From Croceibacterium sp. (lineage in GTDB: Bacteria; Pseudomonadota; Alphaproteobacteria; Sphingomonadales; Sphingomonadaceae), in assembly GCA_025450635.1 (NCBI GenBank), contig JANWHA010000002.1:1-60016 (forward strand): a stretch of DNA of 60,016 bases, read 5' to 3'. This document shows positions 1 to 60,016 of this stretch, piece after piece. The notes beneath the pieces were generated by a model. That model ran no database searches. It was not told the DNA's origin and saw only the letters and a program-made list of their open reading frames with translations. Each line of letters starts with the position of its first letter. Position 1 is the first letter of the stretch. The position numbers and the translations under genes are program-made.

Positions 1-2
1 AT

Positions 3-812
3 CACCTGGCGAGCGAGCCGCGGTTCGAGTTCATGCGCCACGACGTCTGCTTTCCGCTGTTCGTCGAAGTCGATGCGATCTTCAACCTCGCCTGCCCGGC
101 GTCTCCGGTGCACTACCAGCACGATCCGGTGCAAACCACGAAGACCAGCGTCCATGGCGCGATCAACATGCTCGGCCTCGCCAAGCGGCTCAAGGTGCCT
201 ATCTTCCAGGCATCGACGAGCGAAGTCTACGGCGATCCGAGTGTCCACCCGCAGACCGAGGGTTACTGGGGCAATGTCAATCCGATCGGCGTCCGCAGCT
301 GCTACGACGAGGGCAAGCGCTGCGCGGAAACGCTGTTCTTCGACTATCACCGTCAGGACGGGCTGGAGATCAAGGTAGCGCGCATCTTCAACACCTATGG
401 CCCGCGGATGCATATTGCCGACGGGCGGGTGATCTCGAATTTCGTGGTACAGGCGCTGAAGGGCGAGGACATCACCATTCATGGCGACGGCAAGCAGACC
501 CGATCGTTCTGCTATGTCGACGACACGATCGCTGCTTTCCTGGCGCTGATGGAGACCGGCAAGGACGTTACCGGGCCGATCAACATCGGCAATCCGAACG
601 AGGTTTCGATTCTGCAGCTGGCCGAGAGGATACTCTCCAAGATCGGCGGCAAATCGAAGGTTGTCCATCTGGCCATCCCGCAAGACGATCCCAAACAGCG
701 GCAGCCGGACATCAGCAAGGCCCGAGGCATACTAAGCTGGTCGCCGAAAGTGCAATTCGACGAAGGGCTCGACCGGACGATCGCGTACTTCCGCGAACGG
801 CTTGCCGCCTAG
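3..812 (+). CDS. UDP-glucuronate decarboxylase (UDP-xylose synthase family), 5'-truncated by window edge
   Basis: This is a short-chain dehydrogenase-type (extended SDR) nucleotide-sugar enzyme that would convert UDP-glucuronate to UDP-xylose for surface polysaccharide. The reading frame is open from the window edge, so the Rossmann glycine motif and the true start lie outside; the track's start at 33 is internal. Visible family marks are NLACPASP, the S-T-S-EVYGDP strand and the catalytic YDEGK (Tyr-x3-Lys), followed by a C-terminal sugar-binding half with RSFCYVDD. Its stop overlaps that of the convergent wecC (CTAG shared by both stops). The neighbours are other nucleotide-sugar enzymes. 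A dTDP-glucose dehydratase-like activity is the main alternative, but the CPASP and YDEGK motifs favour the UXS family. Confidence 0.88.
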
Positions 813-2113
813 CCTGCGCGTTTGAGCGTCACGACCTCGGCCTCGGCTTTCGGCTGGTCGGGCCAGATGCCGCGCGTGTCGTACACCACCTTGCCGGCCC
901 GCTCGGCGAGGGGGACCGACTTGAACACGTCGTGGTCGACCAGCACGATCAGCACGCCGCAATCTTCCAGCGCGGTGTCGATATCGATTTGCGTGGCGCC
1001 GGTACCTTCGAACTCGCGGGGCAATTCGGCGGCGTAGGGCTCGACGATGTGAATTCGCTTGCCGAAGCGCCGCGCGAGCGTCGCCGCCACCAGCCGCGCC
1101 GGGCTCTCGCGGAAATCGTCGATGTTGGCCTTGAAGGCGAGGCCCAAGCAGGCGACCTGAGCCTGCGGATGGGCCTCGACCAGCGCGCTGACGCGGGCGA
1201 TCACGTGGTGGATCTTGCCGTCGTTGACCCCGCGTGCGGTACGGATCAGCGGGGTCTGCTCCGGCGCGCCGTTGACGATGAACCATGGATCGACCGCGAT
1301 GCAGTGACCGCCGACGCCCGGCCCCGGCGAAAGGATGTTCACCCGCGGGTGCCGGTTGGCGAGGCGGATCACCTCCCACACATCGAGCCCCATCGCGTCG
1401 GCAACAATCGACAATTCGTTGGCGAAGGCGATGTTGACGTCGCGATAGGCGTTCTCGACCAGCTTGGTCATTTCAGCGCTGCGGGCATCGGTCGTGATGC
1501 AGGTGCCGCGCACGAAGCGCTTGTAGAATGCCAGCGCCTTCCGTGCGCAGCGCGGAGTCACGCCGCCAATCGAGCGGTCGTTGTTGATCAGTTCCTCCAG
1601 GATGCGGCCGGGCAGGACGCGTTCGGGACAGTAGGCGATGGCAATGTCGGGCGTGACGTCGGTAAGGCCGGGCAAGGCCAGATCGGGCCGTGCCGCGGCG
1701 ATCGCGTCGCGCATCTGCTCGGTCGTGCCGACTGGCGAGGTCGATTCGAGGACGATCGTGTCGCCCGCCTTGAGCACCTTCGCTACGCTCTCGGCGGCGG
1801 CCAGGACATAGGAAACGTCGGGCGTGTGCTGGCCGTCGGTATGGAACGGAGTGGGCACGGCGATGACGAACACGTCGGCCGGCTCGACCTCGGTTCCGGC
1901 CCGCAGCAGGCCGCGCTGGACAACGCCCTGCACCAGCCCGTCGAGATCGACTTCCTCGATGTGGATTGCGCCGCGGTTGATCGTGTCGACCACCGTCTGG
2001 CTGACGTCGACCCCGTAAACGTGCATTCCTGCCCGGGCGATGATCGCCGCGGTCGGCAGGCCGATATAGCCGAGGCCGATAACGCTGACCCGAGGAAGGA
2101 TTTCGCTCCGCAT
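809..2113 (-). CDS. wecC: UDP-N-acetyl-D-mannosaminuronic acid dehydrogenase
   Basis: 434 aa, normal for the UDP-glucose/GDP-mannose dehydrogenase superfamily. It oxidises UDP-ManNAc to UDP-ManNAcA with two NAD+. The N-terminal Rossmann motif is GLGYIGLP (residues about 13-20), followed by VPTPFHTDG, the [10 protein letters not shown] strand and [13 protein letters not shown], which carries the catalytic cysteine. The C-terminal domain carries [19 protein letters not shown] WecB-type epimerase lies about 1.1 kb away on the same strand, so the two would supply ManNAc and ManNAcA. The start is ATG with no strong Shine-Dalgarno. The divergent neighbour is a UDP-glucuronate 4-epimerase; a 10-bp palindrome GCAAATTTGC (2124-2133) lies in the shared upstream region. 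Confidence 0.9.
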
Positions 2114-2227
2114 TGGATTGCCCGCAAATTTGCCCGTCGGACTTGCTTACTTGGGGGAGAGTAAAGATAGCGGTAATCGACGGCCGCAAGGGAGTGGTGA
2201 CCGAACCGTGGACGAACCAGGCAGCCC

Positions 2228-3238
2228 ATGAGCAACCCGATCCTGGTGACCGGCGCGGCGGGCTTCATCGGCGCGGCCGTGGCCGAGGCGCTCCTTGCCA
2301 GAGGCGATGCCGTCATTGGCGTCGACAACTGCAACGACTATTATTCGGTCGCTCTAAAGAGGAGCCGGATCGCCAGAATCGAAGCAGCCGAGGGCGGAGC
2401 AAGATTCGATTTCCGCGAGGTGGACTTCAGCCGCCGGGACGAGCTCGAGCATGCTCTTGCCGGCGTTGACCTCAAACAAATCATCCACCTGGGCGCGCAG
2501 CCGGGGGTGCGATATTCGCTACAGAACCCCGGTGCCTATGCCCAGGCGAACCTGACCGGGCATCTCAACATTCTCGAGCTGGCGCGCGGGCGCGGGACCG
2601 AGCATCTGGTCTATGCGAGTTCGAGCTCGGTCTACGGCGGCAATGAGAAAGTCCCGTTCTCGGTTGAGGACGCGGTCGACCACCCGGTTTCGCTCTACGC
2701 CGCGACGAAGAGGGCGGACGAGCTGATGAGCGAGAGCTACGCCCATCTCTATCGGCTTCCGCAAACCGGTTTGCGGTTTTTCACCGTCTACGGACCGTGG
2801 GGCCGGCCGGACATGATGCCTTGGATCTTCACCTCGAGGATATTTCGCGGAGAACCGATCCCCGTCTTCAACCACGGCGAAATGGAGCGCGATTTCACTT
2901 ACATCGACGACATCGCCCAGGGCGTGCTTGCCGCGCTCGATCGCCCGCCTGTCGCGAGGGCCTCTGCGAACCCGGGCGGCAGCAAGGCGCCGCACGCGAT
3001 CTACAACCTGGGAAACAGCCGCCCGGAGCCCTTGCTCAAGGTCATCGCCATCGTGGAACAAGCGTGCGGCCGCAAGGCGACGTTGGAAATGCTGCCGATG
3101 CAGATGGGCGACGTGCCGCGCACGTTTGCCGACATCGCCGAGACCGAGCGCGATCTGGGCTGGCGCCCGACCACGCCGGTCGAACAAGGCTTTCCGCAAT
3201 TCGTGCGCTGGTTCGAAGAATACCACCGCCTCGCCTGA
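2228..3238 (+). CDS. UDP-glucuronate 4-epimerase-like NAD-dependent epimerase
   Basis: 336 aa extended SDR. It has the N-terminal NAD-binding motif TGAAGFIGAAVAEAL, the strand HLGAQPGVRYS, the active-site serines in YASSSSVYG, and Tyr-x3-Lys in YAATKRADE. GLRFFTVYGPWGRPDMM and ERDFTYIDDI are typical of the UDP-glucuronate 4-epimerase (CapI/LspL) group, which makes UDP-galacturonate. It diverges from wecC and converges with wecB (6-nt gap). With the UXS gene and wecBC it forms a nucleotide-sugar supply set; no glycosyltransferase or polymerase is inside the window. Exact sugar specificity is inferred from family motifs. Confidence 0.85.
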   Translation: MSNPILVTGAAGFIGAAVAEALLARGDAVIGVDNCNDYYSVALKRSRIARIEAAEGGARFDFREVDFSRRDELEHALAGVDLKQIIHLGAQPGVRYSLQNPGAYAQANLTGHLNILELARGRGTEHLVYASSSSVYGGNEKVPFSVEDAVDHPVSLYAATKRADELMSESYAHLYRLPQTGLRFFTVYGPWGRPDMMPWIFTSRIFRGEPIPVFNHGEMERDFTYIDDIAQGVLAALDRPPVARASANPGGSKAPHAIYNLGNSRPEPLLKVIAIVEQACGRKATLEMLPMQMGDVPRTFADIAETERDLGWRPTTPVEQGFPQFVRWFEEYHRLA

Positions 3239-3244
3239 GGCTCT

Positions 3245-4366
3245 TCACTGGCCGAGCAACTCCGCGATCCTCCCGGCGCTTCGGCCGTCGCCGAACGGAT
3301 TGTGCGCGCGGGCCATGGCGGCATAGGCGGCTTCGTCGTCGAGCAGCCGCTCGGTCTCGGCGACAATCAGGTCGGCGTCGGTTCCGACGAGCTTGGCCGT
3401 GCCGGCGGCGACACCCTCCGGGCGCTCGGTCGCTTCGCGCATCACCAGCACCGGCTTGCCGAGCGCCGGCGCTTCTTCCTGCACCCCTCCGCTGTCGGTC
3501 AGCATCAGCGCGCAGATCCCCAGCAGGCGGGCGAAGTGGGGGTAATCCAGCGGCTCGATCAGCGCGACGTTGTCGAGTCCGCCGAGCCGCTCAGTCATCA
3601 CCGAGCGCACGTTCGGATTGAGGTGGACCGGGAAGATCATCGCCACGTCACCGCGCGTGGCCAGGCGCCGAATCGCCTCCGCGATGGCTTCCATTCCCGG
3701 TCCGAAGTTTTCGCGCCGGTGGCTGGTGATACCGACGATGCGCTTGCCGGCAAAGCGTCCCTCAAGCTCGGCGAGCCCGGCGGCCAGTTCGGGACGTTCG
3801 GCGATCCGGGCGGTGATCCAGTGCAGGGCGTCGATCACCGTGTTGCCGGTGACGTGGATCGTGCCGGGGGCAACGTTTTCGCGCCGCAATGCCTCGGCGG
3901 CGGTCTCTGTCGGCGCGCAATGGAGCCTGGCGATGGTGCCGATGACCTTCCGGTTGACTTCCTCGGGCCAAGGATGGTGGATGTTGCCGCTTCGCAGCCC
4001 GGCCTCGACGTGAGCGACGGGGATCTTGCGGTAATAGGCGGCGATGGCGGCGGTCATCGCGGTGGCGGTGTCGCCCTGCACGACGACCCAGTCAGGCTTC
4101 TCCTCGTCCATCACTTGGCCGAGGCCGGTGAGAAGGCCGGCCGTGAGCGCATCGAGCGTCTGGTCGGGCTGCATCAGGTCGAGGTCGTGATCGGGCGTGA
4201 TGCCGGCGATCGCGAGGACCTGGTCGAGCATCGCCCGGTGCTGGGCACTGACGCACACTCGGCTGTCGAACCGCTCGTCCGCTTCAAGCGCGTGGACGAG
4301 CGGGAACAGCTTGATCGCTTCCGGGCGAGTGCCGAAGACGGTCAGGATGCGCTTGCGGCCGCTCAT
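3245..4366 (-). CDS. wecB: UDP-N-acetylglucosamine 2-epimerase (non-hydrolysing)
   Basis: 373 aa, full length for the WecB/MnaA family, GT-B-like fold. It interconverts UDP-GlcNAc and UDP-ManNAc in the cytoplasm. Hallmarks are VFGTRPEAIKLFPLV at the N-terminus, VQGDTATAM, HVEAGLRSGN, the P-WPEEVNR-like stretch, TGNTVIDAL, TSHRRENFG and LTDSGGVQEEAPALGKPVLVMR with ERPEGV. The ATG start is the first in frame. Its product feeds WecC encoded nearby. It is read toward the 4-epimerase gene from the opposite strand, with almost no space for a terminator. Confidence 0.93.
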   Translation of the reverse strand: MSGRKRILTVFGTRPEAIKLFPLVHALEADERFDSRVCVSAQHRAMLDQVLAIAGITPDHDLDLMQPDQTLDALTAGLLTGLGQVMDEEKPDWVVVQGDTATAMTAAIAAYYRKIPVAHVEAGLRSGNIHHPWPEEVNRKVIGTIARLHCAPTETAAEALRRENVAPGTIHVTGNTVIDALHWITARIAERPELAAGLAELEGRFAGKRIVGITSHRRENFGPGMEAIAEAIRRLATRGDVAMIFPVHLNPNVRSVMTERLGGLDNVALIEPLDYPHFARLLGICALMLTDSGGVQEEAPALGKPVLVMREATERPEGVAAGTAKLVGTDADLIVAETERLLDDEAAYAAMARAHNPFGDGRSAGRIAELLGQ

Positions 4367-4409
4367 GCGCGCGGCCTAGCCGATTTTTCTTAATCGCGCG
4401 CTTACGCCG

Positions 4410-5006
4410 TTACGGCTGCTTCGCCTGCGGTTGGGGCTGCCCTTGGGCTTCCTGGTCGGCAATGGCCTGCTCTGCCCGGGCAGCCGCTTCGGCGGGCGCG
4501 ACGCCCTGGGCCTCGAGGCGCTTTTGCTCCTTCTCGATCGCTTCGACGCGCGTCTGGGTGGCGGCGGCGCTCTCGTCGATCTTCGCCAGCCGCTCCTGGC
4601 GCGCCTTGGCGATCAGCTCGGCAAAACGGATGCTGCTGGAATTGGCCTTTTCCGCATAGGCCGCCGCGATCATCTTCTCGGTACAGCCGAATTCCCCTCC
4701 CGCGCCCACCGGCGTGCACGACAGCGGGCCGAAATTGCCGACCGCCTCGAAGGACTTCACCTTGTTGGCCCACGAGGTGTTTTCAGGGCCGCTGACCTCG
4801 CGCAAGTCCTCCGGGATGCGATAGCGCTCGTTTTCGTCGAGACGGGCACAAACGGTTATTTGGTTGTCGGTCGAGGGCGGGCACTTGTCGTTGCCGTAGA
4901 TGATCAGCTGGTTGACCTTGGGCTCGTCGGCGCCTTGCGCGGCGGCGGGAGAGGGGGCCAGCGCGACGGCCAGCGCGACGAAAGGGAAGGCAGCGAGGCG
5001 TTTCAT
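4410..5006 (-). CDS. exported protein of unknown function, Sphingomonad-type
   Basis: 198 aa from the ATG at 5006, chosen because it begins a clean signal peptide (MKRLAAFPFVALAVALAPSP, then AAAQ) and follows an AAGGAAAA Shine-Dalgarno; the track's longer start adds 47 implausible residues. The mature part has the pair CPPS...ITVCARLDENERYRIPEDLR and a second cysteine pair (LSCTPVG, FGCTEK), suggesting disulfides. The C-terminus is a long alanine/glutamate/glutamine-rich helix, probably coiled coil (QERLAKIDESAAATQTRVEAI). Function is unknown; location is likely periplasmic. It lies downstream of coq7 on the same strand, separated by about 100 nt. Confidence 0.7.
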   Translation of the reverse strand: MKRLAAFPFVALAVALAPSPAAAQGADEPKVNQLIIYGNDKCPPSTDNQITVCARLDENERYRIPEDLREVSGPENTSWANKVKSFEAVGNFGPLSCTPVGAGGEFGCTEKMIAAAYAEKANSSSIRFAELIAKARQERLAKIDESAAATQTRVEAIEKEQKRLEAQGVAPAEAAARAEQAIADQEAQGQPQPQAKQP

Positions 5007-5110
5007 CGTCTTTTCCTTCGGTGCGATAACCCGCGTGCGGGCCAGGGCAGATGAAGTCTTCGTCAAGTGAACCATTAGTGAAGCGCTTTGCGCTCCTGCC
5101 TTGTTCCGCG

Positions 5111-5629
5111 TCAAATCCTCTCTGCGAGGCGGATCGCCGCACGGCATCCGAGGCGGATCGCCGCCGAGAGCAGCGGGTACCCCGGCGCGCGCTCCGCCCC
5201 GGCGGCGATCGCGGCATCGCGGTGGGCGCGCTCGTCGCCACGGAACTCGGCAATCATGCCGGCGAGTTCGGGATCGTCGCCGGCGTGTTCGAGCTCGTCG
5301 AGCTGGCGGGTATAGTGACGGTCAATCTCCTCCTCCACCGCCGCAGTGCACGCCATCGCCGCTTCCGGCCCGAGCAAGGCAGTCGCCGCGCCGAGCGCGT
5401 AGCCCGCGGCGGACCAGAACGGCTGCAAGACCGTCGGCCGTGTCCCGCGCCGGGCGACCAGAGAGTTGAACTTCGCCAGATGGGCCGCTTCCTGCTCGGC
5501 CATGCCGCGGATTTCCGGCGATTGCGGCCCACGATCGCCCATCACCGCGAGCTGCCCGGCATAAATCCGCGTCGCACCGTACTCGCCGGCCTGATCGACC
5601 CGGATCATCCGCGAGCGGTCGGAGGCCAT
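5111..5629 (-). CDS. coq7: demethoxyubiquinone hydroxylase
   Basis: 172 aa from ATG 5629 (AAGGA Shine-Dalgarno); the track's start at 5974 merely reads through dsbB in another frame. It belongs to the Coq7/CLK-1 di-iron hydroxylase family, which adds the C-6 hydroxyl in ubiquinone synthesis at the membrane. Visible are MIRVDQAGEYGATRIYAGQ, the iron-ligand helix MAEQEAAH, a second ligand set AVEEEIDRHY and the final FRGDERAHRD. The gene overlaps the 3' end of dsbB by 25 nt. The pairing is notable because DsbB passes electrons to the quinone that Coq7 helps to make. Confidence 0.92.
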   Translation of the reverse strand: MASDRSRMIRVDQAGEYGATRIYAGQLAVMGDRGPQSPEIRGMAEQEAAHLAKFNSLVARRGTRPTVLQPFWSAAGYALGAATALLGPEAAMACTAAVEEEIDRHYTRQLDELEHAGDDPELAGMIAEFRGDERAHRDAAIAAGAERAPGYPLLSAAIRLGCRAAIRLAERI

Positions 5630-6084
5630 GTCGATTTCCTTGCAAGGAGGATGAAGATGACGATCGCCGCCGTCGTCGAAATCAGGAAGTTGAACCCGGC
5701 GAGCGAGATCCCGAACAACGTCCACTGCGGCTGGTCGCAACGGATCAGCGGGGCGTTCATGATGTCCGCCAGCGAGTGACCCGACGATGTGCTGCTGCAG
5801 GTGGTGAGACCTTCCCACCAGTGATATTCGACTCCGGCGTGGTAGGCGCCGAGCAGCCCGGCGACGAGGATGGCGATCCCCGCAAGAGCCACCCACAGAC
5901 GCTTCGGCGGCACCACCGTGGAAATCAGCGCCAGCGCCAGGGCGACGAAATGCGCATAGCGCTGCCACCAGCACATCTCACACGGAAACAGGCCGAAGGC
6001 GTATTGGCCAACGTATGCCCCGCCCAGCAGCAGAGCCGGGATCGCGATGGCAAGCAGCTGGGCCGACCTGGCCAGAGGGCTCAT
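5605..6084 (-). CDS. dsbB: disulfide bond formation protein DsbB
   Basis: About 159 aa. A polytopic inner-membrane quinone oxidoreductase that reoxidises DsbA. Four hydrophobic segments are visible. The first periplasmic loop has the redox CxxC in FPCEMCWWQRYAHF. The second loop has a distant Cys pair (TTCSS ... LIRCDQP). GTG at 6090 is also possible; ATG at 6084 is preferred because it begins MSPLARSAQ, but no strong Shine-Dalgarno decides it. It sits 10 nt after the CtpA stop and overlaps coq7, so translation is probably coupled. No dsbA is in the window. Confidence 0.92.
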   Translation of the reverse strand: MSPLARSAQLLAIAIPALLLGGAYVGQYAFGLFPCEMCWWQRYAHFVALALALISTVVPPKRLWVALAGIAILVAGLLGAYHAGVEYHWWEGLTTCSSTSSGHSLADIMNAPLIRCDQPQWTLFGISLAGFNFLISTTAAIVIFILLARKSTWPPTARG

Positions 6085-6094
6085 TGGCACAGCC

Positions 6095-7429
6095 TCAGCG
6101 CTGCGCGGTCTGGATGCGCGCGGTGTGCTCGAGCGTCTCGATCGCGTAATGCAGCTGGAAATCGTCGATCCCCTGCTTCTTCAGCTGGTCGGCGGTCTCG
6201 GTGAAGCGCGGATCGTTCTTGGTGTCGCTTTCGAGATCGTCGTCCTTCAGCGCCGCCTCATTGACGAGGTGGCGCTTCAGATCGCTTTCGCGATAGGCGT
6301 ATTTGGCGCGCAAGGCCTCGTCGGGATCGCTCAGCTGGGGCACGCGGATGTCGGGCACGATCCCGCCTTCCTGAACCGATCGGCCCGACGGGGTGTAATA
6401 GCGCGCGGTCGTCAGCTTCAGGGCGCTGTCCTTGGTCAGCGGCAGCAGCGACTGCACACTGCCCTTGCCGAAGCTGCGCTCACCCATGATCAACGCACGG
6501 TGCTGGTCCTGCAGAGCCCCGGCGACGATCTCGCTGGCCGACGCGGTGCCTTGGTCGATCAGGACGATGATCGGCGTGCCCGCCGCCACGTCGCCCGGAT
6601 AGACGCTTTCGGCATCGTAATAGATGGTATCGTCGCGGTTGCGGCCGCGCTGGGAGACAATCTGGCCCTGGGTCAGGAACAGGTCCGACAGAGCCACCGC
6701 CTCGTCGAGCGAGCCGCCCGGATTGCTGCGCAAATCGAGCACGATGCCGGCGAGCCGGCCGCCGGCCTTGGCCCTGACCGACTTCACCGCCGCAAGCACG
6801 TCCTTGCCGACGTCCTTGCTGAATTCGTTGACGCTGATGTAGCCGATGTTGCCGCTCTTCAGCTCCGACGTCACCGGCTGAAGCTGGATGAGGCCGCGCT
6901 TGACCGTCACGTCGAACGGCTGGTCGCGCCCTTCGCGCACGATCGACAGGCGCACGCTGCTGCCGGCCGGGCCGCGCATCTGCTCGACCGCGTCGTCGAT
7001 GTCGGTGCCGTAGATCAGTTTGCCGTTGACGTGAGTGATGTAATCGCCGGCCTTGATGCCCGCCGCCTCCGCCGGGCTGCCCTTGAACGGTGACACGACC
7101 TTGACCGCGCCCTCGTCCATCTGCACCGAGATGCCGAGGCCCTGGTAATTGCCGTCGATCATCGTCGTCAGCCGCTGGTAGCTGGCGCCCTCGAGGTAAT
7201 CCGAGTGCGGATCGAGCGCGGCGAGCATACCGTCGATGGCGCCCTTGATAAGCGTGTGATCGTCGACCGGCTCGACATAGTCGGCCTTGATCCGCTCGTA
7301 GACGCCGAAGAACTTGGCGAATTCCGGCGACAGGCGGCTGTCGACCTGGGCATATCCTGCGGTCGTCGCGGGCAGCAGCGCGACCGAGGTCAGCAGGGCG
7401 AGCGCGCGCAGATGGGGGGCGTATTTCAT
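6095..7429 (-). CDS. ctpA: S41 family C-terminal processing peptidase
   Basis: 444 aa periplasmic serine protease. An N-terminal signal peptide ends near ATTAGYAQ. A PDZ domain follows (about residues 85-170, with GLGISVQMDEGAVKVVSP and AGIKAGDYITHVNG), then the tail-specific protease core. The catalytic Ser/Lys dyad is visible as GTASASEIVAGAL and FGKGSVQSLLPL, and VLDLRSNPGG is the typical core strand. The C-terminal extension is acidic and lysine-rich (DLESDTKNDPRF). The next gene upstream is EnvC-like, a pairing common in proteobacteria and linked to cell-wall remodelling. Substrates cannot be deduced. Confidence 0.93.
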   Translation of the reverse strand: MKYAPHLRALALLTSVALLPATTAGYAQVDSRLSPEFAKFFGVYERIKADYVEPVDDHTLIKGAIDGMLAALDPHSDYLEGASYQRLTTMIDGNYQGLGISVQMDEGAVKVVSPFKGSPAEAAGIKAGDYITHVNGKLIYGTDIDDAVEQMRGPAGSSVRLSIVREGRDQPFDVTVKRGLIQLQPVTSELKSGNIGYISVNEFSKDVGKDVLAAVKSVRAKAGGRLAGIVLDLRSNPGGSLDEAVALSDLFLTQGQIVSQRGRNRDDTIYYDAESVYPGDVAAGTPIIVLIDQGTASASEIVAGALQDQHRALIMGERSFGKGSVQSLLPLTKDSALKLTTARYYTPSGRSVQEGGIVPDIRVPQLSDPDEALRAKYAYRESDLKRHLVNEAALKDDDLESDTKNDPRFTETADQLKKQGIDDFQLHYAIETLEHTARIQTAQR

Positions 7430-7494
7430 CGCGAGAATCCTTGGTTTCGGCGCCGTTTTATCGCGTGGGGGCAGTTAACGCCAGATGAGGCTGA

Positions 7495-8706
7495 TCAGCG
7501 CAGATATTGCAGTGGGTTGACTGGCTCGCCTGCCCGCCTCAGCTCGAGCGAGATGGTTGGCTGGCCCTGGCCGGCAACGCCGAGCGGGCTGCCGCCGACC
7601 AGGTTGTCGCCGACGCGGATGTCGAGCCGCGCGAGCCCGGTGATCAGGCTGGTCCACCCACCCTCGTGGTCAATGATGACAATCCGGCCATATCCACGAT
7701 AGGGGCCGGCGAAAACCACGCGCCCGGCGGCGGGGGAGACCACCTCGGCGCCCGGTTGCGGTGCCAGCGTGACGCCGTGGCTGTTGCCAGTCTCCTCGGC
7801 CGCGCCGAACCCGGCGACCGTGCGTCCAGCTACTGGCAGCAGGTAGGGCGCCGGCGACGGCCCCACGGCACTCGTTTGCCCCGGGGCGACCGGGGGGGCT
7901 GTGGCCAGTTCCGCATCTTCCGGCCGCGCCGGGCGCAGGACCGGACCCGACAGGGCCGCCAGGCGCCGCCCCACTTGGTCGGCGCGATCCAGCGCGCCGA
8001 CCAGCGAATCGAGATCGCGCGCCTGCTCGGCCAGCGCCAGCGCGTGTTCCGATTCGCGCGCCGCGTTGCCGCCGGCCTCACGCGAGGCGAGCTGCTGGCG
8101 GGCTTCGATCCCGGCGAGCTCCTGCTGGCGGCGCGTCAAGTTGTTCGTTTGGTCGCGCAGCGAAGCGGCGAGCTGCGTCGCTTCGGCTCGCAACTGGCGG
8201 CTCCGGGCGAGCAGGCTGCGCAGCCCGGCCGTGCGTGCGCGGACGATCGGGACCGCGCTCGCCAGCAGCGCGCGGGTGTAGACCATCTCCTTGACCGAGC
8301 CCGGCTGCAGCACCGACAGCGCCAGCGGCCGGCGGGAAAACTGCTGCAGCGCGGCGGTGAGGCGCACGAGCGGCTCCTGCTCCACGCCCAGTTGCGCGCG
8401 CAGAGTCGCCCGCTCGCCGTCGACGATCGAGATGCGCGCCAGGGCGGCGGCCCTGCCCGCTTCGGCCTGCTGGATTCCGGCCGCGACGGCCGCCGCCTCG
8501 CGCGCGGTCTTATCGGCCGCGTTGGCCGCCTGCGCGGCCTCGGCCTGCAATCGGCTGCTGCGCGCTTCCGCCGTCCGTTGCTCGGCAAGCGCTTCGCGCA
8601 GCGCTTCCCGCGTCTTGTCGGGGTCCTGGAAAGGTCCGGCTTGCCACGCGCCGGCCCCCGAACCGCCGAGGACCAGAACGGTAAAGAGAAGGAGCGCGCG
8701 CTTCAC
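7495..8706 (-). CDS. envC: EnvC-like murein hydrolase activator with degenerate LytM domain
   Basis: About 403 aa from GTG 8706, chosen because it begins a signal peptide (VKRALLLFTVLVLGGSGAGA) four nucleotides after the rlmH stop; the track's TTG at 8742 lies inside rlmH. Two coiled-coil blocks, rich in Ala/Arg/Gln, occupy roughly residues 30-260. The C-terminal LytM/M23 domain (about 300-403) lacks zinc ligands: where active enzymes have H-x3-D it reads SHGVTLA, and the H-x-H strand is replaced by PTISLELR. This matches EnvC, which activates amidases rather than cutting peptidoglycan. It would act in the periplasm at the division site. It is co-directional with rlmH and ctpA. Confidence 0.87.
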   Translation of the reverse strand: MKRALLLFTVLVLGGSGAGAWQAGPFQDPDKTREALREALAEQRTAEARSSRLQAEAAQAANAADKTAREAAAVAAGIQQAEAGRAAALARISIVDGERATLRAQLGVEQEPLVRLTAALQQFSRRPLALSVLQPGSVKEMVYTRALLASAVPIVRARTAGLRSLLARSRQLRAEATQLAASLRDQTNNLTRRQQELAGIEARQQLASREAGGNAARESEHALALAEQARDLDSLVGALDRADQVGRRLAALSGPVLRPARPEDAELATAPPVAPGQTSAVGPSPAPYLLPVAGRTVAGFGAAEETGNSHGVTLAPQPGAEVVSPAAGRVVFAGPYRGYGRIVIIDHEGGWTSLITGLARLDIRVGDNLVGGSPLGVAGQGQPTISLELRRAGEPVNPLQYLR

Positions 8707-8710
8707 CCGC

Positions 8711-9133
8711 CTAACCTGCCCGATGATAGGGATGGCCGGCAAGGATGCTGGTTGCGCGGAACAGCTGTTCCATCAGCATGGCTCGCACCAGCAGATGCGG
8801 CCAGGTCGCGGCGCCGAAAGCGATCAGCACGTCGGCTTCGTCCCGCTCGGCCTGGCCGTGGCCATCGGCGGCCCCAATGATGAAGCGCACTTCGCGAATG
8901 CCGCCGTCGCGCCAGGCTTCCAGTTGACGGGCGAGTTCTTCCGAGCCCAGGTTCCTCCCGCGCTCATCGAGCAGCGCGGTGCGAAAGGGTGTTTGCGGCT
9001 CGGGGACACGCCCGCCGCTTTCGGCAAGCTCGGTCAGCTTGAGCGGCCATGGAATGCGCTTGGCGTAACGCTCGACCAACTCGGCCTCGGGCGAGCGGGC
9101 GATCTTTCCGCGGGCGATGACGTGGAGCAGCAT
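8711..9133 (-). CDS. rlmH: 23S rRNA (pseudouridine1915-N3)-methyltransferase
   Basis: 140 aa, close to the usual RlmH length (about 155). SPOUT-class methyltransferase acting on assembled 70S ribosomes. Diagnostic regions are ARGKIARSPEAELVERYAKR near the N-terminus, LLDERGRNLGSEELARQL, the SAM-binding knot FIIGAADGHG and the C-terminal LVRAMLMEQLFRATSILAGHPYHR. The gene lies between rsfS and envC; rsfS-rlmH-envC is a recurrent order in alphaproteobacteria. ATG 9133 starts the protein; the nearest purine-rich stretch is almost adjacent to it. Confidence 0.95.
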   Translation of the reverse strand: MLLHVIARGKIARSPEAELVERYAKRIPWPLKLTELAESGGRVPEPQTPFRTALLDERGRNLGSEELARQLEAWRDGGIREVRFIIGAADGHGQAERDEADVLIAFGAATWPHLLVRAMLMEQLFRATSILAGHPYHRAG

Positions 9134-9160
9134 CCTTCTTGTCTAGCCTCAAGCGCCGGC

Positions 9161-9178
9161 GCGGGCCATCCGGCCCGC
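9161..9178 (-). other. GC-rich hairpin between rsfS and rlmH
   Basis: A perfect 7-bp stem with 4-nt loop (GCGGGCC-ATCC-GGCCCGC) sits in the 88-nt gap between the rsfS stop and the rlmH start. There is no T-tract on the minus strand, so it is not a convincing intrinsic terminator. It may be a processing or attenuation element, or simply GC-rich chance structure. Confidence 0.35.
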
Positions 9179-9221
9179 TTGGCTCCCGGCCTAACGGCCG
9201 CCGGCGTGTGAGGCCAAGAAA

Positions 9222-9656
9222 TTACGCGTTGCCGACGACGGCCGGGGCGTCCTCGCCGAAGCCCCACATCCGTTCGAGGTTGTAGAAACTGCGGACCTCG
9301 GGGCGGAAAAGGTGGACGACGACGTCGCCGGCATCGATCAGGACCCAGTCGGCGGCCGGCAGGCCCTCGATCCGCGGGCTTCCGAATCCGCCGGCCTTGA
9401 GCCGTTCGGCGAGCTTGGTGGCGATCGCCGCGACCTGGCGGGTGGAGCGGCCCGAGGCGATCACCATGAAATCGGCGATGCTCGATTTGCCCTCCAGCGG
9501 GATCGACACGATGTCCTGCGCCTGATCGTCGTCGAGGCTGTCGAGGACAAGCGTGTGCAGTCGCGCGGTCTCTGAATGGTTGGAAGATGCGGTTTCACCC
9601 ATGCGGGCGGGTTTCGGGGTGCCGGCCGGGGCCGGCGCAGTCTGCGCTGGAGTCAT
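9222..9656 (-). CDS. rsfS: ribosome silencing factor RsfS
   Basis: 144 aa, with the Iojap/RsfS core preceded by about 30 extra residues rich in Ala/Pro. The factor binds uL14 on the 50S subunit and blocks subunit joining in starvation. Core marks are DDDQAQDIVSIPLEGKSSIADFMVIASGRSTRQV, GLPAADWVLIDAGDVVVHLF and RSFYNLERMW. The ATG at 9656 has AAGGAG 14 nt upstream; an internal ATG at 9602 has none, so the long form is kept with moderate certainty. The neighbouring nadD (54 nt upstream) and rlmH are the classical partners of rsfS. Confidence 0.93.
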   Translation of the reverse strand: MTPAQTAPAPAGTPKPARMGETASSNHSETARLHTLVLDSLDDDQAQDIVSIPLEGKSSIADFMVIASGRSTRQVAAIATKLAERLKAGGFGSPRIEGLPAADWVLIDAGDVVVHLFRPEVRSFYNLERMWGFGEDAPAVVGNA

Positions 9657-9710
9657 CGCAGCAGTGTGTGCTCCTTAAGCGTGGAATGGCCGACGCAGGG
9701 GCGCCCGGAT

Positions 9711-10376
9711 TCATGCGTGGGCCGGACCTGCGGGATCGGGAATGAGCGAATGCGTCACCGCATCACGGGGCGGCGGGCCGGTAAATCGACGGGCCCAGTC
9801 CGGATCCGCCTGACGCATCGCTGTCGCCGATCGCGGCTCGGGGTCGAAACGCAATTCGATCAGCGCCGGGGCGCTCCATTCCGCCCGGTTTTTCAAGCAG
9901 GATGCGGGCAACCGGAAGCGCCGCAGCCAGGCCATCGCGGGGCTCGCGAGGGCCCGCCGGTTATACCCCGGCCGGGCGATGACCGCAATCGGCATCTCCC
10001 GGGCCATGTTCCGCCAGTCTTTCCACAAGTGCAGCTGGGCGAGATTGTCGGCGCCCATCAACCACACGAAGCGCCGGCGGGGGAAGCGCCGCTTGAGCGC
10101 GCGCAGGGTGTCGATCGTGTAGCGGGTGCCGAGCTGGCGCTCGATGGCGGTGACGCGGATCGGCGCGCCGCTCGCCTCGGCCTGGGCCGAACGGACGCGT
10201 ACGGCGAGCGGGGCCATGCCCGCTTCGCGCTTGAGCGGATTGCCGGGGGAGACCAGCCACCAGACTTCGTCGAGGCCGAGCGCTTCGAGAGCGAACAGGG
10301 AAATGCGCCGGTGGGCGCCGTGTGCCGGATTGAAGCTGCCGCCCAGCAGACCGGTGAGCGGGCCGCGGGTCTTCAC
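9711..10376 (-). CDS. nadD: nicotinate-nucleotide adenylyltransferase
   Basis: 221 aa starting at GTG 10376, which overlaps the stop of the preceding aldo/keto reductase in a GTGA arrangement; the track's 553-aa version reads antisense-free shadow sequence upstream. NadD makes deamido-NAD+ from NaMN and ATP. The nucleotidyltransferase signature is GLLGGSFNPAHGAHRRI at residues 7-23, with VWWLVSPGNPLK and WLMGADNLAQLHLWKDW; the C-terminal ISSTxIR motif appears as RSATAMR. It is followed by rsfS and rlmH, a conserved order. Confidence 0.93.
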   Translation of the reverse strand: MKTRGPLTGLLGGSFNPAHGAHRRISLFALEALGLDEVWWLVSPGNPLKREAGMAPLAVRVRSAQAEASGAPIRVTAIERQLGTRYTIDTLRALKRRFPRRRFVWLMGADNLAQLHLWKDWRNMAREMPIAVIARPGYNRRALASPAMAWLRRFRLPASCLKNRAEWSAPALIELRFDPEPRSATAMRQADPDWARRFTGPPPRDAVTHSLIPDPAGPAHA

Positions 10377-11419
10377 CGGCGCGGCGAGACCTTGTCGGCG
10401 TAGTACTGGCCTTGCATGTCGAACATCCAGCCGGGGTATTCGCGCGGCAGGGCGGAGAGCTCGGTGAGTCTGGCGAGGTCGTCGGCGCCGAGCTCGATGT
10501 CGCTGGCGGCAAGGTTCTCTTCGAGCTGATCGGCGCGCTTGGCGCCGACGATGACGGTCGAGACGACCTCCTGGTGAAGCAGCCAGGCCAGCGCAATCCC
10601 GGCAACCGAGACTCCCTTCGCCTCGGCCATCGGCCGCATCGCCTCGACCAGCGCCATCGCGCGCTGCTTGTCGATCACCGGAAAGTCGAACCCGGCGCGG
10701 CGCCCCTCGCCCTCGACCTCGCCTTCGGCGTTGAGCTTGTATTTCCCCGACAGCAGCCCGCCGGCGAGCGGGCTCCACACCATCAGCCCGACACCTTCGC
10801 TCTTCATCAGCGGGCCGAGCTCGCGCTCGAGGTCGCGGCCGGCGACGGTGTAATAGGCCTGCAGGCTGACGAACTTGTCCCACCCGCGCCGCTCCTGGAT
10901 GCCGAGCGCCTTCATGATCTGCCACGCCGCCCAGTTCGACACCCCGATATAGCGCGCCCTGCCCGAGCGGACGATGTCCTCGAGCGCCCGCAGCGCCTCT
11001 TCCATCGGCGTCTGCGGGTCCCACGCGTGGATCTGGTAGAGATCGACGTAGTCGAGCGAGAGCCGCGCGAGGCTGGCGTCGATCTGGTCGAGCAGGTGCT
11101 TCTTCGAGAAGCCCGATTCCATCTTGCCGGCGCCCATCCCGCCAGTGGCCTTGGTGGCGAGAATGACCTCGGTGCGGGCCAGCCCGAGCGCCTTGATGGC
11201 GCCACCGACGAATTCTTCCGATTGGCCGACGGTATAGACGTTGGCGGTGTCGATGAAATTCACCCCGGCATCGAACGCCTGCTTGACCAGCGCCGTCGAA
11301 GCGTCCTGGTCGAGGCCGCCGATGGTCCCGAAACGACCGGGCTTGGTCCCGAAGGTCATTGCCCCCAGGCACAGCTCGGAGACAATCAGGCCGGAATTGC
11401 CGAGGCGGTTGTAGCGCAT
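10373..11419 (-). CDS. aldo/keto reductase
   Basis: 348 aa TIM-barrel NADPH-dependent oxidoreductase of the AKR superfamily (YajO/perakine-reductase type). Visible are the N-terminal LGAMTFG, the catalytic Asp/Tyr in FIDTANVYTVGQSEE, the Lys in ILATKA, the His in YQIHAWDP, and the cofactor-binding VIVGAKRADQLEENL. ATG 11419 follows AAGGAG at good spacing. Its stop overlaps the GTG of nadD, so it leads a transcription unit into nadD-rsfS-rlmH-envC. The physiological substrate is unknown. Confidence 0.9.
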   Translation of the reverse strand: MRYNRLGNSGLIVSELCLGAMTFGTKPGRFGTIGGLDQDASTALVKQAFDAGVNFIDTANVYTVGQSEEFVGGAIKALGLARTEVILATKATGGMGAGKMESGFSKKHLLDQIDASLARLSLDYVDLYQIHAWDPQTPMEEALRALEDIVRSGRARYIGVSNWAAWQIMKALGIQERRGWDKFVSLQAYYTVAGRDLERELGPLMKSEGVGLMVWSPLAGGLLSGKYKLNAEGEVEGEGRRAGFDFPVIDKQRAMALVEAMRPMAEAKGVSVAGIALAWLLHQEVVSTVIVGAKRADQLEENLAASDIELGADDLARLTELSALPREYPGWMFDMQGQYYADKVSPRR

Positions 11420-11480
11420 GGGAATCTCCTTGGTTCGCTCGCCCCTTACGAACGAACGGCGGAGTCGTTCAAGCGTTGGT

Positions 11481-12755
11481 TCAGGGGCGCGTCTGGCCGC
11501 TGCCGCGCACGACCCACTTATACGTCGTCAGCCCTTCGAGCGCGACAGGACCGCGGGCGTGCAGCCGCCCGGTGGCGATGCCGATCTCGGCGCCGAGACC
11601 GAACTCGCCGCCATCGGCGAACTGCGTGCTGGCGTTGACCATCACGATCGCGCTGTCGACTTCGGCCAGGAAGCGCTCGGCCGCGGCCACGTCGCCGGTG
11701 ACGATCGCATCGGTGTGCGCCGAGGAATGGCTCGCGATGTGCTCCAGCGCCGCGTCGAGCCCGTCGACCACCGCGACCGATAGCACCGCGTCGAGATACT
11801 CGGTGTCCCAGTCATTGGCGCTCGCCGGCATGATCCGTGGGTCGATTGCCTGCGCGCGGGCGTCGCCGCGCAGCTCGCAGCCGGCGTCGAGCAGAGCAGC
11901 CACGACGTCATGGCCAGCGGGAAAATTGACGTCGAGCAGCAAGGTCTCCATCGCCCCGCAGATGCCGGTGCGGCGCATCTTGGCGTTGAGGGCGATCTTC
12001 GCAGCCATCTCGCGGTCGGCCGCCGAATGGATATAGGTGTGGCAGATGCCGTCGAGGTGGGCGAGCACCGGGACGCGGGCGTCGTTCTGCACCCGCTCGA
12101 CCAGGCTCTTACCGCCGCGCGGCACGATCATGTCGATCAGCCCGGCCGCGCGCAGCATCGCCCCCACCGCCTCGCGGTCCTGCGTCGGCATCAGCTGCAC
12201 CGCTTCGGCGGGAACGCCCGCCTCTGCGAGACCCTCGGCAAGCGCGGCATGGATTGCGTGATTGGAATGGACCGCCTCGCTGCCGCCGCGCAACAGCACG
12301 GCATTGCCGGCGCGCACGCACAGCGCGGCGGCGTCCGCCGTCACATTCGGGCGACTTTCATAAATGATGCCGATAAGGCCGATCGGAATGCGCACCCGCG
12401 AAAGGTCGAGCCCGCTCGGCGCTGCGGTGTGCGAAATGATCTCCCCGACCGGATCGGGCAGGGCGGCGACTGCCTCCACCGCGGCGGCAATTCCCTCCAG
12501 CCGCTTGCCGTCGAGCCGGAGCCGGTCGAGCATCGCCTTCGACAGCCCGCGCGCCTCGCCCGCGGCGATGTCCTTGGCGTTGGCGACGAGGATTTGCCCG
12601 CCGTGCCGGCCCAGCGCCGCCGCCGCCGAGCGCAGCGCCGCCGCCTTGGCCGCGTCGTCCATCCGCGCCAGCACGCGTTGCGCCTTGCGCCCAGCGCGGG
12701 CGAGGCCGGCGACGAGCGCTTCGCTGTCGATTCTGGCTTCGGGTTGGCTCGACAT
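11481..12755 (-). CDS. proA: glutamate-5-semialdehyde dehydrogenase (gamma-glutamyl phosphate reductase)
   Basis: 424 aa, full-length ProA. It reduces glutamyl-5-phosphate to the semialdehyde with NADPH for proline synthesis. Family marks are RVRIPIGLIGIIYESRPNVTADAAALCVRAGNAVLLRGGSEA, QDREAVGAML, MIVPRGGKSLVERV and the catalytic cysteine in RRTGICGAMETLL; the C-terminus has GLGAEIGIATGRLHARGPVALEGLTTYKW. No proB neighbour is in the window on this side. The 61-nt gap to the aldo/keto reductase makes co-transcription possible. Confidence 0.96.
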   Translation of the reverse strand: MSSQPEARIDSEALVAGLARAGRKAQRVLARMDDAAKAAALRSAAAALGRHGGQILVANAKDIAAGEARGLSKAMLDRLRLDGKRLEGIAAAVEAVAALPDPVGEIISHTAAPSGLDLSRVRIPIGLIGIIYESRPNVTADAAALCVRAGNAVLLRGGSEAVHSNHAIHAALAEGLAEAGVPAEAVQLMPTQDREAVGAMLRAAGLIDMIVPRGGKSLVERVQNDARVPVLAHLDGICHTYIHSAADREMAAKIALNAKMRRTGICGAMETLLLDVNFPAGHDVVAALLDAGCELRGDARAQAIDPRIMPASANDWDTEYLDAVLSVAVVDGLDAALEHIASHSSAHTDAIVTGDVAAAERFLAEVDSAIVMVNASTQFADGGEFGLGAEIGIATGRLHARGPVALEGLTTYKWVVRGSGQTRP

Positions 12756-12984
12756 GGCCCGCCTCTAGCATCGCGTCGCGCGGCTGTCAGGCAGGAGTCG
12801 CACTAACGAAAGTGGAGCGATTCGAAACCGGTTCCAGGCTAAATCGGCGTTCCCCGCAGCTAGCCAACGACTCGTCTCGTTTAACCCCCGCTTCGCCCCC
12901 GAGTCGGACGGGACGGTTTTGTCATTAACAATTGTCGCGATAGGGCGAGGGTGATCCACAACGGGACGCGGGGGTCACCGAATA

Positions 12985-14127
12985 ATGATAACCGTCGCCG
13001 CGGTGCGGGACCGCTTGCACAGCTGGTTTCCGGATCGCGAGTTCTTCATGCGTTCGCGGGGTCAGGTCCGCTTCGTAACGCTGACGTCGAAGATGCAGAT
13101 GCTCGCCGCCGGCGGAGCGCTGGTGATTTTGCTCGCGTGGGGCGGCTCGATGGCCGTCATGGGCCTGATGCAGTTCCACCGCGCCGACTTGCTTTACCGC
13201 GAAGCAAAGGTCGAAAAGTCCGAAAGCCGCGTCAAAGCCTACCGCGACAATCTGGGCAAAGTGACCGACGATCTCAAACGGCGGCAGGATTTCATCGAAG
13301 ACCTGCTGCCGATGTTGCCCGATGACGTGAAGCCCGGGGAGACGGTCTCGAACAGCAAGGGCGAAGCGCAAAAGACCGTGAAGAAGGTCGGTGAGGAAAT
13401 TCCCGAGGCCGCCGGGCTCGCGCGGATAGAAGCGCGCCAACTCGCCTTTGTCGAGAACCTCACTCGCTATGCCGACCGCCGCTCGACGCGCGACGAAGCG
13501 GCCTTGCGCGAACTGGGCCTCGATCCCCATGCAGTGCTCGCCTCGATGCGCAGCGCGCAGGGCGGTCCGCTCGAAAAGCTCTCGACCAGCGGGGATGGCT
13601 CGACCGATCCGCGCTTCGAACGCCTTGGCCTCAGCCTCGCGCGCATGGATGCGCTCGAAAACGGCCTCGAAGGCGTTCCCCAGGTCATGCCGGCCGACAG
13701 CGGCGAGATCACTTCGGGCTTCGGCTACCGCGCCGACCCGTTCACGGGCGGCGGCGCGTTCCATCCCGGCCTCGACTTTCGCGGCGCCTATGGCGCGCCG
13801 ATCCACGCGGCGGCAGAAGGCGTGGTCAGCTTCGTCGGCCAGATCAGGGGTTATGGCAACGTGGTCGAGGTTAGTCACGGCAACGGACTGTTGACTCGTT
13901 ACGCCCATATGTCGAAGACGATGGCCACGGTCGGACAGAAAGTCGCCGCCGGCGACGTGATCGGCGCAATCGGCAGCACCGGGCGCTCGACCGGTCCGCA
14001 CCTCCACTTCGAGGTGCGCATCAACGGCAGCGTGGTCAATCCGCGCCCATTCCTGGAGAATGCGCCCCATGTTCTCGAAGAAGCCCGAGGAACTCTCGCC
14101 AGCCGGAATGTCGCGGCCCGTGGCTAG
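12985..14127 (+). CDS. membrane-anchored M23 family peptidoglycan endopeptidase
   Basis: 380 aa. A signal-anchor helix (about residues 36-60, MLAAGGALVILLAWGGSMAVMGL) precedes a coiled-coil region and a C-terminal LytM domain (about 240-370). All zinc and catalytic positions are present: HPGLDF (H-x3-D), TRYAHMS and GPHLHFEV (H-x-H). It should cut peptide cross-links in the periplasm. The 3' end overlaps the downstream bactofilin gene by 59 nt; M23 peptidase/bactofilin pairs are known to act together in cell-shape control. The start has no clear Shine-Dalgarno; ATG 13048 is an internal alternative. Confidence 0.88.
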   Translation: MITVAAVRDRLHSWFPDREFFMRSRGQVRFVTLTSKMQMLAAGGALVILLAWGGSMAVMGLMQFHRADLLYREAKVEKSESRVKAYRDNLGKVTDDLKRRQDFIEDLLPMLPDDVKPGETVSNSKGEAQKTVKKVGEEIPEAAGLARIEARQLAFVENLTRYADRRSTRDEAALRELGLDPHAVLASMRSAQGGPLEKLSTSGDGSTDPRFERLGLSLARMDALENGLEGVPQVMPADSGEITSGFGYRADPFTGGGAFHPGLDFRGAYGAPIHAAAEGVVSFVGQIRGYGNVVEVSHGNGLLTRYAHMSKTMATVGQKVAAGDVIGAIGSTGRSTGPHLHFEVRINGSVVNPRPFLENAPHVLEEARGTLASRNVAARG

Positions 14128-14533
14128 CAGCGGCTCCACCTTTTCAGTGATCGGCTCCGACGTCATCATCAAGGGCGACTTGTCGGCTTCGGCCGACCTG
14201 CACGTCGATGGCACGGTCGAAGGCGACATCGCCTGCGCCTCGCTTGTGCAGGGCGAATCGAGCCGGATCGAGGGCGCGATCGAGGCGCAGACGGCGCGGC
14301 TTGCCGGGCGCGTGAAGGGCACGATCAACGTGCGTGAGCTGGTGATCCTGCGCAGCGCGCAAATCGAAGGCGACGTGCACTATGACGCGCTGACCATCGA
14401 ACAGGGCGCGCAGGTCGAAGGCCGGTTTGCCCACGACGCGGCAAAGCCCGCGTCCAAGCCGGCGGCCACGCCGGCGACATCCCCAACCGAGAAGAAGGAC
14501 GACGGCGAGCCGCGGCTCACGCTCGCCGGCTGA
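14069..14533 (+). CDS. bactofilin family cytoskeletal protein
   Basis: 154 aa from ATG 14069, preferred over ATG 14060 because the GGAG at 14055-14058 is then correctly spaced. Bactofilins form beta-helical, nucleotide-independent filaments at the membrane. The DUF583 core runs from FSVIGSDVIIKGDLSASADLHVDGTVEGDI through EGRFAHD with short repeats of the type I-x-G-x-h-x-A. The tail is Pro/Ala/Lys-rich and likely disordered. It overlaps the M23 gene by 59 nt, so the two are translationally coupled. It converges on trcR with a 3-nt gap. Confidence 0.93.
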   Translation: MFSKKPEELSPAGMSRPVASSGSTFSVIGSDVIIKGDLSASADLHVDGTVEGDIACASLVQGESSRIEGAIEAQTARLAGRVKGTINVRELVILRSAQIEGDVHYDALTIEQGAQVEGRFAHDAAKPASKPAATPATSPTEKKDDGEPRLTLAG

Positions 14534-14536
14534 ACC

Positions 14537-15244
14537 TCAGGCTTTTTCGCCAACTTCCGCAGCGCGCTTGGCCACTAGCCAGGCTTCGGCTTCGGCTTCC
14601 TGCGCGGCCTCGACCGCGGCCTTGGCCGCCGCGTCGCGCTCGGCGCGCAGTTCCTCGATCAGCCTCTCGCGATCATCGCGCTGGTCGACAGGCGCCGTCT
14701 CTTCCTCGGTCTCTGAGGGCGCGACGCGCTTGGCCGCGCGGGCGACGGCCGCATCGAGCTCCCGTTGGGAGCACAGACCAAGCGTGACAGGGTCCTTCGG
14801 CTGGATGTTCTGGATGTTCCAATGGGTCCGCTCGCGGATCGCGTTGATCGTGTTGCGGGTGGTGCCGATCAGCTTGCCGATCTGCGCGTCGGAGATTTCG
14901 GGATGGTTGCGGATGATCCAGTTGATCCCGTCGGGCTTGTCCTGCCGCTTCGAAACCGGCGTGTAGCGCGGCCCCTTGGTGCGGCTGACGTCGACCGGGG
15001 CGCGCTGCATCTTCAGGCGGTATTCCGGATCGGCCTGGCCGCGCTCGATCTCCTGGTGCGTCAGCTCGCCGGAGTGAACCGGATCGCGCCCGGTGTACTT
15101 CGAGCTGGCGAGATCGTCGGCCATCGCCTGCACCTCGAGGATGTGCAGCCCGCAGAACTCGGCGATCTGCTCGAAGCTGAGCGAGGTGTTGTCAACCAGC
15201 CAGGAAGCGGTCGCGTGCGGCATGAGGGGAGTGGGCTGAGCCAC
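14537..15244 (-). CDS. TrcR/DUF1013 family transcriptional regulator
   Basis: 235 aa alphaproteobacterial protein matching the DUF1013 (TrcR) family. The conserved core is SWLVDNTSLSFEQIAEFCGLHILEVQAMAD, KGPRYTPVSKRQDKPDGINW and a helix-turn-helix-like segment ISDAQIGKLIGTTRNTINAIRERTHWN. The C-terminus (about 180-235) is a glutamate/alanine coiled coil. The family is described as a cell-cycle transcriptional regulator in Caulobacter relatives. The start is GTG 15244 with CGGAGA upstream; ATG 15223 is an alternative. I am sure of the family and less sure of the role. Confidence 0.85.
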   Translation of the reverse strand: MAQPTPLMPHATASWLVDNTSLSFEQIAEFCGLHILEVQAMADDLASSKYTGRDPVHSGELTHQEIERGQADPEYRLKMQRAPVDVSRTKGPRYTPVSKRQDKPDGINWIIRNHPEISDAQIGKLIGTTRNTINAIRERTHWNIQNIQPKDPVTLGLCSQRELDAAVARAAKRVAPSETEEETAPVDQRDDRERLIEELRAERDAAAKAAVEAAQEAEAEAWLVAKRAAEVGEKA

Positions 15245-15336
15245 GGTTTTTCTCCGGTCAAAAATAGATGGGCCGCCCCTCTCGGGACGGCCGCGTTGGC
15301 ATCATGTAGGCGCATGGCGGCGCGCCGGCAAGCGCC

Positions 15337-15951
15337 TCAATCCATCGGCACGTAGCCCGGCAGGGCCGCTACCCGATCGAGCCAGGCGCACACGTAGCGG
15401 TGGTCGCGCAGGCGAAGACCGCCTGCCTCCGCCACATGGGTGTATGCATAGAGCGAGATGTCGGCGAGCGTGCAGGCCTCCCCGACGAACCACGCGCGCC
15501 CACTCAGATGCCTGTCCATCAGCGCCAGCGCATCCTGCCCCGCGATGCGCTTGGCGGGTATCTGGGCCCGCTGCTGGTCGGTGAGATGGGCCTCGCCGAT
15601 ATAAGCGAGCCAGAAGCGCAGCGTGGCGATGTTGGGCTCGTGATTGTACTGTTCGAAGAACATCCACCGCAGCATGTCGGCGCGCTCGAAGCAGTCGCCG
15701 GGGATGAGCTCGGTGCCTTCGCCGAGGTAAAAGCAGGCGGCGTTGCTTTCGGGCAGCAGGCGGTCGCCGATCTGGAGCACCGGGATGCGGCCGTTCGAGT
15801 TCACGTTCGCGAGGAATCCCGGCGTGCGCGTCTCGCCCGTGAGGATGTCGTACTCCTTGCGCTCGAGCGGCAGGCCGAGCAGGGCCGCGGTGAGGCGGAT
15901 CTTGTAGCAATTTCCGCTGCGCGGGTCTTCGTGGAGGATCAGGTCGTCCAT
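15337..15951 (-). CDS. glutathione S-transferase family protein
   Basis: 204 aa from ATG 15951, two nucleotides after the stop of the upstream luciferase-like gene (the track's 357-aa version is read-through of another frame). The thioredoxin-fold N-domain has RSGNCYKIRLTAALLGLP, GRIPVLQIGDRLLPESNA (cis-Pro and ES glutathione-binding pair), and the C-domain has the N-capping box GEACTLADISLYAYTHVA. Presumably cytoplasmic conjugation or reductive dehalogenation-type chemistry. It is the last gene of a tightly packed five-gene minus-strand cluster. Confidence 0.9.
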   Translation of the reverse strand: MDDLILHEDPRSGNCYKIRLTAALLGLPLERKEYDILTGETRTPGFLANVNSNGRIPVLQIGDRLLPESNAACFYLGEGTELIPGDCFERADMLRWMFFEQYNHEPNIATLRFWLAYIGEAHLTDQQRAQIPAKRIAGQDALALMDRHLSGRAWFVGEACTLADISLYAYTHVAEAGGLRLRDHRYVCAWLDRVAALPGYVPMD

Positions 15952-15953
15952 CG

Positions 15954-16949
15954 TCACTCCCGGAAGGCGGGCATCACCTCGCTGGCGAACAACCGCGCGG
16001 TCTGGCCGGCCTCCTGCTCGCTGATGTCGCCGAAGGCGATCTCGAGCGCAAGGTAGTTCGCCCCGGCCTCGTCGCGCGCGCGGGCGACGAAATCGCGCAC
16101 CGAAGCAGGAGAGCCGGCGAAAGCCAGGCCCATGTCGACCGCGCCCGAGAAGGTCTGCGCGATGGGAAAGATCGGCCGCCCGAGATACTCGACCAGCCAG
16201 TTGAACGATTTGACGAACGGCCGCCACGCGCGCTCGGCGATCCGCTCCGCCTCGGCATCGGTCGCGGCGACAATGAGTTGCCGGGCGAGGCCGATGAACG
16301 GTTCCGCCTTCCCGCGCGCCGCGAGCTTCGCGCGATAATCGTCGAACACCTCGCGCGAGCGCGCGTTGGGAATCAAGCACAGCAGGTTGACGTCGTGCTC
16401 GGCGGCCCACGCGTTGCGGTGGCTCGAAGCGGTGCCGTACCAGATCGGCGGGTGCGGCTGCTGCACCGGGTGGATACGCAGCGGCACGTCGGGGAGGTCG
16501 TAGTAGGCGCCCTTGTGCGCCGAAAGGTCACCCGAAAGTCCCTCCAAAAGAATCTCGAGCGCCTCCTCGAACATCGGCCCCAGGTCCTCCTCCGCGAGGC
16601 CGAAGCGCGAATGCTCGGCCGGCTGTCCGCCGCGGCCCACACCCAGCTGGAAGCGTCCGCCGGTCAGTTGGTCGAGCATGCCGATTTCCTCCAGCAGTCG
16701 GACCGGATGGTGCAGCGGCAGCAGGTAGACCAGCGTCCCGAGCTTGATCGTGCTCGTATGCTGCGAGGCCGCGGCGAGGAACACCGAAGGCGACGAAGCC
16801 ATGCCGAGGTCCGTCGCATGATGCTCGGTCAGGTGGTAGCAATAAAACCCCAGCTTTTCATAGAGTTCGACCAGCCTCAGGCGCTGCGCGTACTGTTCGC
16901 CGATGGTCATTCCGTTAGCGTCGATATGGTCGAAAATGCCGAATTTCAT
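15954..16949 (-). CDS. LLM class flavin-dependent oxidoreductase
   Basis: 331 aa bacterial luciferase-like monooxygenase, TIM barrel using reduced flavin (FMNH2 or F420). Family features are EQYAQRLRLVELYEKLGFYCYHLTEHHATDLGMASSP, IKLGTLVYLLPLHHPVRLLEEIGMLDQLTGGRFQLGVGRGGQPAEH and IWYGTASS. The ATG directly follows the TAG of the NTF2-like gene (TAGATG), with GAGGAGG inside that gene as Shine-Dalgarno. The cluster context (quinone oxidoreductase, GST) suggests oxidation of a small organic compound; the substrate is unknown. Confidence 0.9.
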   Translation of the reverse strand: MKFGIFDHIDANGMTIGEQYAQRLRLVELYEKLGFYCYHLTEHHATDLGMASSPSVFLAAASQHTSTIKLGTLVYLLPLHHPVRLLEEIGMLDQLTGGRFQLGVGRGGQPAEHSRFGLAEEDLGPMFEEALEILLEGLSGDLSAHKGAYYDLPDVPLRIHPVQQPHPPIWYGTASSHRNAWAAEHDVNLLCLIPNARSREVFDDYRAKLAARGKAEPFIGLARQLIVAATDAEAERIAERAWRPFVKSFNWLVEYLGRPIFPIAQTFSGAVDMGLAFAGSPASVRDFVARARDEAGANYLALEIAFGDISEQEAGQTARLFASEVMPAFRE

Positions 16950-17924
16950 CTATTGCTCCTCCTCGAGCGGCCAGGGCGACGGCATGTGATACGGCACGTC
17001 GACGAAGACGGCTTCAACGCCCGCGATCCTTCCATCGACGATCTTGAATGCTTCCAGGAGCGCATAGCTATGCGGCGAATGGTATAAGCTCTTGGCCGGC
17101 GTGCCGTCGGTCCAGGTGAAATCGACCAGCTTACCCTTGTGATCGATGAAGCCGCCGGCGAGGACCAGGCCTTTCTCTTCGTCGACCAGCGGAAAGCGGC
17201 GGTGCCGCAAGCGGTCGTCATACTTGTACTGGCCCTTTTCGAACTGTTCGCGGCAGCCGAAGGCGGCGATCGGATAGTTGGGAAAGGCTTTGACGTTGTG
17301 CGTCGTTTGCAAGCCGTTCTCGACGCGGTCGCAATTGTCGGTGAACTGGGTGAAAAGCTTGCCGTCGTTGAGCTGCAAGGTGTCGAAGTATCCGTCGGCG
17401 AGTGAGATCATCCGCGCGCGGGGCGTGCGCTGCGCCGGCGGCACGTCGGCGAGCATCAGCGGGCGCGGCGTGACGTAGGTGTCGATGCTCGGGAAGGGGC
17501 TGTTCTCGACCTTGCGGGTGATGATCGATTCCACCTCGGCGATCCGCCGATTTACGATCTTCAGGCGCAGCGCCATGATCGCCGGCACTCCGTGCTCTTC
17601 GATCACGCCGAACCAGGCGACTTGCCCGCCGGAAGGATCGGCCATCTTGAGATCGTAGTCGCGCTTCCCGTCCACCGTGTTCCAGGCGCCGTCGCCAACC
17701 GCCAATTGCACGCTGTTTTCGGTGAACACCACATGGTCGGCCCATGGCAGGCGTGAAGGATCCTTCTTGACCAGCGCGGCGAGGTACTGATCGGCGAAGC
17801 CGTAAAGGCAGGCGCGATCGCACCGCGGCAGCTGATTGGAATTCATGCCAGGCTCGCGCGCCGTCCCGGCCGCGTGCGATGCCACCACGGCCAGCGCCAA
17901 GGCGGCTGCTATCGTCCTCATCAT
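16950..17924 (-). CDS. exported protein with two tandem NTF2/SnoaL-like domains, function unknown
   Basis: 324 aa. A signal peptide (MMRTIAAALALAVVASHAAG) precedes two repeats. Repeat 1 contains FADQYLAALVKKDPSRL, VVFTENSVQL and KIVNRRIAEVES. Repeat 2 contains LADGYFDTLQLNDGKLF, DRVENGLQT and KIVDGRIAGVEA. The matched blocks indicate an internal duplication of an NTF2-like fold, as in DUF8021-type proteins. Single cysteines in CDRAC, DNCD and FGCRE may pair. The start overlaps the quinone oxidoreductase stop (ATGA). In degradation clusters such folds often act as small isomerases or hydratases, but nothing here proves activity. Confidence 0.72.
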   Translation of the reverse strand: MMRTIAAALALAVVASHAAGTAREPGMNSNQLPRCDRACLYGFADQYLAALVKKDPSRLPWADHVVFTENSVQLAVGDGAWNTVDGKRDYDLKMADPSGGQVAWFGVIEEHGVPAIMALRLKIVNRRIAEVESIITRKVENSPFPSIDTYVTPRPLMLADVPPAQRTPRARMISLADGYFDTLQLNDGKLFTQFTDNCDRVENGLQTTHNVKAFPNYPIAAFGCREQFEKGQYKYDDRLRHRRFPLVDEEKGLVLAGGFIDHKGKLVDFTWTDGTPAKSLYHSPHSYALLEAFKIVDGRIAGVEAVFVDVPYHMPSPWPLEEEQ

Positions 17925-18913
17925 GTTCCTCCCGCGCCCGCGTCGAGCACGATCTTGCCGATGTGTTCACCGGCCTCCATCCGCCGATGGGCGGCGGGGG
18001 CATCGGCCAGCGCAAACTCGCTGTCCATTTCCGGGCGTAACTGGCCCTGTTCGACCAGCGGCCAGACGGTCCGCGCGATCTCGTCGGCGAGCGCAGCCTT
18101 GAACGCATCGGAGCGGGCGCGCATCGTCGAGCCGGTGATCGTCTGACGCTTGACCATCAGCCCGGCCATGTTGATCGTCGCCTGGGCCCCGCCGAGGACG
18201 GCGATCGTCACCAGCCGGCCATTGACCCCGAGGCAATCGAGGTTGCGCTGGGTATAATCGCCCGCGACCATATCGAGCGCGAGCTCGGCGCCCCTGCCGC
18301 CGGTCAATGCCAGCACCTCCGCCACGAAATCGTGCGTCTTGTAGTTGATCGCGTGGTCGGCGCCGATCTCTCGCGCCGCCTCGCACTTGCCGTCGCTGCC
18401 GCAAGTGACGATAGTCGTCAGCCCGAACAGCTTTGCCAGTTTGATCGCCATCGTGCCGATGCCGCTGGTGCCGCCGTGGATCAGCAGTGTCTCGCCCTCG
18501 CGGGCAAAGCCGCGCTCGAACACGTTGTGCCACACGGTGAACAGCGTTTCCGGCATTGCCGCCGCCTCGGCCAGCGAGAGCCCGTCGGGCACCGGCAGGC
18601 AATGCTCTGCAGCGGCCAGGCAGTATTCGGCGTAGCCACCGCCGGTCACCAGCGCGCAGACCCTGCGCCCGAGCAACTCGCTCGGAACGGCCTCGCCGAT
18701 CGCCACCACCTCGCCCGCGATCTCGAGCCCTGGAATCGGTGACGCCCCTTCCGGCGGCGGATAGCGCCCCATCCGCTGCAGCACGTCCGGCCGGTTGACC
18801 CCCGCAAACGCGACGCGGACCAGCACTTGTCCTCGGCGCGGCGATGGAACCTCGCAGGTGACGGGCTGCAAGGCCTCAGGGCCGCCGGGCTGGGCGATGG
18901 CTATGGCGGTCAT
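17921..18913 (-). CDS. NAD(P)H-quinone oxidoreductase, zinc-independent MDR family
   Basis: 330 aa from ATG 18913, where the protein aligns with family N-termini (MTAIAIAQPGGPEAL); ATG 18934 would add seven residues and sits just after the upstream stop. It has the GroES-like fold with RPDVLQRMGRYPPPEGASPIPGLEIAGEV, then the cofactor domain GGTSGIGTMAIKLAKLFG. The zinc-binding cysteines of alcohol dehydrogenases are absent, so the PIG3/QOR-type NADPH:quinone reductase group is the best fit. It overlaps the NTF2-like gene by 4 nt. Confidence 0.9.
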   Translation of the reverse strand: MTAIAIAQPGGPEALQPVTCEVPSPRRGQVLVRVAFAGVNRPDVLQRMGRYPPPEGASPIPGLEIAGEVVAIGEAVPSELLGRRVCALVTGGGYAEYCLAAAEHCLPVPDGLSLAEAAAMPETLFTVWHNVFERGFAREGETLLIHGGTSGIGTMAIKLAKLFGLTTIVTCGSDGKCEAAREIGADHAINYKTHDFVAEVLALTGGRGAELALDMVAGDYTQRNLDCLGVNGRLVTIAVLGGAQATINMAGLMVKRQTITGSTMRARSDAFKAALADEIARTVWPLVEQGQLRPEMDSEFALADAPAAHRRMEAGEHIGKIVLDAGAGGT

Positions 18914-18935
18914 GGTGTGCGGCGGGCCATCCATC

Positions 18936-20972
18936 TCAATCGCTCATCTTGGACGGCGGGAGAGCTTTGTCCAGCGCCCGATCGAACGAGGGTTCGAATG
19001 CGGGCATCACGAACACCGAGAGGTGGTTGTCGTCGAAATAGGCGGGCTTGCCGCCGAGGCGAAACGAGCATCGCGCGCGATCGCACATCAGGGCCGAGGG
19101 CCGGACGATCGTGACCTTTGGTTCAAGCGTGCCGAGCCACTGTTCGAGCGGGGCGAAGCGCGCGTCGTAAGCGCCTCGCGATTGTGCAAGCGGGGTTTCG
19201 ATATGGCCACGGAACGCAAGCTCCCGCGCCGCCACGCTGGTGCTGTTATAGCCCGGCCAGGGAGTGGGACCGACCAGGATCACATGCTTGCCGGCGCGAG
19301 CGAACCGGTCGAGCGTCTGTTGAACCGCCGCGAGGTACTGCGGCCAGCTGGGGGCCGGGACCCGACGCCCGGACGCGTCGACGAGCCGGATGTCGCGCGG
19401 CCAGGTCGAGCCGATGATGACCACCCTCGCATCGGGTAGCCGCGCCACCGCTTCGATCGCGTTTCGCATCAGGGCGATGCATTCGTGCGAGGTGTTGAAG
19501 GCGGTGATCGGCAGGCAGCCCCCGGTCGACACCATCTGGCCCTTCAAGCCACGCCGCGCGAGGATCGGCTCGACGGCCGGCGCATACATCTCGGCATGGG
19601 AATTGCCGAACAGAACGACGTCCGCCCGGGAAGCATTCTTGCCGGGCGCGCCGATCAGGCAGCCGTTGATCCCGCCGAATGGAACACGGTCGGCCGACGG
19701 ACACTGGAAGCGCACGCTCATGGCCGCGTCATAATCCAGGACCTGTTGCGGGAATCGGCCCGGCGCGCCGCGTGTCGCAAGAAGGAACGCAGCCGCTGCG
19801 GCAACGGCGCCGCCTAACGTAACGACAATCGTCAAAACGCGTGGGGTAGGCATGCGGTGGCTGCGGAATGGCCGCTCGACGTAGCGCCACGACAACGCCG
19901 CCAGCGCGCCGGTCAGCGCGAGCATGGCGATCAACTCTCCCGCGGTGGGTTCGCGAATGAGGAAATAGCGGCCGAGGACGTAGACCGGCCAGTGCCAGAG
20001 ATAGAGCGAGTACGAGGCCAGGCCCGTGGCGACCAGCCGCTTGGCGCCCAGCAGACCGGCAACGGCATTGTCACGTTGGCCGAGCCGGATGAGGAGGGTG
20101 GTCGCGGCGCAGGCGAACGTCGGCGGCGGCAAGGGCGTGTAGCTCAGCGGCTTAAGCAATATCAGCGACGCAAGAAGCAGGGCGAACGCCGCCGCACTCA
20201 ACACCGCTCGCACGCGCGAGCCGTCAGTGCCCGGCGTTTCCCGCAGCAACGCCACGCCGGCGCCGAGGCCGAGCTCCCACGCCCGCGCAGGCAGCAGGTA
20301 GAAAGCGGCAACTCCCACGTCCCAGGCGTTCATCCTTAGTGGATTGGACAGGACAACGCTCGTGTTGAGGGCCGCCGCGGCCGTCGCCAGCGCGAAAGAG
20401 ATGGCGGTGATGGTCAAAATGCCGGCGAAGGTGAACCTGCGGCCCCCGAGCTTCATCAGGAGCCAGACCAGGATCGGGAACAGGATGTAGAATTGCTCCT
20501 CTATCCCGAGCGACCAGGTGTGGAGCAGCGGCTTCGTGATGCCATCGCTGGAGAAGTAAGCGATTCCGTCGCGCCAGAAATAGACGTTCGACAGAAACGC
20601 CAGCGTAGCGACGACGCTCTTGGCGTAGGCGGTTGCGTCGACCGGCAGGTAGATCAGCCACACGAAAACGGTGGTGGCGGCCATCATGACCAGCAGCGCC
20701 GGCATGATGCGCCGCACGCGGCGGTCGTAGAACCGGAGGATGGAATAGTCGCCGGCCTCGTTCTCGCGCACCAGGATGCGCGTGATGAGAAAGCCGGAAA
20801 TGACGAAAAACACGTCGACGCCGAGAAAGCCGCCCGGCAGCGCTTGTCCCCAGAAATGGTACAGGATGACGGCGACGACGGCGATCGCCCGCAAGCCGTC
20901 GATGTCGCTCCGATAACGCGGGCGATAGCCCTCCACGGGATCGACCGGCCGGGCTGGCGGAAACTCCCCCAT
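18936..20972 (-). CDS. OafA/YrhL-type membrane acyltransferase with C-terminal SGNH domain
   Basis: 678 aa from ATG 20972 (the track's start is a TTG two codons earlier). The N-terminal acyltransferase-3 domain (about 20-365) has DIDGLRAIAVVAVILYHF, GGFLGVDVFFVISGFLITRIL, RRVRRIMPALLVMM and about ten membrane helices, including HTWSLGIEEQFYILFPIL. The C-terminal SGNH-type domain (about 420-678) has VVLFGNSHAEMYAP and a late FDDNHLS catalytic pair. Such fusions O-acetylate LPS, peptidoglycan or exopolysaccharide at the periplasmic face. One nucleotide or so separates it from the quinone oxidoreductase gene, so it heads the five-gene unit although its role looks different. Confidence 0.9.
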   Translation of the reverse strand: MGEFPPARPVDPVEGYRPRYRSDIDGLRAIAVVAVILYHFWGQALPGGFLGVDVFFVISGFLITRILVRENEAGDYSILRFYDRRVRRIMPALLVMMAATTVFVWLIYLPVDATAYAKSVVATLAFLSNVYFWRDGIAYFSSDGITKPLLHTWSLGIEEQFYILFPILVWLLMKLGGRRFTFAGILTITAISFALATAAAALNTSVVLSNPLRMNAWDVGVAAFYLLPARAWELGLGAGVALLRETPGTDGSRVRAVLSAAAFALLLASLILLKPLSYTPLPPPTFACAATTLLIRLGQRDNAVAGLLGAKRLVATGLASYSLYLWHWPVYVLGRYFLIREPTAGELIAMLALTGALAALSWRYVERPFRSHRMPTPRVLTIVVTLGGAVAAAAAFLLATRGAPGRFPQQVLDYDAAMSVRFQCPSADRVPFGGINGCLIGAPGKNASRADVVLFGNSHAEMYAPAVEPILARRGLKGQMVSTGGCLPITAFNTSHECIALMRNAIEAVARLPDARVVIIGSTWPRDIRLVDASGRRVPAPSWPQYLAAVQQTLDRFARAGKHVILVGPTPWPGYNSTSVAARELAFRGHIETPLAQSRGAYDARFAPLEQWLGTLEPKVTIVRPSALMCDRARCSFRLGGKPAYFDDNHLSVFVMPAFEPSFDRALDKALPPSKMSD

Positions 20973-21030
20973 TTGCAAGCCCGTCCCGTTACCCCAAAGC
21001 CACGATCGACAACCTTAGTGGCCGCCCCCA

Positions 21031-21059
21031 TTGACAGCAAGCGCGGCCAGAATCATCCT
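21031..21059 (+). promoter_or_regulatory. sigma70-like promoter for the DUF1192 gene
   Basis: TTGACA (21031-21036), a 17-nt spacer and CATCCT (21054-21059). The expected start point falls about at the ATG of the next gene (21066), and no Shine-Dalgarno is present, which would give a leaderless mRNA. The -35 is perfect and the -10 is weak. Confidence 0.45.
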
Positions 21060-21065
21060 GCCCTG

Positions 21066-21272
21066 ATGGACGAGGAGGAGCTTCCGCGCCCGCGCGGCGA
21101 CGCCGCCAGCCTGCTGGCGAAGGAAAGCCTCGACACGTACTCCCAGGACGAGCTGATGGAGCGCGTCGCCCAGCTCGAAGCCGAGATCGCCCGGGTCAAG
21201 GCGCACCATGCCAAGGCGGCGAACCATCGCCAGGCGGCCGACGCGCTGTTTCGCCCGCGCGGGAGCGACTGA
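21066..21272 (+). CDS. DUF1192 family small protein
   Basis: 68 aa, hidden inside a longer shadow ORF in the track. The start ATG 21066 gives MDEEELPRPRGDAASLL, the N-terminus typical of DUF1192 proteins of alphaproteobacteria, followed by LDTYSQDELMERVAQLEAEIARVKAHHAKA, a predicted coiled coil, and ADALFRPRG. Function unknown; probably a small cytoplasmic adaptor. It is divergent from the acyltransferase and precedes clpA, with a strong hairpin directly after its stop. Confidence 0.88.
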   Translation: MDEEELPRPRGDAASLLAKESLDTYSQDELMERVAQLEAEIARVKAHHAKAANHRQAADALFRPRGSD

Positions 21273-21273
21273 T

Positions 21274-21309
21274 GGGACGCGCCCCTCGCATTCGAACCGG
21301 GGCGCGCCC
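21274..21309 (+). terminator. strong GC hairpin directly after DUF1192 stop
   Basis: CGCGCCCC (21278-21285) pairs with GGGGCGCG (21299-21306), extended by GGG/CCC across a one-base bulge, with a 13-nt loop. The arms begin one base after the stop codon. There is no T-run downstream, so Rho-independent termination is uncertain; it could also protect the short message from 3' decay. Confidence 0.5.
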
Positions 21310-21410
21310 ATATTGCTGTTGCCGGACTACGGCATTCCACGGTGGTTCATCGCCGCTTTGCCAAAGTCTCAACCATTGGATCGTATCACTACCCGCTTGG
21401 ACACCTGATC

Positions 21411-23774
<2,364 letters not shown>

Positions 23775-23795
23775 CCGCTGCCTGGCGGTCCAGCC

Positions 23796-25544
23796 TTGGC
23801 GAGACTGACCGCCTGCTCGGCGCTGGCCGCTGTGGCGCTGGCGGGGGCCAGCCCGGGGGGCGCGGCCGACCTGGCCAGGCAAGCACCGCTCGCGCCTCGC
23901 ACCGCGCAGTCGGATCTTCCCCTTACGCCCGCCCAACAGGCCACCGACCTGCCGTACCTGGCGTTGTCGATTACGGTTGATCCGTCAGCCAGGAGCATCG
24001 CGGGCGAGGCGCGTTACCGCGTCCAGGCGCGCGCGCCGCTCGCGCAAGTGCAATTCGACCTCGATCCGCGCTTCGCCATTTCTCGTGTGTCGGTCGATGG
24101 GCAGCCGACGACGAGAGACCGTTGGAACAACGATGGCGGACTGCTGACGATCGACCTGCCTGCGACGCTCTCCGCCGGGCGCTCGGCCGAGATCACGATT
24201 GCCTATTCGGGCACACCGTTCGTCGCTCCGAAGGCGCCATGGGATGGCGGCTTCGTGTGGAGCAAGACCGCCGAGGGCCAGCCGTGGACCGCCACGGCGG
24301 TGCAAGGTGAGGGCTGCGACCTGTTCTGGCCGTGCATCGACAATCCGACCAAGCGCGTCGCCGTGCTCGATCTGGCGGTAAAAGTTCCCGAGCCGTTGGT
24401 CGAAGCCGGCAACGGCAAGCTGATCGGCGTCGAGCATGAGGGCGGTTGGGCGACCTGGCGCTGGCGCGCGAAATATCCGCAGGGCTATGGGGTGACGCTG
24501 CAGATCGCCCCCTATCAGCTCGCGGAAACGACTTACGCGAGCCGCTATGGCAACACGATCCCGCTGAAGTTCTGGTACCTGCCGGGACACGAGCAAGGCG
24601 CTCGCCGCTTGCTCGGCGAGCTGGCGAGCTTCCTCGATTTTTTCGAGAGCACCGTCGGCCCTTACCCGTGGGGCGACGAGAAGGCCGGAATCGCCGAGAC
24701 CCCGCACGAAGGCATGGAGCACCAGACGATCAACGCCTACGGCAACGGGTTCAAGCTGGCGCCCGAAGGCTACGACTGGCTGATGAACCACGAGTTCAGC
24801 CACGAGTGGTTCGCCAACCAGGAGACGGACCGCAGCGACAGTGAGATGTGGCTGCACGAGGGCTTCGCCATGTACATGCAGCCGCTGTACCTACGGTGGA
24901 AGGGCGGCGAAATGCTCTACGACGAGACGCTGTGGGACTACCGCAAGAAGATCCACGCGAGGGTGCCGCTCGTCCCGCCCGCCGGAGGGCCGAGCCCGAG
25001 CTATCTCGACGAACGCACCGGGTGGGGCGATGACATCTATTACAAGGGCGCATGGATCCTGCACACGCTGCGCGAGCAGATCGGCGACAAGGCTTTCGAC
25101 GAGACGCTGCGGCGCTTCGTCTACGGCCGCGACGACCCGCGCCCCGGAAACTTCAACCCGTTGCTTCGCACCAGTCGGGACTACGAACGGATCGTCGACC
25201 AGGTGACCGGGCGCGACTGGCGCTGGTTCTTCGACGCCTACCTAGACCGCGGCCCGCTGCCCGCGCTCGAGGCGAAGCGCGACGGATCGACCCTGCGCCT
25301 GTCCTGGCGAACCGAAGCGAAGGAACCGTTCGTGATGCCGGTTGAGGTCGAGGTCGCCGGCAAAGTGGTGACGGTGGCGATGCGCGGCGGCAAGGGCGTC
25401 GTCCGCCTCCCCTCGCCCCGCGCGCACGTCGTGCTCGATCCTGACGCGCGCGTGCTGCGTTATGACCCGGCGATCGCCGAGTGGCAGAGGCAGGAGGAAG
25501 ACAAGCGCAAAGACGCGGCCGCCGCGGCCAAGAGCAAGAGCTGA
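23796..25544 (+). CDS. M1 family metallopeptidase, exported
   Basis: 582 aa. Start is TTG 23796, since no ATG or GTG is near; it lies 21 nt after the ClpA stop in the same frame. A signal peptide (ARLTACSALAAVALAGASPGGA) is followed by the M1 N-domain and the gluzincin core with HEFSHEWFANQ and the third ligand 18 residues later in WLHEGFAMYM. The exopeptidase motif reads GMEHQTINAYG, with His where aminopeptidase N has Asn. The C-terminus is a charged Lys/Ala tail. Likely a periplasmic aminopeptidase. It converges on the HTH regulator. Confidence 0.9.
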   Translation: MARLTACSALAAVALAGASPGGAADLARQAPLAPRTAQSDLPLTPAQQATDLPYLALSITVDPSARSIAGEARYRVQARAPLAQVQFDLDPRFAISRVSVDGQPTTRDRWNNDGGLLTIDLPATLSAGRSAEITIAYSGTPFVAPKAPWDGGFVWSKTAEGQPWTATAVQGEGCDLFWPCIDNPTKRVAVLDLAVKVPEPLVEAGNGKLIGVEHEGGWATWRWRAKYPQGYGVTLQIAPYQLAETTYASRYGNTIPLKFWYLPGHEQGARRLLGELASFLDFFESTVGPYPWGDEKAGIAETPHEGMEHQTINAYGNGFKLAPEGYDWLMNHEFSHEWFANQETDRSDSEMWLHEGFAMYMQPLYLRWKGGEMLYDETLWDYRKKIHARVPLVPPAGGPSPSYLDERTGWGDDIYYKGAWILHTLREQIGDKAFDETLRRFVYGRDDPRPGNFNPLLRTSRDYERIVDQVTGRDWRWFFDAYLDRGPLPALEAKRDGSTLRLSWRTEAKEPFVMPVEVEVAGKVVTVAMRGGKGVVRLPSPRAHVVLDPDARVLRYDPAIAEWQRQEEDKRKDAAAAAKSKS

Positions 25545-25554
25545 GGCGGCCGCT

Positions 25555-26184
25555 TCAATCGCGCGCTTGCGGCGTACCGAAGGCGAAGCGGCACGATCGT
25601 TCGCCCCGCGCCATGCAGCGGCGGTGCTCGACCGCGCGGCCCGACAGCTTTTCCAATAAGGCGAGGTCGACCGCGCAGACGGCCGGATCGCCCATCGCGA
25701 GATCGTGGAAGACGCAGTTGTGCGCCTCGATCTCGTGCTCTTCGCCGGCGATGTGCGCCTCATAGCCCAGCTCGCGCATCAGCGCGGCGATGTCGGCGAC
25801 CGCGACCTCGCCCCGCGGGGCCAGTTCTCGGGCGATCTGCTGGCCGATGCGGGCGAGCGCCTCGGGCAGCGCCTGGGGTCCGAGAAAGTGCGCCAGCTCG
25901 GCGATCAGCTTGCGCGCCAGGAGCGCGTATTGACGCGGAAACAGCGCCTCGCCCGAGGCGCTGAGCTGGAAGCCCTGCGATGGCCGGCCGCGGGTCGAAA
26001 TCTGCGCGGCGCGTTCGACCAGCCCGTCGCGCTCCAGCGAATTAACATGCAGATGAGTCGCGTTGCGCGAAATGCCAAGCTGCCCGGCGAGCGCCGGGAT
26101 CGACATCGGGGCCGGCGCGTGCAGCAGCAGCGACAGGATCCGCTCGCGCGTGCCGCCGGGCAAGGTTCCAGGAGCGCTGTCCAT
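25555..26184 (-). CDS. HTH transcriptional regulator with C-terminal four-cysteine sensor domain (SufR-like)
   Basis: 209 aa from ATG 26184 (the track's TTG 26220 is less likely). The N-terminal winged HTH (about 8-80) reads TRERILSLLLHAPAPMSIPALAGQLGISRNATHLHVNSLERDGLVERA in pieces typical of ArsR/DeoR-like repressors, with the wing RGRPSQGFQLS. The C-terminal domain has the only four cysteines of the protein, spaced C-x12-C-x19-C-x7-C (NCVFHDLA, AVCAVD, RRCMAR, RSCRF). That resembles the SufR type Fe-S binding repressors, with different spacing. It diverges from a small membrane-protein gene; an inverted repeat in the gap is a plausible operator. Ligand and targets are inferred. Confidence 0.82.
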   Translation of the reverse strand: MDSAPGTLPGGTRERILSLLLHAPAPMSIPALAGQLGISRNATHLHVNSLERDGLVERAAQISTRGRPSQGFQLSASGEALFPRQYALLARKLIAELAHFLGPQALPEALARIGQQIARELAPRGEVAVADIAALMRELGYEAHIAGEEHEIEAHNCVFHDLAMGDPAVCAVDLALLEKLSGRAVEHRRCMARGERSCRFAFGTPQARD

Positions 26185-26215
26185 AGTGGCCGAACCTAGG
26201 CTTCTCGGCGGCTTT

Positions 26216-26251
26216 TTCAACTTTGTAATCTTCTATATTGACAAACTTGAA
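26216..26251. promoter_or_regulatory. inverted-repeat operator candidate between regulator and membrane genes
   Basis: TTCAACTTTGT (26216-26226) and ACAAACTTGAA (26241-26251) match as an inverted repeat in 10 of 11 positions, with a 14-nt AT-rich spacer. It contains a perfect -35 hexamer TTGACA (26238-26243) reading toward the + strand gene; the -10 partner is weak. The local AT content stands out from the flanks. Position between divergent genes suggests autoregulation by the adjacent HTH protein. Confidence 0.6.
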
Positions 26252-26301
26252 CCCTCCGCGCATGACCACGGCACCAACCGTTTTTCACAGGGAGGAAAAC
26301 G

Positions 26302-26655
26302 ATGTTGCAAGGAGCCGTGATAGTTTTCGCCATCGGTGCGCTGGGCGGGCTGGGGCTGGCGAGTTTCGTGCTGCGCGGGCAGTTGGCGATGTGGCCGCTG
26401 TCGATCCTCCACGCCCTGCTCGGCGCGACCGGGCTGGTGCTGACCGCGCTGGTGCTGTTCGGCGGGTCCGGGCGGGTCCCGGCTCACACCGGGTTGGCCC
26501 TGCTGCTGCTGGTGATCGCGGCGCTCGGCGGGTTCTTCCTCGCGTCCTACCACGTGCGCAAGGTGCCCGGGCCCAAGCCGGTGGTGCTGGTCCACGCGGC
26601 GGTCGCGGTGATCGGCGTGGTCCTGCTCGCGGGCGGCGCCTTCCGCCTGTTCTAG
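26302..26655 (+). CDS. small four-helix membrane protein, unknown function
   Basis: 117 aa from ATG 26302 with GGAGG Shine-Dalgarno. Four hydrophobic helices cover nearly the whole length (VIVFAIGALGGLGLASFVL; LSILHALLGATGLVLTALVLF; LALLLLVIAALGGFFLASYHV; VVLVHAAVAVIGVVLLAGGAF). Helices 2 and 4 each carry a histidine at a similar position (ILHALLG, LVHAAVA), which might bind a heme or metal, but that is speculation. It is divergent from the cysteine-bearing regulator and precedes the DUF2231 gene by 10 nt, so those two are likely co-transcribed. Confidence 0.75.
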   Translation: MLQGAVIVFAIGALGGLGLASFVLRGQLAMWPLSILHALLGATGLVLTALVLFGGSGRVPAHTGLALLLLVIAALGGFFLASYHVRKVPGPKPVVLVHAAVAVIGVVLLAGGAFRLF

Positions 26656-26665
26656 ACGCTCGCTT

Positions 26666-27103
26666 GTGTTCGCCCATCCGCTTCATCCGGCCGTTGTCCA
26701 TTTCCCCTTCGGGCTGCTGCTGACATCGACGATCGTCGATCTGGGATATCTCGCCGGCCTGTGGCCGGAGACGCATTACGCCGCCTGGCTGATGGCGTCG
26801 GGCCTCGTGGCGGCCGTGGTCGCGGTCGCGGCGGGCGTGTTCGATTTTCGGCGGCTGACCGAGACGCAAGTCCCTTACGCCGTGCGCCACATGGGGACGA
26901 TGGCGGTCGCGGTCCTCGGCTACGGGGTAGCCCTTTACCTGCGGCGTGAGAGCTTGACCGCGGCCGCCGAGCCGTCGGCGGCGAGCCTTGGAATCGCCAT
27001 CGCCAGCGCGCTGGTCCTCGCGGTCGGCGGCTGGCTCGGCGGCGAGCTGGTCTATCGCTACGGCGCCGGTCGCGTCGAACCGAAGGCACCGCCGCACGGA
27101 TAA
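26666..27103 (+). CDS. DUF2231 family membrane protein
   Basis: 145 aa starting at GTG 26666. It opens with FAHPLHPAVVHFPFGLLL, the histidine-rich signature of DUF2231 proteins, and has four membrane helices with the third following RHMGTMAVAVLGYGVALYL. Such proteins are often found with redox or cytochrome genes and may bind heme through conserved His residues; this is inference. It is in the same unit as the four-helix protein and sits 37 nt before the exonuclease gene. Confidence 0.8.
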   Translation: MFAHPLHPAVVHFPFGLLLTSTIVDLGYLAGLWPETHYAAWLMASGLVAAVVAVAAGVFDFRRLTETQVPYAVRHMGTMAVAVLGYGVALYLRRESLTAAAEPSAASLGIAIASALVLAVGGWLGGELVYRYGAGRVEPKAPPHG

Positions 27104-27139
27104 GTGGAACTGGCGGCGATTGCCGGCCATTCTAGCGCC

Positions 27140-28144
27140 ATGCCCGCGCCCTTCGCATGGATTCGCGCCGAGCCGCACGGCATCCATGTCGCGCCGGCCG
27201 ACTGCTGGATCGACCCCTCGCAACCGGTCGAACGGGCGCGGGTCACCCACGGCCACGGCGATCACGCGCGGGGCGGACATGGACAGACGGTGGCCACACC
27301 CGCGACGCTGGCGATCATGGAGTTGCGCTACGCGACTCGCGACGGCGCCACGCCAGTCGAATACGGCGAGACGATCCGCCTCCCGGGAGGCGTCGAGGCG
27401 ACTTACATCCCCGCCGGCCACGTGCTCGGCTCGGCGCAGATCCTGCTCGAGCATGCCGGCGAGCGGGTGATCGTCACCGGCGACTACAAGCGCCGGGCCG
27501 ATCCGACGTGCCCGCCGTTCGAGGTCACTCCGTGCGACGTGTTCATCACCGAAGCGACTTTCGGGTTGCCGGTGTTCTGCCATCCGCCGGTCGGCCAGGA
27601 GATCGCCAAGCTGCTGAAGGCGCTGCGCGATCATGCGGATCGCTGCGTGCTCGTCGGGGCATACGCGCTCGGCAAGGCCCAGCGGTTGATCGCCGAGCTG
27701 CGCGGCGCCGGTCATCACGAACCGATCTATCTGCATGGGGCGATGGAGCGGATGTGCCGGCTGTACGAAGAGTTCGGCGTCGATCTCGGCGATTTGCGGC
27801 TCGTGTCCGACCATTCGAAGGACGATCTGCGCGGCGCCATCGTGATCTGTCCGCCCGGCGCGTTGAATGACCGCTGGAGCCGGCGCCTGCCGGATCCGAT
27901 CACCGCGATGGCCAGCGGCTGGATGCGGGTGCGCCAGCGCGCCCGCCAGCGCAACGTCGAGCTGCCGCTGGTCATTTCCGATCACGCCGATTGGGGGGAG
28001 CTGACTCGCACGATCGAGGACGTGAACCCGGCGGAGACCTGGATCACTCACGGCCGCGAGGAAGCGCTGCTGCGTTGGTGTCAGCTTCACCAGCGCCGCG
28101 CCCGCGCGCTGGCGCTCGCGGGCTATGAGGACGAGGACGATTAG
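27140..28144 (+). CDS. ligase-associated DNA exonuclease (metallo-beta-lactamase/beta-CASP-like)
   Basis: 334 aa from ATG 27140 (GTG 27104 gives 12 more residues of unlikely sequence). The metallo-hydrolase motif is THGHGDHARGG (HxHxDH), followed by IPAGHVLGSAQILLEH, VTGDYKRR, EATFG and the C-terminal ISDHADW and TWITHGREEALLRW. This matches the mRNA 3'-end-processing-like exonuclease that accompanies bacterial LigB/LigC-type ATP ligases. The downstream ligase starts immediately after its stop, indicating one operon for DNA repair. Confidence 0.9.
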   Translation: MPAPFAWIRAEPHGIHVAPADCWIDPSQPVERARVTHGHGDHARGGHGQTVATPATLAIMELRYATRDGATPVEYGETIRLPGGVEATYIPAGHVLGSAQILLEHAGERVIVTGDYKRRADPTCPPFEVTPCDVFITEATFGLPVFCHPPVGQEIAKLLKALRDHADRCVLVGAYALGKAQRLIAELRGAGHHEPIYLHGAMERMCRLYEEFGVDLGDLRLVSDHSKDDLRGAIVICPPGALNDRWSRRLPDPITAMASGWMRVRQRARQRNVELPLVISDHADWGELTRTIEDVNPAETWITHGREEALLRWCQLHQRRARALALAGYEDEDD

Positions 28145-29740
28145 GTGGAGGAATTCGCCGCCCTCGTTGATGCGCTGGTCTACACGCGCAGCCGCAACGA
28201 GAAACTGCGGCTGCTGGCCGATTATCTGACGCGCACCCCTGACCCGGACCGCGGGTGGGCGCTGGCGGCGCTGACCGATTGCCTGAGCTTCCCGGCGGTC
28301 AAATCGAGCACGATCCGCAATCTGATGATGGAGCGGGTCGATCCGGTGCTATGGGTGCTGAGCCGCGATTTCGTCGGCGACACGGCCGAAACCGCCAGCC
28401 TGTTGTGGCCGGACGCCAAGGGCGCGGTCGCCCCGCCGCCGAGCGTGACCGAAGCCGTCGAGGCGCTGGGCCGGATGACCCGCATGTCCGTGATGTCCGA
28501 GCTGCCCAAGCTCCTCGACCGGCTCGACGCGAATGGCCGCTACGCCCTGATCAAGCTCGCCACCGGCGGCATGCGCCTCGGCGTGTCCGCGCGGCTGGCC
28601 AAGACGGCGTTCGCGCAAGCGTTCGCTGTCGCCGTGGAGGATGTCGAGGAATACTGGCACGGCCTCCAGCCGCCGTTCGCGCCGCTGTTCGCGTGGGCCG
28701 CCGAGGGAGCGCCTCCGCCGCGCACCGAAGACTTGCCGGTGTTTCGGCCGTTCATGCTCGCGCACCCGCTCGACGATGTCACCGTCGACCTCGAAGACTA
28801 TGTCGCCGAGTGGAAATGGGACGGCATTCGGGTCCAGCTGGTCCACGCCGGCGGCGAGACCCGGCTCTATTCGCGCACCGGCGACGACGTCAGCGGCTCG
28901 TTCCCCGAAATGGCGGGGGCGCTGAGCTTCCCGGCCGTGCTTGACGGTGAGCTGCTGGTGCGCGGCTCGCATCAAGGGGGCGAAGCCGGCGGCGCAGCTA
29001 GTTTCAACGCGCTGCAGCAGCGGCTCGGGCGCAAGGCCGTCAGCGCGAAGATGCTGGCGGAGTACCCGGCGTTCGTGCGGCTTTACGACGTGCTGATCCT
29101 CGAAGGCGAGGATTTACGAGACCTGCCATGGACCGAGCGCCGGGCCCGTCTCGAAGCGCTGATGCCGCGCCTGCCGCGGGAGCGGTTCGATCTGTCGCCC
29201 GTCGTCGAGGCCGATCACTTCGAGCATCTCGCCGAAATCCGCAGCCGAACGCGCGACGAGGCGATCGAAGGGCTGATGCTCAAGCGCAAGGACAGTCCCT
29301 ATGTGGCGGGGCGCAAGACCGGGCTGTGGTACAAGTGGAAGCGCGACCCGCTGCTGGTCGATTGCGTGCTGATGTACGCCCAGCGCGGCAACGGCAAACG
29401 TTCGAGCTTCTATTCCGACTACACCTTCGGCTGCTGGGATGGCGATCCCGATGCAGGGGCCGAGCTGCTGCCGGTCGGCAAGGCCTATTTCGGCTTCACC
29501 GACGAGGAATTGAAGCAACTCGACCGCCATGTGCGCAACCACACGACCAACCGCTTCGGCCCGGTGCGCGAAACGGACCGCAGCCTGGTGTTCGAGGTGG
29601 CGTTCGATTCGGTCCACGCCAGCAAGCGCCACAAGTCAGGCCTCGCGATGCGCTTCCCGCGCATCAGCCGCATTCGCTGGGACAAACCGGCCGAGGAAGC
29701 TGATCGGATCGAGGCGTTGCGGGCGCTGGTTAAGGACTGA
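28145..29740 (+). CDS. ATP-dependent DNA ligase, cisplatin-damage-response type
   Basis: 531 aa, GTG start immediately after the exonuclease stop. The N-terminal DNA-binding domain covers about 1-200. The nucleotidyltransferase core has motif I EWKWDGIRVQL (adenylated Lys), motif III LYDVL region with DGELL, motif IV EGLMLKRKDSPYVAGRKTGLWYKWKRDP (motifs IV-V) and a C-terminal OB fold. It seals nicks in double-stranded DNA with ATP. In related genomes this ligase travels with the exonuclease, an Lhr-type helicase and the PdeM phosphoesterase; only the first two are here. Confidence 0.93.
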   Translation: MEEFAALVDALVYTRSRNEKLRLLADYLTRTPDPDRGWALAALTDCLSFPAVKSSTIRNLMMERVDPVLWVLSRDFVGDTAETASLLWPDAKGAVAPPPSVTEAVEALGRMTRMSVMSELPKLLDRLDANGRYALIKLATGGMRLGVSARLAKTAFAQAFAVAVEDVEEYWHGLQPPFAPLFAWAAEGAPPPRTEDLPVFRPFMLAHPLDDVTVDLEDYVAEWKWDGIRVQLVHAGGETRLYSRTGDDVSGSFPEMAGALSFPAVLDGELLVRGSHQGGEAGGAASFNALQQRLGRKAVSAKMLAEYPAFVRLYDVLILEGEDLRDLPWTERRARLEALMPRLPRERFDLSPVVEADHFEHLAEIRSRTRDEAIEGLMLKRKDSPYVAGRKTGLWYKWKRDPLLVDCVLMYAQRGNGKRSSFYSDYTFGCWDGDPDAGAELLPVGKAYFGFTDEELKQLDRHVRNHTTNRFGPVRETDRSLVFEVAFDSVHASKRHKSGLAMRFPRISRIRWDKPAEEADRIEALRALVKD

Positions 29741-29748
29741 GCCCGCGA

Positions 29749-29776
29749 TTGACGGTTGCCGCGGCAGGAATATTGT
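29749..29776 (+). promoter_or_regulatory. sigma70-like promoter for exported barrel-like protein
   Basis: TTGACG (29749-29754), 16-nt spacer, TATTGT (29771-29776), followed by GGGAGGG and the ATG at 29803. The match to both hexamers and the spacing are good, giving a 5' leader of about 20 nt. It begins just after the ligase stop, so the next gene has its own transcription start. Confidence 0.6.
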
Positions 29777-29802
29777 CCGGCACGTCCGTAAGGGAGGGCG
29801 CG

Positions 29803-30573
29803 ATGCGGAACTCGAGAGCGGCACTTGTGGTGGTGTGCGGCGGTGCCTCCTTGACCCTGGTTTCGCCGGCGCACGCGGCCGACGAGGAAATCCAGGTATA
29901 CATGGACGAACTGAACGCGCCCGGGCAGATCGGCCTGGATGTTCACATCAACGACGTGCTCGAAGGCGACCGCACGCCCGACTTCCCGGGCGCCGAATCG
30001 TCGCTCCATCGCTGGCGGATCACGCCGGAGTGGTCGCTCGGCGTCGGCGGTGGCTTCGAACTCGGCGCCTACCTGCCGCTAACCACCGTCGCCAACGACG
30101 GCGTGTTCCGGGTCGAAGGGGCCAAGGCCCGAATCAAATGGCTCGCGCCGCACGGCGATACCGGCTTCTACTGGGGCGCCAACCTGGAAGTCGGCCGCGT
30201 CGCTCGCCGGCTCGACCGCAATCCGTGGAATGGCGAACTCAAGTTCATCGCCGGTTGGCGCAACGAGCGCTGGACGCTGGCGGCGAATGCCAACCTCGAT
30301 TTCGTGGTGTCTGGTCCCGCCCACTCACCGGCCACCGTGCAACTGGCGACCAAGATTGGCTACGCCGTCGCGCCGCACGTGATCGTCGGCGTGGAAAGCT
30401 ATAACGGCATGGGCGAATTCTCTGCGCTCGGCTTCCGCCATCAGGAACACGCGACGTTCCTCACCGCCGATTTCCCGCTCGGGAAGTGGGACTTCAACGC
30501 CGGCATCGGCAAAGGCTACGGCACGAGCGCCGACAGCTCGATCCTGAAGTTCGTCGTCAGCGTTCCGATTTGA
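29803..30573 (+). CDS. exported outer-membrane beta-barrel-like protein, unknown function
   Basis: 256 aa from ATG 29803, after GGGAGGG. A signal peptide (MRNSRAALVVVCGGASLTLV, cut near AHAADEE) precedes alternating amphipathic strands ending in aromatic residues (FELGAYLPL, KARIKWLAP, GFYWGANLEVG, KFIAGWRNERWTL, FNAGIGKGYG, LKFVVSVPI with a C-terminal Ile). The pattern suggests a 10-12-strand barrel, similar to unannotated sphingomonad envelope proteins. No function can be assigned. It converges on the DUF167 gene with a 3-nt gap. Confidence 0.75.
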   Translation: MRNSRAALVVVCGGASLTLVSPAHAADEEIQVYMDELNAPGQIGLDVHINDVLEGDRTPDFPGAESSLHRWRITPEWSLGVGGGFELGAYLPLTTVANDGVFRVEGAKARIKWLAPHGDTGFYWGANLEVGRVARRLDRNPWNGELKFIAGWRNERWTLAANANLDFVVSGPAHSPATVQLATKIGYAVAPHVIVGVESYNGMGEFSALGFRHQEHATFLTADFPLGKWDFNAGIGKGYGTSADSSILKFVVSVPI

Positions 30574-30576
30574 GCG

Positions 30577-30861
30577 TCACGCGGGCGGCAACTGGAGCAG
30601 CTTGTCGCGGCCAGTTGCGCCGCGCAACAAGCGAAGGCGTGACGTCGCCGTCCCGAGCGCCCGCGCGACCAGCGCCAGCACCGCCTCGTTCGCTTCCCCG
30701 TCCTTGGCTCTGGCACGGACTTTCACCAGCAGCAGGCCGGCGCTGATTGCCAGCGCGTCGCTGCGTGCTCCGGGCGTGACTCGCAGCGCCAGGCGTCGCT
30801 CATCGTCGGCCAGGGCGCGGACCGCGTCCGCCGCCGGGAAGTCAGCCTTCGGCCGTGACAC
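30577..30861 (-). CDS. DUF167 (YggU) family protein
   Basis: About 94 aa from GTG 30861, overlapping the gamma-carbonic anhydrase stop by 20 nt; the track's 120-aa version begins in that gene. The DUF167 core is LALRVTPGARSDAL, LLVKVRARAKDGEANEAVLALVARALG and SRLRLLRGATGRDKLLQL. Small cytoplasmic alpha/beta protein of unknown biochemical role. It ends the minus-strand run that starts at hemB. Confidence 0.85.
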   Translation of the reverse strand: MSRPKADFPAADAVRALADDERRLALRVTPGARSDALAISAGLLLVKVRARAKDGEANEAVLALVARALGTATSRLRLLRGATGRDKLLQLPPA

Positions 30862-31417
30862 GCAACATCGCCAGGTGGCGTTCCGCCAGGCGGCAATAGC
30901 GTTCGGTCTGGAAGCGGATTTTTTCCACTTGCGCCTCATCCTGCGTGCGCAGGAACTTCGCCGGGCGGCCGACCCAGATCTCGCGCGGTGGGATGTGTTT
31001 GCCCGGGCCGAGCAGGGCGCCCGCCGCGAGCATCGCCCCTTCGCCGATGCGGCTGTCGTCCATCGCCACCGCGCCCATGCCGACGACGGCGCGAGCCTCC
31101 AGCGTCGCGCCGTGAACGACCGCCATGTGGCCGATCACGCATTCCTCGCCGACGATTGTCGGGCAGCCGTCGGTGTCCGCGCGCGGCCCCTCGACATGGA
31201 AGACGCTGCCATCCTGCACGTTCGAGCGCGCGCCGACCACGATCCGGTGAATGTCGCCGCGCAGCACGCAGTTGTACCAGACGCTGGCCTGCGGCCCGAT
31301 CGTCACGTCGCCGATGATCCGCGCTCCGGGTGCGATGAAGGCGGACTCATGGATCCGCGGCTCCTTGCCCTCGAACGGTAGGATGGTCGCCCAGGGGAAT
31401 CGCTCGGCCGAGGTCAC
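30842..31417 (-). CDS. gamma-class carbonic anhydrase-like hexapeptide-repeat protein
   Basis: 191 aa from GTG 31417, overlapping the upstream GNAT stop as GTGA. It is a left-handed beta-helix trimer of the gamma-CA/PaaY/YrdA family: GARIIGDVTIGPQASVWYNCVLRGDIHRIVVGARSNVQDGSVFHVE in segments, then the zinc histidines in GEECVIGHMAVVHGATLEARAVVGMGA. The C-terminus is a helix (KFLRTQDEAQVEKIRF). It may hydrate CO2 or serve as an acyl-CoA-related protein; family members vary in activity. Confidence 0.9.
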   Translation of the reverse strand: MTSAERFPWATILPFEGKEPRIHESAFIAPGARIIGDVTIGPQASVWYNCVLRGDIHRIVVGARSNVQDGSVFHVEGPRADTDGCPTIVGEECVIGHMAVVHGATLEARAVVGMGAVAMDDSRIGEGAMLAAGALLGPGKHIPPREIWVGRPAKFLRTQDEAQVEKIRFQTERYCRLAERHLAMLRVTAEG

Positions 31418-31942
31418 GCGGCTTCCAGCCAATAGGTAACGTGCGGCCTGAGATGCTCGATTTCGACCTTCGGATGCTCGAAGTCCATCTCCGGGCGATA
31501 GCGCATCCCGAGCCGCTCCATCAGGCCCCGGCTGCGGATGTTGGTGACCGCGGTGATCGCCCACACCGGCTGGTTGGGATGATTCGCTGAAATCCACGCC
31601 AACGTCGCCTCGGCAGCTTCGCGGGCATAGGATTGCCCCCAGCAATCGGATGCGAGCCGCCAGCCGACTTCGAGTTCTTTCTCGAGTTGCGGGACGGTGC
31701 CCCGGCCAACGCCGCAATAGCCGAGCACGCGGCCGTCCACCTTGCGTTCCATCGCCCAGAAAGTGCAGCCGTCGCGCGCCTGGCGCATCTGCAGCCGGCC
31801 AAACATGTCGCGCGTTCGCTGCTGATCGTGCAGCGGCCCAATCGTCGCCATCACCTGCGGATCGGTGCACAGTGCATGCAGCGCGGCGAAGTCGCCCTCA
31901 TGCCACTCGCGCAGGACCAGGCGCTCGGTTTCGAGGCGGAAT

Positions 31943-31950
<8 letters not shown>
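31414..31950 (-). CDS. GNAT family N-acetyltransferase (RimJ/RimL type), first of a tandem pair
   Basis: 178 aa. Core motifs are LETERLVLREWHEGDF at the N-terminus, KELEVGWRLASDCWGQSYAREAA (acetyl-CoA-binding motif A region) and TNIRSRGLMERLGMRY (motif B). It overlaps the second GNAT by 8 nt and the gamma-CA by 4 nt. It is clearly paralogous to its neighbour (shared ELEVGW-L-DCWG-Y-EAA pattern). The acyl acceptor is unknown; the RimJ/RimL group acts on ribosomal protein N-termini or small amines. Confidence 0.88.
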
Positions 31951-33536
<1,586 letters not shown>

Positions 33537-33564
33537 TCAGCGCCGCCATCGGCGGCCGCGCGCG

Positions 33565-35163
33565 TCAGGTCGAGGGCTTGCGGTCCGCCCGGTCGATCTC
33601 GCGCACCGGCGCGTCCGCCAGCGAAGCATCGGGCGCGAGCGGCGCGAGAGCGGCGCCCGGCTCGACTTGCTTGAGGTTGGCGAGCATGCCGCGGAACGCG
33701 GCCAACTCGCTGCCGGAAAGCTCGGCGCGGCGGACGTAGGCGATGCTGTCCGGATTGACGGTCTCGCCGTTCTTGTAGACTTCGAAATGGAGGTGCGGCC
33801 CAGTCGCGAGGCCGCTCGAGCCGACGTAGCCGATCACCTGGCCCCGGTGCACATGCTGCCCCGGGCTGACCGCAAAGCCGCTCATGTGGGCGTAGCCCGT
33901 GCCGAGCCCGCCGCCGTTGTCGAGCTTGACGAAGTTGCCGTGCCCGCCGTGGCGGCCGACGAACGTCACCACGCCATCGGCGGCGGCGTAGATCGGCGAG
34001 CCGTAAGGCGCGTGGAAGTCGATCCCGCGATGCATGCGGGTGTAGCCCAGGATCGGGTGACGCCGCATGCCGTAGCCCGAGGTCTCCCAGCCGGGTACCG
34101 GGCGCATGAAGCCCTGACGCATTTCGCCCACGCCCGAAGTTTCATAGAAGTTGCCATCCTGGCCCCAGCGCAGCAACTGCTTGATCGGCTGCCCGTCGTG
34201 GCTGAGGCCGGCGTAGAGCAGCTGACCCGCTTCCGCCTCGCCGGTGGCGGCGCGCTTGTAGCTGACGATCATGTCGAACTGGTCGTCGGCCGAAATGTCG
34301 TCGAGGTCCATCTGCTGGTCGAGCGCGCGCAAGTATTCCTGCACCGCGCCGGCCGGCGCCCCGGCAGCGCGGGCCGAGAGATAGAGGCTGGTGCCCACCG
34401 TGCCGCGGATGCGCAGCGGGGTCGTATCGACCCGGATCGGGCGCGGAGCGAGCTGGAGGCGGCCGCCGACGCGATCCACCGCCAGTTGCAGGTCGAAGCG
34501 CGCGCGGAAGCTCAAGCCATCGAGGGGGCGCGGCAAGTCGGGGGAGGCGCGGCGCCCCAGGGTAATGTCGACCTGCGTGCCGGGTTCTATATCGGCGAGC
34601 GGCATGGTCCCGGCGATCATGCCGGAAACCTGCACGGCCTCGGTTTCGGAAACACCGGACCGTTCGAGCATTCGGGCGAAGCTGTCGCCGCTTGAAAGGC
34701 TGGCGACAAGGTCGAGCCGCGGCCTCTCGGGCGCGTCGGCCATGCGCACGGCTGCAGTCGTCGGCGCCATGTGCCGGCCGCTGTCGGCGCCGAGCGCCAG
34801 CGGCATGATCATCTGGCTGCGAAATTCGTCACGCGCCCCGGCGTCGATGCGCATCGCCGGAGCGGCCTGCAGCGGCGCGAAGGCCGGCCAGCCGGCAACG
34901 GCCAAGCCCGCGAGGCCGAACAGCGTCGCCACGCCGCGGAACCAGCGCCCGGAGCCGATATCGCGCGCGAGGTCGGGGGCGAAATCGATCCGCGACAGCG
35001 CGACCGACGCATGCTGCCGCCACTGCTCGTAGCGTTCGGCAAGGGACTTGAAGCGCACCAGCCGCACGGGCCGCGCCTCCGCCAGCATTTGCGCATGCGA
35101 CAGCGCAACCGCGCCGCCATGCGGCGCGTGCTGCGGTGCGTAGCTGTCGCGATCCTTGAACAA
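33565..35163 (-). CDS. membrane-anchored M23 family metallopeptidase
   Basis: 532 aa from TTG 35163, preceded by a GGGGGG-type Shine-Dalgarno; TTG 35217 is the longer alternative and no ATG fits. A single membrane helix (about residues 68-90, GVATLFGLAGLAVAGWPAFA) follows a cytoplasmic segment. The middle has a LysM/OapA-like fold (VSETEAVQVSGMIAGTMPLADI, GTQVDITLGRR). The C-terminal LytM domain retains HRGIDFHAPYG, TGYAHMSG and GPHLHFEVYKNG, so it should be an active peptidoglycan endopeptidase. It diverges from the Suv3-like helicase gene. Confidence 0.87.
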   Translation of the reverse strand: MFKDRDSYAPQHAPHGGAVALSHAQMLAEARPVRLVRFKSLAERYEQWRQHASVALSRIDFAPDLARDIGSGRWFRGVATLFGLAGLAVAGWPAFAPLQAAPAMRIDAGARDEFRSQMIMPLALGADSGRHMAPTTAAVRMADAPERPRLDLVASLSSGDSFARMLERSGVSETEAVQVSGMIAGTMPLADIEPGTQVDITLGRRASPDLPRPLDGLSFRARFDLQLAVDRVGGRLQLAPRPIRVDTTPLRIRGTVGTSLYLSARAAGAPAGAVQEYLRALDQQMDLDDISADDQFDMIVSYKRAATGEAEAGQLLYAGLSHDGQPIKQLLRWGQDGNFYETSGVGEMRQGFMRPVPGWETSGYGMRRHPILGYTRMHRGIDFHAPYGSPIYAAADGVVTFVGRHGGHGNFVKLDNGGGLGTGYAHMSGFAVSPGQHVHRGQVIGYVGSSGLATGPHLHFEVYKNGETVNPDSIAYVRRAELSGSELAAFRGMLANLKQVEPGAALAPLAPDASLADAPVREIDRADRKPST

Positions 35164-35354
35164 GTGTGCCCCCCCGCCCAGCCGCCCGACTGTCGCGGGT
35201 GGAAAGATGCGGAACAATCCCGGTGCCTTCGTGCGTCAACGGGATGGGCGGATAAAGTAAATTTCCGCTTAATCTGTCGAGCCGAGTCCCCGTCGCGCCG
35301 AACCGTTGCGCAGGGTTGCGCAGTGGCCGGCCAGCGGCCACATTCGCCAGCATA

Positions 35355-37907
35355 GTGAACGCGTTCGACACCGACAGCCGGGTGCGCGCCGTGCTCGGCC
35401 CGACCAACACCGGCAAGACCCACCTCGCGATCGAGCGCTTGTGCGGCCATTCGAGCGGCGCGATCGGCTTCCCGCTGCGTTTGCTGGCACGCGAGGTTTA
35501 CGACAAGGTCCGCGCGATCAAGGGTGACCGTGAAGTCGCGCTGATCACCGGCGAGGAACGCATCGAACCGGAAGGAGCACGCTACCTGCTGTGCACCGCC
35601 GAAGCGATGCCTGTTTGGCGAGGTCGCCCGGACAAGCCGGGCGGGGGCGACGGCGGCGCGCCGGCGTTCGTCGCGCTCGACGAAGCGCAGCTCGCCGCCG
35701 ATCCCGAGCGCGGACACATCTTCACCGACCGGCTGCTCAACGCGCGCGGGCGCGAGGAAACGATGCTGCTCGGCTCGGCTACGCTCGAGCCGATCGTCCG
35801 CGCTCTGGTGCCGCGCGCGCAGATCGAGGACCGGCCGCGCTTTTCGACCCTCAAGCACGCCGGCTCGGCCAAGCTCGGCCGCCTGCCGCCGCGCTCGGCG
35901 CTGGTCGCCTTCTCGGCCGAGCAGGTTTACGCGATGGCCGAAATGCTGCGCCGCTTCCGCGGCGGCGCGGCGGTGGTGATGGGCGCGCTGAGCCCGGAGA
36001 CGCGCAACCGCCAGGTCGAATTGTTCCAATCGGGCGAAGTGGACTACATCGTCGCCACCGACGCGATCGGCATGGGCCTCAACCTTGACGTCACCCATGT
36101 CGCCTTTGCGTCATTGAGCAAGTTCGACGGGCGGGGGCAGCGGCGTCTCGTCCCCGCCGAGATGGCCCAGATCGCGGGGCGCGCCGGGCGTCATCATCAA
36201 GATGGGACCTTCGGCACGCTCAGCGGCGGCAAGGAGAAGGGGGGGCTCGGGGGCGGCGCCGAATTCACCGAGGACGAAATCTACGCGATCGAGGAACACC
36301 GCTTCGCGCCGCTGACACACGTGTTCTGGCGCGAGGCGGAGCCGCGCTTCGATTCGCTCGTCACGCTGATCGCCGACCTGGAAGCGGCGCCAGGCGTCGA
36401 GCGGCTCGTCCCGGCACCTGAAGCGATCGACCTTGCGGTGCTCAAGCGGCTCGCCGAAGATCCGGCCCTCGCCGGCGGCGTCACGACGCCCGCGGCCATC
36501 CGCCGCTTGTGGGAAGTGTGCCAGCTGCCCGACTTCCGCCAGCACGGCGCCGATACGCACGCCCGTTTCGTCGCCCGGCTGTGGCAGGACCTGCGGCAAG
36601 GGTACCTCGGCGCGGACTTCGTCGCCGCGCGGATCGCCGATCTCGACCGCACGCAGGGCGACATCGACACGCTACAGGGCCGTATCGCCGCGATCCGCAG
36701 CTGGGCCTACATCTGCCAGCGGCCGGACTGGGTGCTGGCGCGCGACGAGATGGCCGCCCGCGCCCGGGCCGCCGAGGCGCGCTTGTCCGACGCGCTGCAC
36801 CAGCGGCTGACCGAACGTTTCGTCAACCGCCGCACCGCGATACTAGTGAAGACGATGGGCCAGGATTCGGCATTGCTGCGGGTGGCGCTCGACGAGCACG
36901 GCCATGTCACGGTGGAGGGCGAGCCGATCGGCCACCTGGAAGGCTTCCGCTTCGTCGTCGACGCCCTCGCCAGCAGCGAGGACCGCAAGCTGATGCTCGC
37001 CGCGGCGGAAAAGCACTTGCCGCGGTTGCTGGCCGAAAAGGCCCAGCGGCTGGTGGCGAGCGAGCTGGGTGACCTGACGATAGCCGACGGCAAGGTGCTG
37101 CGCGGCGAGCAGGTGGTCGCAACGATCGGACGGGGCAAGTCACGGGCGAGGCCGCGGCTGGCGCTGGCGAGGGAGCTCAACGTGCTCGAGCCGGTGCATC
37201 GCGCTCGGCTCGCCGAAGCGCTCGAGCTGTGGTTTGCGGCGGCGCTGGCGCCCTTGGCGCCCCTGCGTGCGATCGAGGACGCCGCGCTCGATCCCGCGAC
37301 CGGGTCCGAGGTCCGCGCGCTGCTGCTGACGCTGGCGGACCGCAGCGGCACGATCGAGCGCGAAAGCACGGGTCTGGCGGCGATCCCGAAGGACAAGCGC
37401 CCACTGTTGCGCCGTCTCGGCGTCACCATCGGCGCGCTCGACGTGTTCGTCCCGGCACTGCTCAAGCCAGGCGCGCGCGCGCTGCTCAAGGAGACCGGCG
37501 CCGATCCCCGCCCGGTCCACGCCGCGATGGCAGCGGTGATCGCCGGTGCAAAGCACCTCCCGGCCGGATACCGCCGCGCCGGCAGCCAGGCGATCCGGGT
37601 CGACATGGCCGAAAAGCTGTTTCGCGCCGCGCACGAAGCGCGTGCCCGGGCCAACGGGCGCGCCTTCCAGCTCGATCCGGCGCTCGCCACCTCGATGGGC
37701 CTGGCGGCCGAGAACCTGGTCCGTTTGATGCGCGACGCGGGCTTCCGCCCAGGAGAGGTGCGGCTATTGCGCGAGGGCGCTTTCGGTCCGCCGGCGCCTG
37801 TCCGGTGGAGCTGGCGGCCACCGCGCAAGAACCGCGCGCCTGAGCACGGCGCCCGGCCCGCGCGCGAGGGCAGCGCCTTTTCCGGCCTTGCCGAGCTGCT
37901 CGGCTGA
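35355..37907 (+). CDS. Suv3-like superfamily 2 RNA/DNA helicase
   Basis: 850 aa from GTG 35355 (TTG 35316 in the track is less likely; neither has a strong Shine-Dalgarno). Motif I is LGPTNTGKTHLAIERL, motif II VALDEAQLAADPERGH, motif III LGSATLEP, and the C-terminal helicase half has VVMGALSPETRNRQV, VATDAIGMGLNLDVTHVAF and QIAGRAGRHHQDG. This is the mitochondrial-degradosome Suv3 group of alphaproteobacteria. The basic C-terminus is proline/arginine-rich. It is followed with no gap by the S4 protein and then ferredoxin, a recurrent alphaproteobacterial order. Confidence 0.9.
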   Translation: MNAFDTDSRVRAVLGPTNTGKTHLAIERLCGHSSGAIGFPLRLLAREVYDKVRAIKGDREVALITGEERIEPEGARYLLCTAEAMPVWRGRPDKPGGGDGGAPAFVALDEAQLAADPERGHIFTDRLLNARGREETMLLGSATLEPIVRALVPRAQIEDRPRFSTLKHAGSAKLGRLPPRSALVAFSAEQVYAMAEMLRRFRGGAAVVMGALSPETRNRQVELFQSGEVDYIVATDAIGMGLNLDVTHVAFASLSKFDGRGQRRLVPAEMAQIAGRAGRHHQDGTFGTLSGGKEKGGLGGGAEFTEDEIYAIEEHRFAPLTHVFWREAEPRFDSLVTLIADLEAAPGVERLVPAPEAIDLAVLKRLAEDPALAGGVTTPAAIRRLWEVCQLPDFRQHGADTHARFVARLWQDLRQGYLGADFVAARIADLDRTQGDIDTLQGRIAAIRSWAYICQRPDWVLARDEMAARARAAEARLSDALHQRLTERFVNRRTAILVKTMGQDSALLRVALDEHGHVTVEGEPIGHLEGFRFVVDALASSEDRKLMLAAAEKHLPRLLAEKAQRLVASELGDLTIADGKVLRGEQVVATIGRGKSRARPRLALARELNVLEPVHRARLAEALELWFAAALAPLAPLRAIEDAALDPATGSEVRALLLTLADRSGTIERESTGLAAIPKDKRPLLRRLGVTIGALDVFVPALLKPGARALLKETGADPRPVHAAMAAVIAGAKHLPAGYRRAGSQAIRVDMAEKLFRAAHEARARANGRAFQLDPALATSMGLAAENLVRLMRDAGFRPGEVRLLREGAFGPPAPVRWSWRPPRKNRAPEHGARPAREGSAFSGLAELLG

Positions 37908-38219
37908 ATGCGGCTCGATCGCCTGTTGTGGTTTCTCCGCTTCGCCAGGACGCGCAGCGCGGCGCAGCGGTGGATCACCGAGGGGCACATTCGCCGCAAC
38001 GGAGAGCGGGTTACCCGGCAGGACCAGGCAGTCGCGATCGGCGACGTGCTGACCCTGCCCCTACGTTCGCGAGTCCTGCCGATAGAAATTCTTGCCCTGC
38101 CCAGCCGGCGAGGCCCCGCCGCGGAAGCGCGCACCTGCTACCGTCCGCTTGACGAGGGCGGCGCTATCGCCATAGCAGGCGGCAAGACCGCGCCAGAAAA
38201 AGGACACGCGCAGCCATGA
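37908..38219 (+). CDS. S4-domain RNA-binding protein (Hsp15-like)
   Basis: 103 aa; its ATG directly follows the helicase TGA. The S4 fold is [35 protein letters not shown] with the second strand [10 protein letters not shown]. Related Hsp15 proteins bind stalled 50S-peptidyl-tRNA complexes. The stop overlaps the ferredoxin start (ATGA). Coupling to an RNA helicase suggests a shared RNA or ribosome-related role. Confidence 0.9.
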
Positions 38220-38554
38220 CCTACGTCGTCACCGACGCCTGCATCAAATGCAAGTACACCGACTGCGTCGAGGTCTGCCCGGTCGACTGCTTCTACGAAG
38301 GCGAGACGATGCTGGTGATCAATCCCAGCGAGTGCATCGACTGCGGGGTGTGCGAGCCGGAGTGCCCGGCCGAAGCGATCCTGCCCGACACCGAGGGTGG
38401 CCTCGAGCAATGGCTGGAGCTCAACACCAAGTATTCCGCCGAATGGCCCAACATAACCGAGAAGAAGGAGCAGCCCGCCGACGCCGACGAGCACAAGGGC
38501 GAGGAAGGCAAGTTCGAAAAGTACTTCTCGCCCGAGCCGGGCGACGGTGACTGA
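38216..38554 (+). CDS. fdxA: seven-iron ferredoxin FdxA
   Basis: 112 aa. The N-terminal half carries two clusters: [21 protein letters not shown] supplies [3Fe-4S] ligands and the last cysteine of the other cluster, and [16 protein letters not shown] supplies [4Fe-4S] ligands. The C-terminal extension is acidic ([19 protein letters not shown]), as in alphaproteobacterial FdxA. Cytoplasmic electron carrier. It overlaps the S4 gene by 4 nt and is followed by a hairpin and then carD. Confidence 0.95.
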
Positions 38555-38600
38555 GCCGAGGGTTAAACTCACGGAAATTGATGGAAGTTAAACGCCGCAA

Positions 38601-38634
38601 CACCCCGCCGCGGAAGGGGGGTGGTAATTTTGTT
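38601..38634 (+). terminator. possible terminator after fdxA
   Basis: CACCCC (38601-38606) pairs with GGGGTG (38618-38623), followed by GTAATTTTGTT. Short stem with an 11-nt loop that could fold further (GCCGCGG). The tail is only moderately T-rich, so efficiency may be partial. About 180 nt of leader then separate it from carD. Confidence 0.45.
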
Positions 38635-38812
38635 GCGAATCTGCTACCTAATTATCCAACTGCCGCGGTCAGCCTGCCGCCGGTAGCGGATTGAATGAGC
38701 AGGAGCCCCCACTCACCGCCATCGTATTCACGGAGAGGTCGCCCGAACGGGTCGCGCGGCCGCGGATAAGCTGGCGCTTGGGCAAGTCCCCTGCCGAAGA
38801 AAGGAATTTTGA

Positions 38813-39346
38813 ATGGCCGCGAATGCGCCCGCCTTCGATGTCGGCGATTACGTCGTTTACCCCAAGCACGGCGTCGGCCGTGTGGTCGAGCTGCAGAAGG
38901 AAGAAATCGCCGGAATGCAGCTCGAACTCTACGTCCTGCGCTTCGAAAAGGAGCGCATGACGCTGCGCGTGCCGGTGAACAAGGTCGAATCGATCGGCAT
39001 GCGCAAGCTGTCGAGCGACAAGACACTGAAGGAAGCGATGGAGACGCTCAAGGGCAAGCCAAAGGTCAAGCGCACGATGTGGTCGCGCCGCGCCCAGGAA
39101 TACGAGGCCAAGATCAATTCGGGCGACCTGGTGTCGATCGCCGAGGTGACCCGCGACTTGTTCCGGCCGGAAGACCAGCCCGAGCAGAGCTATTCGGAGC
39201 GGCAGATCTTCGAGGCGGCCTCGAGCCGTCTCGCCCGCGAGCTGGCGGCGATGGAGAAGACCGACGAGCCGACCGCGCTCGAAAAGATCCTCGGCGTGCT
39301 GCGCAAGTACGCGCCGCAGTATTACGACAACACCGAGGACGCCTGA
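38813..39346 (+). CDS. CarD/CdnL-type transcriptional regulator
   Basis: 177 aa from ATG 38813 with AAAGGA upstream. The RNA polymerase-interacting domain is FDVGDYVVYPKHGVGRVVELQKEEIAGMQLELYVLRF in segments, and the helical C-domain has MWSRRAQEYEAKINSGDLVSIAEVTRDLFRP and SYSERQIFEAASSRLARELA. CdnL stabilises open complexes at rRNA and growth promoters in alphaproteobacteria. An intrinsic terminator follows the gene. Its position after fdxA is conserved in the order. Confidence 0.94.
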   Translation: MAANAPAFDVGDYVVYPKHGVGRVVELQKEEIAGMQLELYVLRFEKERMTLRVPVNKVESIGMRKLSSDKTLKEAMETLKGKPKVKRTMWSRRAQEYEAKINSGDLVSIAEVTRDLFRPEDQPEQSYSERQIFEAASSRLARELAAMEKTDEPTALEKILGVLRKYAPQYYDNTEDA

Positions 39347-39376
39347 GATCTCTCTCGCACACCTCTAGGACGATCG

Positions 39377-39410
39377 AAGGGCCGCCCGGATCGGGTGGCC
39401 CTTTCCTTTT
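39377..39410 (+). terminator. intrinsic terminator after carD
   Basis: AAGGGCC-G-CCCG pairs with CGGG-T-GGCCCTT around a GAT loop, giving 11 base pairs with one G-T position, followed by TCCTTTT. This is the most convincing Rho-independent terminator of the window and isolates carD from the GIN-domain genes. Confidence 0.85.
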
Positions 39411-39469
39411 CCGGCTTGGTCGAAGCCGGTTGGCCGTTCGTCGATAGGCGGTCTCCATTTGTGGCCTGG

Positions 39470-39485
39470 CGCTACATCTGTAGCG
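39470..39485. promoter_or_regulatory. TACAnnTGTA palindrome upstream of first GIN gene
   Basis: CGCTACA-TC-TGTAGCG is a perfect 7-bp inverted repeat with 2-nt centre, 25 nt before the ATG of the first GIN gene. Its core matches the TACAnnTGTA box bound by CopY/BlaI/MecI-family repressors. No such repressor gene is in the window; the assignment is by motif only. Confidence 0.5.
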
Positions 39486-39510
39486 AATACGCCCCTCACG
39501 GAGATCACCG

Positions 39511-40242
39511 ATGGCAACTCTGAAATCATCCTTCGCCCCCTTGAACTGGGCCGTCTGCGCAGCCGCGATCGCCACCGCGCTGCCGGGGCTGGCACAACCG
39601 GCCGCGACCGCGCGCAGCTATCGCGTGGGAGCCTTCGACAGCGTCGCCGCGGCGGGACCGCCGCTGGTCATTGTCCACGTCGGCGGGGCGCCGGCGGTCC
39701 GAGCAGAGGGGCCGGCCGATGCGCTCGACAAGATGGAGGTCGTCGTGGAACACGGAGCGCTGCAAATTCGCCCGCGTCGCGAATTCCGCGATCACATCGA
39801 CTGGAACAGCCTGAGGCGGGCTACCTTCACGGTGACCGCGCCGCGCCTGAGCGCGGCTTCCGTCGCAGGATCGGGCGACATGCGCGTCGATCGAGTCGAG
39901 GGCGACCGGTTCGTCGCCTCGGTTGCCGGTTCGGGCGATCTCGACATCGCCACACTGCGCGTCGGGCGGGCCAACTTCAGCGTGGCCGGGTCGGGCAACC
40001 TCACCGCGCGCGGCAGCGCTGGCCGCGCCGACGTCTCCGTCGCGGGCTCGGGCAATGTGCGCACGCGCGGCGTCGCCACGCGCAGCGCCTCGATCAGCAT
40101 TGCCGGCTCGGGCGACGCCGAACTGACGGCCGAGGACACGGCCAGCGTTTCGATCATCGGCAGCGGCACCGCGGAAATTGCCGGCCGAGCGCATTGCACC
40201 GTCAGCCGCATCGGCTCCGGCCAGGCCCATTGCAACGCCTGA
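39511..40242 (+). CDS. exported GIN-domain (DUF2807) protein 1
   Basis: 243 aa. The signal peptide (NWAVCAAAIATALPGLAQ) is followed by a head region (YRVGAFDSVAAAGPPLVIVHVG) and a right-handed beta-solenoid with repeats of about 18-20 residues, each centred on VAGSGD/N: six or seven copies in a row. It ends in HCTVSRIGSGQAHC, a C-x11-C cap found in all three paralogues. CGGAGA precedes the ATG. Function of GIN domains is unknown; location is periplasm or cell surface. It is separated from carD by a terminator and carries its own palindrome. Confidence 0.85.
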   Translation: MATLKSSFAPLNWAVCAAAIATALPGLAQPAATARSYRVGAFDSVAAAGPPLVIVHVGGAPAVRAEGPADALDKMEVVVEHGALQIRPRREFRDHIDWNSLRRATFTVTAPRLSAASVAGSGDMRVDRVEGDRFVASVAGSGDLDIATLRVGRANFSVAGSGNLTARGSAGRADVSVAGSGNVRTRGVATRSASISIAGSGDAELTAEDTASVSIIGSGTAEIAGRAHCTVSRIGSGQAHCNA

Positions 40243-40283
40243 GAGGCAGTCTGCCAAACGGCGACCGGCCTCGACGAAGGCGA

Positions 40284-40312
40284 TTGAGCCGCGGCCTCCC
40301 GTCGTGTATTAG
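40284..40312 (+). promoter_or_regulatory. promoter of second GIN gene
   Basis: TTGAGC (40284-40289), exactly 17-nt spacer, TATTAG (40307-40312). The predicted start point is near 40319, leaving a leader of about 27 nt with AGAGGAGG. The -10 element lies within the left arm of the inverted repeat described separately, so a bound protein would block it. Confidence 0.6.
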
Positions 40313-40327
40313 CGGCCTAATACACGA
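40302..40327. promoter_or_regulatory. perfect 11-bp inverted repeat operator
   Basis: TCGTGTATTAG-CGGC-CTAATACACGA, arms 11 bp and perfect, 4-nt centre. It overlaps the -10 box and the start point of the GIN-2 promoter and ends 4 nt before the Shine-Dalgarno region. The GTGTA/TACAC half-sites resemble GntR-family (YtrA-like) operators. As RNA it could also form a hairpin, but no T-run follows. Confidence 0.7.
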
Positions 40328-40345
40328 ATGAGAGGAGGACCCACC

Positions 40346-41110
40346 ATGGGCTTCAAGCATATCCTCAAGGCCGTCGGTCCGGTCGTCGCACTGGCCATCG
40401 CCGGAAGCCTCGCGGGCTGCGGCGAAGGCGACGTCAGGCTCAACGGCAAGGAAGGTGTGCCGCTTTCCGAACTCGATCTGTCGGGCGAGGCGCCGAGCGA
40501 AGTCATCCTGCTCGGGCCGGACAAGGTCGACATCCGCGACGGCGAGAAGCTGGCGATCGAGGTCGAGGGGAGCGACGACGCCAAGGAGCGGATGCGCTTC
40601 GTGCTCGCCGACGGCTCGCTCGGCATCCTGCGCGATAAGTCACACTGGAACGATGGCGGCACGGCGACCGTGGTCGTCACCATGCCTGCGGCGGCCAAGC
40701 TGACGGTGGCCGGATCGGGCCTGATGAGTGCCGCATCGGTCTCTGACCGGCCGGAGATCAACGTGCTCGGCTCGGGCACACTCGACTTGCCGAGCGTCGC
40801 CGCGGCCAGGATGGAAGTGAACGTCGCCGGATCCGGCACTCTTAACGCGGCCGGATCGGCCGACAGCCTCGAGCTAAACGTCATGGGCAGCGGAACCGCC
40901 AGCATGGCCGCGCTCAAGGCCGCGAAGGCGAGCATCAACGTCGCCGGCTCGGGCAACGCGACGTTCGCCTCGGACGGCGATGTCGACGCCAACATCATGG
41001 GCTCGGGCAACGTGACCGTGAAAGGCCGCGCTCGCTGCAGGGTCAAGACGATGGGCTCGGGCAGCCTGGTCTGCGAGGACGAGGGCGGGAATGTCGGCAA
41101 GGCCGCCTGA
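40346..41110 (+). CDS. GIN-domain (DUF2807) lipoprotein 2
   Basis: 254 aa from ATG 40346 after AGGAGG (the track starts 6 codons earlier). The N-terminus is a lipoprotein signal with lipobox LAGC, so it is membrane-anchored. The body has the same solenoid pattern with VAGSGLM, VLGSGTL, VAGSGTL, VMGSGTA, VAGSGNA and IMGSGNV turns and ends in RCRVKTMGSGSLVC (C-x11-C). VAGSG and VMGSG alternate strictly, unlike copy 1. Function unknown. Confidence 0.85.
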   Translation: MGFKHILKAVGPVVALAIAGSLAGCGEGDVRLNGKEGVPLSELDLSGEAPSEVILLGPDKVDIRDGEKLAIEVEGSDDAKERMRFVLADGSLGILRDKSHWNDGGTATVVVTMPAAAKLTVAGSGLMSAASVSDRPEINVLGSGTLDLPSVAAARMEVNVAGSGTLNAAGSADSLELNVMGSGTASMAALKAAKASINVAGSGNATFASDGDVDANIMGSGNVTVKGRARCRVKTMGSGSLVCEDEGGNVGKAA

Positions 41111-41178
41111 GCGCGGTCCGAGGCGTTCTCGCACCGCCGCGCAGCACCGCAATCTCGCGAAGCTGTGCGCGGTTAGGC

Positions 41179-41889
41179 TTGGCCATTGGCGTGGTCGGCA
41201 CGGTGGTGACGGCGACGCAGGATTCCGGCCTGGCCGCTGTCAGCGGCGGGAGCGGCCAGCGCGCCTATAACGTCAGCGGCTTCGAGGGCGTCTCCGCGAC
41301 GGGCTCGGCCGATGTCGAAGTGTCGGTGGGGCCGGCATTCTCGGCGCGTGGCACCGGCAGCGCCGGCGCGCTCGACCGCTACGAATTGGTGGTCGAGAAC
41401 GGCATGCTGAAGATTCAGCCGAAAAGGTCCGCCTGGTGGGGCCAATTCTGGTCCGGCTCGCGCGGCGCGACCTTTTATGTGACGCTGCCCCAGCTCTCTT
41501 CCGCCACCCTGGCCGGATCGGGCGACATGAAGATCGACAAGGTAAGTGGGCCGAAGTTTGCCGCCGACCTTCAGGGCTCGGGCCATTTGGAGGTCGCGGC
41601 GCTGGCGGTCGACCAGGTCCAGCTCTCGCTTGCCGGATCGGGCGACATGTCGGTCAGCGGCAGGGCCGGCAACGCGCGGGTTTCGGTCGCCGGGTCGGGC
41701 GACATGGAGGCGTCGGGCCTGTCCAGCACCACCGCGGATGTCGCGATCTTCGGCTCGGGCGACGTGGCCATCACGGTCGCGAATGCCGCCAATGTCTCCG
41801 TCGCCGGCAGCGGCGACGTCTCGATCGGCGGCTCGGCGCACTGCAATGTGTCGCGCAGCGGCAGCGGAGATGTGACCTGCCCGTCGTGA
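41179..41889 (+). CDS. GIN-domain (DUF2807) protein 3
   Basis: 236 aa in the track, beginning at a TTG with no good Shine-Dalgarno; the frame is open further upstream with no ATG, so the true N-terminus is uncertain. A short hydrophobic stretch (AIGVVGTVVTA) may be a signal sequence. It then has SGFEGVSATGSADVEVSVG, GATFYVTLPQLSSATLAGSGDM and successive solenoid turns with GSGD, ending in HCNVSRSGSGDVTC (C-x11-C). Copies 1 and 3 are closer to each other (both have RGATF/RRATF-VT-P-LS-A) than to copy 2. Confidence 0.8.
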   Translation: MAIGVVGTVVTATQDSGLAAVSGGSGQRAYNVSGFEGVSATGSADVEVSVGPAFSARGTGSAGALDRYELVVENGMLKIQPKRSAWWGQFWSGSRGATFYVTLPQLSSATLAGSGDMKIDKVSGPKFAADLQGSGHLEVAALAVDQVQLSLAGSGDMSVSGRAGNARVSVAGSGDMEASGLSSTTADVAIFGSGDVAITVANAANVSVAGSGDVSIGGSAHCNVSRSGSGDVTCPS

Positions 41890-41962
41890 GTCGGGCCGTA
41901 CCAAACGGATTCACGCGCTCGCAATCTCCCGCTATCTATCGCGCAGGCGAGGAGTGCGGCGG

Positions 41963-42295
41963 ATGCGAGTTCATTGGCAGCAGATGGTCACGGTCGGATT
42001 GGCACTCGCGCTGCAAGGTTGTTTAGCCAAGACCGCGCTCGACGTGGCTACCACGCCGGTCAAGGTCGCCAGCAAAGCCGCCGACCTGGCGACCACCAGT
42101 CAGGCTGAGGCGGACCAGAACCGCGGCCGCGAGCTGCGCAGGCGGGAGGAAAGACTCGGCAAGCTCGAGCGACAATACGACACCCAAAACAAGGATTGCG
42201 TGAAAGGCTACGATAATGCCTGCGAGGCGGCGCGCGCGACTTACAACCAGATCCAGGAGCTGTTGCCCACGGTCCCTGTCGAGCCGAAGCGTTAG
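41963..42295 (+). CDS. small lipoprotein with charged coiled-coil region
   Basis: 110 aa from ATG 41963 (GAGGAG upstream). The signal ends in the lipobox LQGC. The mature part starts with LAKTALDVATTPVKVASKAADLATTSQAEADQ and continues into an Arg/Glu/Lys-rich helix with a cysteine pair (DCVKGYDNACEAA). Similar short lipoproteins occur across sphingomonads; function unknown. It follows the GIN triplet by 73 nt and its stop overlaps the convergent tsaC stop. Confidence 0.72.
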   Translation: MRVHWQQMVTVGLALALQGCLAKTALDVATTPVKVASKAADLATTSQAEADQNRGRELRRREERLGKLERQYDTQNKDCVKGYDNACEAARATYNQIQELLPTVPVEPKR

Positions 42296-43212
42296 GCGGC
42301 GGCGCGGCGCAGCCGGTCGTTGATCGCAACCCCGATGCCGAGCTCAGGGATTGTCGTCACCGCGATGCGCGGCCGATTCGAGGCCGCCGCTTCGTGGAGG
42401 CAGGCGTAAAGCCGCGCGGCAGCTTCGGCCAGATCGCCAGCTGGTGATAGCGAGCAATCGCCGGCAATGTTGTCGAACCCGATCAGGAATTCGTCAGCTT
42501 CCGCCAGCTGGGCCCCGAGCCGCACCGGTTTGCCTGGCGAATAATGCCGCGCGAGTTGTCCGGGCGCTTCGATGCGCTCCGCCGTGGCTGGCATGGCGTC
42601 ACCCAACAATGCGGCCACGGCGGGTTCGGCAATCGGTCCCGGACGGAGCAGCTGCCAGCCGGTTTCGCGCAGAGCCACGATGGTGGATTCGATCCCGTCC
42701 GCACACACTCCGCCGTCGAGCACCGCCGGCGCCTCTTGGCCGAACGAAACCCGCACATGCTCCGGCGAGGTCGGGCTCACTCCGCCGCTGCGGTTGGCCG
42801 ATGGTGCGGCCAGCGGCAATCCGACCTTACCCAGCACCGCCTGCATCAACGGATGCGCCGGCATTCTCAAGGCTATGGTCGGCAAGCCGGCCGTGACGGC
42901 CGGGACAACCGGAGCACCATCCCGCAAAGGCACAACGAGCGTCAACGGACCCGGCCAGAAGTGCATTGCCAGCAGCTCGGCGCGCTCATCCAGCAATGCC
43001 AATTGTCCGGCTTGCCGAAGGCTCGCCACATGGACGATCAGCGGGTTGAATTCCGGCCGGCCCTTGGCCCGGTAGATCGCCGCGATGCCGGCCTCGGTGT
43101 CCGCCCTTGCGGCGAGGCCGTAGACCGTCTCGGTCGGCAGCGCGACGTTTCCCCCTGCCAGGAGGATTTCGGCGGCTCGGGCAATTCCCGCATCGTCGGG
43201 GGGGAGGATCAT
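42292..43212 (-). CDS. tsaC: L-threonylcarbamoyladenylate synthase
   Basis: 306 aa, the long Sua5 form with C-terminal extension. It makes threonylcarbamoyl-AMP for t6A37 tRNA modification. The YrdC domain (about 1-200) has GGNVALPTETVYGLAARADTEAGIAAIYRAKGRPEFNPLIVHV, LTLVVPLR, PTIALRMPAHPLM and PLAAPSANRSGGVSPTSPEHV. The Sua5 domain follows APGQLARHYSPGKPVRL. Divergent from the DUF815 gene. Confidence 0.94.
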   Translation of the reverse strand: MILPPDDAGIARAAEILLAGGNVALPTETVYGLAARADTEAGIAAIYRAKGRPEFNPLIVHVASLRQAGQLALLDERAELLAMHFWPGPLTLVVPLRDGAPVVPAVTAGLPTIALRMPAHPLMQAVLGKVGLPLAAPSANRSGGVSPTSPEHVRVSFGQEAPAVLDGGVCADGIESTIVALRETGWQLLRPGPIAEPAVAALLGDAMPATAERIEAPGQLARHYSPGKPVRLGAQLAEADEFLIGFDNIAGDCSLSPAGDLAEAAARLYACLHEAAASNRPRIAVTTIPELGIGVAINDRLRRAAA

Positions 43213-43342
43213 GCGCGCCGCGCTACACGCCTCGGCCTGCAGGCGCTATCCTGCGTATGCGTGGGGACCTTGAAGCGCGGCGGGTTAAACGATGCGCAGG
43301 CAATGCTTGACGCGGACGAGGTGGCCGGGTGAGGCACGGCCG

Positions 43343-44170
43343 ATGACCGAGCCGGACAATCCCCTGAACCGAATCGCCGAAACGCTGCGACTCCTGGCGC
43401 CGGCGCCCCGAATCGCGACTGATTGGTTGGCCGCGCCCGCCTATCTGTGGATTGGCACCGAGGGGCGCCCGATCGACTGGATCGAGGCGCCGCCGCTCGC
43501 GTTGCTCAAGGGCATCGATCGGCAAAAGGACGCGGTGTGCGAGAATATCGCGCGCCTCGCCGCCGGCCATGCGGCACACGACATGCTGTTATGGGGCGCG
43601 CGTGGCATGGGCAAGTCGGCGCTGGTGCGCGCCGCGGTGCTGGCGGCGCAGGAGCAGGCGCCCGATCGCCTCGCGCTGATCCAGGCCGGCACGGATGCGC
43701 TCGACACGCTGCCTCAATTGTTCGCTCAGCTCCGCCAGACCGAGCGCAATTTCTTGGTCTACATCGACGACCTGGGGTTCGCCGAGGACGACACCCACGG
43801 CCCGCGTCATTTGCGCAGCTGGCTCGACGGCGGAATCGAGGCGCGGCCGGGGAACGTGCGGCTGGCCGTCACCTCCAACCGGCGGGCGATCGTGCCCCGG
43901 CAGATGTCAGAGCAGGACGATCCGATCAATCCGCGCGATGCAGTCGACGACCGGCTGGCGCTGGCCGATCGCTTTGGTCTGACGCTCGGCTTCCATGCTT
44001 GCTCGCAGGACGAATACCTCGAGATCGTCCGAGGTTACGCGGCCGAGCACGAGCTCGCCTGGGACGAGGCGGAAGCGCTCGAGTGGGCCAAACGGCGGGG
44101 CGCCCGCTCGGGACGGGTCGCCTGGCACTACGTCGTCGAGCTTGCCGGCCGCGCGGGCAAGCGAATCTGA
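43343..44170 (+). CDS. DUF815 family P-loop ATPase
   Basis: 275 aa from ATG 43343 (the track starts 17 codons upstream). AAA+-like protein with Walker A LLWGARGMGKSALVRA, Walker B FLVYIDDLGF, sensor-1 RLAVTSNRRAIVPR, and the family stretch DDRLALADRFGLTLGFHACSQDEYLEIVRGYA. DUF815 ATPases are widespread in proteobacteria, with unknown cellular role. It converges on the sugar dehydrogenase gene with a 4-nt gap. Confidence 0.9.
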   Translation: MTEPDNPLNRIAETLRLLAPAPRIATDWLAAPAYLWIGTEGRPIDWIEAPPLALLKGIDRQKDAVCENIARLAAGHAAHDMLLWGARGMGKSALVRAAVLAAQEQAPDRLALIQAGTDALDTLPQLFAQLRQTERNFLVYIDDLGFAEDDTHGPRHLRSWLDGGIEARPGNVRLAVTSNRRAIVPRQMSEQDDPINPRDAVDDRLALADRFGLTLGFHACSQDEYLEIVRGYAAEHELAWDEAEALEWAKRRGARSGRVAWHYVVELAGRAGKRI

Positions 44171-44174
44171 GCGG

Positions 44175-45686
44175 CTATTTCCCCGCAGGTGTATTCCGTG
44201 TCGAGAGGCCGCCTGATTGCGGCATCGCACCCGGTTGCAGGTCGGCGGGCGGGTGCTCGAAAGCATCGGCCGGATTGGAATTGAGCTCGCGCAGCGGCGG
44301 CAGGCTCTTCCCAGTGCTCGCCTGCGGGGCGGCCGATGGCCTGGCCCCGGGCGCGGTGACCCGCCAGATGATGCCCGCCGTGTCATCGCTCACCAGCAAC
44401 GCGCCGGTCTTGTCCCATGCCACCCAGGTGGGCCGGCCGTGGGTTTTCCCATCACCGGCGAGGAAGCTCTTGAGCACGATGACCGGCTTGCCGGTCGGAT
44501 TGCCGAGTTTGTCGAACGACACGTAAATGACGTCATAGCCCGACGGCGGCTTGCGGTTCCACGAACCGTGCCGAGCGATGAACGCTCCTTGGGCGAATCT
44601 ATCGCCCATCGTCGTGCCTGCCCGGGTGAAGACCAGCCCGAGCGCCGCGACATGAGGCCCGAGAGCGTATTCGGGACGACGGGTGTACGAGGTGAGGAAG
44701 TCGGGCATCGGCGCGGTCACCCGATCGTCGACCTTGTCCTTCCAGTAGACCCACGGCCAGCCGTACTGCACGCCGATCGGAACGTTCGTCAGATAATCGG
44801 GCGGGACGTCGGAGCCGAGCTGGTCGCGCTCGTTGACCGTGGTCCACAACTCGTCGCTCCACGGGTTCCAGGCGAGACCGTTGGGATTGCGCAATCCGGC
44901 GGCAAACTGGCGGTGGCTGCCGGTCTTGAGATCGATTTCGTAAATCGCCGCGCGGCCTTGCTCAGCCTGGATGCCGCCTTCGCCGATGTTGGAGGCCGAA
45001 CCGACGGTGACGTAAAGCTTGGAATTGTCCGGGCTGAGCAGGAGATTGCGCATCCAGTGGTTGCCGCCGGACGGCAGGTCCATGATCTTGGTCGGCGGCC
45101 CGGCGATCGCCATGTCGCCGGGCTTGTAATCGTAGCGCAGCACCGCGTCGGTGTCCGCCACGTAGAGCTTGCCGTCGGCCCAGGCGATGCCCCCCGGCGA
45201 ATTGAGGTCGCTGCGCAGCACGGCCCGGGTCTCGGCCACGCCGTCGCCGTTGGCGTCGCGCAACAGGACCAGCTTGTTTGGCGAGGGCACGTCGGCGCCC
45301 GCCTCGCGGAACAGGAACTTGGCGACGAGATTGGTCAGCCCGCCTCCCGCGATGACCCGGCTCGGGGGCGAATTGGTCTCGGAAACGAGAATATCGCCGT
45401 TCGGCAGCGAATACATGACCCGGGGATGCTCGAGCCCGACGGCGAAGCGAGTCACCACGAGGCCAGGAGCAGCACCCGGCGCTTCGTTCGCGGCCCAGCC
45501 GACGGGCGTTGCGATGCGGACCGTCGGGATCGTCTGGGCATCCGGTTCATGGAGCTTGGGATCGGTTCCGGTGACGTCGGCCACGCTGAAATCGGCCTGG
45601 TCGCCGCGCAACACCCACCAGGCGGCGACGGCGAGGACGAGAATGAGCACCACGAGCGCGATGCCGATTTTCTTGAGGATTCCCAT
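44175..45686 (-). CDS. PQQ-dependent sugar dehydrogenase-like (sorbosone dehydrogenase family) membrane protein
   Basis: 503 aa from ATG 45686 (the track's start lies 35 codons upstream in the opposite promoter). An N-terminal membrane anchor (ILKKIGIALVVLILVLAVAAWWVL) holds a periplasmic six-bladed propeller. Family motifs are RFAVGLEHPRVMYSLPNGDILVSET, GGNHWMRNLLLSPDNSKLYVTVGS, AAGLRNPNGLAWNPWSDELWTTVNERDQLG, HGSWNRKPPSGYDVIYV and a C-terminal LLVSDDTAGIIWRV. Probably oxidises a sugar or aldose with PQQ; the substrate is unknown. It diverges from msrC over a short palindrome. Confidence 0.87.
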   Translation of the reverse strand: MGILKKIGIALVVLILVLAVAAWWVLRGDQADFSVADVTGTDPKLHEPDAQTIPTVRIATPVGWAANEAPGAAPGLVVTRFAVGLEHPRVMYSLPNGDILVSETNSPPSRVIAGGGLTNLVAKFLFREAGADVPSPNKLVLLRDANGDGVAETRAVLRSDLNSPGGIAWADGKLYVADTDAVLRYDYKPGDMAIAGPPTKIMDLPSGGNHWMRNLLLSPDNSKLYVTVGSASNIGEGGIQAEQGRAAIYEIDLKTGSHRQFAAGLRNPNGLAWNPWSDELWTTVNERDQLGSDVPPDYLTNVPIGVQYGWPWVYWKDKVDDRVTAPMPDFLTSYTRRPEYALGPHVAALGLVFTRAGTTMGDRFAQGAFIARHGSWNRKPPSGYDVIYVSFDKLGNPTGKPVIVLKSFLAGDGKTHGRPTWVAWDKTGALLVSDDTAGIIWRVTAPGARPSAAPQASTGKSLPPLRELNSNPADAFEHPPADLQPGAMPQSGGLSTRNTPAGK

Positions 45687-45713
45687 GCCCGCTTCGATAA
45701 GCCAGCCGCGGGC

Positions 45714-45730
45714 TTGCGGCAATGCCGCAA
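45714..45730. promoter_or_regulatory. 17-bp perfect palindrome between sugar dehydrogenase and msrC
   Basis: TTGCGGC-AAT-GCCGCAA, perfect 7-bp arms, lies 28 nt from the sugar dehydrogenase ATG and 20 nt from the msrC ATG in a 63-nt divergent region. It could bind a regulator of both genes. Chance is not excluded in GC-rich DNA. Confidence 0.4.
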
Positions 45731-45749
45731 CCGACCTAGCGCAGGTGCG

Positions 45750-46232
45750 ATGTACGGCCTTTCCGTCGATCCCGCGCAGCCCAAGCCGCAATTTTACCGC
45801 GAACTCGTCACCGCGGCCGACGCGCTGACCGCGGGCGAGAGTGACGGCATCGCCAACATGGCCAACGTCGCCGCGCTGCTGTGGCAGCTCGTGCCCGAGC
45901 TCAACTGGGCCGGGTTCTATCGCGCGATCGGCGAAGAGCTAGTGCTTGGGCCCTTCTGCGGAAAGCCGGCATGCATCCGCATCGCCTGGGGCCAGGGCGT
46001 GTGCGGGACGGCCGCTGCCACGGGTGAGAGCCAGCTGGTGGGAAACGTCAATGATTTCTCCGGCCACATCGCGTGCGACGCCGACAGCCGATCGGAACTG
46101 GTCGTGCCGGTGATGCGCGACGGGGCGGTGATTGCCGTGATCGACCTCGATGCGCCCCGGACGGCCCGGTTCGATGAGGACGACCGGGCGGGCATCGAAG
46201 GGCTCGCGCACATCATCGCCAGCCGAATCTGA
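45750..46232 (+). CDS. msrC: free methionine-(R)-sulfoxide reductase (GAF domain)
   Basis: 160 aa from ATG 45750, hidden at the 3' end of a long shadow ORF. The GAF domain shows the fRMsr signature: ELNWAGFYRAIGEELVLGPFCGKPACIRIAWGQGVCGTAA with three cysteines matching the catalytic and resolving positions of YebR, then SELVVPVMRDGAVIAVIDLDAP. It repairs free Met-R-sulfoxide in the cytoplasm. It is divergent from the PQQ-type dehydrogenase gene. Confidence 0.92.
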   Translation: MYGLSVDPAQPKPQFYRELVTAADALTAGESDGIANMANVAALLWQLVPELNWAGFYRAIGEELVLGPFCGKPACIRIAWGQGVCGTAAATGESQLVGNVNDFSGHIACDADSRSELVVPVMRDGAVIAVIDLDAPRTARFDEDDRAGIEGLAHIIASRI

Positions 46233-46332
46233 CCGACCCGAAACGGGACATGGTGCGCACGGGCTTTGGCGGGGCTCGGATGGCAATGGTAGCTTTCCGG
46301 TTAACGCGCAGATTCTCACAGGGGATCCGACG

Positions 46333-46938
46333 ATGACACGCCATTGCCTCGCTTACGTTGCCGCAGCCGCCCTGACCGCGGCCGCCGCGCCCGCCTTCGC
46401 CCAGGCCGGGCCGCCTCCGCCCGGCGCGATGCCGCCGGGTCCGCCACCCGGTTGGGTTGATCCCCAGGCGCCGCAATATCCGGGTCCGGACGGGATGCCT
46501 CGAGAGGGTTACCGCCACGGCCCGGACGGAGATGGCCCCGACCATGCCGGCGTGCCGTTTCGCCACCCGCTCCCGCCTGGAGCTTATCCGGACGGGCCGG
46601 GACGCTATCCGCCCGGTCCCATGATGCACGGGCCGATGCCCTGGGGCGGACCCGGCCCTTCCTATGGCGGCTATGGCTATGCCTATCAGTACGGCGCAGG
46701 CCCGGCGACGTGCGGCTGCGCGGCCCTGCCTCCGGTCATGTGGGTGCCGGTGCCGGTCGAAACGCGCTATCGCTATTCCGCGCCGATCCGGCACGAAAGG
46801 GAGATCGTCCAGGAACGCGTGGTCCGCGAAAGGGTGGTCGAGACCAGGACCGTTCCGGTCAGGCGCGAAGCCAAATACGTGAAATCCGCGCCGCACCCGA
46901 AGTACACCAAGGATAAGGTCGTCCGGACCACCAAGTAA
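46333..46938 (+). CDS. exported Pro/Gly-rich protein, unknown function
   Basis: 201 aa from ATG 46333 (AGGGGA upstream). A signal peptide (HCLAYVAAAALTAAAAPAFAQ) leads into a low-complexity PPPGAMPPGPPPGW region and repeated Gly/Pro/Tyr/His (about residues 25-120), a CGC motif (ATCGCAALP), then a charged segment of EREIVQERVVRERVVETRTVPV and a basic tail (YVKSAPHPKYTKDKVVR). It resembles unannotated sphingomonad envelope proteins. It converges on the usher gene with a 16-nt gap. Confidence 0.7.
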   Translation: MTRHCLAYVAAAALTAAAAPAFAQAGPPPPGAMPPGPPPGWVDPQAPQYPGPDGMPREGYRHGPDGDGPDHAGVPFRHPLPPGAYPDGPGRYPPGPMMHGPMPWGGPGPSYGGYGYAYQYGAGPATCGCAALPPVMWVPVPVETRYRYSAPIRHEREIVQERVVRERVVETRTVPVRREAKYVKSAPHPKYTKDKVVRTTK

Positions 46939-46954
46939 TCCGACGCTCGCCGGA

Positions 46955-49669
46955 TCAGGGCGAACCGCCGGCCGGCGGGCCGATCCGGAGCGCGGCCACC
47001 TGACTCGCGCGCAAGCGAATCACGCCGAGTTCGGCATCGGTCTTTTCCTCTGACAGAGAGGCGGTCTTGCCGGTATCGCCAGCGGCGCCGAGCGCCCGGG
47101 CGCTGGCTGCCGAGAGGCGCACGCTGTAGTGGCCGTAGGGCACCCGCTCGAACAGGAAGTACCCGTCGTACTCTGTGAGGGTGGTCGAAACGACCTTGCC
47201 GTTCTGGTCGAGCAGTTCAAGGTCAACGCCGGCACTCGGCGTATCTTCGATGCTGTGCAACTCGCCCTCGATCTCGCCCGTGGGCGCGACGCCGATCTCG
47301 AGCTTGGCCGGGGCGCCCGGGCGCGGCGTCACCACGACACCGTTGTTGATTGGCACCAGGAATGGGTCAGGCAGCGTGGATTCGTCGATCCCGATGACCA
47401 CTTTCTCGTAGGGATTGAGGTCTTCGACCACGGCGTGGCCCTTCTTGTCCGTCGGACTGGACGAGCCATACTGCCCGGCGGTTATGCCGACACCCGCGAG
47501 CGCCTCTTCGCCAGGCGAGCGGACGCCGTCGCCATTCTTGTCAAGATAGACGGAGACCGCGGCCTCCCCACGCTCGGCGAGCTTGTTGTTCGAGAACCGC
47601 ACCCCGTGCCCGAACGGATCGGGGCTGAAGCTGAAGGTCAGCCCCAGGTTGGCGCCTATTCCGCCATGGGTGTCGGCGGTGGCCCCGACCGTGAGCGCCA
47701 GCCTGCGGAACTCGCGGACGTAAGCGGCCTGGAAGGTGGTCAGTTTACGCAGCGCCTCGTATTGGGCATCGACACGCAAGTCCGACCGGTCGGTGAGGGT
47801 CTTCTCGACGGTCAACTGCGCGTTGTCCAAACCTGTGCGCCGGCCGCTGAGGCGATAGCTTGCGCTCCCTCTAAGCGACAGGCCAAGAAAGTGGGTGTTG
47901 GCGAGCATCGCGATGCTCGTGCCTTCATCGTCGAGCGAACCGCCGGATACGCTCTTGTTGGTGATTGCGGCCGTCAGCGAAAGGCGCGGGAAGATGATCG
48001 ACGCCCGCGCTAACCATTCGTTAACCATTTGCCCGTCGGTGCGAACGGTTCGCTTGAATCCGAGAGCCACCGGCACCACGCGGCGACCCGAGCCGAGGAC
48101 ATCCTCGATCTCGAGGTTCTGTTCGGAGCGCTCCCCGTCCGGCACCTCACCGCTGGCGAAGCTGCCGTCGAGGAAGAAGCCCTCCGCGGTGATGTTGAGC
48201 TTGCCGATTCGGCCCAGCGCGGTGGCTCGGTAGGCGCGACCCGCGCCGAATTCCTGCGACGCGGTGAGGTCGAACAGCACCGGCCCGAGCGCCCTCTGGA
48301 CGTCGAGCTCGCCATAATTGCGTTGCCGGCCTTCGTAGACCAGCGATTCCGCGGTCGCCCCCAGGACTGTCCGGTCGTCGAGGCCATATTGGGTTCCAAA
48401 CCCGTATTGCCAGCCGCCGTCGAGCGCACTGGGTGGGCCATGAAAGTCGATCAAATCGTGGTTCCGCTGGATGATGCCGGCCCAATACTCGAGCTTGCCG
48501 GGCGCCACGGCGCCATAGCCGACCGGAATCGTCTGCTTTTCACGCCGGACCTGCCCTTGCGGTCCATAGAGAACGACTTCGAGATTGTTGTCGCCGTACA
48601 CCAGGTCGACATCGAACTGGTAGCGCCCGTCAGGCGTGTCGCTCTGGAAGGCCAGCAGCTGCCCGTTGCGGTAGAGCTCGGCGTCCCAACCGAGCGGCAG
48701 CGCGCCGCGCAGGACGGTCTTGCCGAAACTGCTCGAACGGTTGAGCGGGCGGTTGCTGATGAAGGCCCCTCGGCCGATCCCGTCGGCGGCGGCGAGGTTG
48801 CCGGGATAGAGCTCGACATCGCCGACCGCCGCCTGAGTGGCCTTGAGCGGCCCCAGCATGTGTCCCTCTGGATCGTTGCGGAAGGCCCGCACGCGAAGCG
48901 TATCCGGAGCGCCCTGCGAATCGGACGCCAACCGCGCATCGACGCTCGCTCCGGCGACCTCGCCGCTGGCGTAGACCTGGTAGCGGGCGTTGAGCCCGCT
49001 GCCACTGGCGCCGTTGCCGCGCGCGAACCCGAAGTCGACGATCGCATCCACCGACGGTGTCCGCCACGCGCGGTAAGGAACGTTCATGTGGGGAAGATCC
49101 GCCAGATTGAACGTTTTCTGGCCCTGAAGTCGCGCCGCACGACTTTTGCGCTCGATCGCCTCCATGAATGGCAGCGGCTTCTCGCTGTCGAGCTGGAGCA
49201 CGGATTCGTAGAGATTGGGTGTCAGGCTCGCCCCGAGCCAGCTGGCGAGGCTTTTCGTGTCGATGCACCAGCCTTCCGGCGTATCATAAATCTCGCCGGC
49301 CTTGATCGGGCGCTCATTGTTCACGATTTGTACCGTATTTTTCTCGCGGTCGAGGGTGAAGGTCTGGTCCTCCGCGAAAAGCCAACCAGTTGCGCGGCGC
49401 GACTTCTTGTCCAGTCGCACCGGCAGATCGAGGGCCAGGATAATGTCGCCGAAATCGACGCACACACCGCCGTTCGCGAGCTGGTAGCCGCGCAACTCGT
49501 TGTGCATGCGGTATTTCTTCACCTGCAGCTGGAGGATAACCTGGTCGTCTTCGGTTGGCGCCTTGACGCCGCCCGACTGCGCGATGGCCGTTCCGCCAGC
49601 TCCCAGCGCGAGAAAGGCCGCCGCGGCAAGCGCGACGGCCTTGCGGCCGAAATTCTGGAACGGCGACAT
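46955..49669 (-). CDS. fimbrial usher-like outer membrane protein with C-terminal carboxypeptidase-regulatory/SD-repeat-like domains
   Basis: 904 aa with signal peptide (ending GGTAIAQS). The N-domain (about 40-180) has two similar half-motifs around GGVCVDFG and GWCIDTKS. The middle (about 215-690) alternates barrel-like strands; a plug-like portion is DAELYRNGQLLAFQSDTPDGRYQFDVDL. The C-terminus carries a calcium-type repeat VSVYLDKNGDGVRSPGEEALAGV and a carboxypeptidase-regulatory-like fold (GEIEGELHSIEDTPSAGVDLELLDQNGKVV). It lies 31 nt after the chaperone gene. This fits a divergent TcfC/alternative-type usher. Subunit secretion is inferred from context. Confidence 0.75.
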   Translation of the reverse strand: MSPFQNFGRKAVALAAAAFLALGAGGTAIAQSGGVKAPTEDDQVILQLQVKKYRMHNELRGYQLANGGVCVDFGDIILALDLPVRLDKKSRRATGWLFAEDQTFTLDREKNTVQIVNNERPIKAGEIYDTPEGWCIDTKSLASWLGASLTPNLYESVLQLDSEKPLPFMEAIERKSRAARLQGQKTFNLADLPHMNVPYRAWRTPSVDAIVDFGFARGNGASGSGLNARYQVYASGEVAGASVDARLASDSQGAPDTLRVRAFRNDPEGHMLGPLKATQAAVGDVELYPGNLAAADGIGRGAFISNRPLNRSSSFGKTVLRGALPLGWDAELYRNGQLLAFQSDTPDGRYQFDVDLVYGDNNLEVVLYGPQGQVRREKQTIPVGYGAVAPGKLEYWAGIIQRNHDLIDFHGPPSALDGGWQYGFGTQYGLDDRTVLGATAESLVYEGRQRNYGELDVQRALGPVLFDLTASQEFGAGRAYRATALGRIGKLNITAEGFFLDGSFASGEVPDGERSEQNLEIEDVLGSGRRVVPVALGFKRTVRTDGQMVNEWLARASIIFPRLSLTAAITNKSVSGGSLDDEGTSIAMLANTHFLGLSLRGSASYRLSGRRTGLDNAQLTVEKTLTDRSDLRVDAQYEALRKLTTFQAAYVREFRRLALTVGATADTHGGIGANLGLTFSFSPDPFGHGVRFSNNKLAERGEAAVSVYLDKNGDGVRSPGEEALAGVGITAGQYGSSSPTDKKGHAVVEDLNPYEKVVIGIDESTLPDPFLVPINNGVVVTPRPGAPAKLEIGVAPTGEIEGELHSIEDTPSAGVDLELLDQNGKVVSTTLTEYDGYFLFERVPYGHYSVRLSAASARALGAAGDTGKTASLSEEKTDAELGVIRLRASQVAALRIGPPAGGSP

Positions 49670-49700
49670 GATTGCCGGCTCAGGCTGCTATCCGCGAGAC

Positions 49701-50543
49701 CTAGCCGAGCACCGTGTCGATGGAGGCGATCAGCGCGGCGCCGTTTTCGTTTGGCTCACGATATTCGACGCGGACGGGGCCTTTCATGGCCGCTTCCTGC
49801 TGTGGCGTAATCCCAAACGAGGCATGGCGAAGGTTGATTTCCGGGTAGACGCCGATGCCTCGGGCGATGAACACCGGGTCCTTGGCTCCCCTGGGATAGA
49901 CCAGCAGATCGCCATAGACAGATTCGGTGCCGGAGCGGCTCATGTCGACCTCGAACTCGTCTCCCTTTGGGCTGTGCACGATGTGCGGATTGGCCAACGC
50001 GGCCTTCACGGTCAGCTCGCCCTTGCGCACGATGATCGGCATCACGATGCCGTAGATCGGGATCAGGTTGATCGAGATGCCATTCGAGCCTGCCGGCGCC
50101 TCGGCGACCGGATGGACCTTGGGCAGGGCGGCAAAAGCCATGTGCACTCGGTACTCACCATCGGGCAGGTCAGCGCCCGGGCGAACACTGATCCGAATCG
50201 ACTGCGGCTGTGAGGGCGGCAGCGTGACGCGCCGGGGAGCGTAGCGGATAATGTCGAGGGCGGCCTTTTCGGTCGCATTCGCGTCTGCTTCCGCGACCGG
50301 GTCCAGGTCGCCATCTGCATTCATTCGCCGCAACTCGAGCGTGATCCGATAGGTTTCGGCCTCGTTGCCCGTGTTCGAGAGGATGACCTCGCCTCCGCGA
50401 CGCCCGTCGAGCACCAGGCGCGTCGGGGCGATCAGCAGGTTGCCCTGAGCGGCTCCGGCGCCAGGCGTCAGCAGCGCAGCGGCCGCCAATCCGGCAACCG
50501 CTATCTTGGAAATGGTCTGAAAAGACATGCCCTTGCGGCGCAT
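49701..50543 (-). CDS. PapD-like periplasmic fimbrial chaperone
   Basis: 280 aa with signal peptide (ISKIAVAGLAAAALLTPGAGA). Immunoglobulin-like domain 1 begins NLLIAPTRLVLDGRRGGEVILSNTGNEAETYRITLELRRM and contains IIRYAPRRVTLPPSQPQSIRISVRPGADLPDGEYRVHMAF, the subunit-capping G1 strand region of PapD-type chaperones. Domain 2 follows to the C-terminus. ATG 50543 has AGGGGA at about 9 nt; ATG 50528 is an alternative. It lies between the DUF4402 subunit and the usher, all on the minus strand. Confidence 0.82.
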   Translation of the reverse strand: MRRKGMSFQTISKIAVAGLAAAALLTPGAGAAQGNLLIAPTRLVLDGRRGGEVILSNTGNEAETYRITLELRRMNADGDLDPVAEADANATEKAALDIIRYAPRRVTLPPSQPQSIRISVRPGADLPDGEYRVHMAFAALPKVHPVAEAPAGSNGISINLIPIYGIVMPIIVRKGELTVKAALANPHIVHSPKGDEFEVDMSRSGTESVYGDLLVYPRGAKDPVFIARGIGVYPEINLRHASFGITPQQEAAMKGPVRVEYREPNENGAALIASIDTVLG

Positions 50544-50650
50544 GATGCGGTTCCCCTTCCCTGGCCTTCCCCCTTATGGAAAAGCGCGTAGTCGTTATCA
50601 GTGGGTTAGGAGATCTCGGTTAATTCGGCGTAAACCGTGCAAGGCAGGGC

Positions 50651-50687
50651 CCAAAAGAAACGCCCCCGCGCCGGTGGCGCAGGGGCG
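50651..50687 (-). terminator. intrinsic terminator between DUF4402 subunit and chaperone genes
   Basis: On the minus strand the stem is CGCCCC-T-GCGCC / GGCGC-G-GGGGCG (one mismatched pair) with a 3-nt loop, followed directly by TTTCTTTTGG. It lies 43 nt after the subunit stop and about 110 nt before the chaperone ATG. It would reduce read-through so that the subunit is made in excess. Confidence 0.8.
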
Positions 50688-50729
50688 GAGGCCGATGGCC
50701 GCGGCGCATGGAGCGCCGGGCCTGGTCGA

Positions 50730-51248
50730 TCAATTGTAGGCGACGTTGACAGTCAGCGTGCCGGTGTAGTTGCCGGCCGGCTGGCTGGCGCCCACGGCAA
50801 GCGATCCGCCCACGGTGAACGAAGCCGTGCCGGTGCCGCTAAGCGTGGCGGTGTCGGCGGTCAGGCTGGTCTTGAACGCGCTCGCGGTCATCGTGTCGCT
50901 GGCGGCGTCCGTCAGCGTCTCCGAAGCGTTGTTGAAGCGCACGTACACGGTCGCGTTGTTGGCGCCGACGATGTTGAAGGTCGGGGCGTTGGTCGTACCG
51001 CTGCAAACCAGCGAAGCCGGGCACGTGCGCGAACCGTCGGGCGCAACAACCACGCTCGCGGCGCTGGCGCCGGGGGCGATGGTGGCAAAGTCGAGAGTGT
51101 TGTCCGCTGGATCCACAGCAACCGACAGCGCGCTGAGAATGGTGGCCGAAACGTTGGCCGAATCCTGCGTCGCGGCTTGCGCACCCGACGCGATGCCGAA
51201 CGAAGCCACGACGGCTCCCACGGCAGCGTAACGAAGAAGTTTGCTCAT
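50730..51248 (-). CDS. DUF4402-domain exported protein, candidate pilin subunit
   Basis: 172 aa from ATG 51248 with GGAAGGG upstream. The signal peptide (KLLRYAAVGAVVASFGIASGAQA) is followed by a Thr/Ser/Ala-rich beta fold: ATILSALSVAVDPADNTLDFATIAPG, a RTCPASLVCSG cysteine pair (C-x5-C), and the C-terminal strand GNYTGTLTVNVAYN, the typical DUF4402 end. Such proteins are predicted surface or fimbrial subunits. The C-terminal alternating strand could be the part capped by the chaperone. It is the first gene of the chaperone-usher locus. Confidence 0.78.
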   Translation of the reverse strand: MSKLLRYAAVGAVVASFGIASGAQAATQDSANVSATILSALSVAVDPADNTLDFATIAPGASAASVVVAPDGSRTCPASLVCSGTTNAPTFNIVGANNATVYVRFNNASETLTDAASDTMTASAFKTSLTADTATLSGTGTASFTVGGSLAVGASQPAGNYTGTLTVNVAYN

Positions 51249-51294
51249 TATCTGGTCCCTTCCAAGCATATCTTGTCCCGCGAGATAACCCCGC

Positions 51295-51322
51295 CGAACG
51301 GGCCCATTTTTGGCCTCGTTCG
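51295..51322 (-). other. hairpin upstream of DUF4402 gene
   Basis: CGAACG-A-GGCC pairs with GGCC-CGTTCG around a 7-nt loop (10 bp, one bulge), 47-74 nt before the subunit ATG and about 100 nt after the parB stop. With no T-run it is either a weak parB terminator or a leader structure of the subunit mRNA. Confidence 0.45.
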
Positions 51323-51422
51323 CGGTCCCGTTTACGCTGGGGTTTGTTCAGGCTTGGTGGGTGAGCTTGGTTAACGACTACGGGGTTTCCCTTAAGGGTT
51401 TCGACCGCAAAAAGGCTATCAT

Positions 51423-52364
51423 TCAAATGGATGCGCCGGTGAGACGCTGGCAAATCAAATCGAGCTGGTCGAGCGTTCGATAACGAATCGTCACCGCGCC
51501 GGAGCGCGGATCGGCATCGGTAGCGATTCGCACGCTGAGCCCGAGGAACTCTTCGAGATGGTTCTGGACCGCGGCGATGTCGGCATCCGGGGGCGAATCC
51601 TGCGGCGCCCGCGCCTGGCGCCGACCGGTCCCGGCCTTGTCGCGCCGAACCAGCTTCTCGACTTCGCGGACCGAAAGTCCCTCGGCCGCAACTCGATCGG
51701 CCAGCGCGCACGCCTCGGGATGCCCGATCAGCGCGCGCGCGTGGCCCATGTCGAGCCGCCCCGCCGAGAGGTGGTCGAGCACCCCCTCGGGCAAGTCCAG
51801 CAGGCGCTGCATGTTGACGACGTGGCTGCGCGACTTGCCGACCAGTTGCGCGACGGTGATCGGCGGGTATTCCTCGCCCAGGCGCTGGAAGGCGCGCGCC
51901 TCCTCCACCGGGTTGAGGTCTTCGCGCTGGATGTTCTCGATCAAGGCGATCGCCGTCACATCGCGTTCTTCAAGCTCGCGGATTATCGCCGGGATTTCAT
52001 GGAGTTGGGCCCTCTGGGCAGCGCGCCAGCGGCGTTCGCCGGCGACTAGCTGGTAGCGCCCTTCCGTCAGCGGGCGCACAATGACCGGCTGGATCACGCC
52101 GCGCCGGGCGATCGACGCGGCCAACTCGTCGAGCGCGGCTTCGTCGAAGTGCCGGCGCGGCTGGTCCGGATGCGGCTCGATCGAGGCTAGCGGCAGGCTC
52201 GCCAGGCCGGCAGCGCGCGGCCCGATGTCGGCAACGGCCCCGGCCACCTGCGCGGGCGTCACCAGCGGTTCCTCCCGGCGCGCCTCGCCGAGCAGCGCGC
52301 CGAGGCCCCTGCCGAGCTTGCGGCGCGGGGCGCCCTTGGCGGCGGTGTCTTCCTGGGCGCTCAT
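51423..52364 (-). CDS. parB: chromosome partitioning protein ParB
   Basis: 313 aa from ATG 52364 (the track's start is 58 codons early, inside parA). The N-terminus KLGRGLGALLG is the ParA-contact and oligomer region. The CTPase/ParB fold has IEPHPDQPRRHFDEAALDELAASI and GERRWRAAQRA (GxxR motif), then QREDLNPVEEA. The HTH is ITVAQLVGKSRSHVVNMQRLLDLP. The C-terminal dimerisation domain contains NHLEEFLGLSVRI. It binds parS and spreads as a CTP clamp. Overlaps parA by ATGA. Confidence 0.96.
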   Translation of the reverse strand: MSAQEDTAAKGAPRRKLGRGLGALLGEARREEPLVTPAQVAGAVADIGPRAAGLASLPLASIEPHPDQPRRHFDEAALDELAASIARRGVIQPVIVRPLTEGRYQLVAGERRWRAAQRAQLHEIPAIIRELEERDVTAIALIENIQREDLNPVEEARAFQRLGEEYPPITVAQLVGKSRSHVVNMQRLLDLPEGVLDHLSAGRLDMGHARALIGHPEACALADRVAAEGLSVREVEKLVRRDKAGTGRRQARAPQDSPPDADIAAVQNHLEEFLGLSVRIATDADPRSGAVTIRYRTLDQLDLICQRLTGASI

Positions 52365-53137
52365 GCGGCCTTCCTTTCCTGTGGCAGGCGGCGGATCAGT
52401 TCGCGCGCCAGGGCCATATAGGCGCGACTGCCGGCGCACGAGGTATCGTAGACCAACGCCGGCAGCCCGTGACTCGGCGCTTCGGACAAACGGACATTGC
52501 GCGGGATGACCGACTCGAACACCAGGTTGCCGAGGCATTCGCGCACGTCGTCGGCGACCTGATCGGTCAGCCGGTTGCGGCGATCGAACATCGTCAGGGC
52601 GATGCCGATGATCCCGAGATCGGCGTTGAAGCGCTCCTGTACGCGCTCAACCGTTTGTAATAGCTGGCTTAATCCTTCAAGCGCGAAGAACTCGCACTGC
52701 AGCGGTACGAGCAGGGTGTCGGCTGCGGTGAGGGCGTTGAGCGTCAGCAGGCCGAGCGACGGCGGGCAGTCGATGAAGCAGATATCGTGACCATGATGCC
52801 CCGACAGCGCGGTGCGCAGCCGTTGAGCCCGGTCTTCTTCGGCGACCAGCTCGAGCTCGGCGCCGCTGAGGTCCACCGTAGCCGGTAGTAGCTCGAGATT
52901 GGGGATAGACGTGGGAAAGGTGCATTCGTCGATCGAGAGCCCTTCGAGCAGCAAATCGTAGCTCGTCTGGGTGCGATGGGCGCTTTTCAGGCCAAGGCCG
53001 GTGGACGCGTTGCCTTGCGGATCGAGATCGAGCAGCAGCGTCTTCCAGCCCGTCGCCGCCATCGCGGTGGCGATGTTGATCGCCGTGGTGGTTTTGCCCA
53101 CCCCACCCTTCTGGTTGGCGATCGCGATCGAGATCAT
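52361..53137 (-). CDS. parA: chromosome partitioning ATPase ParA
   Basis: 258 aa from ATG 53137. It is a deviant-Walker ATPase with SIAIANQKGGVGKTTTAIN at the N-terminus, LLDLDPQGNASTGLG, and DICFIDCPPSLGLLTLNALTAADTLLVPLQCEFFALEGL. The ParA gradient moves ParB-bound origins. The start overlaps the rsmG stop (ATGA) and its own stop overlaps parB (ATGA); together with mnmG these four genes form one coupled string. Confidence 0.97.
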   Translation of the reverse strand: MISIAIANQKGGVGKTTTAINIATAMAATGWKTLLLDLDPQGNASTGLGLKSAHRTQTSYDLLLEGLSIDECTFPTSIPNLELLPATVDLSGAELELVAEEDRAQRLRTALSGHHGHDICFIDCPPSLGLLTLNALTAADTLLVPLQCEFFALEGLSQLLQTVERVQERFNADLGIIGIALTMFDRRNRLTDQVADDVRECLGNLVFESVIPRNVRLSEAPSHGLPALVYDTSCAGSRAYMALARELIRRLPQERKAA

Positions 53138-53763
53138 GCGCTTGCCGGCCGTCCTGTTCCAGTAACTATTCCCGCCTCGGAATCGGTGACCGAGTGTTCC
53201 ACGTGAAACATCCGGGCCGTATGCGGCGGAAGACTCGCCAATTCTTGCACGGCGGACCGCCCTTTCGGCAACAGCCACAAGGTTTCGTGTGTGGAAAAAC
53301 GGGCGGATAGAGCCAGGAGTTTCGCGAGTGGAGCGAATGCGCGCGCGGAGATCACGCCCGCCGCGAAGCTTTCCGCATGTTCCAGTCTTTTACCGACAAC
53401 CCGGCACTTCGGCAGACCGAGCTCGCCCGCTGCGCGAATCAGCCAGTCGACACGCTTCTTGCGCGACTCGACCAGGACGACCTCAAGATCGATCCGCGCA
53501 GCGGCGACGACCAAGCCGGGAAACCCCGCTCCGGTGCCAAGATCGAGCCAGGGCCCCGTTTCACGTGGAACATGTCTTAATAGCTGGGCGCTGTCCGCCA
53601 GATGACGCAGCCAGATCGAACTCTCGCTGGCCTTGGCGATCAGGTTCTGGCGCGCGTTTTCCTCTGCAACCATCGTCGCCAACCGCTCCAGGCGCGCCAT
53701 CCCGGCCGAATCGGTGAGCGTGACGCAGAAGGCGCGTGCGTCGTCCTCGTTCACCAGAGTCAT
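53134..53763 (-). CDS. rsmG: 16S rRNA (guanine527-N7)-methyltransferase
   Basis: 209 aa. SAM-dependent methyltransferase with [44 protein letters not shown], the [13 protein letters not shown] motif and [24 protein letters not shown] upstream. Two parS-like sequences are embedded in its coding region; they encode MFHVEHS near the C-terminus and HVPRET in the middle, a hallmark of in-gene parS. It overlaps mnmG and parA by 4 nt each. Confidence 0.95.
53195..53210. promoter_or_regulatory. parS site 1 (perfect)
   Basis: TGTTCCACGTGAAACA matches the ParB site consensus TGTTnCACGTGAAACA at every position. It lies in the 3' part of rsmG, about 60 nt from parA. Confidence 0.92.
53557..53572. promoter_or_regulatory. 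parS site 2 (one mismatch)
   Basis: CGTTTCACGTGGAACA differs from the consensus (reverse orientation) only at the first base. It lies inside rsmG, 362 nt from site 1. Confidence 0.82.
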
Positions 53764-55607
53764 GCTGCTTCGACGCTCCGCCGCGCGTGCACGAGGATCG
53801 CCGCCAGCGCCGCCGGCGTGACCCCGCGGGCGCGCCCAGCGTCGGCAAGTGTGGCCGGCTGTGCCGCCTCGAGCCGCTCGACCATCTCGCGCGAGAGACC
53901 GGGGACAGCGGCATAGACCAGATGGCCGAGCGGGACGGCGGCGCTCGCCCGCATGTCGCGCAGCTCGGCCTCCTGGCGCTCAAGATAAGGCGCGTAGATC
54001 GCGTCTTCGGTCATCTCCCCCGCCAGGTCGCTCGCGATGTCCAGGTCTTTGCCAAGCCAGCGGGAAAGCTCCGCGAGCGGCACGTCGAAGCGGAGCCACT
54101 CGGCCAGCGTCTTGCGCCCCGCGTCGCGGCGAATATCAAGGCCGGCGTCAGCCAGATCGGTCGCCGACAGCTCGCGCGCGAGGGCCCCTTGCCAAGCGTG
54201 GCGCCCGCACTCACGCCGCTCGAACCATTGCCGCCGTTCCTCGCCGACGCAGCCGGCGTCGATCGCCAGGGGCGTCAACCGGGTCGACGCGTTGTTTGCG
54301 CGCAGGCGCAGACGATACTCCGCACGGGCTGTCAGCATGCGATAGGGTTCGCTCACGCCGTGGAGGGTAAGGTCGTCGACCATCACGGCCATGTACGAGT
54401 TCGCCCGGTCGAGCGGCGCCGGCTCGCGTCCGAGCGTGCGCGCGGCAGCGTGCATCCCGGCGATCAGTCCTTGGGCCGCCGCTTCCTCGTATCCGGTGGT
54501 GCCGTTGATCTGCCCGGCGCAGCAAAGCCCCGGAACCGCGCGCAGCTCCAGGCCGCGCGTCAGCGCGCGCGGGTCGATGTGGTCGTACTCGACCGCGTAT
54601 CCGGGCACGGCCATCTCCACTCGCTCGAGCCCTGCCATCGTGCGCAGCATTGCCACTTGCACCTCGGCCGGCAGCGAGGTGCTGATGCCGTTGGGATAAA
54701 CGAAGTGGGTCGCCAGCCCCTCGGGTTCGAGGAAGACTTGATGCCCGTCGCGATCGGCGAAGCGGTGGATCTTGTCCTCGATCGACGGACAATAGCGTGG
54801 CCCCGCCGCCTCGACCGCGCCGGTGAACAGCGGCGATCGGTGAAGATTCGCGCGAATGATGGCGTGGCTGCGCTCGTTGGTGCGAGTGATCGCGCAAGAC
54901 AGCTGCGGATTGGCGCGCTGCGGGGTCCGCGGCGACATGGTCCACGGATCCTCGTCGGACGGCTGCTCCGGCAATCGCGCCCAGTCGATCGTGCGCCCGT
55001 CGAGCCGTGGCGGCGTGCCCGTCTTGAGCCGCGCCATCGGCAAGTCCGCCTCCCGCAGCTGGACCGCCAGTCGCCGAGCGGAATTCTCGCCGATACGGCC
55101 GCCGTCGAAGCGCTCCTCGCCGCGGAACAGGCGCCCGCCGAGGAAGGTGCCCGTGCACAGAATCACCGCCGCGGACCGCAGTTCGGTCCCGTCGCCCAGG
55201 CGCAGGCCCGCGACGCGGCCGCCTTCGAGAATGAGCTCCGCGGCCTCGCCCTCGATCTGCGCAAGCCCTCGTTGCGCGGCCAGCATGCGCTGGATCGCCG
55301 CCTTGAACAGCGCCCGGTCCGCCTGCACGCGCGGGCCCCACACCGCTGCGCCCTTCGAGCGGTTGAGCATGCGGTAGTGGATAGCCGCCGCGTCCGCGGC
55401 GCGGCCGATCAAGCCGTCGAACGCGTCGACTTCGCGCACGAGGTGGCCCTTGCCGAGGCCGCCGATTGCCGGATTGCAACTCATCGCGCCGATTGTTGCC
55501 AGGTCGAATGTGACGAGCGCGGTGCGCGCGCCCATGCGCGCGGCCACGGCGGCGGCCTCACAGCCAGCGTGTCCGCCCCCGACGATGATGATGTCGAACT
55601 CGCGCAT
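53760..55607 (-). CDS. mnmG: tRNA uridine-5-carboxymethylaminomethyl modification enzyme MnmG (GidA)
   Basis: 615 aa from ATG 55607, where the FAD motif begins ([32 protein letters not shown]). It forms a complex with MnmE to modify U34 of certain tRNAs, using FAD and methylene-THF. Further marks are [60 protein letters not shown] and [29 protein letters not shown]. It overlaps rsmG by ATGA and follows mnmE by 64 nt with a parS site between. Confidence 0.97.
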
Positions 55608-55654
55608 GACGTCGCCGATAGGACTCGCCGCTTCAGCGGTCAAAGCTTGCGTGG

Positions 55655-55670
55655 CGTTCCACGTGAAACA
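55655..55670. promoter_or_regulatory. parS site 3 (one mismatch), upstream of mnmG
   Basis: CGTTCCACGTGAAACA matches the consensus in 15 of 16 positions. It lies between the mnmE stop (55672) and the mnmG ATG, so it is noncoding and close to the mnmG start region. Confidence 0.85.
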
Positions 55671-55671
55671 C

Positions 55672-56946
55672 TCATTTGCCGATGCAGAAGCGCCCGAACA
55701 ACGCGTCGAGCATGTCTTCGGTCGCGGCCCGGCCGGTAAGGCGGTCGAAGGCCGTCCGCGCAGTCCGAAGATGCTCGGCGAACACCAGCGGATCGCGAAG
55801 CGAAGCGACTTCGCTCAGCGCATTCGCCGCGGCCTGGATCAATTCGCGCTGGCGCCGCACCAGCGCCAGTTCGCCTGGTTTAGGCATTTCCGCCGTTGCT
55901 TTCTCGATAAGCGCGTCCTTCAAAGCGTCGATCCCGAAGCCGGTTACGGCCGAAACACACTGCACGGGGGCGCGCTTGAGGACATGGTCTGCGAGATCGT
56001 AGCGGGCCTCGATCTCCCATGCCCCCGCCGGTCCCTCGCCTTCGGGTCCGAGCCACAGCACGCAGTCGGCCGCGCCGATTTCGGCGCGGGCCCGCGCGAT
56101 GCCCAGCTCCTCGATCGGATCGGCCGTCGCCCCACGAAGCCCGGCCATATCAACGAATGTGAACGGCACGCCGGCGAGCGCGACGGAGCGCTCCAGGACA
56201 TCGCGGGTGGTGCCGGCAATAGGGGTGACGATGGCGGCTGTACGTTCAACTAACACGTTGAAAAGAGTAGACTTCCCCGCGTTTGGTGGACCTGCGAGCG
56301 CAACCCTGTACCCTTCGCGCAAGACTTCCGCGCTCGGCGCGGCCAAAGCTTCCCGAAGCTCTCCCGCGAGAGCCGACACCCCGGCGGCGAAATCGACACC
56401 CAAGTCGGCGACATCCCCCTCGTCTTCGAAGTCGAGCGCCGCCTCCACCTGGGCCGAAAGGGTCAGCAGCCGCTCTTGCCAGGCGTCAACCTGTCGCGAA
56501 AGCCGGCCGCCGGCCATCCCCAGCGCTGCGCGGCGCTGCAATTCGGTCTCGGCGGAGACAAGGTCGGCCAAGCCCTCGACCTGGAGCAGGTCGATCTGCC
56601 CGTTAGCGAACGCGCGGCGGGTGAATTCGCCCGGCTCGGCAAGCCTTAACCCGTTGACTTTGCTTAACTCTGAATAGATCGCATCGACGATCGCGCGGCC
56701 GCCATGGAGTTGCAGTTCGGCGCAATCCTCGCCCGTTTCCGACTTTGGGCCCGGGAACCACAACACCAGTGCCTGGTCGAGCAGGCTGCCATCGGCGGCC
56801 CGCAGACTGGCGAGCTTGGCTTCGCGCGGCCGCGGCAGCTTGCCGCACAGGCGCGTCAGAGCATCACCGGCTTGCGGCCCGCTGATTCGCACCACGGCGA
56901 TCGCGGCGGGCGGTGCGCCGCTCGAAAGCGCGAAGATCGTGTCCAT
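55672..56946 (-). CDS. mnmE: tRNA uridine-5-carboxymethylaminomethyl modification GTPase MnmE (TrmE)
   Basis: 424 aa. The N-terminal THF-binding domain starts [30 protein letters not shown]. The G domain has G1 [16 protein letters not shown]2 GTTRD and G3 DMAG. G4 is degenerate: where NKxD is expected the sequence runs [12 protein letters not shown]. The C-terminus keeps the family CxGK (RFCIGK), which holds the catalytic cysteine. It works with MnmG. Slightly shorter than E. coli MnmE. It is followed by parS site 3 and mnmG. Confidence 0.95.
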
Positions 56947-56964
56947 GGCGACCGCTCGTGGGCC

Positions 56965-57231
56965 CTACTCGTCGGCCTTCGGCGCCTCGGGTTCGCGCGC
57001 CACATTGGCCTTGTTGGCGCCTTCGACGAAGTTCTGGAAGATCTTCAGGCCCATCTGCCCCATCGGCGCGAGTTGCTTGGCGTACTGATCGAGCTGGTCG
57101 ATGTTCGACACGCCTTTCATCGCCTTAGCCAGGGTCTCGACATAAGCGGCGTTCGCCTTCTCAACGTCGGGCAGGCCCATGAACCGGCGCGCTTCATCCG
57201 GCGAGCAATCGATCTCGACATGAATCTTCAT
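56965..57231 (-). CDS. DUF6489 family protein
   Basis: 88 aa from ATG 57231 (the track starts 6 codons early). It starts MKIHVEIDCSPDEARRFMGLPDVEKANAAYVETL, continues with a helix LDQYAKQLAPMGQMGLKIFQNFVEGANKANVA and ends in an acidic tail. Small alphaproteobacterial protein of unknown function, often near mnmE in Sphingomonadales. It lies 18 nt upstream of mnmE on the same strand and is divergent from the dienelactone hydrolase. Confidence 0.8.
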   Translation of the reverse strand: MKIHVEIDCSPDEARRFMGLPDVEKANAAYVETLAKAMKGVSNIDQLDQYAKQLAPMGQMGLKIFQNFVEGANKANVAREPEAPKADE

Positions 57232-57323
57232 CTCATGGCCTTTCGCCAATTTGCCACGCGCTCCCTTCCCGGAACGCGCGCCATTGCGTAGCGTACGGCA
57301 AACATACGCGGGGAGAATCCTAT

Positions 57324-58022
57324 ATGAGCGAGACCGTCAGCATTTCCACCCTCGACGGCACGGGAGCCTTCGATTGCTATGTCGCGCGGCCCGAGACGTC
57401 ACCGCGCGCGGCAATTGTCGTCATCCAGGAAATCTTCGGGGTAAATGCCGGCATCCGCCGCAAATGCGACAAGTTCGCCGATGAAGGCTATCTCGCGCTC
57501 GCGCCGGACTTGTTCTGCCGCCTCAAGCCGAACGTCGAGCTCGACCCCGACGTCGACGGCGAATTCAAAACCGCGCTCGAGCTGATGGGCCGGTTCGACC
57601 AGGACGAGGGCGTGCGCGACATCGAGGCGACCATACGTTACGCTCGGAATTCAGAGGGTTGCGCCAGGGTCGGCGTCGTCGGCTACTGCCTTGGCGGTCG
57701 CCTCGCCTACATGACCGCGGCCCGCACCGACGCCGACGCCAGCGTCGGCTATTACGCCGTCGGCATCGACAACCTGCTGCGCGAAAAGCACGCCATCGCC
57801 AAGCCGCTGATGCTGCATATCGCCGGGGCGGACCACTTCGTCCCGCCGCCGGTGCAGCAGGCGATGCACGACGGGCTCGACGACCACCCCAAGGTCACCC
57901 TGTGGGATTACCCTGGTCTCGATCACGGCTTCGCTACCGAGATCGGCAGCCGCCGGAACGAGGAAGGGGCGGCGCTGGCGGACGAGCGCACCGATGCCTT
58001 CTTCGCCGAGCATCTCGCCTGA
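57324..58022 (+). CDS. dienelactone hydrolase family protein
   Basis: 232 aa alpha/beta-hydrolase from ATG 57324 (GGGGAGA upstream). Catalytic nucleophile cysteine is in GVVGYCLGGRLAYM, Asp in the GADHF region and His in GLDHGFA; the oxyanion strand is AIVVIQEIFGVNAGIRRKCDKFADEGYLALAPDLF. Role may be lactone hydrolysis or a general esterase. Its stop overlaps the start of the next gene (TGATG). Confidence 0.9.
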   Translation: MSETVSISTLDGTGAFDCYVARPETSPRAAIVVIQEIFGVNAGIRRKCDKFADEGYLALAPDLFCRLKPNVELDPDVDGEFKTALELMGRFDQDEGVRDIEATIRYARNSEGCARVGVVGYCLGGRLAYMTAARTDADASVGYYAVGIDNLLREKHAIAKPLMLHIAGADHFVPPPVQQAMHDGLDDHPKVTLWDYPGLDHGFATEIGSRRNEEGAALADERTDAFFAEHLA

Positions 58023-59638
58023 TGCGCAATCTGGCCCCCGTAAGGGCCTCGTCCAACCTGTTCGGGCGCTTCGTTGTGCCGGCGGTGGTGCTCCTGCTGA
58101 CGATCGGCGCGGCGTGGTGGCCCCCCGCGCGCTGGTCGCTGGTGTTGTGGCTGCCGCTGCTGGCGCTCGCGGCTTACGACTTCTTCCAGGACCGGCACAC
58201 GTTGTGGCGCAATTACCCGCTCGTCGCGCGAATCCGCTGGGGCATGGAAGACCTGCGGCCCTATCTGCGCAGCTACATCGTCGAGAGCGACCTTGAGGGC
58301 CGCCCATTCAACATCGACGAACGCGCGCTCATCTACGCCCGCGCCAAGGGCCAGCTCGACGCGCATCCGTTCGGGACCGAGCTCGACGTTTATTCGGCCG
58401 AATACGAGTGGCTTGGCCATTCGATGGCCCCGAACGAAAAGGCGCCCGAAAACTGGCGCGTCGCCGTCGGCAATTCGCAGTGCCGCGCGCCTTACTCCGC
58501 CGCCCTGCTCAACATCTCGGCGATGAGCTTCGGTTCGCTGTCGGCCAACGCGATCATGGCGCTCAACAAGGGGGCGGCGATGGGCGGGTTCTATCACGAC
58601 ACCGGCGAAGGCGGCCTGTCGCGCTACCACCGTTCGCACGGCGGCGATCTCGTGTGGGAGATCGGCAGCGGCTATTTCGGCTGCCGCGACGGCTGGGGCC
58701 AGTTCGACCCCGCCAGGTTCGCCGATACCGCCCAGATCGACCAGGTCAAGATGGTCGAGATCAAGCTCAGCCAGGGCGCCAAGCCGGGCCACGGCGGCGT
58801 GCTGCCGGGGGCCAAGGTCAGCGCCGAGATCGCCGAGGCCCGCGGAGTGGCGCAGGGCAAGGACTGCGTGTCGCCCGCGGCGCATTCGACGTTCTCGACG
58901 CCGATCGAGCTGCTCGAATGGGCAGCGAAATTGCGCGAGCTGTCGGGTGGCAAGCCGGTCGGTGCCAAATTCTGCGTCGGCCAGCCGCACGAGGTTTTCG
59001 CGCTGATGAAGGCGATGCTCGAGACCGGCATCCGGCTCGATTTCATCACCGTGGACGGCGCCGAAGGCGGCACCGGCGCCGCGCCGATCGAGCTGTCCAA
59101 CCGCATGGGCATGCCGCTGCGCGAAGGGTTGATCATGGTCAGGAACGCGCTGGTTGGATGCGGGCTCAAGGACGAAACGAAATTGGCTGCGGCCGGCAAA
59201 GTTCACTCGGGCGCCGGGATGGCGATGAACTTCGCCCTCGGCGCCGACTGGTGCAACGCCGCGCGCGCCTTCATGTTCTCATTGGGTTGCGTGCAATCGA
59301 TGCGCTGCCACACCGACACTTGTCCTACGGGCGTGACCACGCAGGACGCCACCCGCCAGCGCGGACTGGTAGTCGAAGACAAGGCCGAGCGCGTCGCCCG
59401 CTTCCAGCGTCAGACGCTGATGGGCCTGCGCGAGATGATTATATCGATGGGTCTCAATTCACCTTCGGAGCTGAGGCCGCGGCACGTTCGCGAGCGGCGT
59501 GACAGCGTGCGCTCGGACAGCATCGACCACATTTACGCTTTCCTCGAGCCGGGCCAGTTGCTCGAAGCGCCCGGCGAGACGCCGTACGCGCGCCACTGGG
59601 ACGCGGCGCGCGCGGACAGCTTCAAACCGGCCTTCTGA
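58022..59638 (+). CDS. FMN-binding glutamate synthase family protein (GltB central-domain-like)
   Basis: 538 aa from ATG 58022, coupled to the hydrolase. Two N-terminal membrane helices (about 15-60, RFVVPAVVLLLTIGAAWW and SLVLWLPLLALAAYDFF) are followed by the glutamate-synthase FMN barrel: AMSFGSLSANAIMALNKGAAMGGFYHDTGEGG, KPGHGGVLPGAKV, FITVDGAEGGTGAAP and a cysteine-rich CVQSMRCHTDTCPTGVTTQ that would hold a [3Fe-4S] cluster. It lacks the amidotransferase and NADPH parts, so the true substrate is unknown. It converges on rho. Confidence 0.88.
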   Translation: MRNLAPVRASSNLFGRFVVPAVVLLLTIGAAWWPPARWSLVLWLPLLALAAYDFFQDRHTLWRNYPLVARIRWGMEDLRPYLRSYIVESDLEGRPFNIDERALIYARAKGQLDAHPFGTELDVYSAEYEWLGHSMAPNEKAPENWRVAVGNSQCRAPYSAALLNISAMSFGSLSANAIMALNKGAAMGGFYHDTGEGGLSRYHRSHGGDLVWEIGSGYFGCRDGWGQFDPARFADTAQIDQVKMVEIKLSQGAKPGHGGVLPGAKVSAEIAEARGVAQGKDCVSPAAHSTFSTPIELLEWAAKLRELSGGKPVGAKFCVGQPHEVFALMKAMLETGIRLDFITVDGAEGGTGAAPIELSNRMGMPLREGLIMVRNALVGCGLKDETKLAAAGKVHSGAGMAMNFALGADWCNAARAFMFSLGCVQSMRCHTDTCPTGVTTQDATRQRGLVVEDKAERVARFQRQTLMGLREMIISMGLNSPSELRPRHVRERRDSVRSDSIDHIYAFLEPGQLLEAPGETPYARHWDAARADSFKPAF

Positions 59639-59649
59639 GCGCCCTCCGG

Positions 59650-60016
59650 TTACTGGTTCATCGTCGCGAAGAAGTCCTCGTTGCTCTTGGAATCCTTCAT
59701 CTTGTCGAGGAGGAATTCCATCGCGTCGACGGTGCCCATCTGCATCAGGATGCGGCGCAGGACCCACATCTTGCTGAGCTGGTCCTTGGGCACCAGCAGC
59801 TCTTCCTTGCGGGTACCGCTCTTGCCGACGTCGAGCGAGGGGAAGATGCGCTTGTCGGAGACCTTGCGGTCGAGGACGATTTCGCTGTTGCCGGTGCCTT
59901 TGAACTCTTCGAAGATCACCTCGTCCATGCGGCTGCCGGTGTCGATCCGCGCCGTGCCCATGACGGTCCACGAGCCGCCCTCCGCAAAGACGCGCGCGGT
60001 CCCGACCAGACGCTTG
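59650..60016 (-). CDS. rho: transcription termination factor Rho, C-terminal part (5' end outside window)
   Basis: The visible 122 residues are the C-terminal part of Rho: [74 protein letters not shown], followed by a region with the tip [23 protein letters not shown]. The RNA-binding and Walker motifs lie outside. ATP-dependent RNA translocase for factor-dependent termination. The frame is open to the window end; the track's start is an internal ATG. Confidence 0.95.

Follow-up and report, generated by a model that had tools for sequence, protein, structure and literature searches.

Chaperone-usher pathways fall into three published classes, namely the classical one (type 1 pili with FimC/FimD; P pili), the archaic one (Csu pili, SCPU; PMC4654587) and the alternative one (E. 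coli common pilus EcpA-EcpB-EcpC; TcfC). One proline of the chaperone (Pro59 in CsuC numbering) is invariant across the superfamily (PMC4654587). In archaic and alternative chaperones the C-terminal carboxylate of the subunit is anchored by residues Arg89 and Tyr196 of the CsuC numbering, Arg174 playing a secondary part, whereas classical chaperones rely on two basic residues of domain 1 (PMC4654587). Among open-licence publications, we found none on DUF4402 and none on a system of the kind described below in sphingomonads, the one candidate paper being concerned with type IVb pili.

The locus studied here lies in a window of 60,016 nucleotides belonging to contig C2 of a 2.3-Mb Croceibacterium assembly that is 74% complete. 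An initial annotation had described three genes on the minus strand, for a DUF4402 protein, a chaperone and an usher-like barrel of 904 aa, and had proposed for them a system of chaperone-usher type whose subunit is DUF4402. All three ORFs were found in place, transcribed in the order DUF4402, chaperone, usher (Table 1), with gaps of 186 nt between the subunit and chaperone genes and of 31 nt between the chaperone and usher genes; a later ATG start (MSFQT...) is possible for the chaperone. No gene for a tip adhesin, or any other adhesin, nor for a regulator was present at the locus, as the annotation had said. Predicted folds and co-conservation support its general reading, and we put the probability that the locus is a real minimal chaperone-usher pathway at about 85%.

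Table 1. Coordinates of the genes, protein segments and hairpin of the three-gene locus within the window.
Feature	Position	Strand	Evidence
DUF4402 exported protein, proposed major fibre subunit, 172 aa	50730..51248	-	PF14352 (Pfam) E 9.6e-27; SCPU profile match
Proposed N-terminal donor-strand segment of the subunit, residues 27-38	51135..51170	-	Alternating hydrophobic pattern; role inferred
C-terminal strand GNYTGTLTVNVAYN of the subunit, residues 159-172, proposed chaperone-bound F strand	50733..50774	-	Alignment with archaic C-terminal strand
Terminator-like hairpin followed by TTTCTTTT, subunit-chaperone gap	50661..50687	-	12-bp stem, 11 G-C
Periplasmic chaperone, 280 aa, two-domain PapD-like fold	49701..50543	-	AlphaFold2 pLDDT 90; CsuC best match
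Outer-membrane usher, 904 aa	46955..49669	-	AlphaFold2 pLDDT 86; FimD/PapC best match
Usher N-terminal domain, about residues 40-165, two similar halves with one Cys each	49175..49552	-	
Usher beta-barrel including plug, about residues 202-684	47618..49066	-	FimD 3ohn match
Plug domain in barrel, about residues 318-392, LPLGWDAELYRNGQLL...VLYGPQGQ	48494..48718	-	Archaic plug profile E 2.1e-6
Usher C-terminal domains 1 and 2, about residues 695-888; domain 2 SdrD_B/CarboxypepD_reg-like	47006..47587	-	

Co-conservation of the DUF4402 and usher genes had been set beforehand as one of the tests on which the initial annotation would stand or fall, and the annotation withstood it. Among 196 Sphingomonadales genomes the usher occurred in 53, DUF4402 in 53 and both together in 52, counts that are not independent of one another since the genomes are related. 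The discordant genomes were G083, with one weak DUF4402 match below the family cut-off, and G133, where a divergent DUF4402, detected with a profile built here, adjoins the chaperone. The distribution was patchy over about 20 genera, and one genome of the same genus (G158) lacked both genes. The chaperone gene was directly upstream of the usher gene, and was itself preceded by one to four DUF4402 genes, in nearly all of 40 loci read from Sphingomonadales. This conservation of gene order and co-presence (40 loci; 52/196 genomes) indicated that the three-gene set goes beyond a chance order, and the link among the three proteins, earlier drawn from order within one genome, is supported by it. The system had been ascribed to sphingomonads and proved to be wider: the order DUF4402-chaperone-usher was also found in other alphaproteobacterial families, in Sphingopyxis, in Polaromonas (Betaproteobacteria) and in Pseudoalteromonas (Gammaproteobacteria). 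Strong usher matches (E below 1e-30) were obtained in about 17 of 240 genomes sampled across Alphaproteobacteria. Co-conservation of PF14352 with the usher across this class was patchy, an effect of divergent subunits that escape the Pfam model; with our own profile, such subunits were found beside the chaperone and usher genes in most loci read.

Structure prediction had been suggested as a further check, and the models of both the chaperone and the usher matched known components of chaperone-usher pathways. The chaperone model did so over its full length, with CsuC of the archaic Csu pili as top match (Foldseek 1.9e-10; VIA-align Z 14.2, rmsd 3.8, 186 residues) and other chaperone-usher chaperones as the next ones. 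The name PapD-like given to this protein therefore holds for the predicted fold but not for Pfam, where nothing, PapD included, exceeded its cut-off in the window protein (17 of 42 relatives do have a PapD match); sequence searches of the PDB, with single proteins and with profiles, gave weak matches only. In profile-profile comparisons, whose E-values here and below are those of single comparisons, the chaperone family was closer to the archaic set (E 3.1e-11 over 238 columns) than to the classical one (1e-5), and no similarity to alternative (EcpB-type) chaperones was obtained.

Residues P103, R132, which lies in a YR motif, and Y233 were each present in 41 of the 42 chaperones. After transfer of the CsuC numbering through an archaic relative, P103 aligned to Pro59, so that the predicted two-domain PapD-like fold of this periplasmic chaperone comes with the superfamily proline. 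Y233 aligned exactly with Tyr196, and R132 corresponds to Arg89 by motif, being two residues out in the profile alignment. The chaperone is thus assigned, by sequence, equivalents of the non-classical carboxylate anchor residues Arg89 and Tyr196. The classical Arg position (R42) was also invariant (42/42) and the classical Lys anchor was found in none of the 42 proteins; this family may combine classical and non-classical anchors.

The usher model had FimD and PapC as best matches (Foldseek E 1.0e-28). In the VIA comparison, its residues 195-887 aligned with FimD at Z 20.3 (rmsd 8.8, 551 residues) while the next unrelated barrel reached Z 14.9, and the barrel part matched the FimD translocation domain (3ohn) at Z 19.5 (rmsd 5.1, 366 residues), with the plug strands of the model between residues 329 and 383. 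Given this match, the barrel, an inserted plug and two C-terminal usher domains are present. Domain 1 was similar to its archaic counterpart (profile E 1.9e-5). The carboxypeptidase-regulatory part, at first regarded as an oddity, takes the place of C-terminal domain 2, the SdrD_B match covering residues 809-868 (E 7.1e-11) and the FimD alignment reaching residue 887; EcpC has a weak match of the same family at its C terminus. Ushers of a distant clade are longer (1184-1328 aa) and carry C-terminal extensions (L062, L063, L065-L068, L070).

An N-terminal domain is present as well, confidently folded in the model and unmatched in its fold, since the structural alignment begins at residue 195 and the first 190 residues fall outside it. 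Profile comparison with classical, archaic and alternative usher N domains gave no similarity (E 0.06-0.29), and global alignment to known usher N domains gave nothing. The two halves of the domain resemble each other as after a duplication (E 1.6e-5 over 29 columns), and its two cysteines may give an impression of the pair of the FimD N domain, a likeness that we do not claim. The statement that the usher lacks an obvious canonical N domain was hence partly right, sequence similarity being undetectable although a domain is predicted at that place.

In Pfam, SdrD_B was the sole match above cut-off in the usher; PF00577 scored 12.2 bits against a cut-off of 27.1, and PapC_N, PapC_C, TcfC and CooC_C were not matched. 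Two of 34 usher relatives matched TcfC, neither above cut-off (best E 0.07). No NCBIfam model exceeded its own cut-off for any of the three proteins, and PDB sequence searches with the usher, singly or as a profile, matched only the C-terminal SdrD-like domain. RefSeq lists the ushers as "carboxypeptidase regulatory-like domain-containing protein", "SdrD B-like" or "hypothetical protein", and their partners as "DUF4402 domain-containing protein" and as "molecular chaperone" or hypothetical. Such names, and SdrD_B as the only domain above cut-off, would suit an unrelated barrel, a porin or a receptor, that carries adhesin-like C domains and has unrelated neighbours; this reading is already disfavoured by the full-length match to FimD/PapC, which includes the plug and the C domains, and by the co-conservation with chaperone and subunit, and we consider it most improbable.

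The DUF4402 family was similar to archaic SCPU subunits in profile-profile comparison, with E 5.6e-8 when signal peptides were included and 5.5e-6 for the mature part. The score of the mature part (38.4) exceeded the maximum of 30 column-shuffled controls (17.3) and that of the reversed profile (7.4), which points to a distant relationship between DUF4402 and archaic pilus subunits. DUF4402 lacks the cysteine pair that is invariant in archaic pilin domains: 18 of the 41 relatives have no cysteine, and in the window protein another residue stands at the aligned Cys site of archaic subunits. Near the N terminus, positions 33, 35 and 37 were hydrophobic in 78-93% of the 41 relatives and positions 32, 34 and 36 in 5-20%, and this segment aligned with the N-terminal/A-strand region of archaic subunits, the site of the archaic donor strand. 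The C-terminal strand also alternates (165, 167 and 169 hydrophobic in 100%; last-but-one residue Y171 in 38/41) and aligned with strand F, the last one of archaic subunits and the one to which their chaperone binds. The initial annotation had proposed the C-terminal strand as donor. Because the archaic alignment makes the C terminus the last strand and the N terminus the donor region, that assignment was probably reversed, and the donor strand of the subunit more likely sits at the N terminus, with the F strand at the C terminus. This N-terminal pattern and the SCPU profile match fit, at the level of sequence, an incomplete Ig-like subunit with an N-terminal donor. A locus with one subunit and no adhesin could also serve an usher that exports or displays single DUF4402 proteins and polymerises none; the donor-like and F-strand-like ends, the similarity of DUF4402 to SCPU subunits that do polymerise and the multiple subunits carried by relatives make this improbable.

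With regard to the known classes, the signals from hhalign of single sequences against E. coli EcpC, FimD, FimC, EcpB, EcpA and FimA were too weak to be useful, and for this reason family alignments were built. The window usher profile was nearest to the archaic-like set (E 5e-14), then to the classical (4e-11) and last to the alternative one (8e-7); on the same scale, classical and archaic ushers gave 7e-50 and alternative and classical ones 4e-13. A maximum likelihood tree was calculated for 38 ushers (barrel, plug and C domain 1), the archaic reference set being PF00577 matches chosen here from genomes with neighbouring SCPU genes. The clade of the window usher stood apart from the classical, archaic and alternative ones (100/99), and did so again after removal of the longest branches; the exact branching order is uncertain because the deep branches are long and some long branches meet.

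The locus shares with the archaic pathway the chaperone fold, the Arg-Tyr anchor (by motif), the subunit profile and the gene order, and by sequence it is closest to this pathway in chaperone and subunit. It differs in its usher, which falls in a separate clade and below the PF00577 cut-off and has an SdrD_B/CarboxypepD_reg-like C domain 2, in a DUF4402 subunit that does not have the archaic cysteine pair, and in that no gene for an SCPU tip adhesin follows the usher gene. From the alternative pathway, with which it has in common the subunit-chaperone-usher order and the weak CarboxypepD_reg-like match at the C terminus of EcpC, it departs by an usher outside the alternative clade, with neither the TcfC plug nor the CooC_C domain and with the weakest profile similarity, by a chaperone with no EcpB-type similarity and by the absence of an adhesin or second chaperone gene. 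As in classical systems, the usher architecture is that of FimD, its best structural match, and the Arg of the classical anchor is conserved; in contrast with them, the usher has none of PF00577, PapC_N and PapC_C above cut-off, its clade is separate, and the chaperones do not have the Lys anchor.

Since the archaic profiles are the nearest ones for chaperone, subunit and usher alike, and CsuC is the best structural match, the locus could be a divergent member of the archaic (sigma) family that works as described and deserves no name of its own. We find this rather unlikely in view of the split of the usher clade from archaic and classical ushers in two trees, of the similarity between those two classes, far above that of either to the window usher, of the missing cysteine pair, and of an N domain unrecognisable by sequence. 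We lean towards a fourth major lineage of chaperone-usher systems, in which DUF4402 proteins are the pilins and the usher N domain is built in a different way; it would be widespread among Alphaproteobacteria, would occur also in Beta- and Gammaproteobacteria, and goes unrecognised as a pilus system in current domain libraries and in RefSeq. If true, this would add a deep branch to the pathway, give a function to DUF4402, a family called "unknown", and a new name to an outer-membrane protein that is widespread and at present annotated for the C-terminal domain alone. The three-gene set would also be an unusually simple model of usher-driven assembly, in bacteria where such fibres have hardly been studied.

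Most likely, the three genes build a DUF4402 fibre on the surface, following the general route by which E. coli pili are made; we infer the steps as follows. After export of DUF4402, the chaperone would capture it in the periplasm, hold the C-terminal strand and carboxylate of the subunit in the cleft between its own two domains and lend a strand to the incomplete subunit. The usher N domain would gather the chaperone-subunit complexes, displacement of the plug would open the barrel, and subunits would pass out singly as the N-terminal extension of each incoming one displaced the chaperone strand from the previous one. The product would be a thin, probably adhesive fibre on the cell surface, made mostly of a single subunit, which a DUF4402 protein encoded elsewhere may cap or vary.

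A GC-rich 12-bp hairpin followed by a T run lies 42 nt past the stop codon of the subunit gene. A comparable hairpin, though of another sequence, was found in this gap in 20 of 35 loci, compared with 21 of 700 mononucleotide shuffles (about 3%). It is this conservation that gives weight to a terminator, and not the terminator scan of the whole region, which showed no enrichment over shuffles (5 vs. 4.0). In the distant clade the chaperone and usher genes overlap by 4 nt and there is no hairpin. The likely reading is that termination after the subunit gene is partial and leaves more mRNA for the subunit than for the chaperone and usher, so that the subunit would be the product made in greatest amount, in keeping with a major pilin that is over-produced.

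Proteins of 140-165 aa are encoded between the DUF4402 and chaperone genes at four other loci (L069:12084-12581, L072:11394-11879, L074:6063-6491 and L217:3400-3834); in the three sequences read, the C termini are FLAQFN (L072, L074) and PFN (L069). They are possibly a second, unnamed subunit type. The claim that there is no second subunit is true of the locus but not of the genome, which has another DUF4402 gene (G000:C69:18379-18759; L081:10173-10766) beside riboflavin (ribD/ribE-like) genes, nor of relatives, which have two to four beside the chaperone. Orphan DUF4402 genes of relatives occur at other sites, between a nadB/ABC-transporter pair and a tldD-like gene (for example in L082, L084 and L087). 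The orphan proteins may be minor or tip subunits.

The parB/parA genes (51423-53278) follow the DUF4402 gene in the window, a synteny common to 18 of the Sphingomonadales loci read and missing in others. We rejected parAB as a functional partner, as the adjacency is absent from many loci; covering only part of the family, the neighbourhood is probably not functional. The same organism has a separate alternative-type chaperone-usher operon (G000:C65:1-4331, locus L152), in which two ORFs resemble subunits, one (3639-4331) resembles a chaperone, and the usher matches the TcfC domain at 1909-2106. In Polaromonas, a complete DUF4402-chaperone-usher set is carried by the 65-kb plasmid pE5SP1 (L214:2291-7556), beside an IS6 transposase and an integrase, which suggests transfer between classes.
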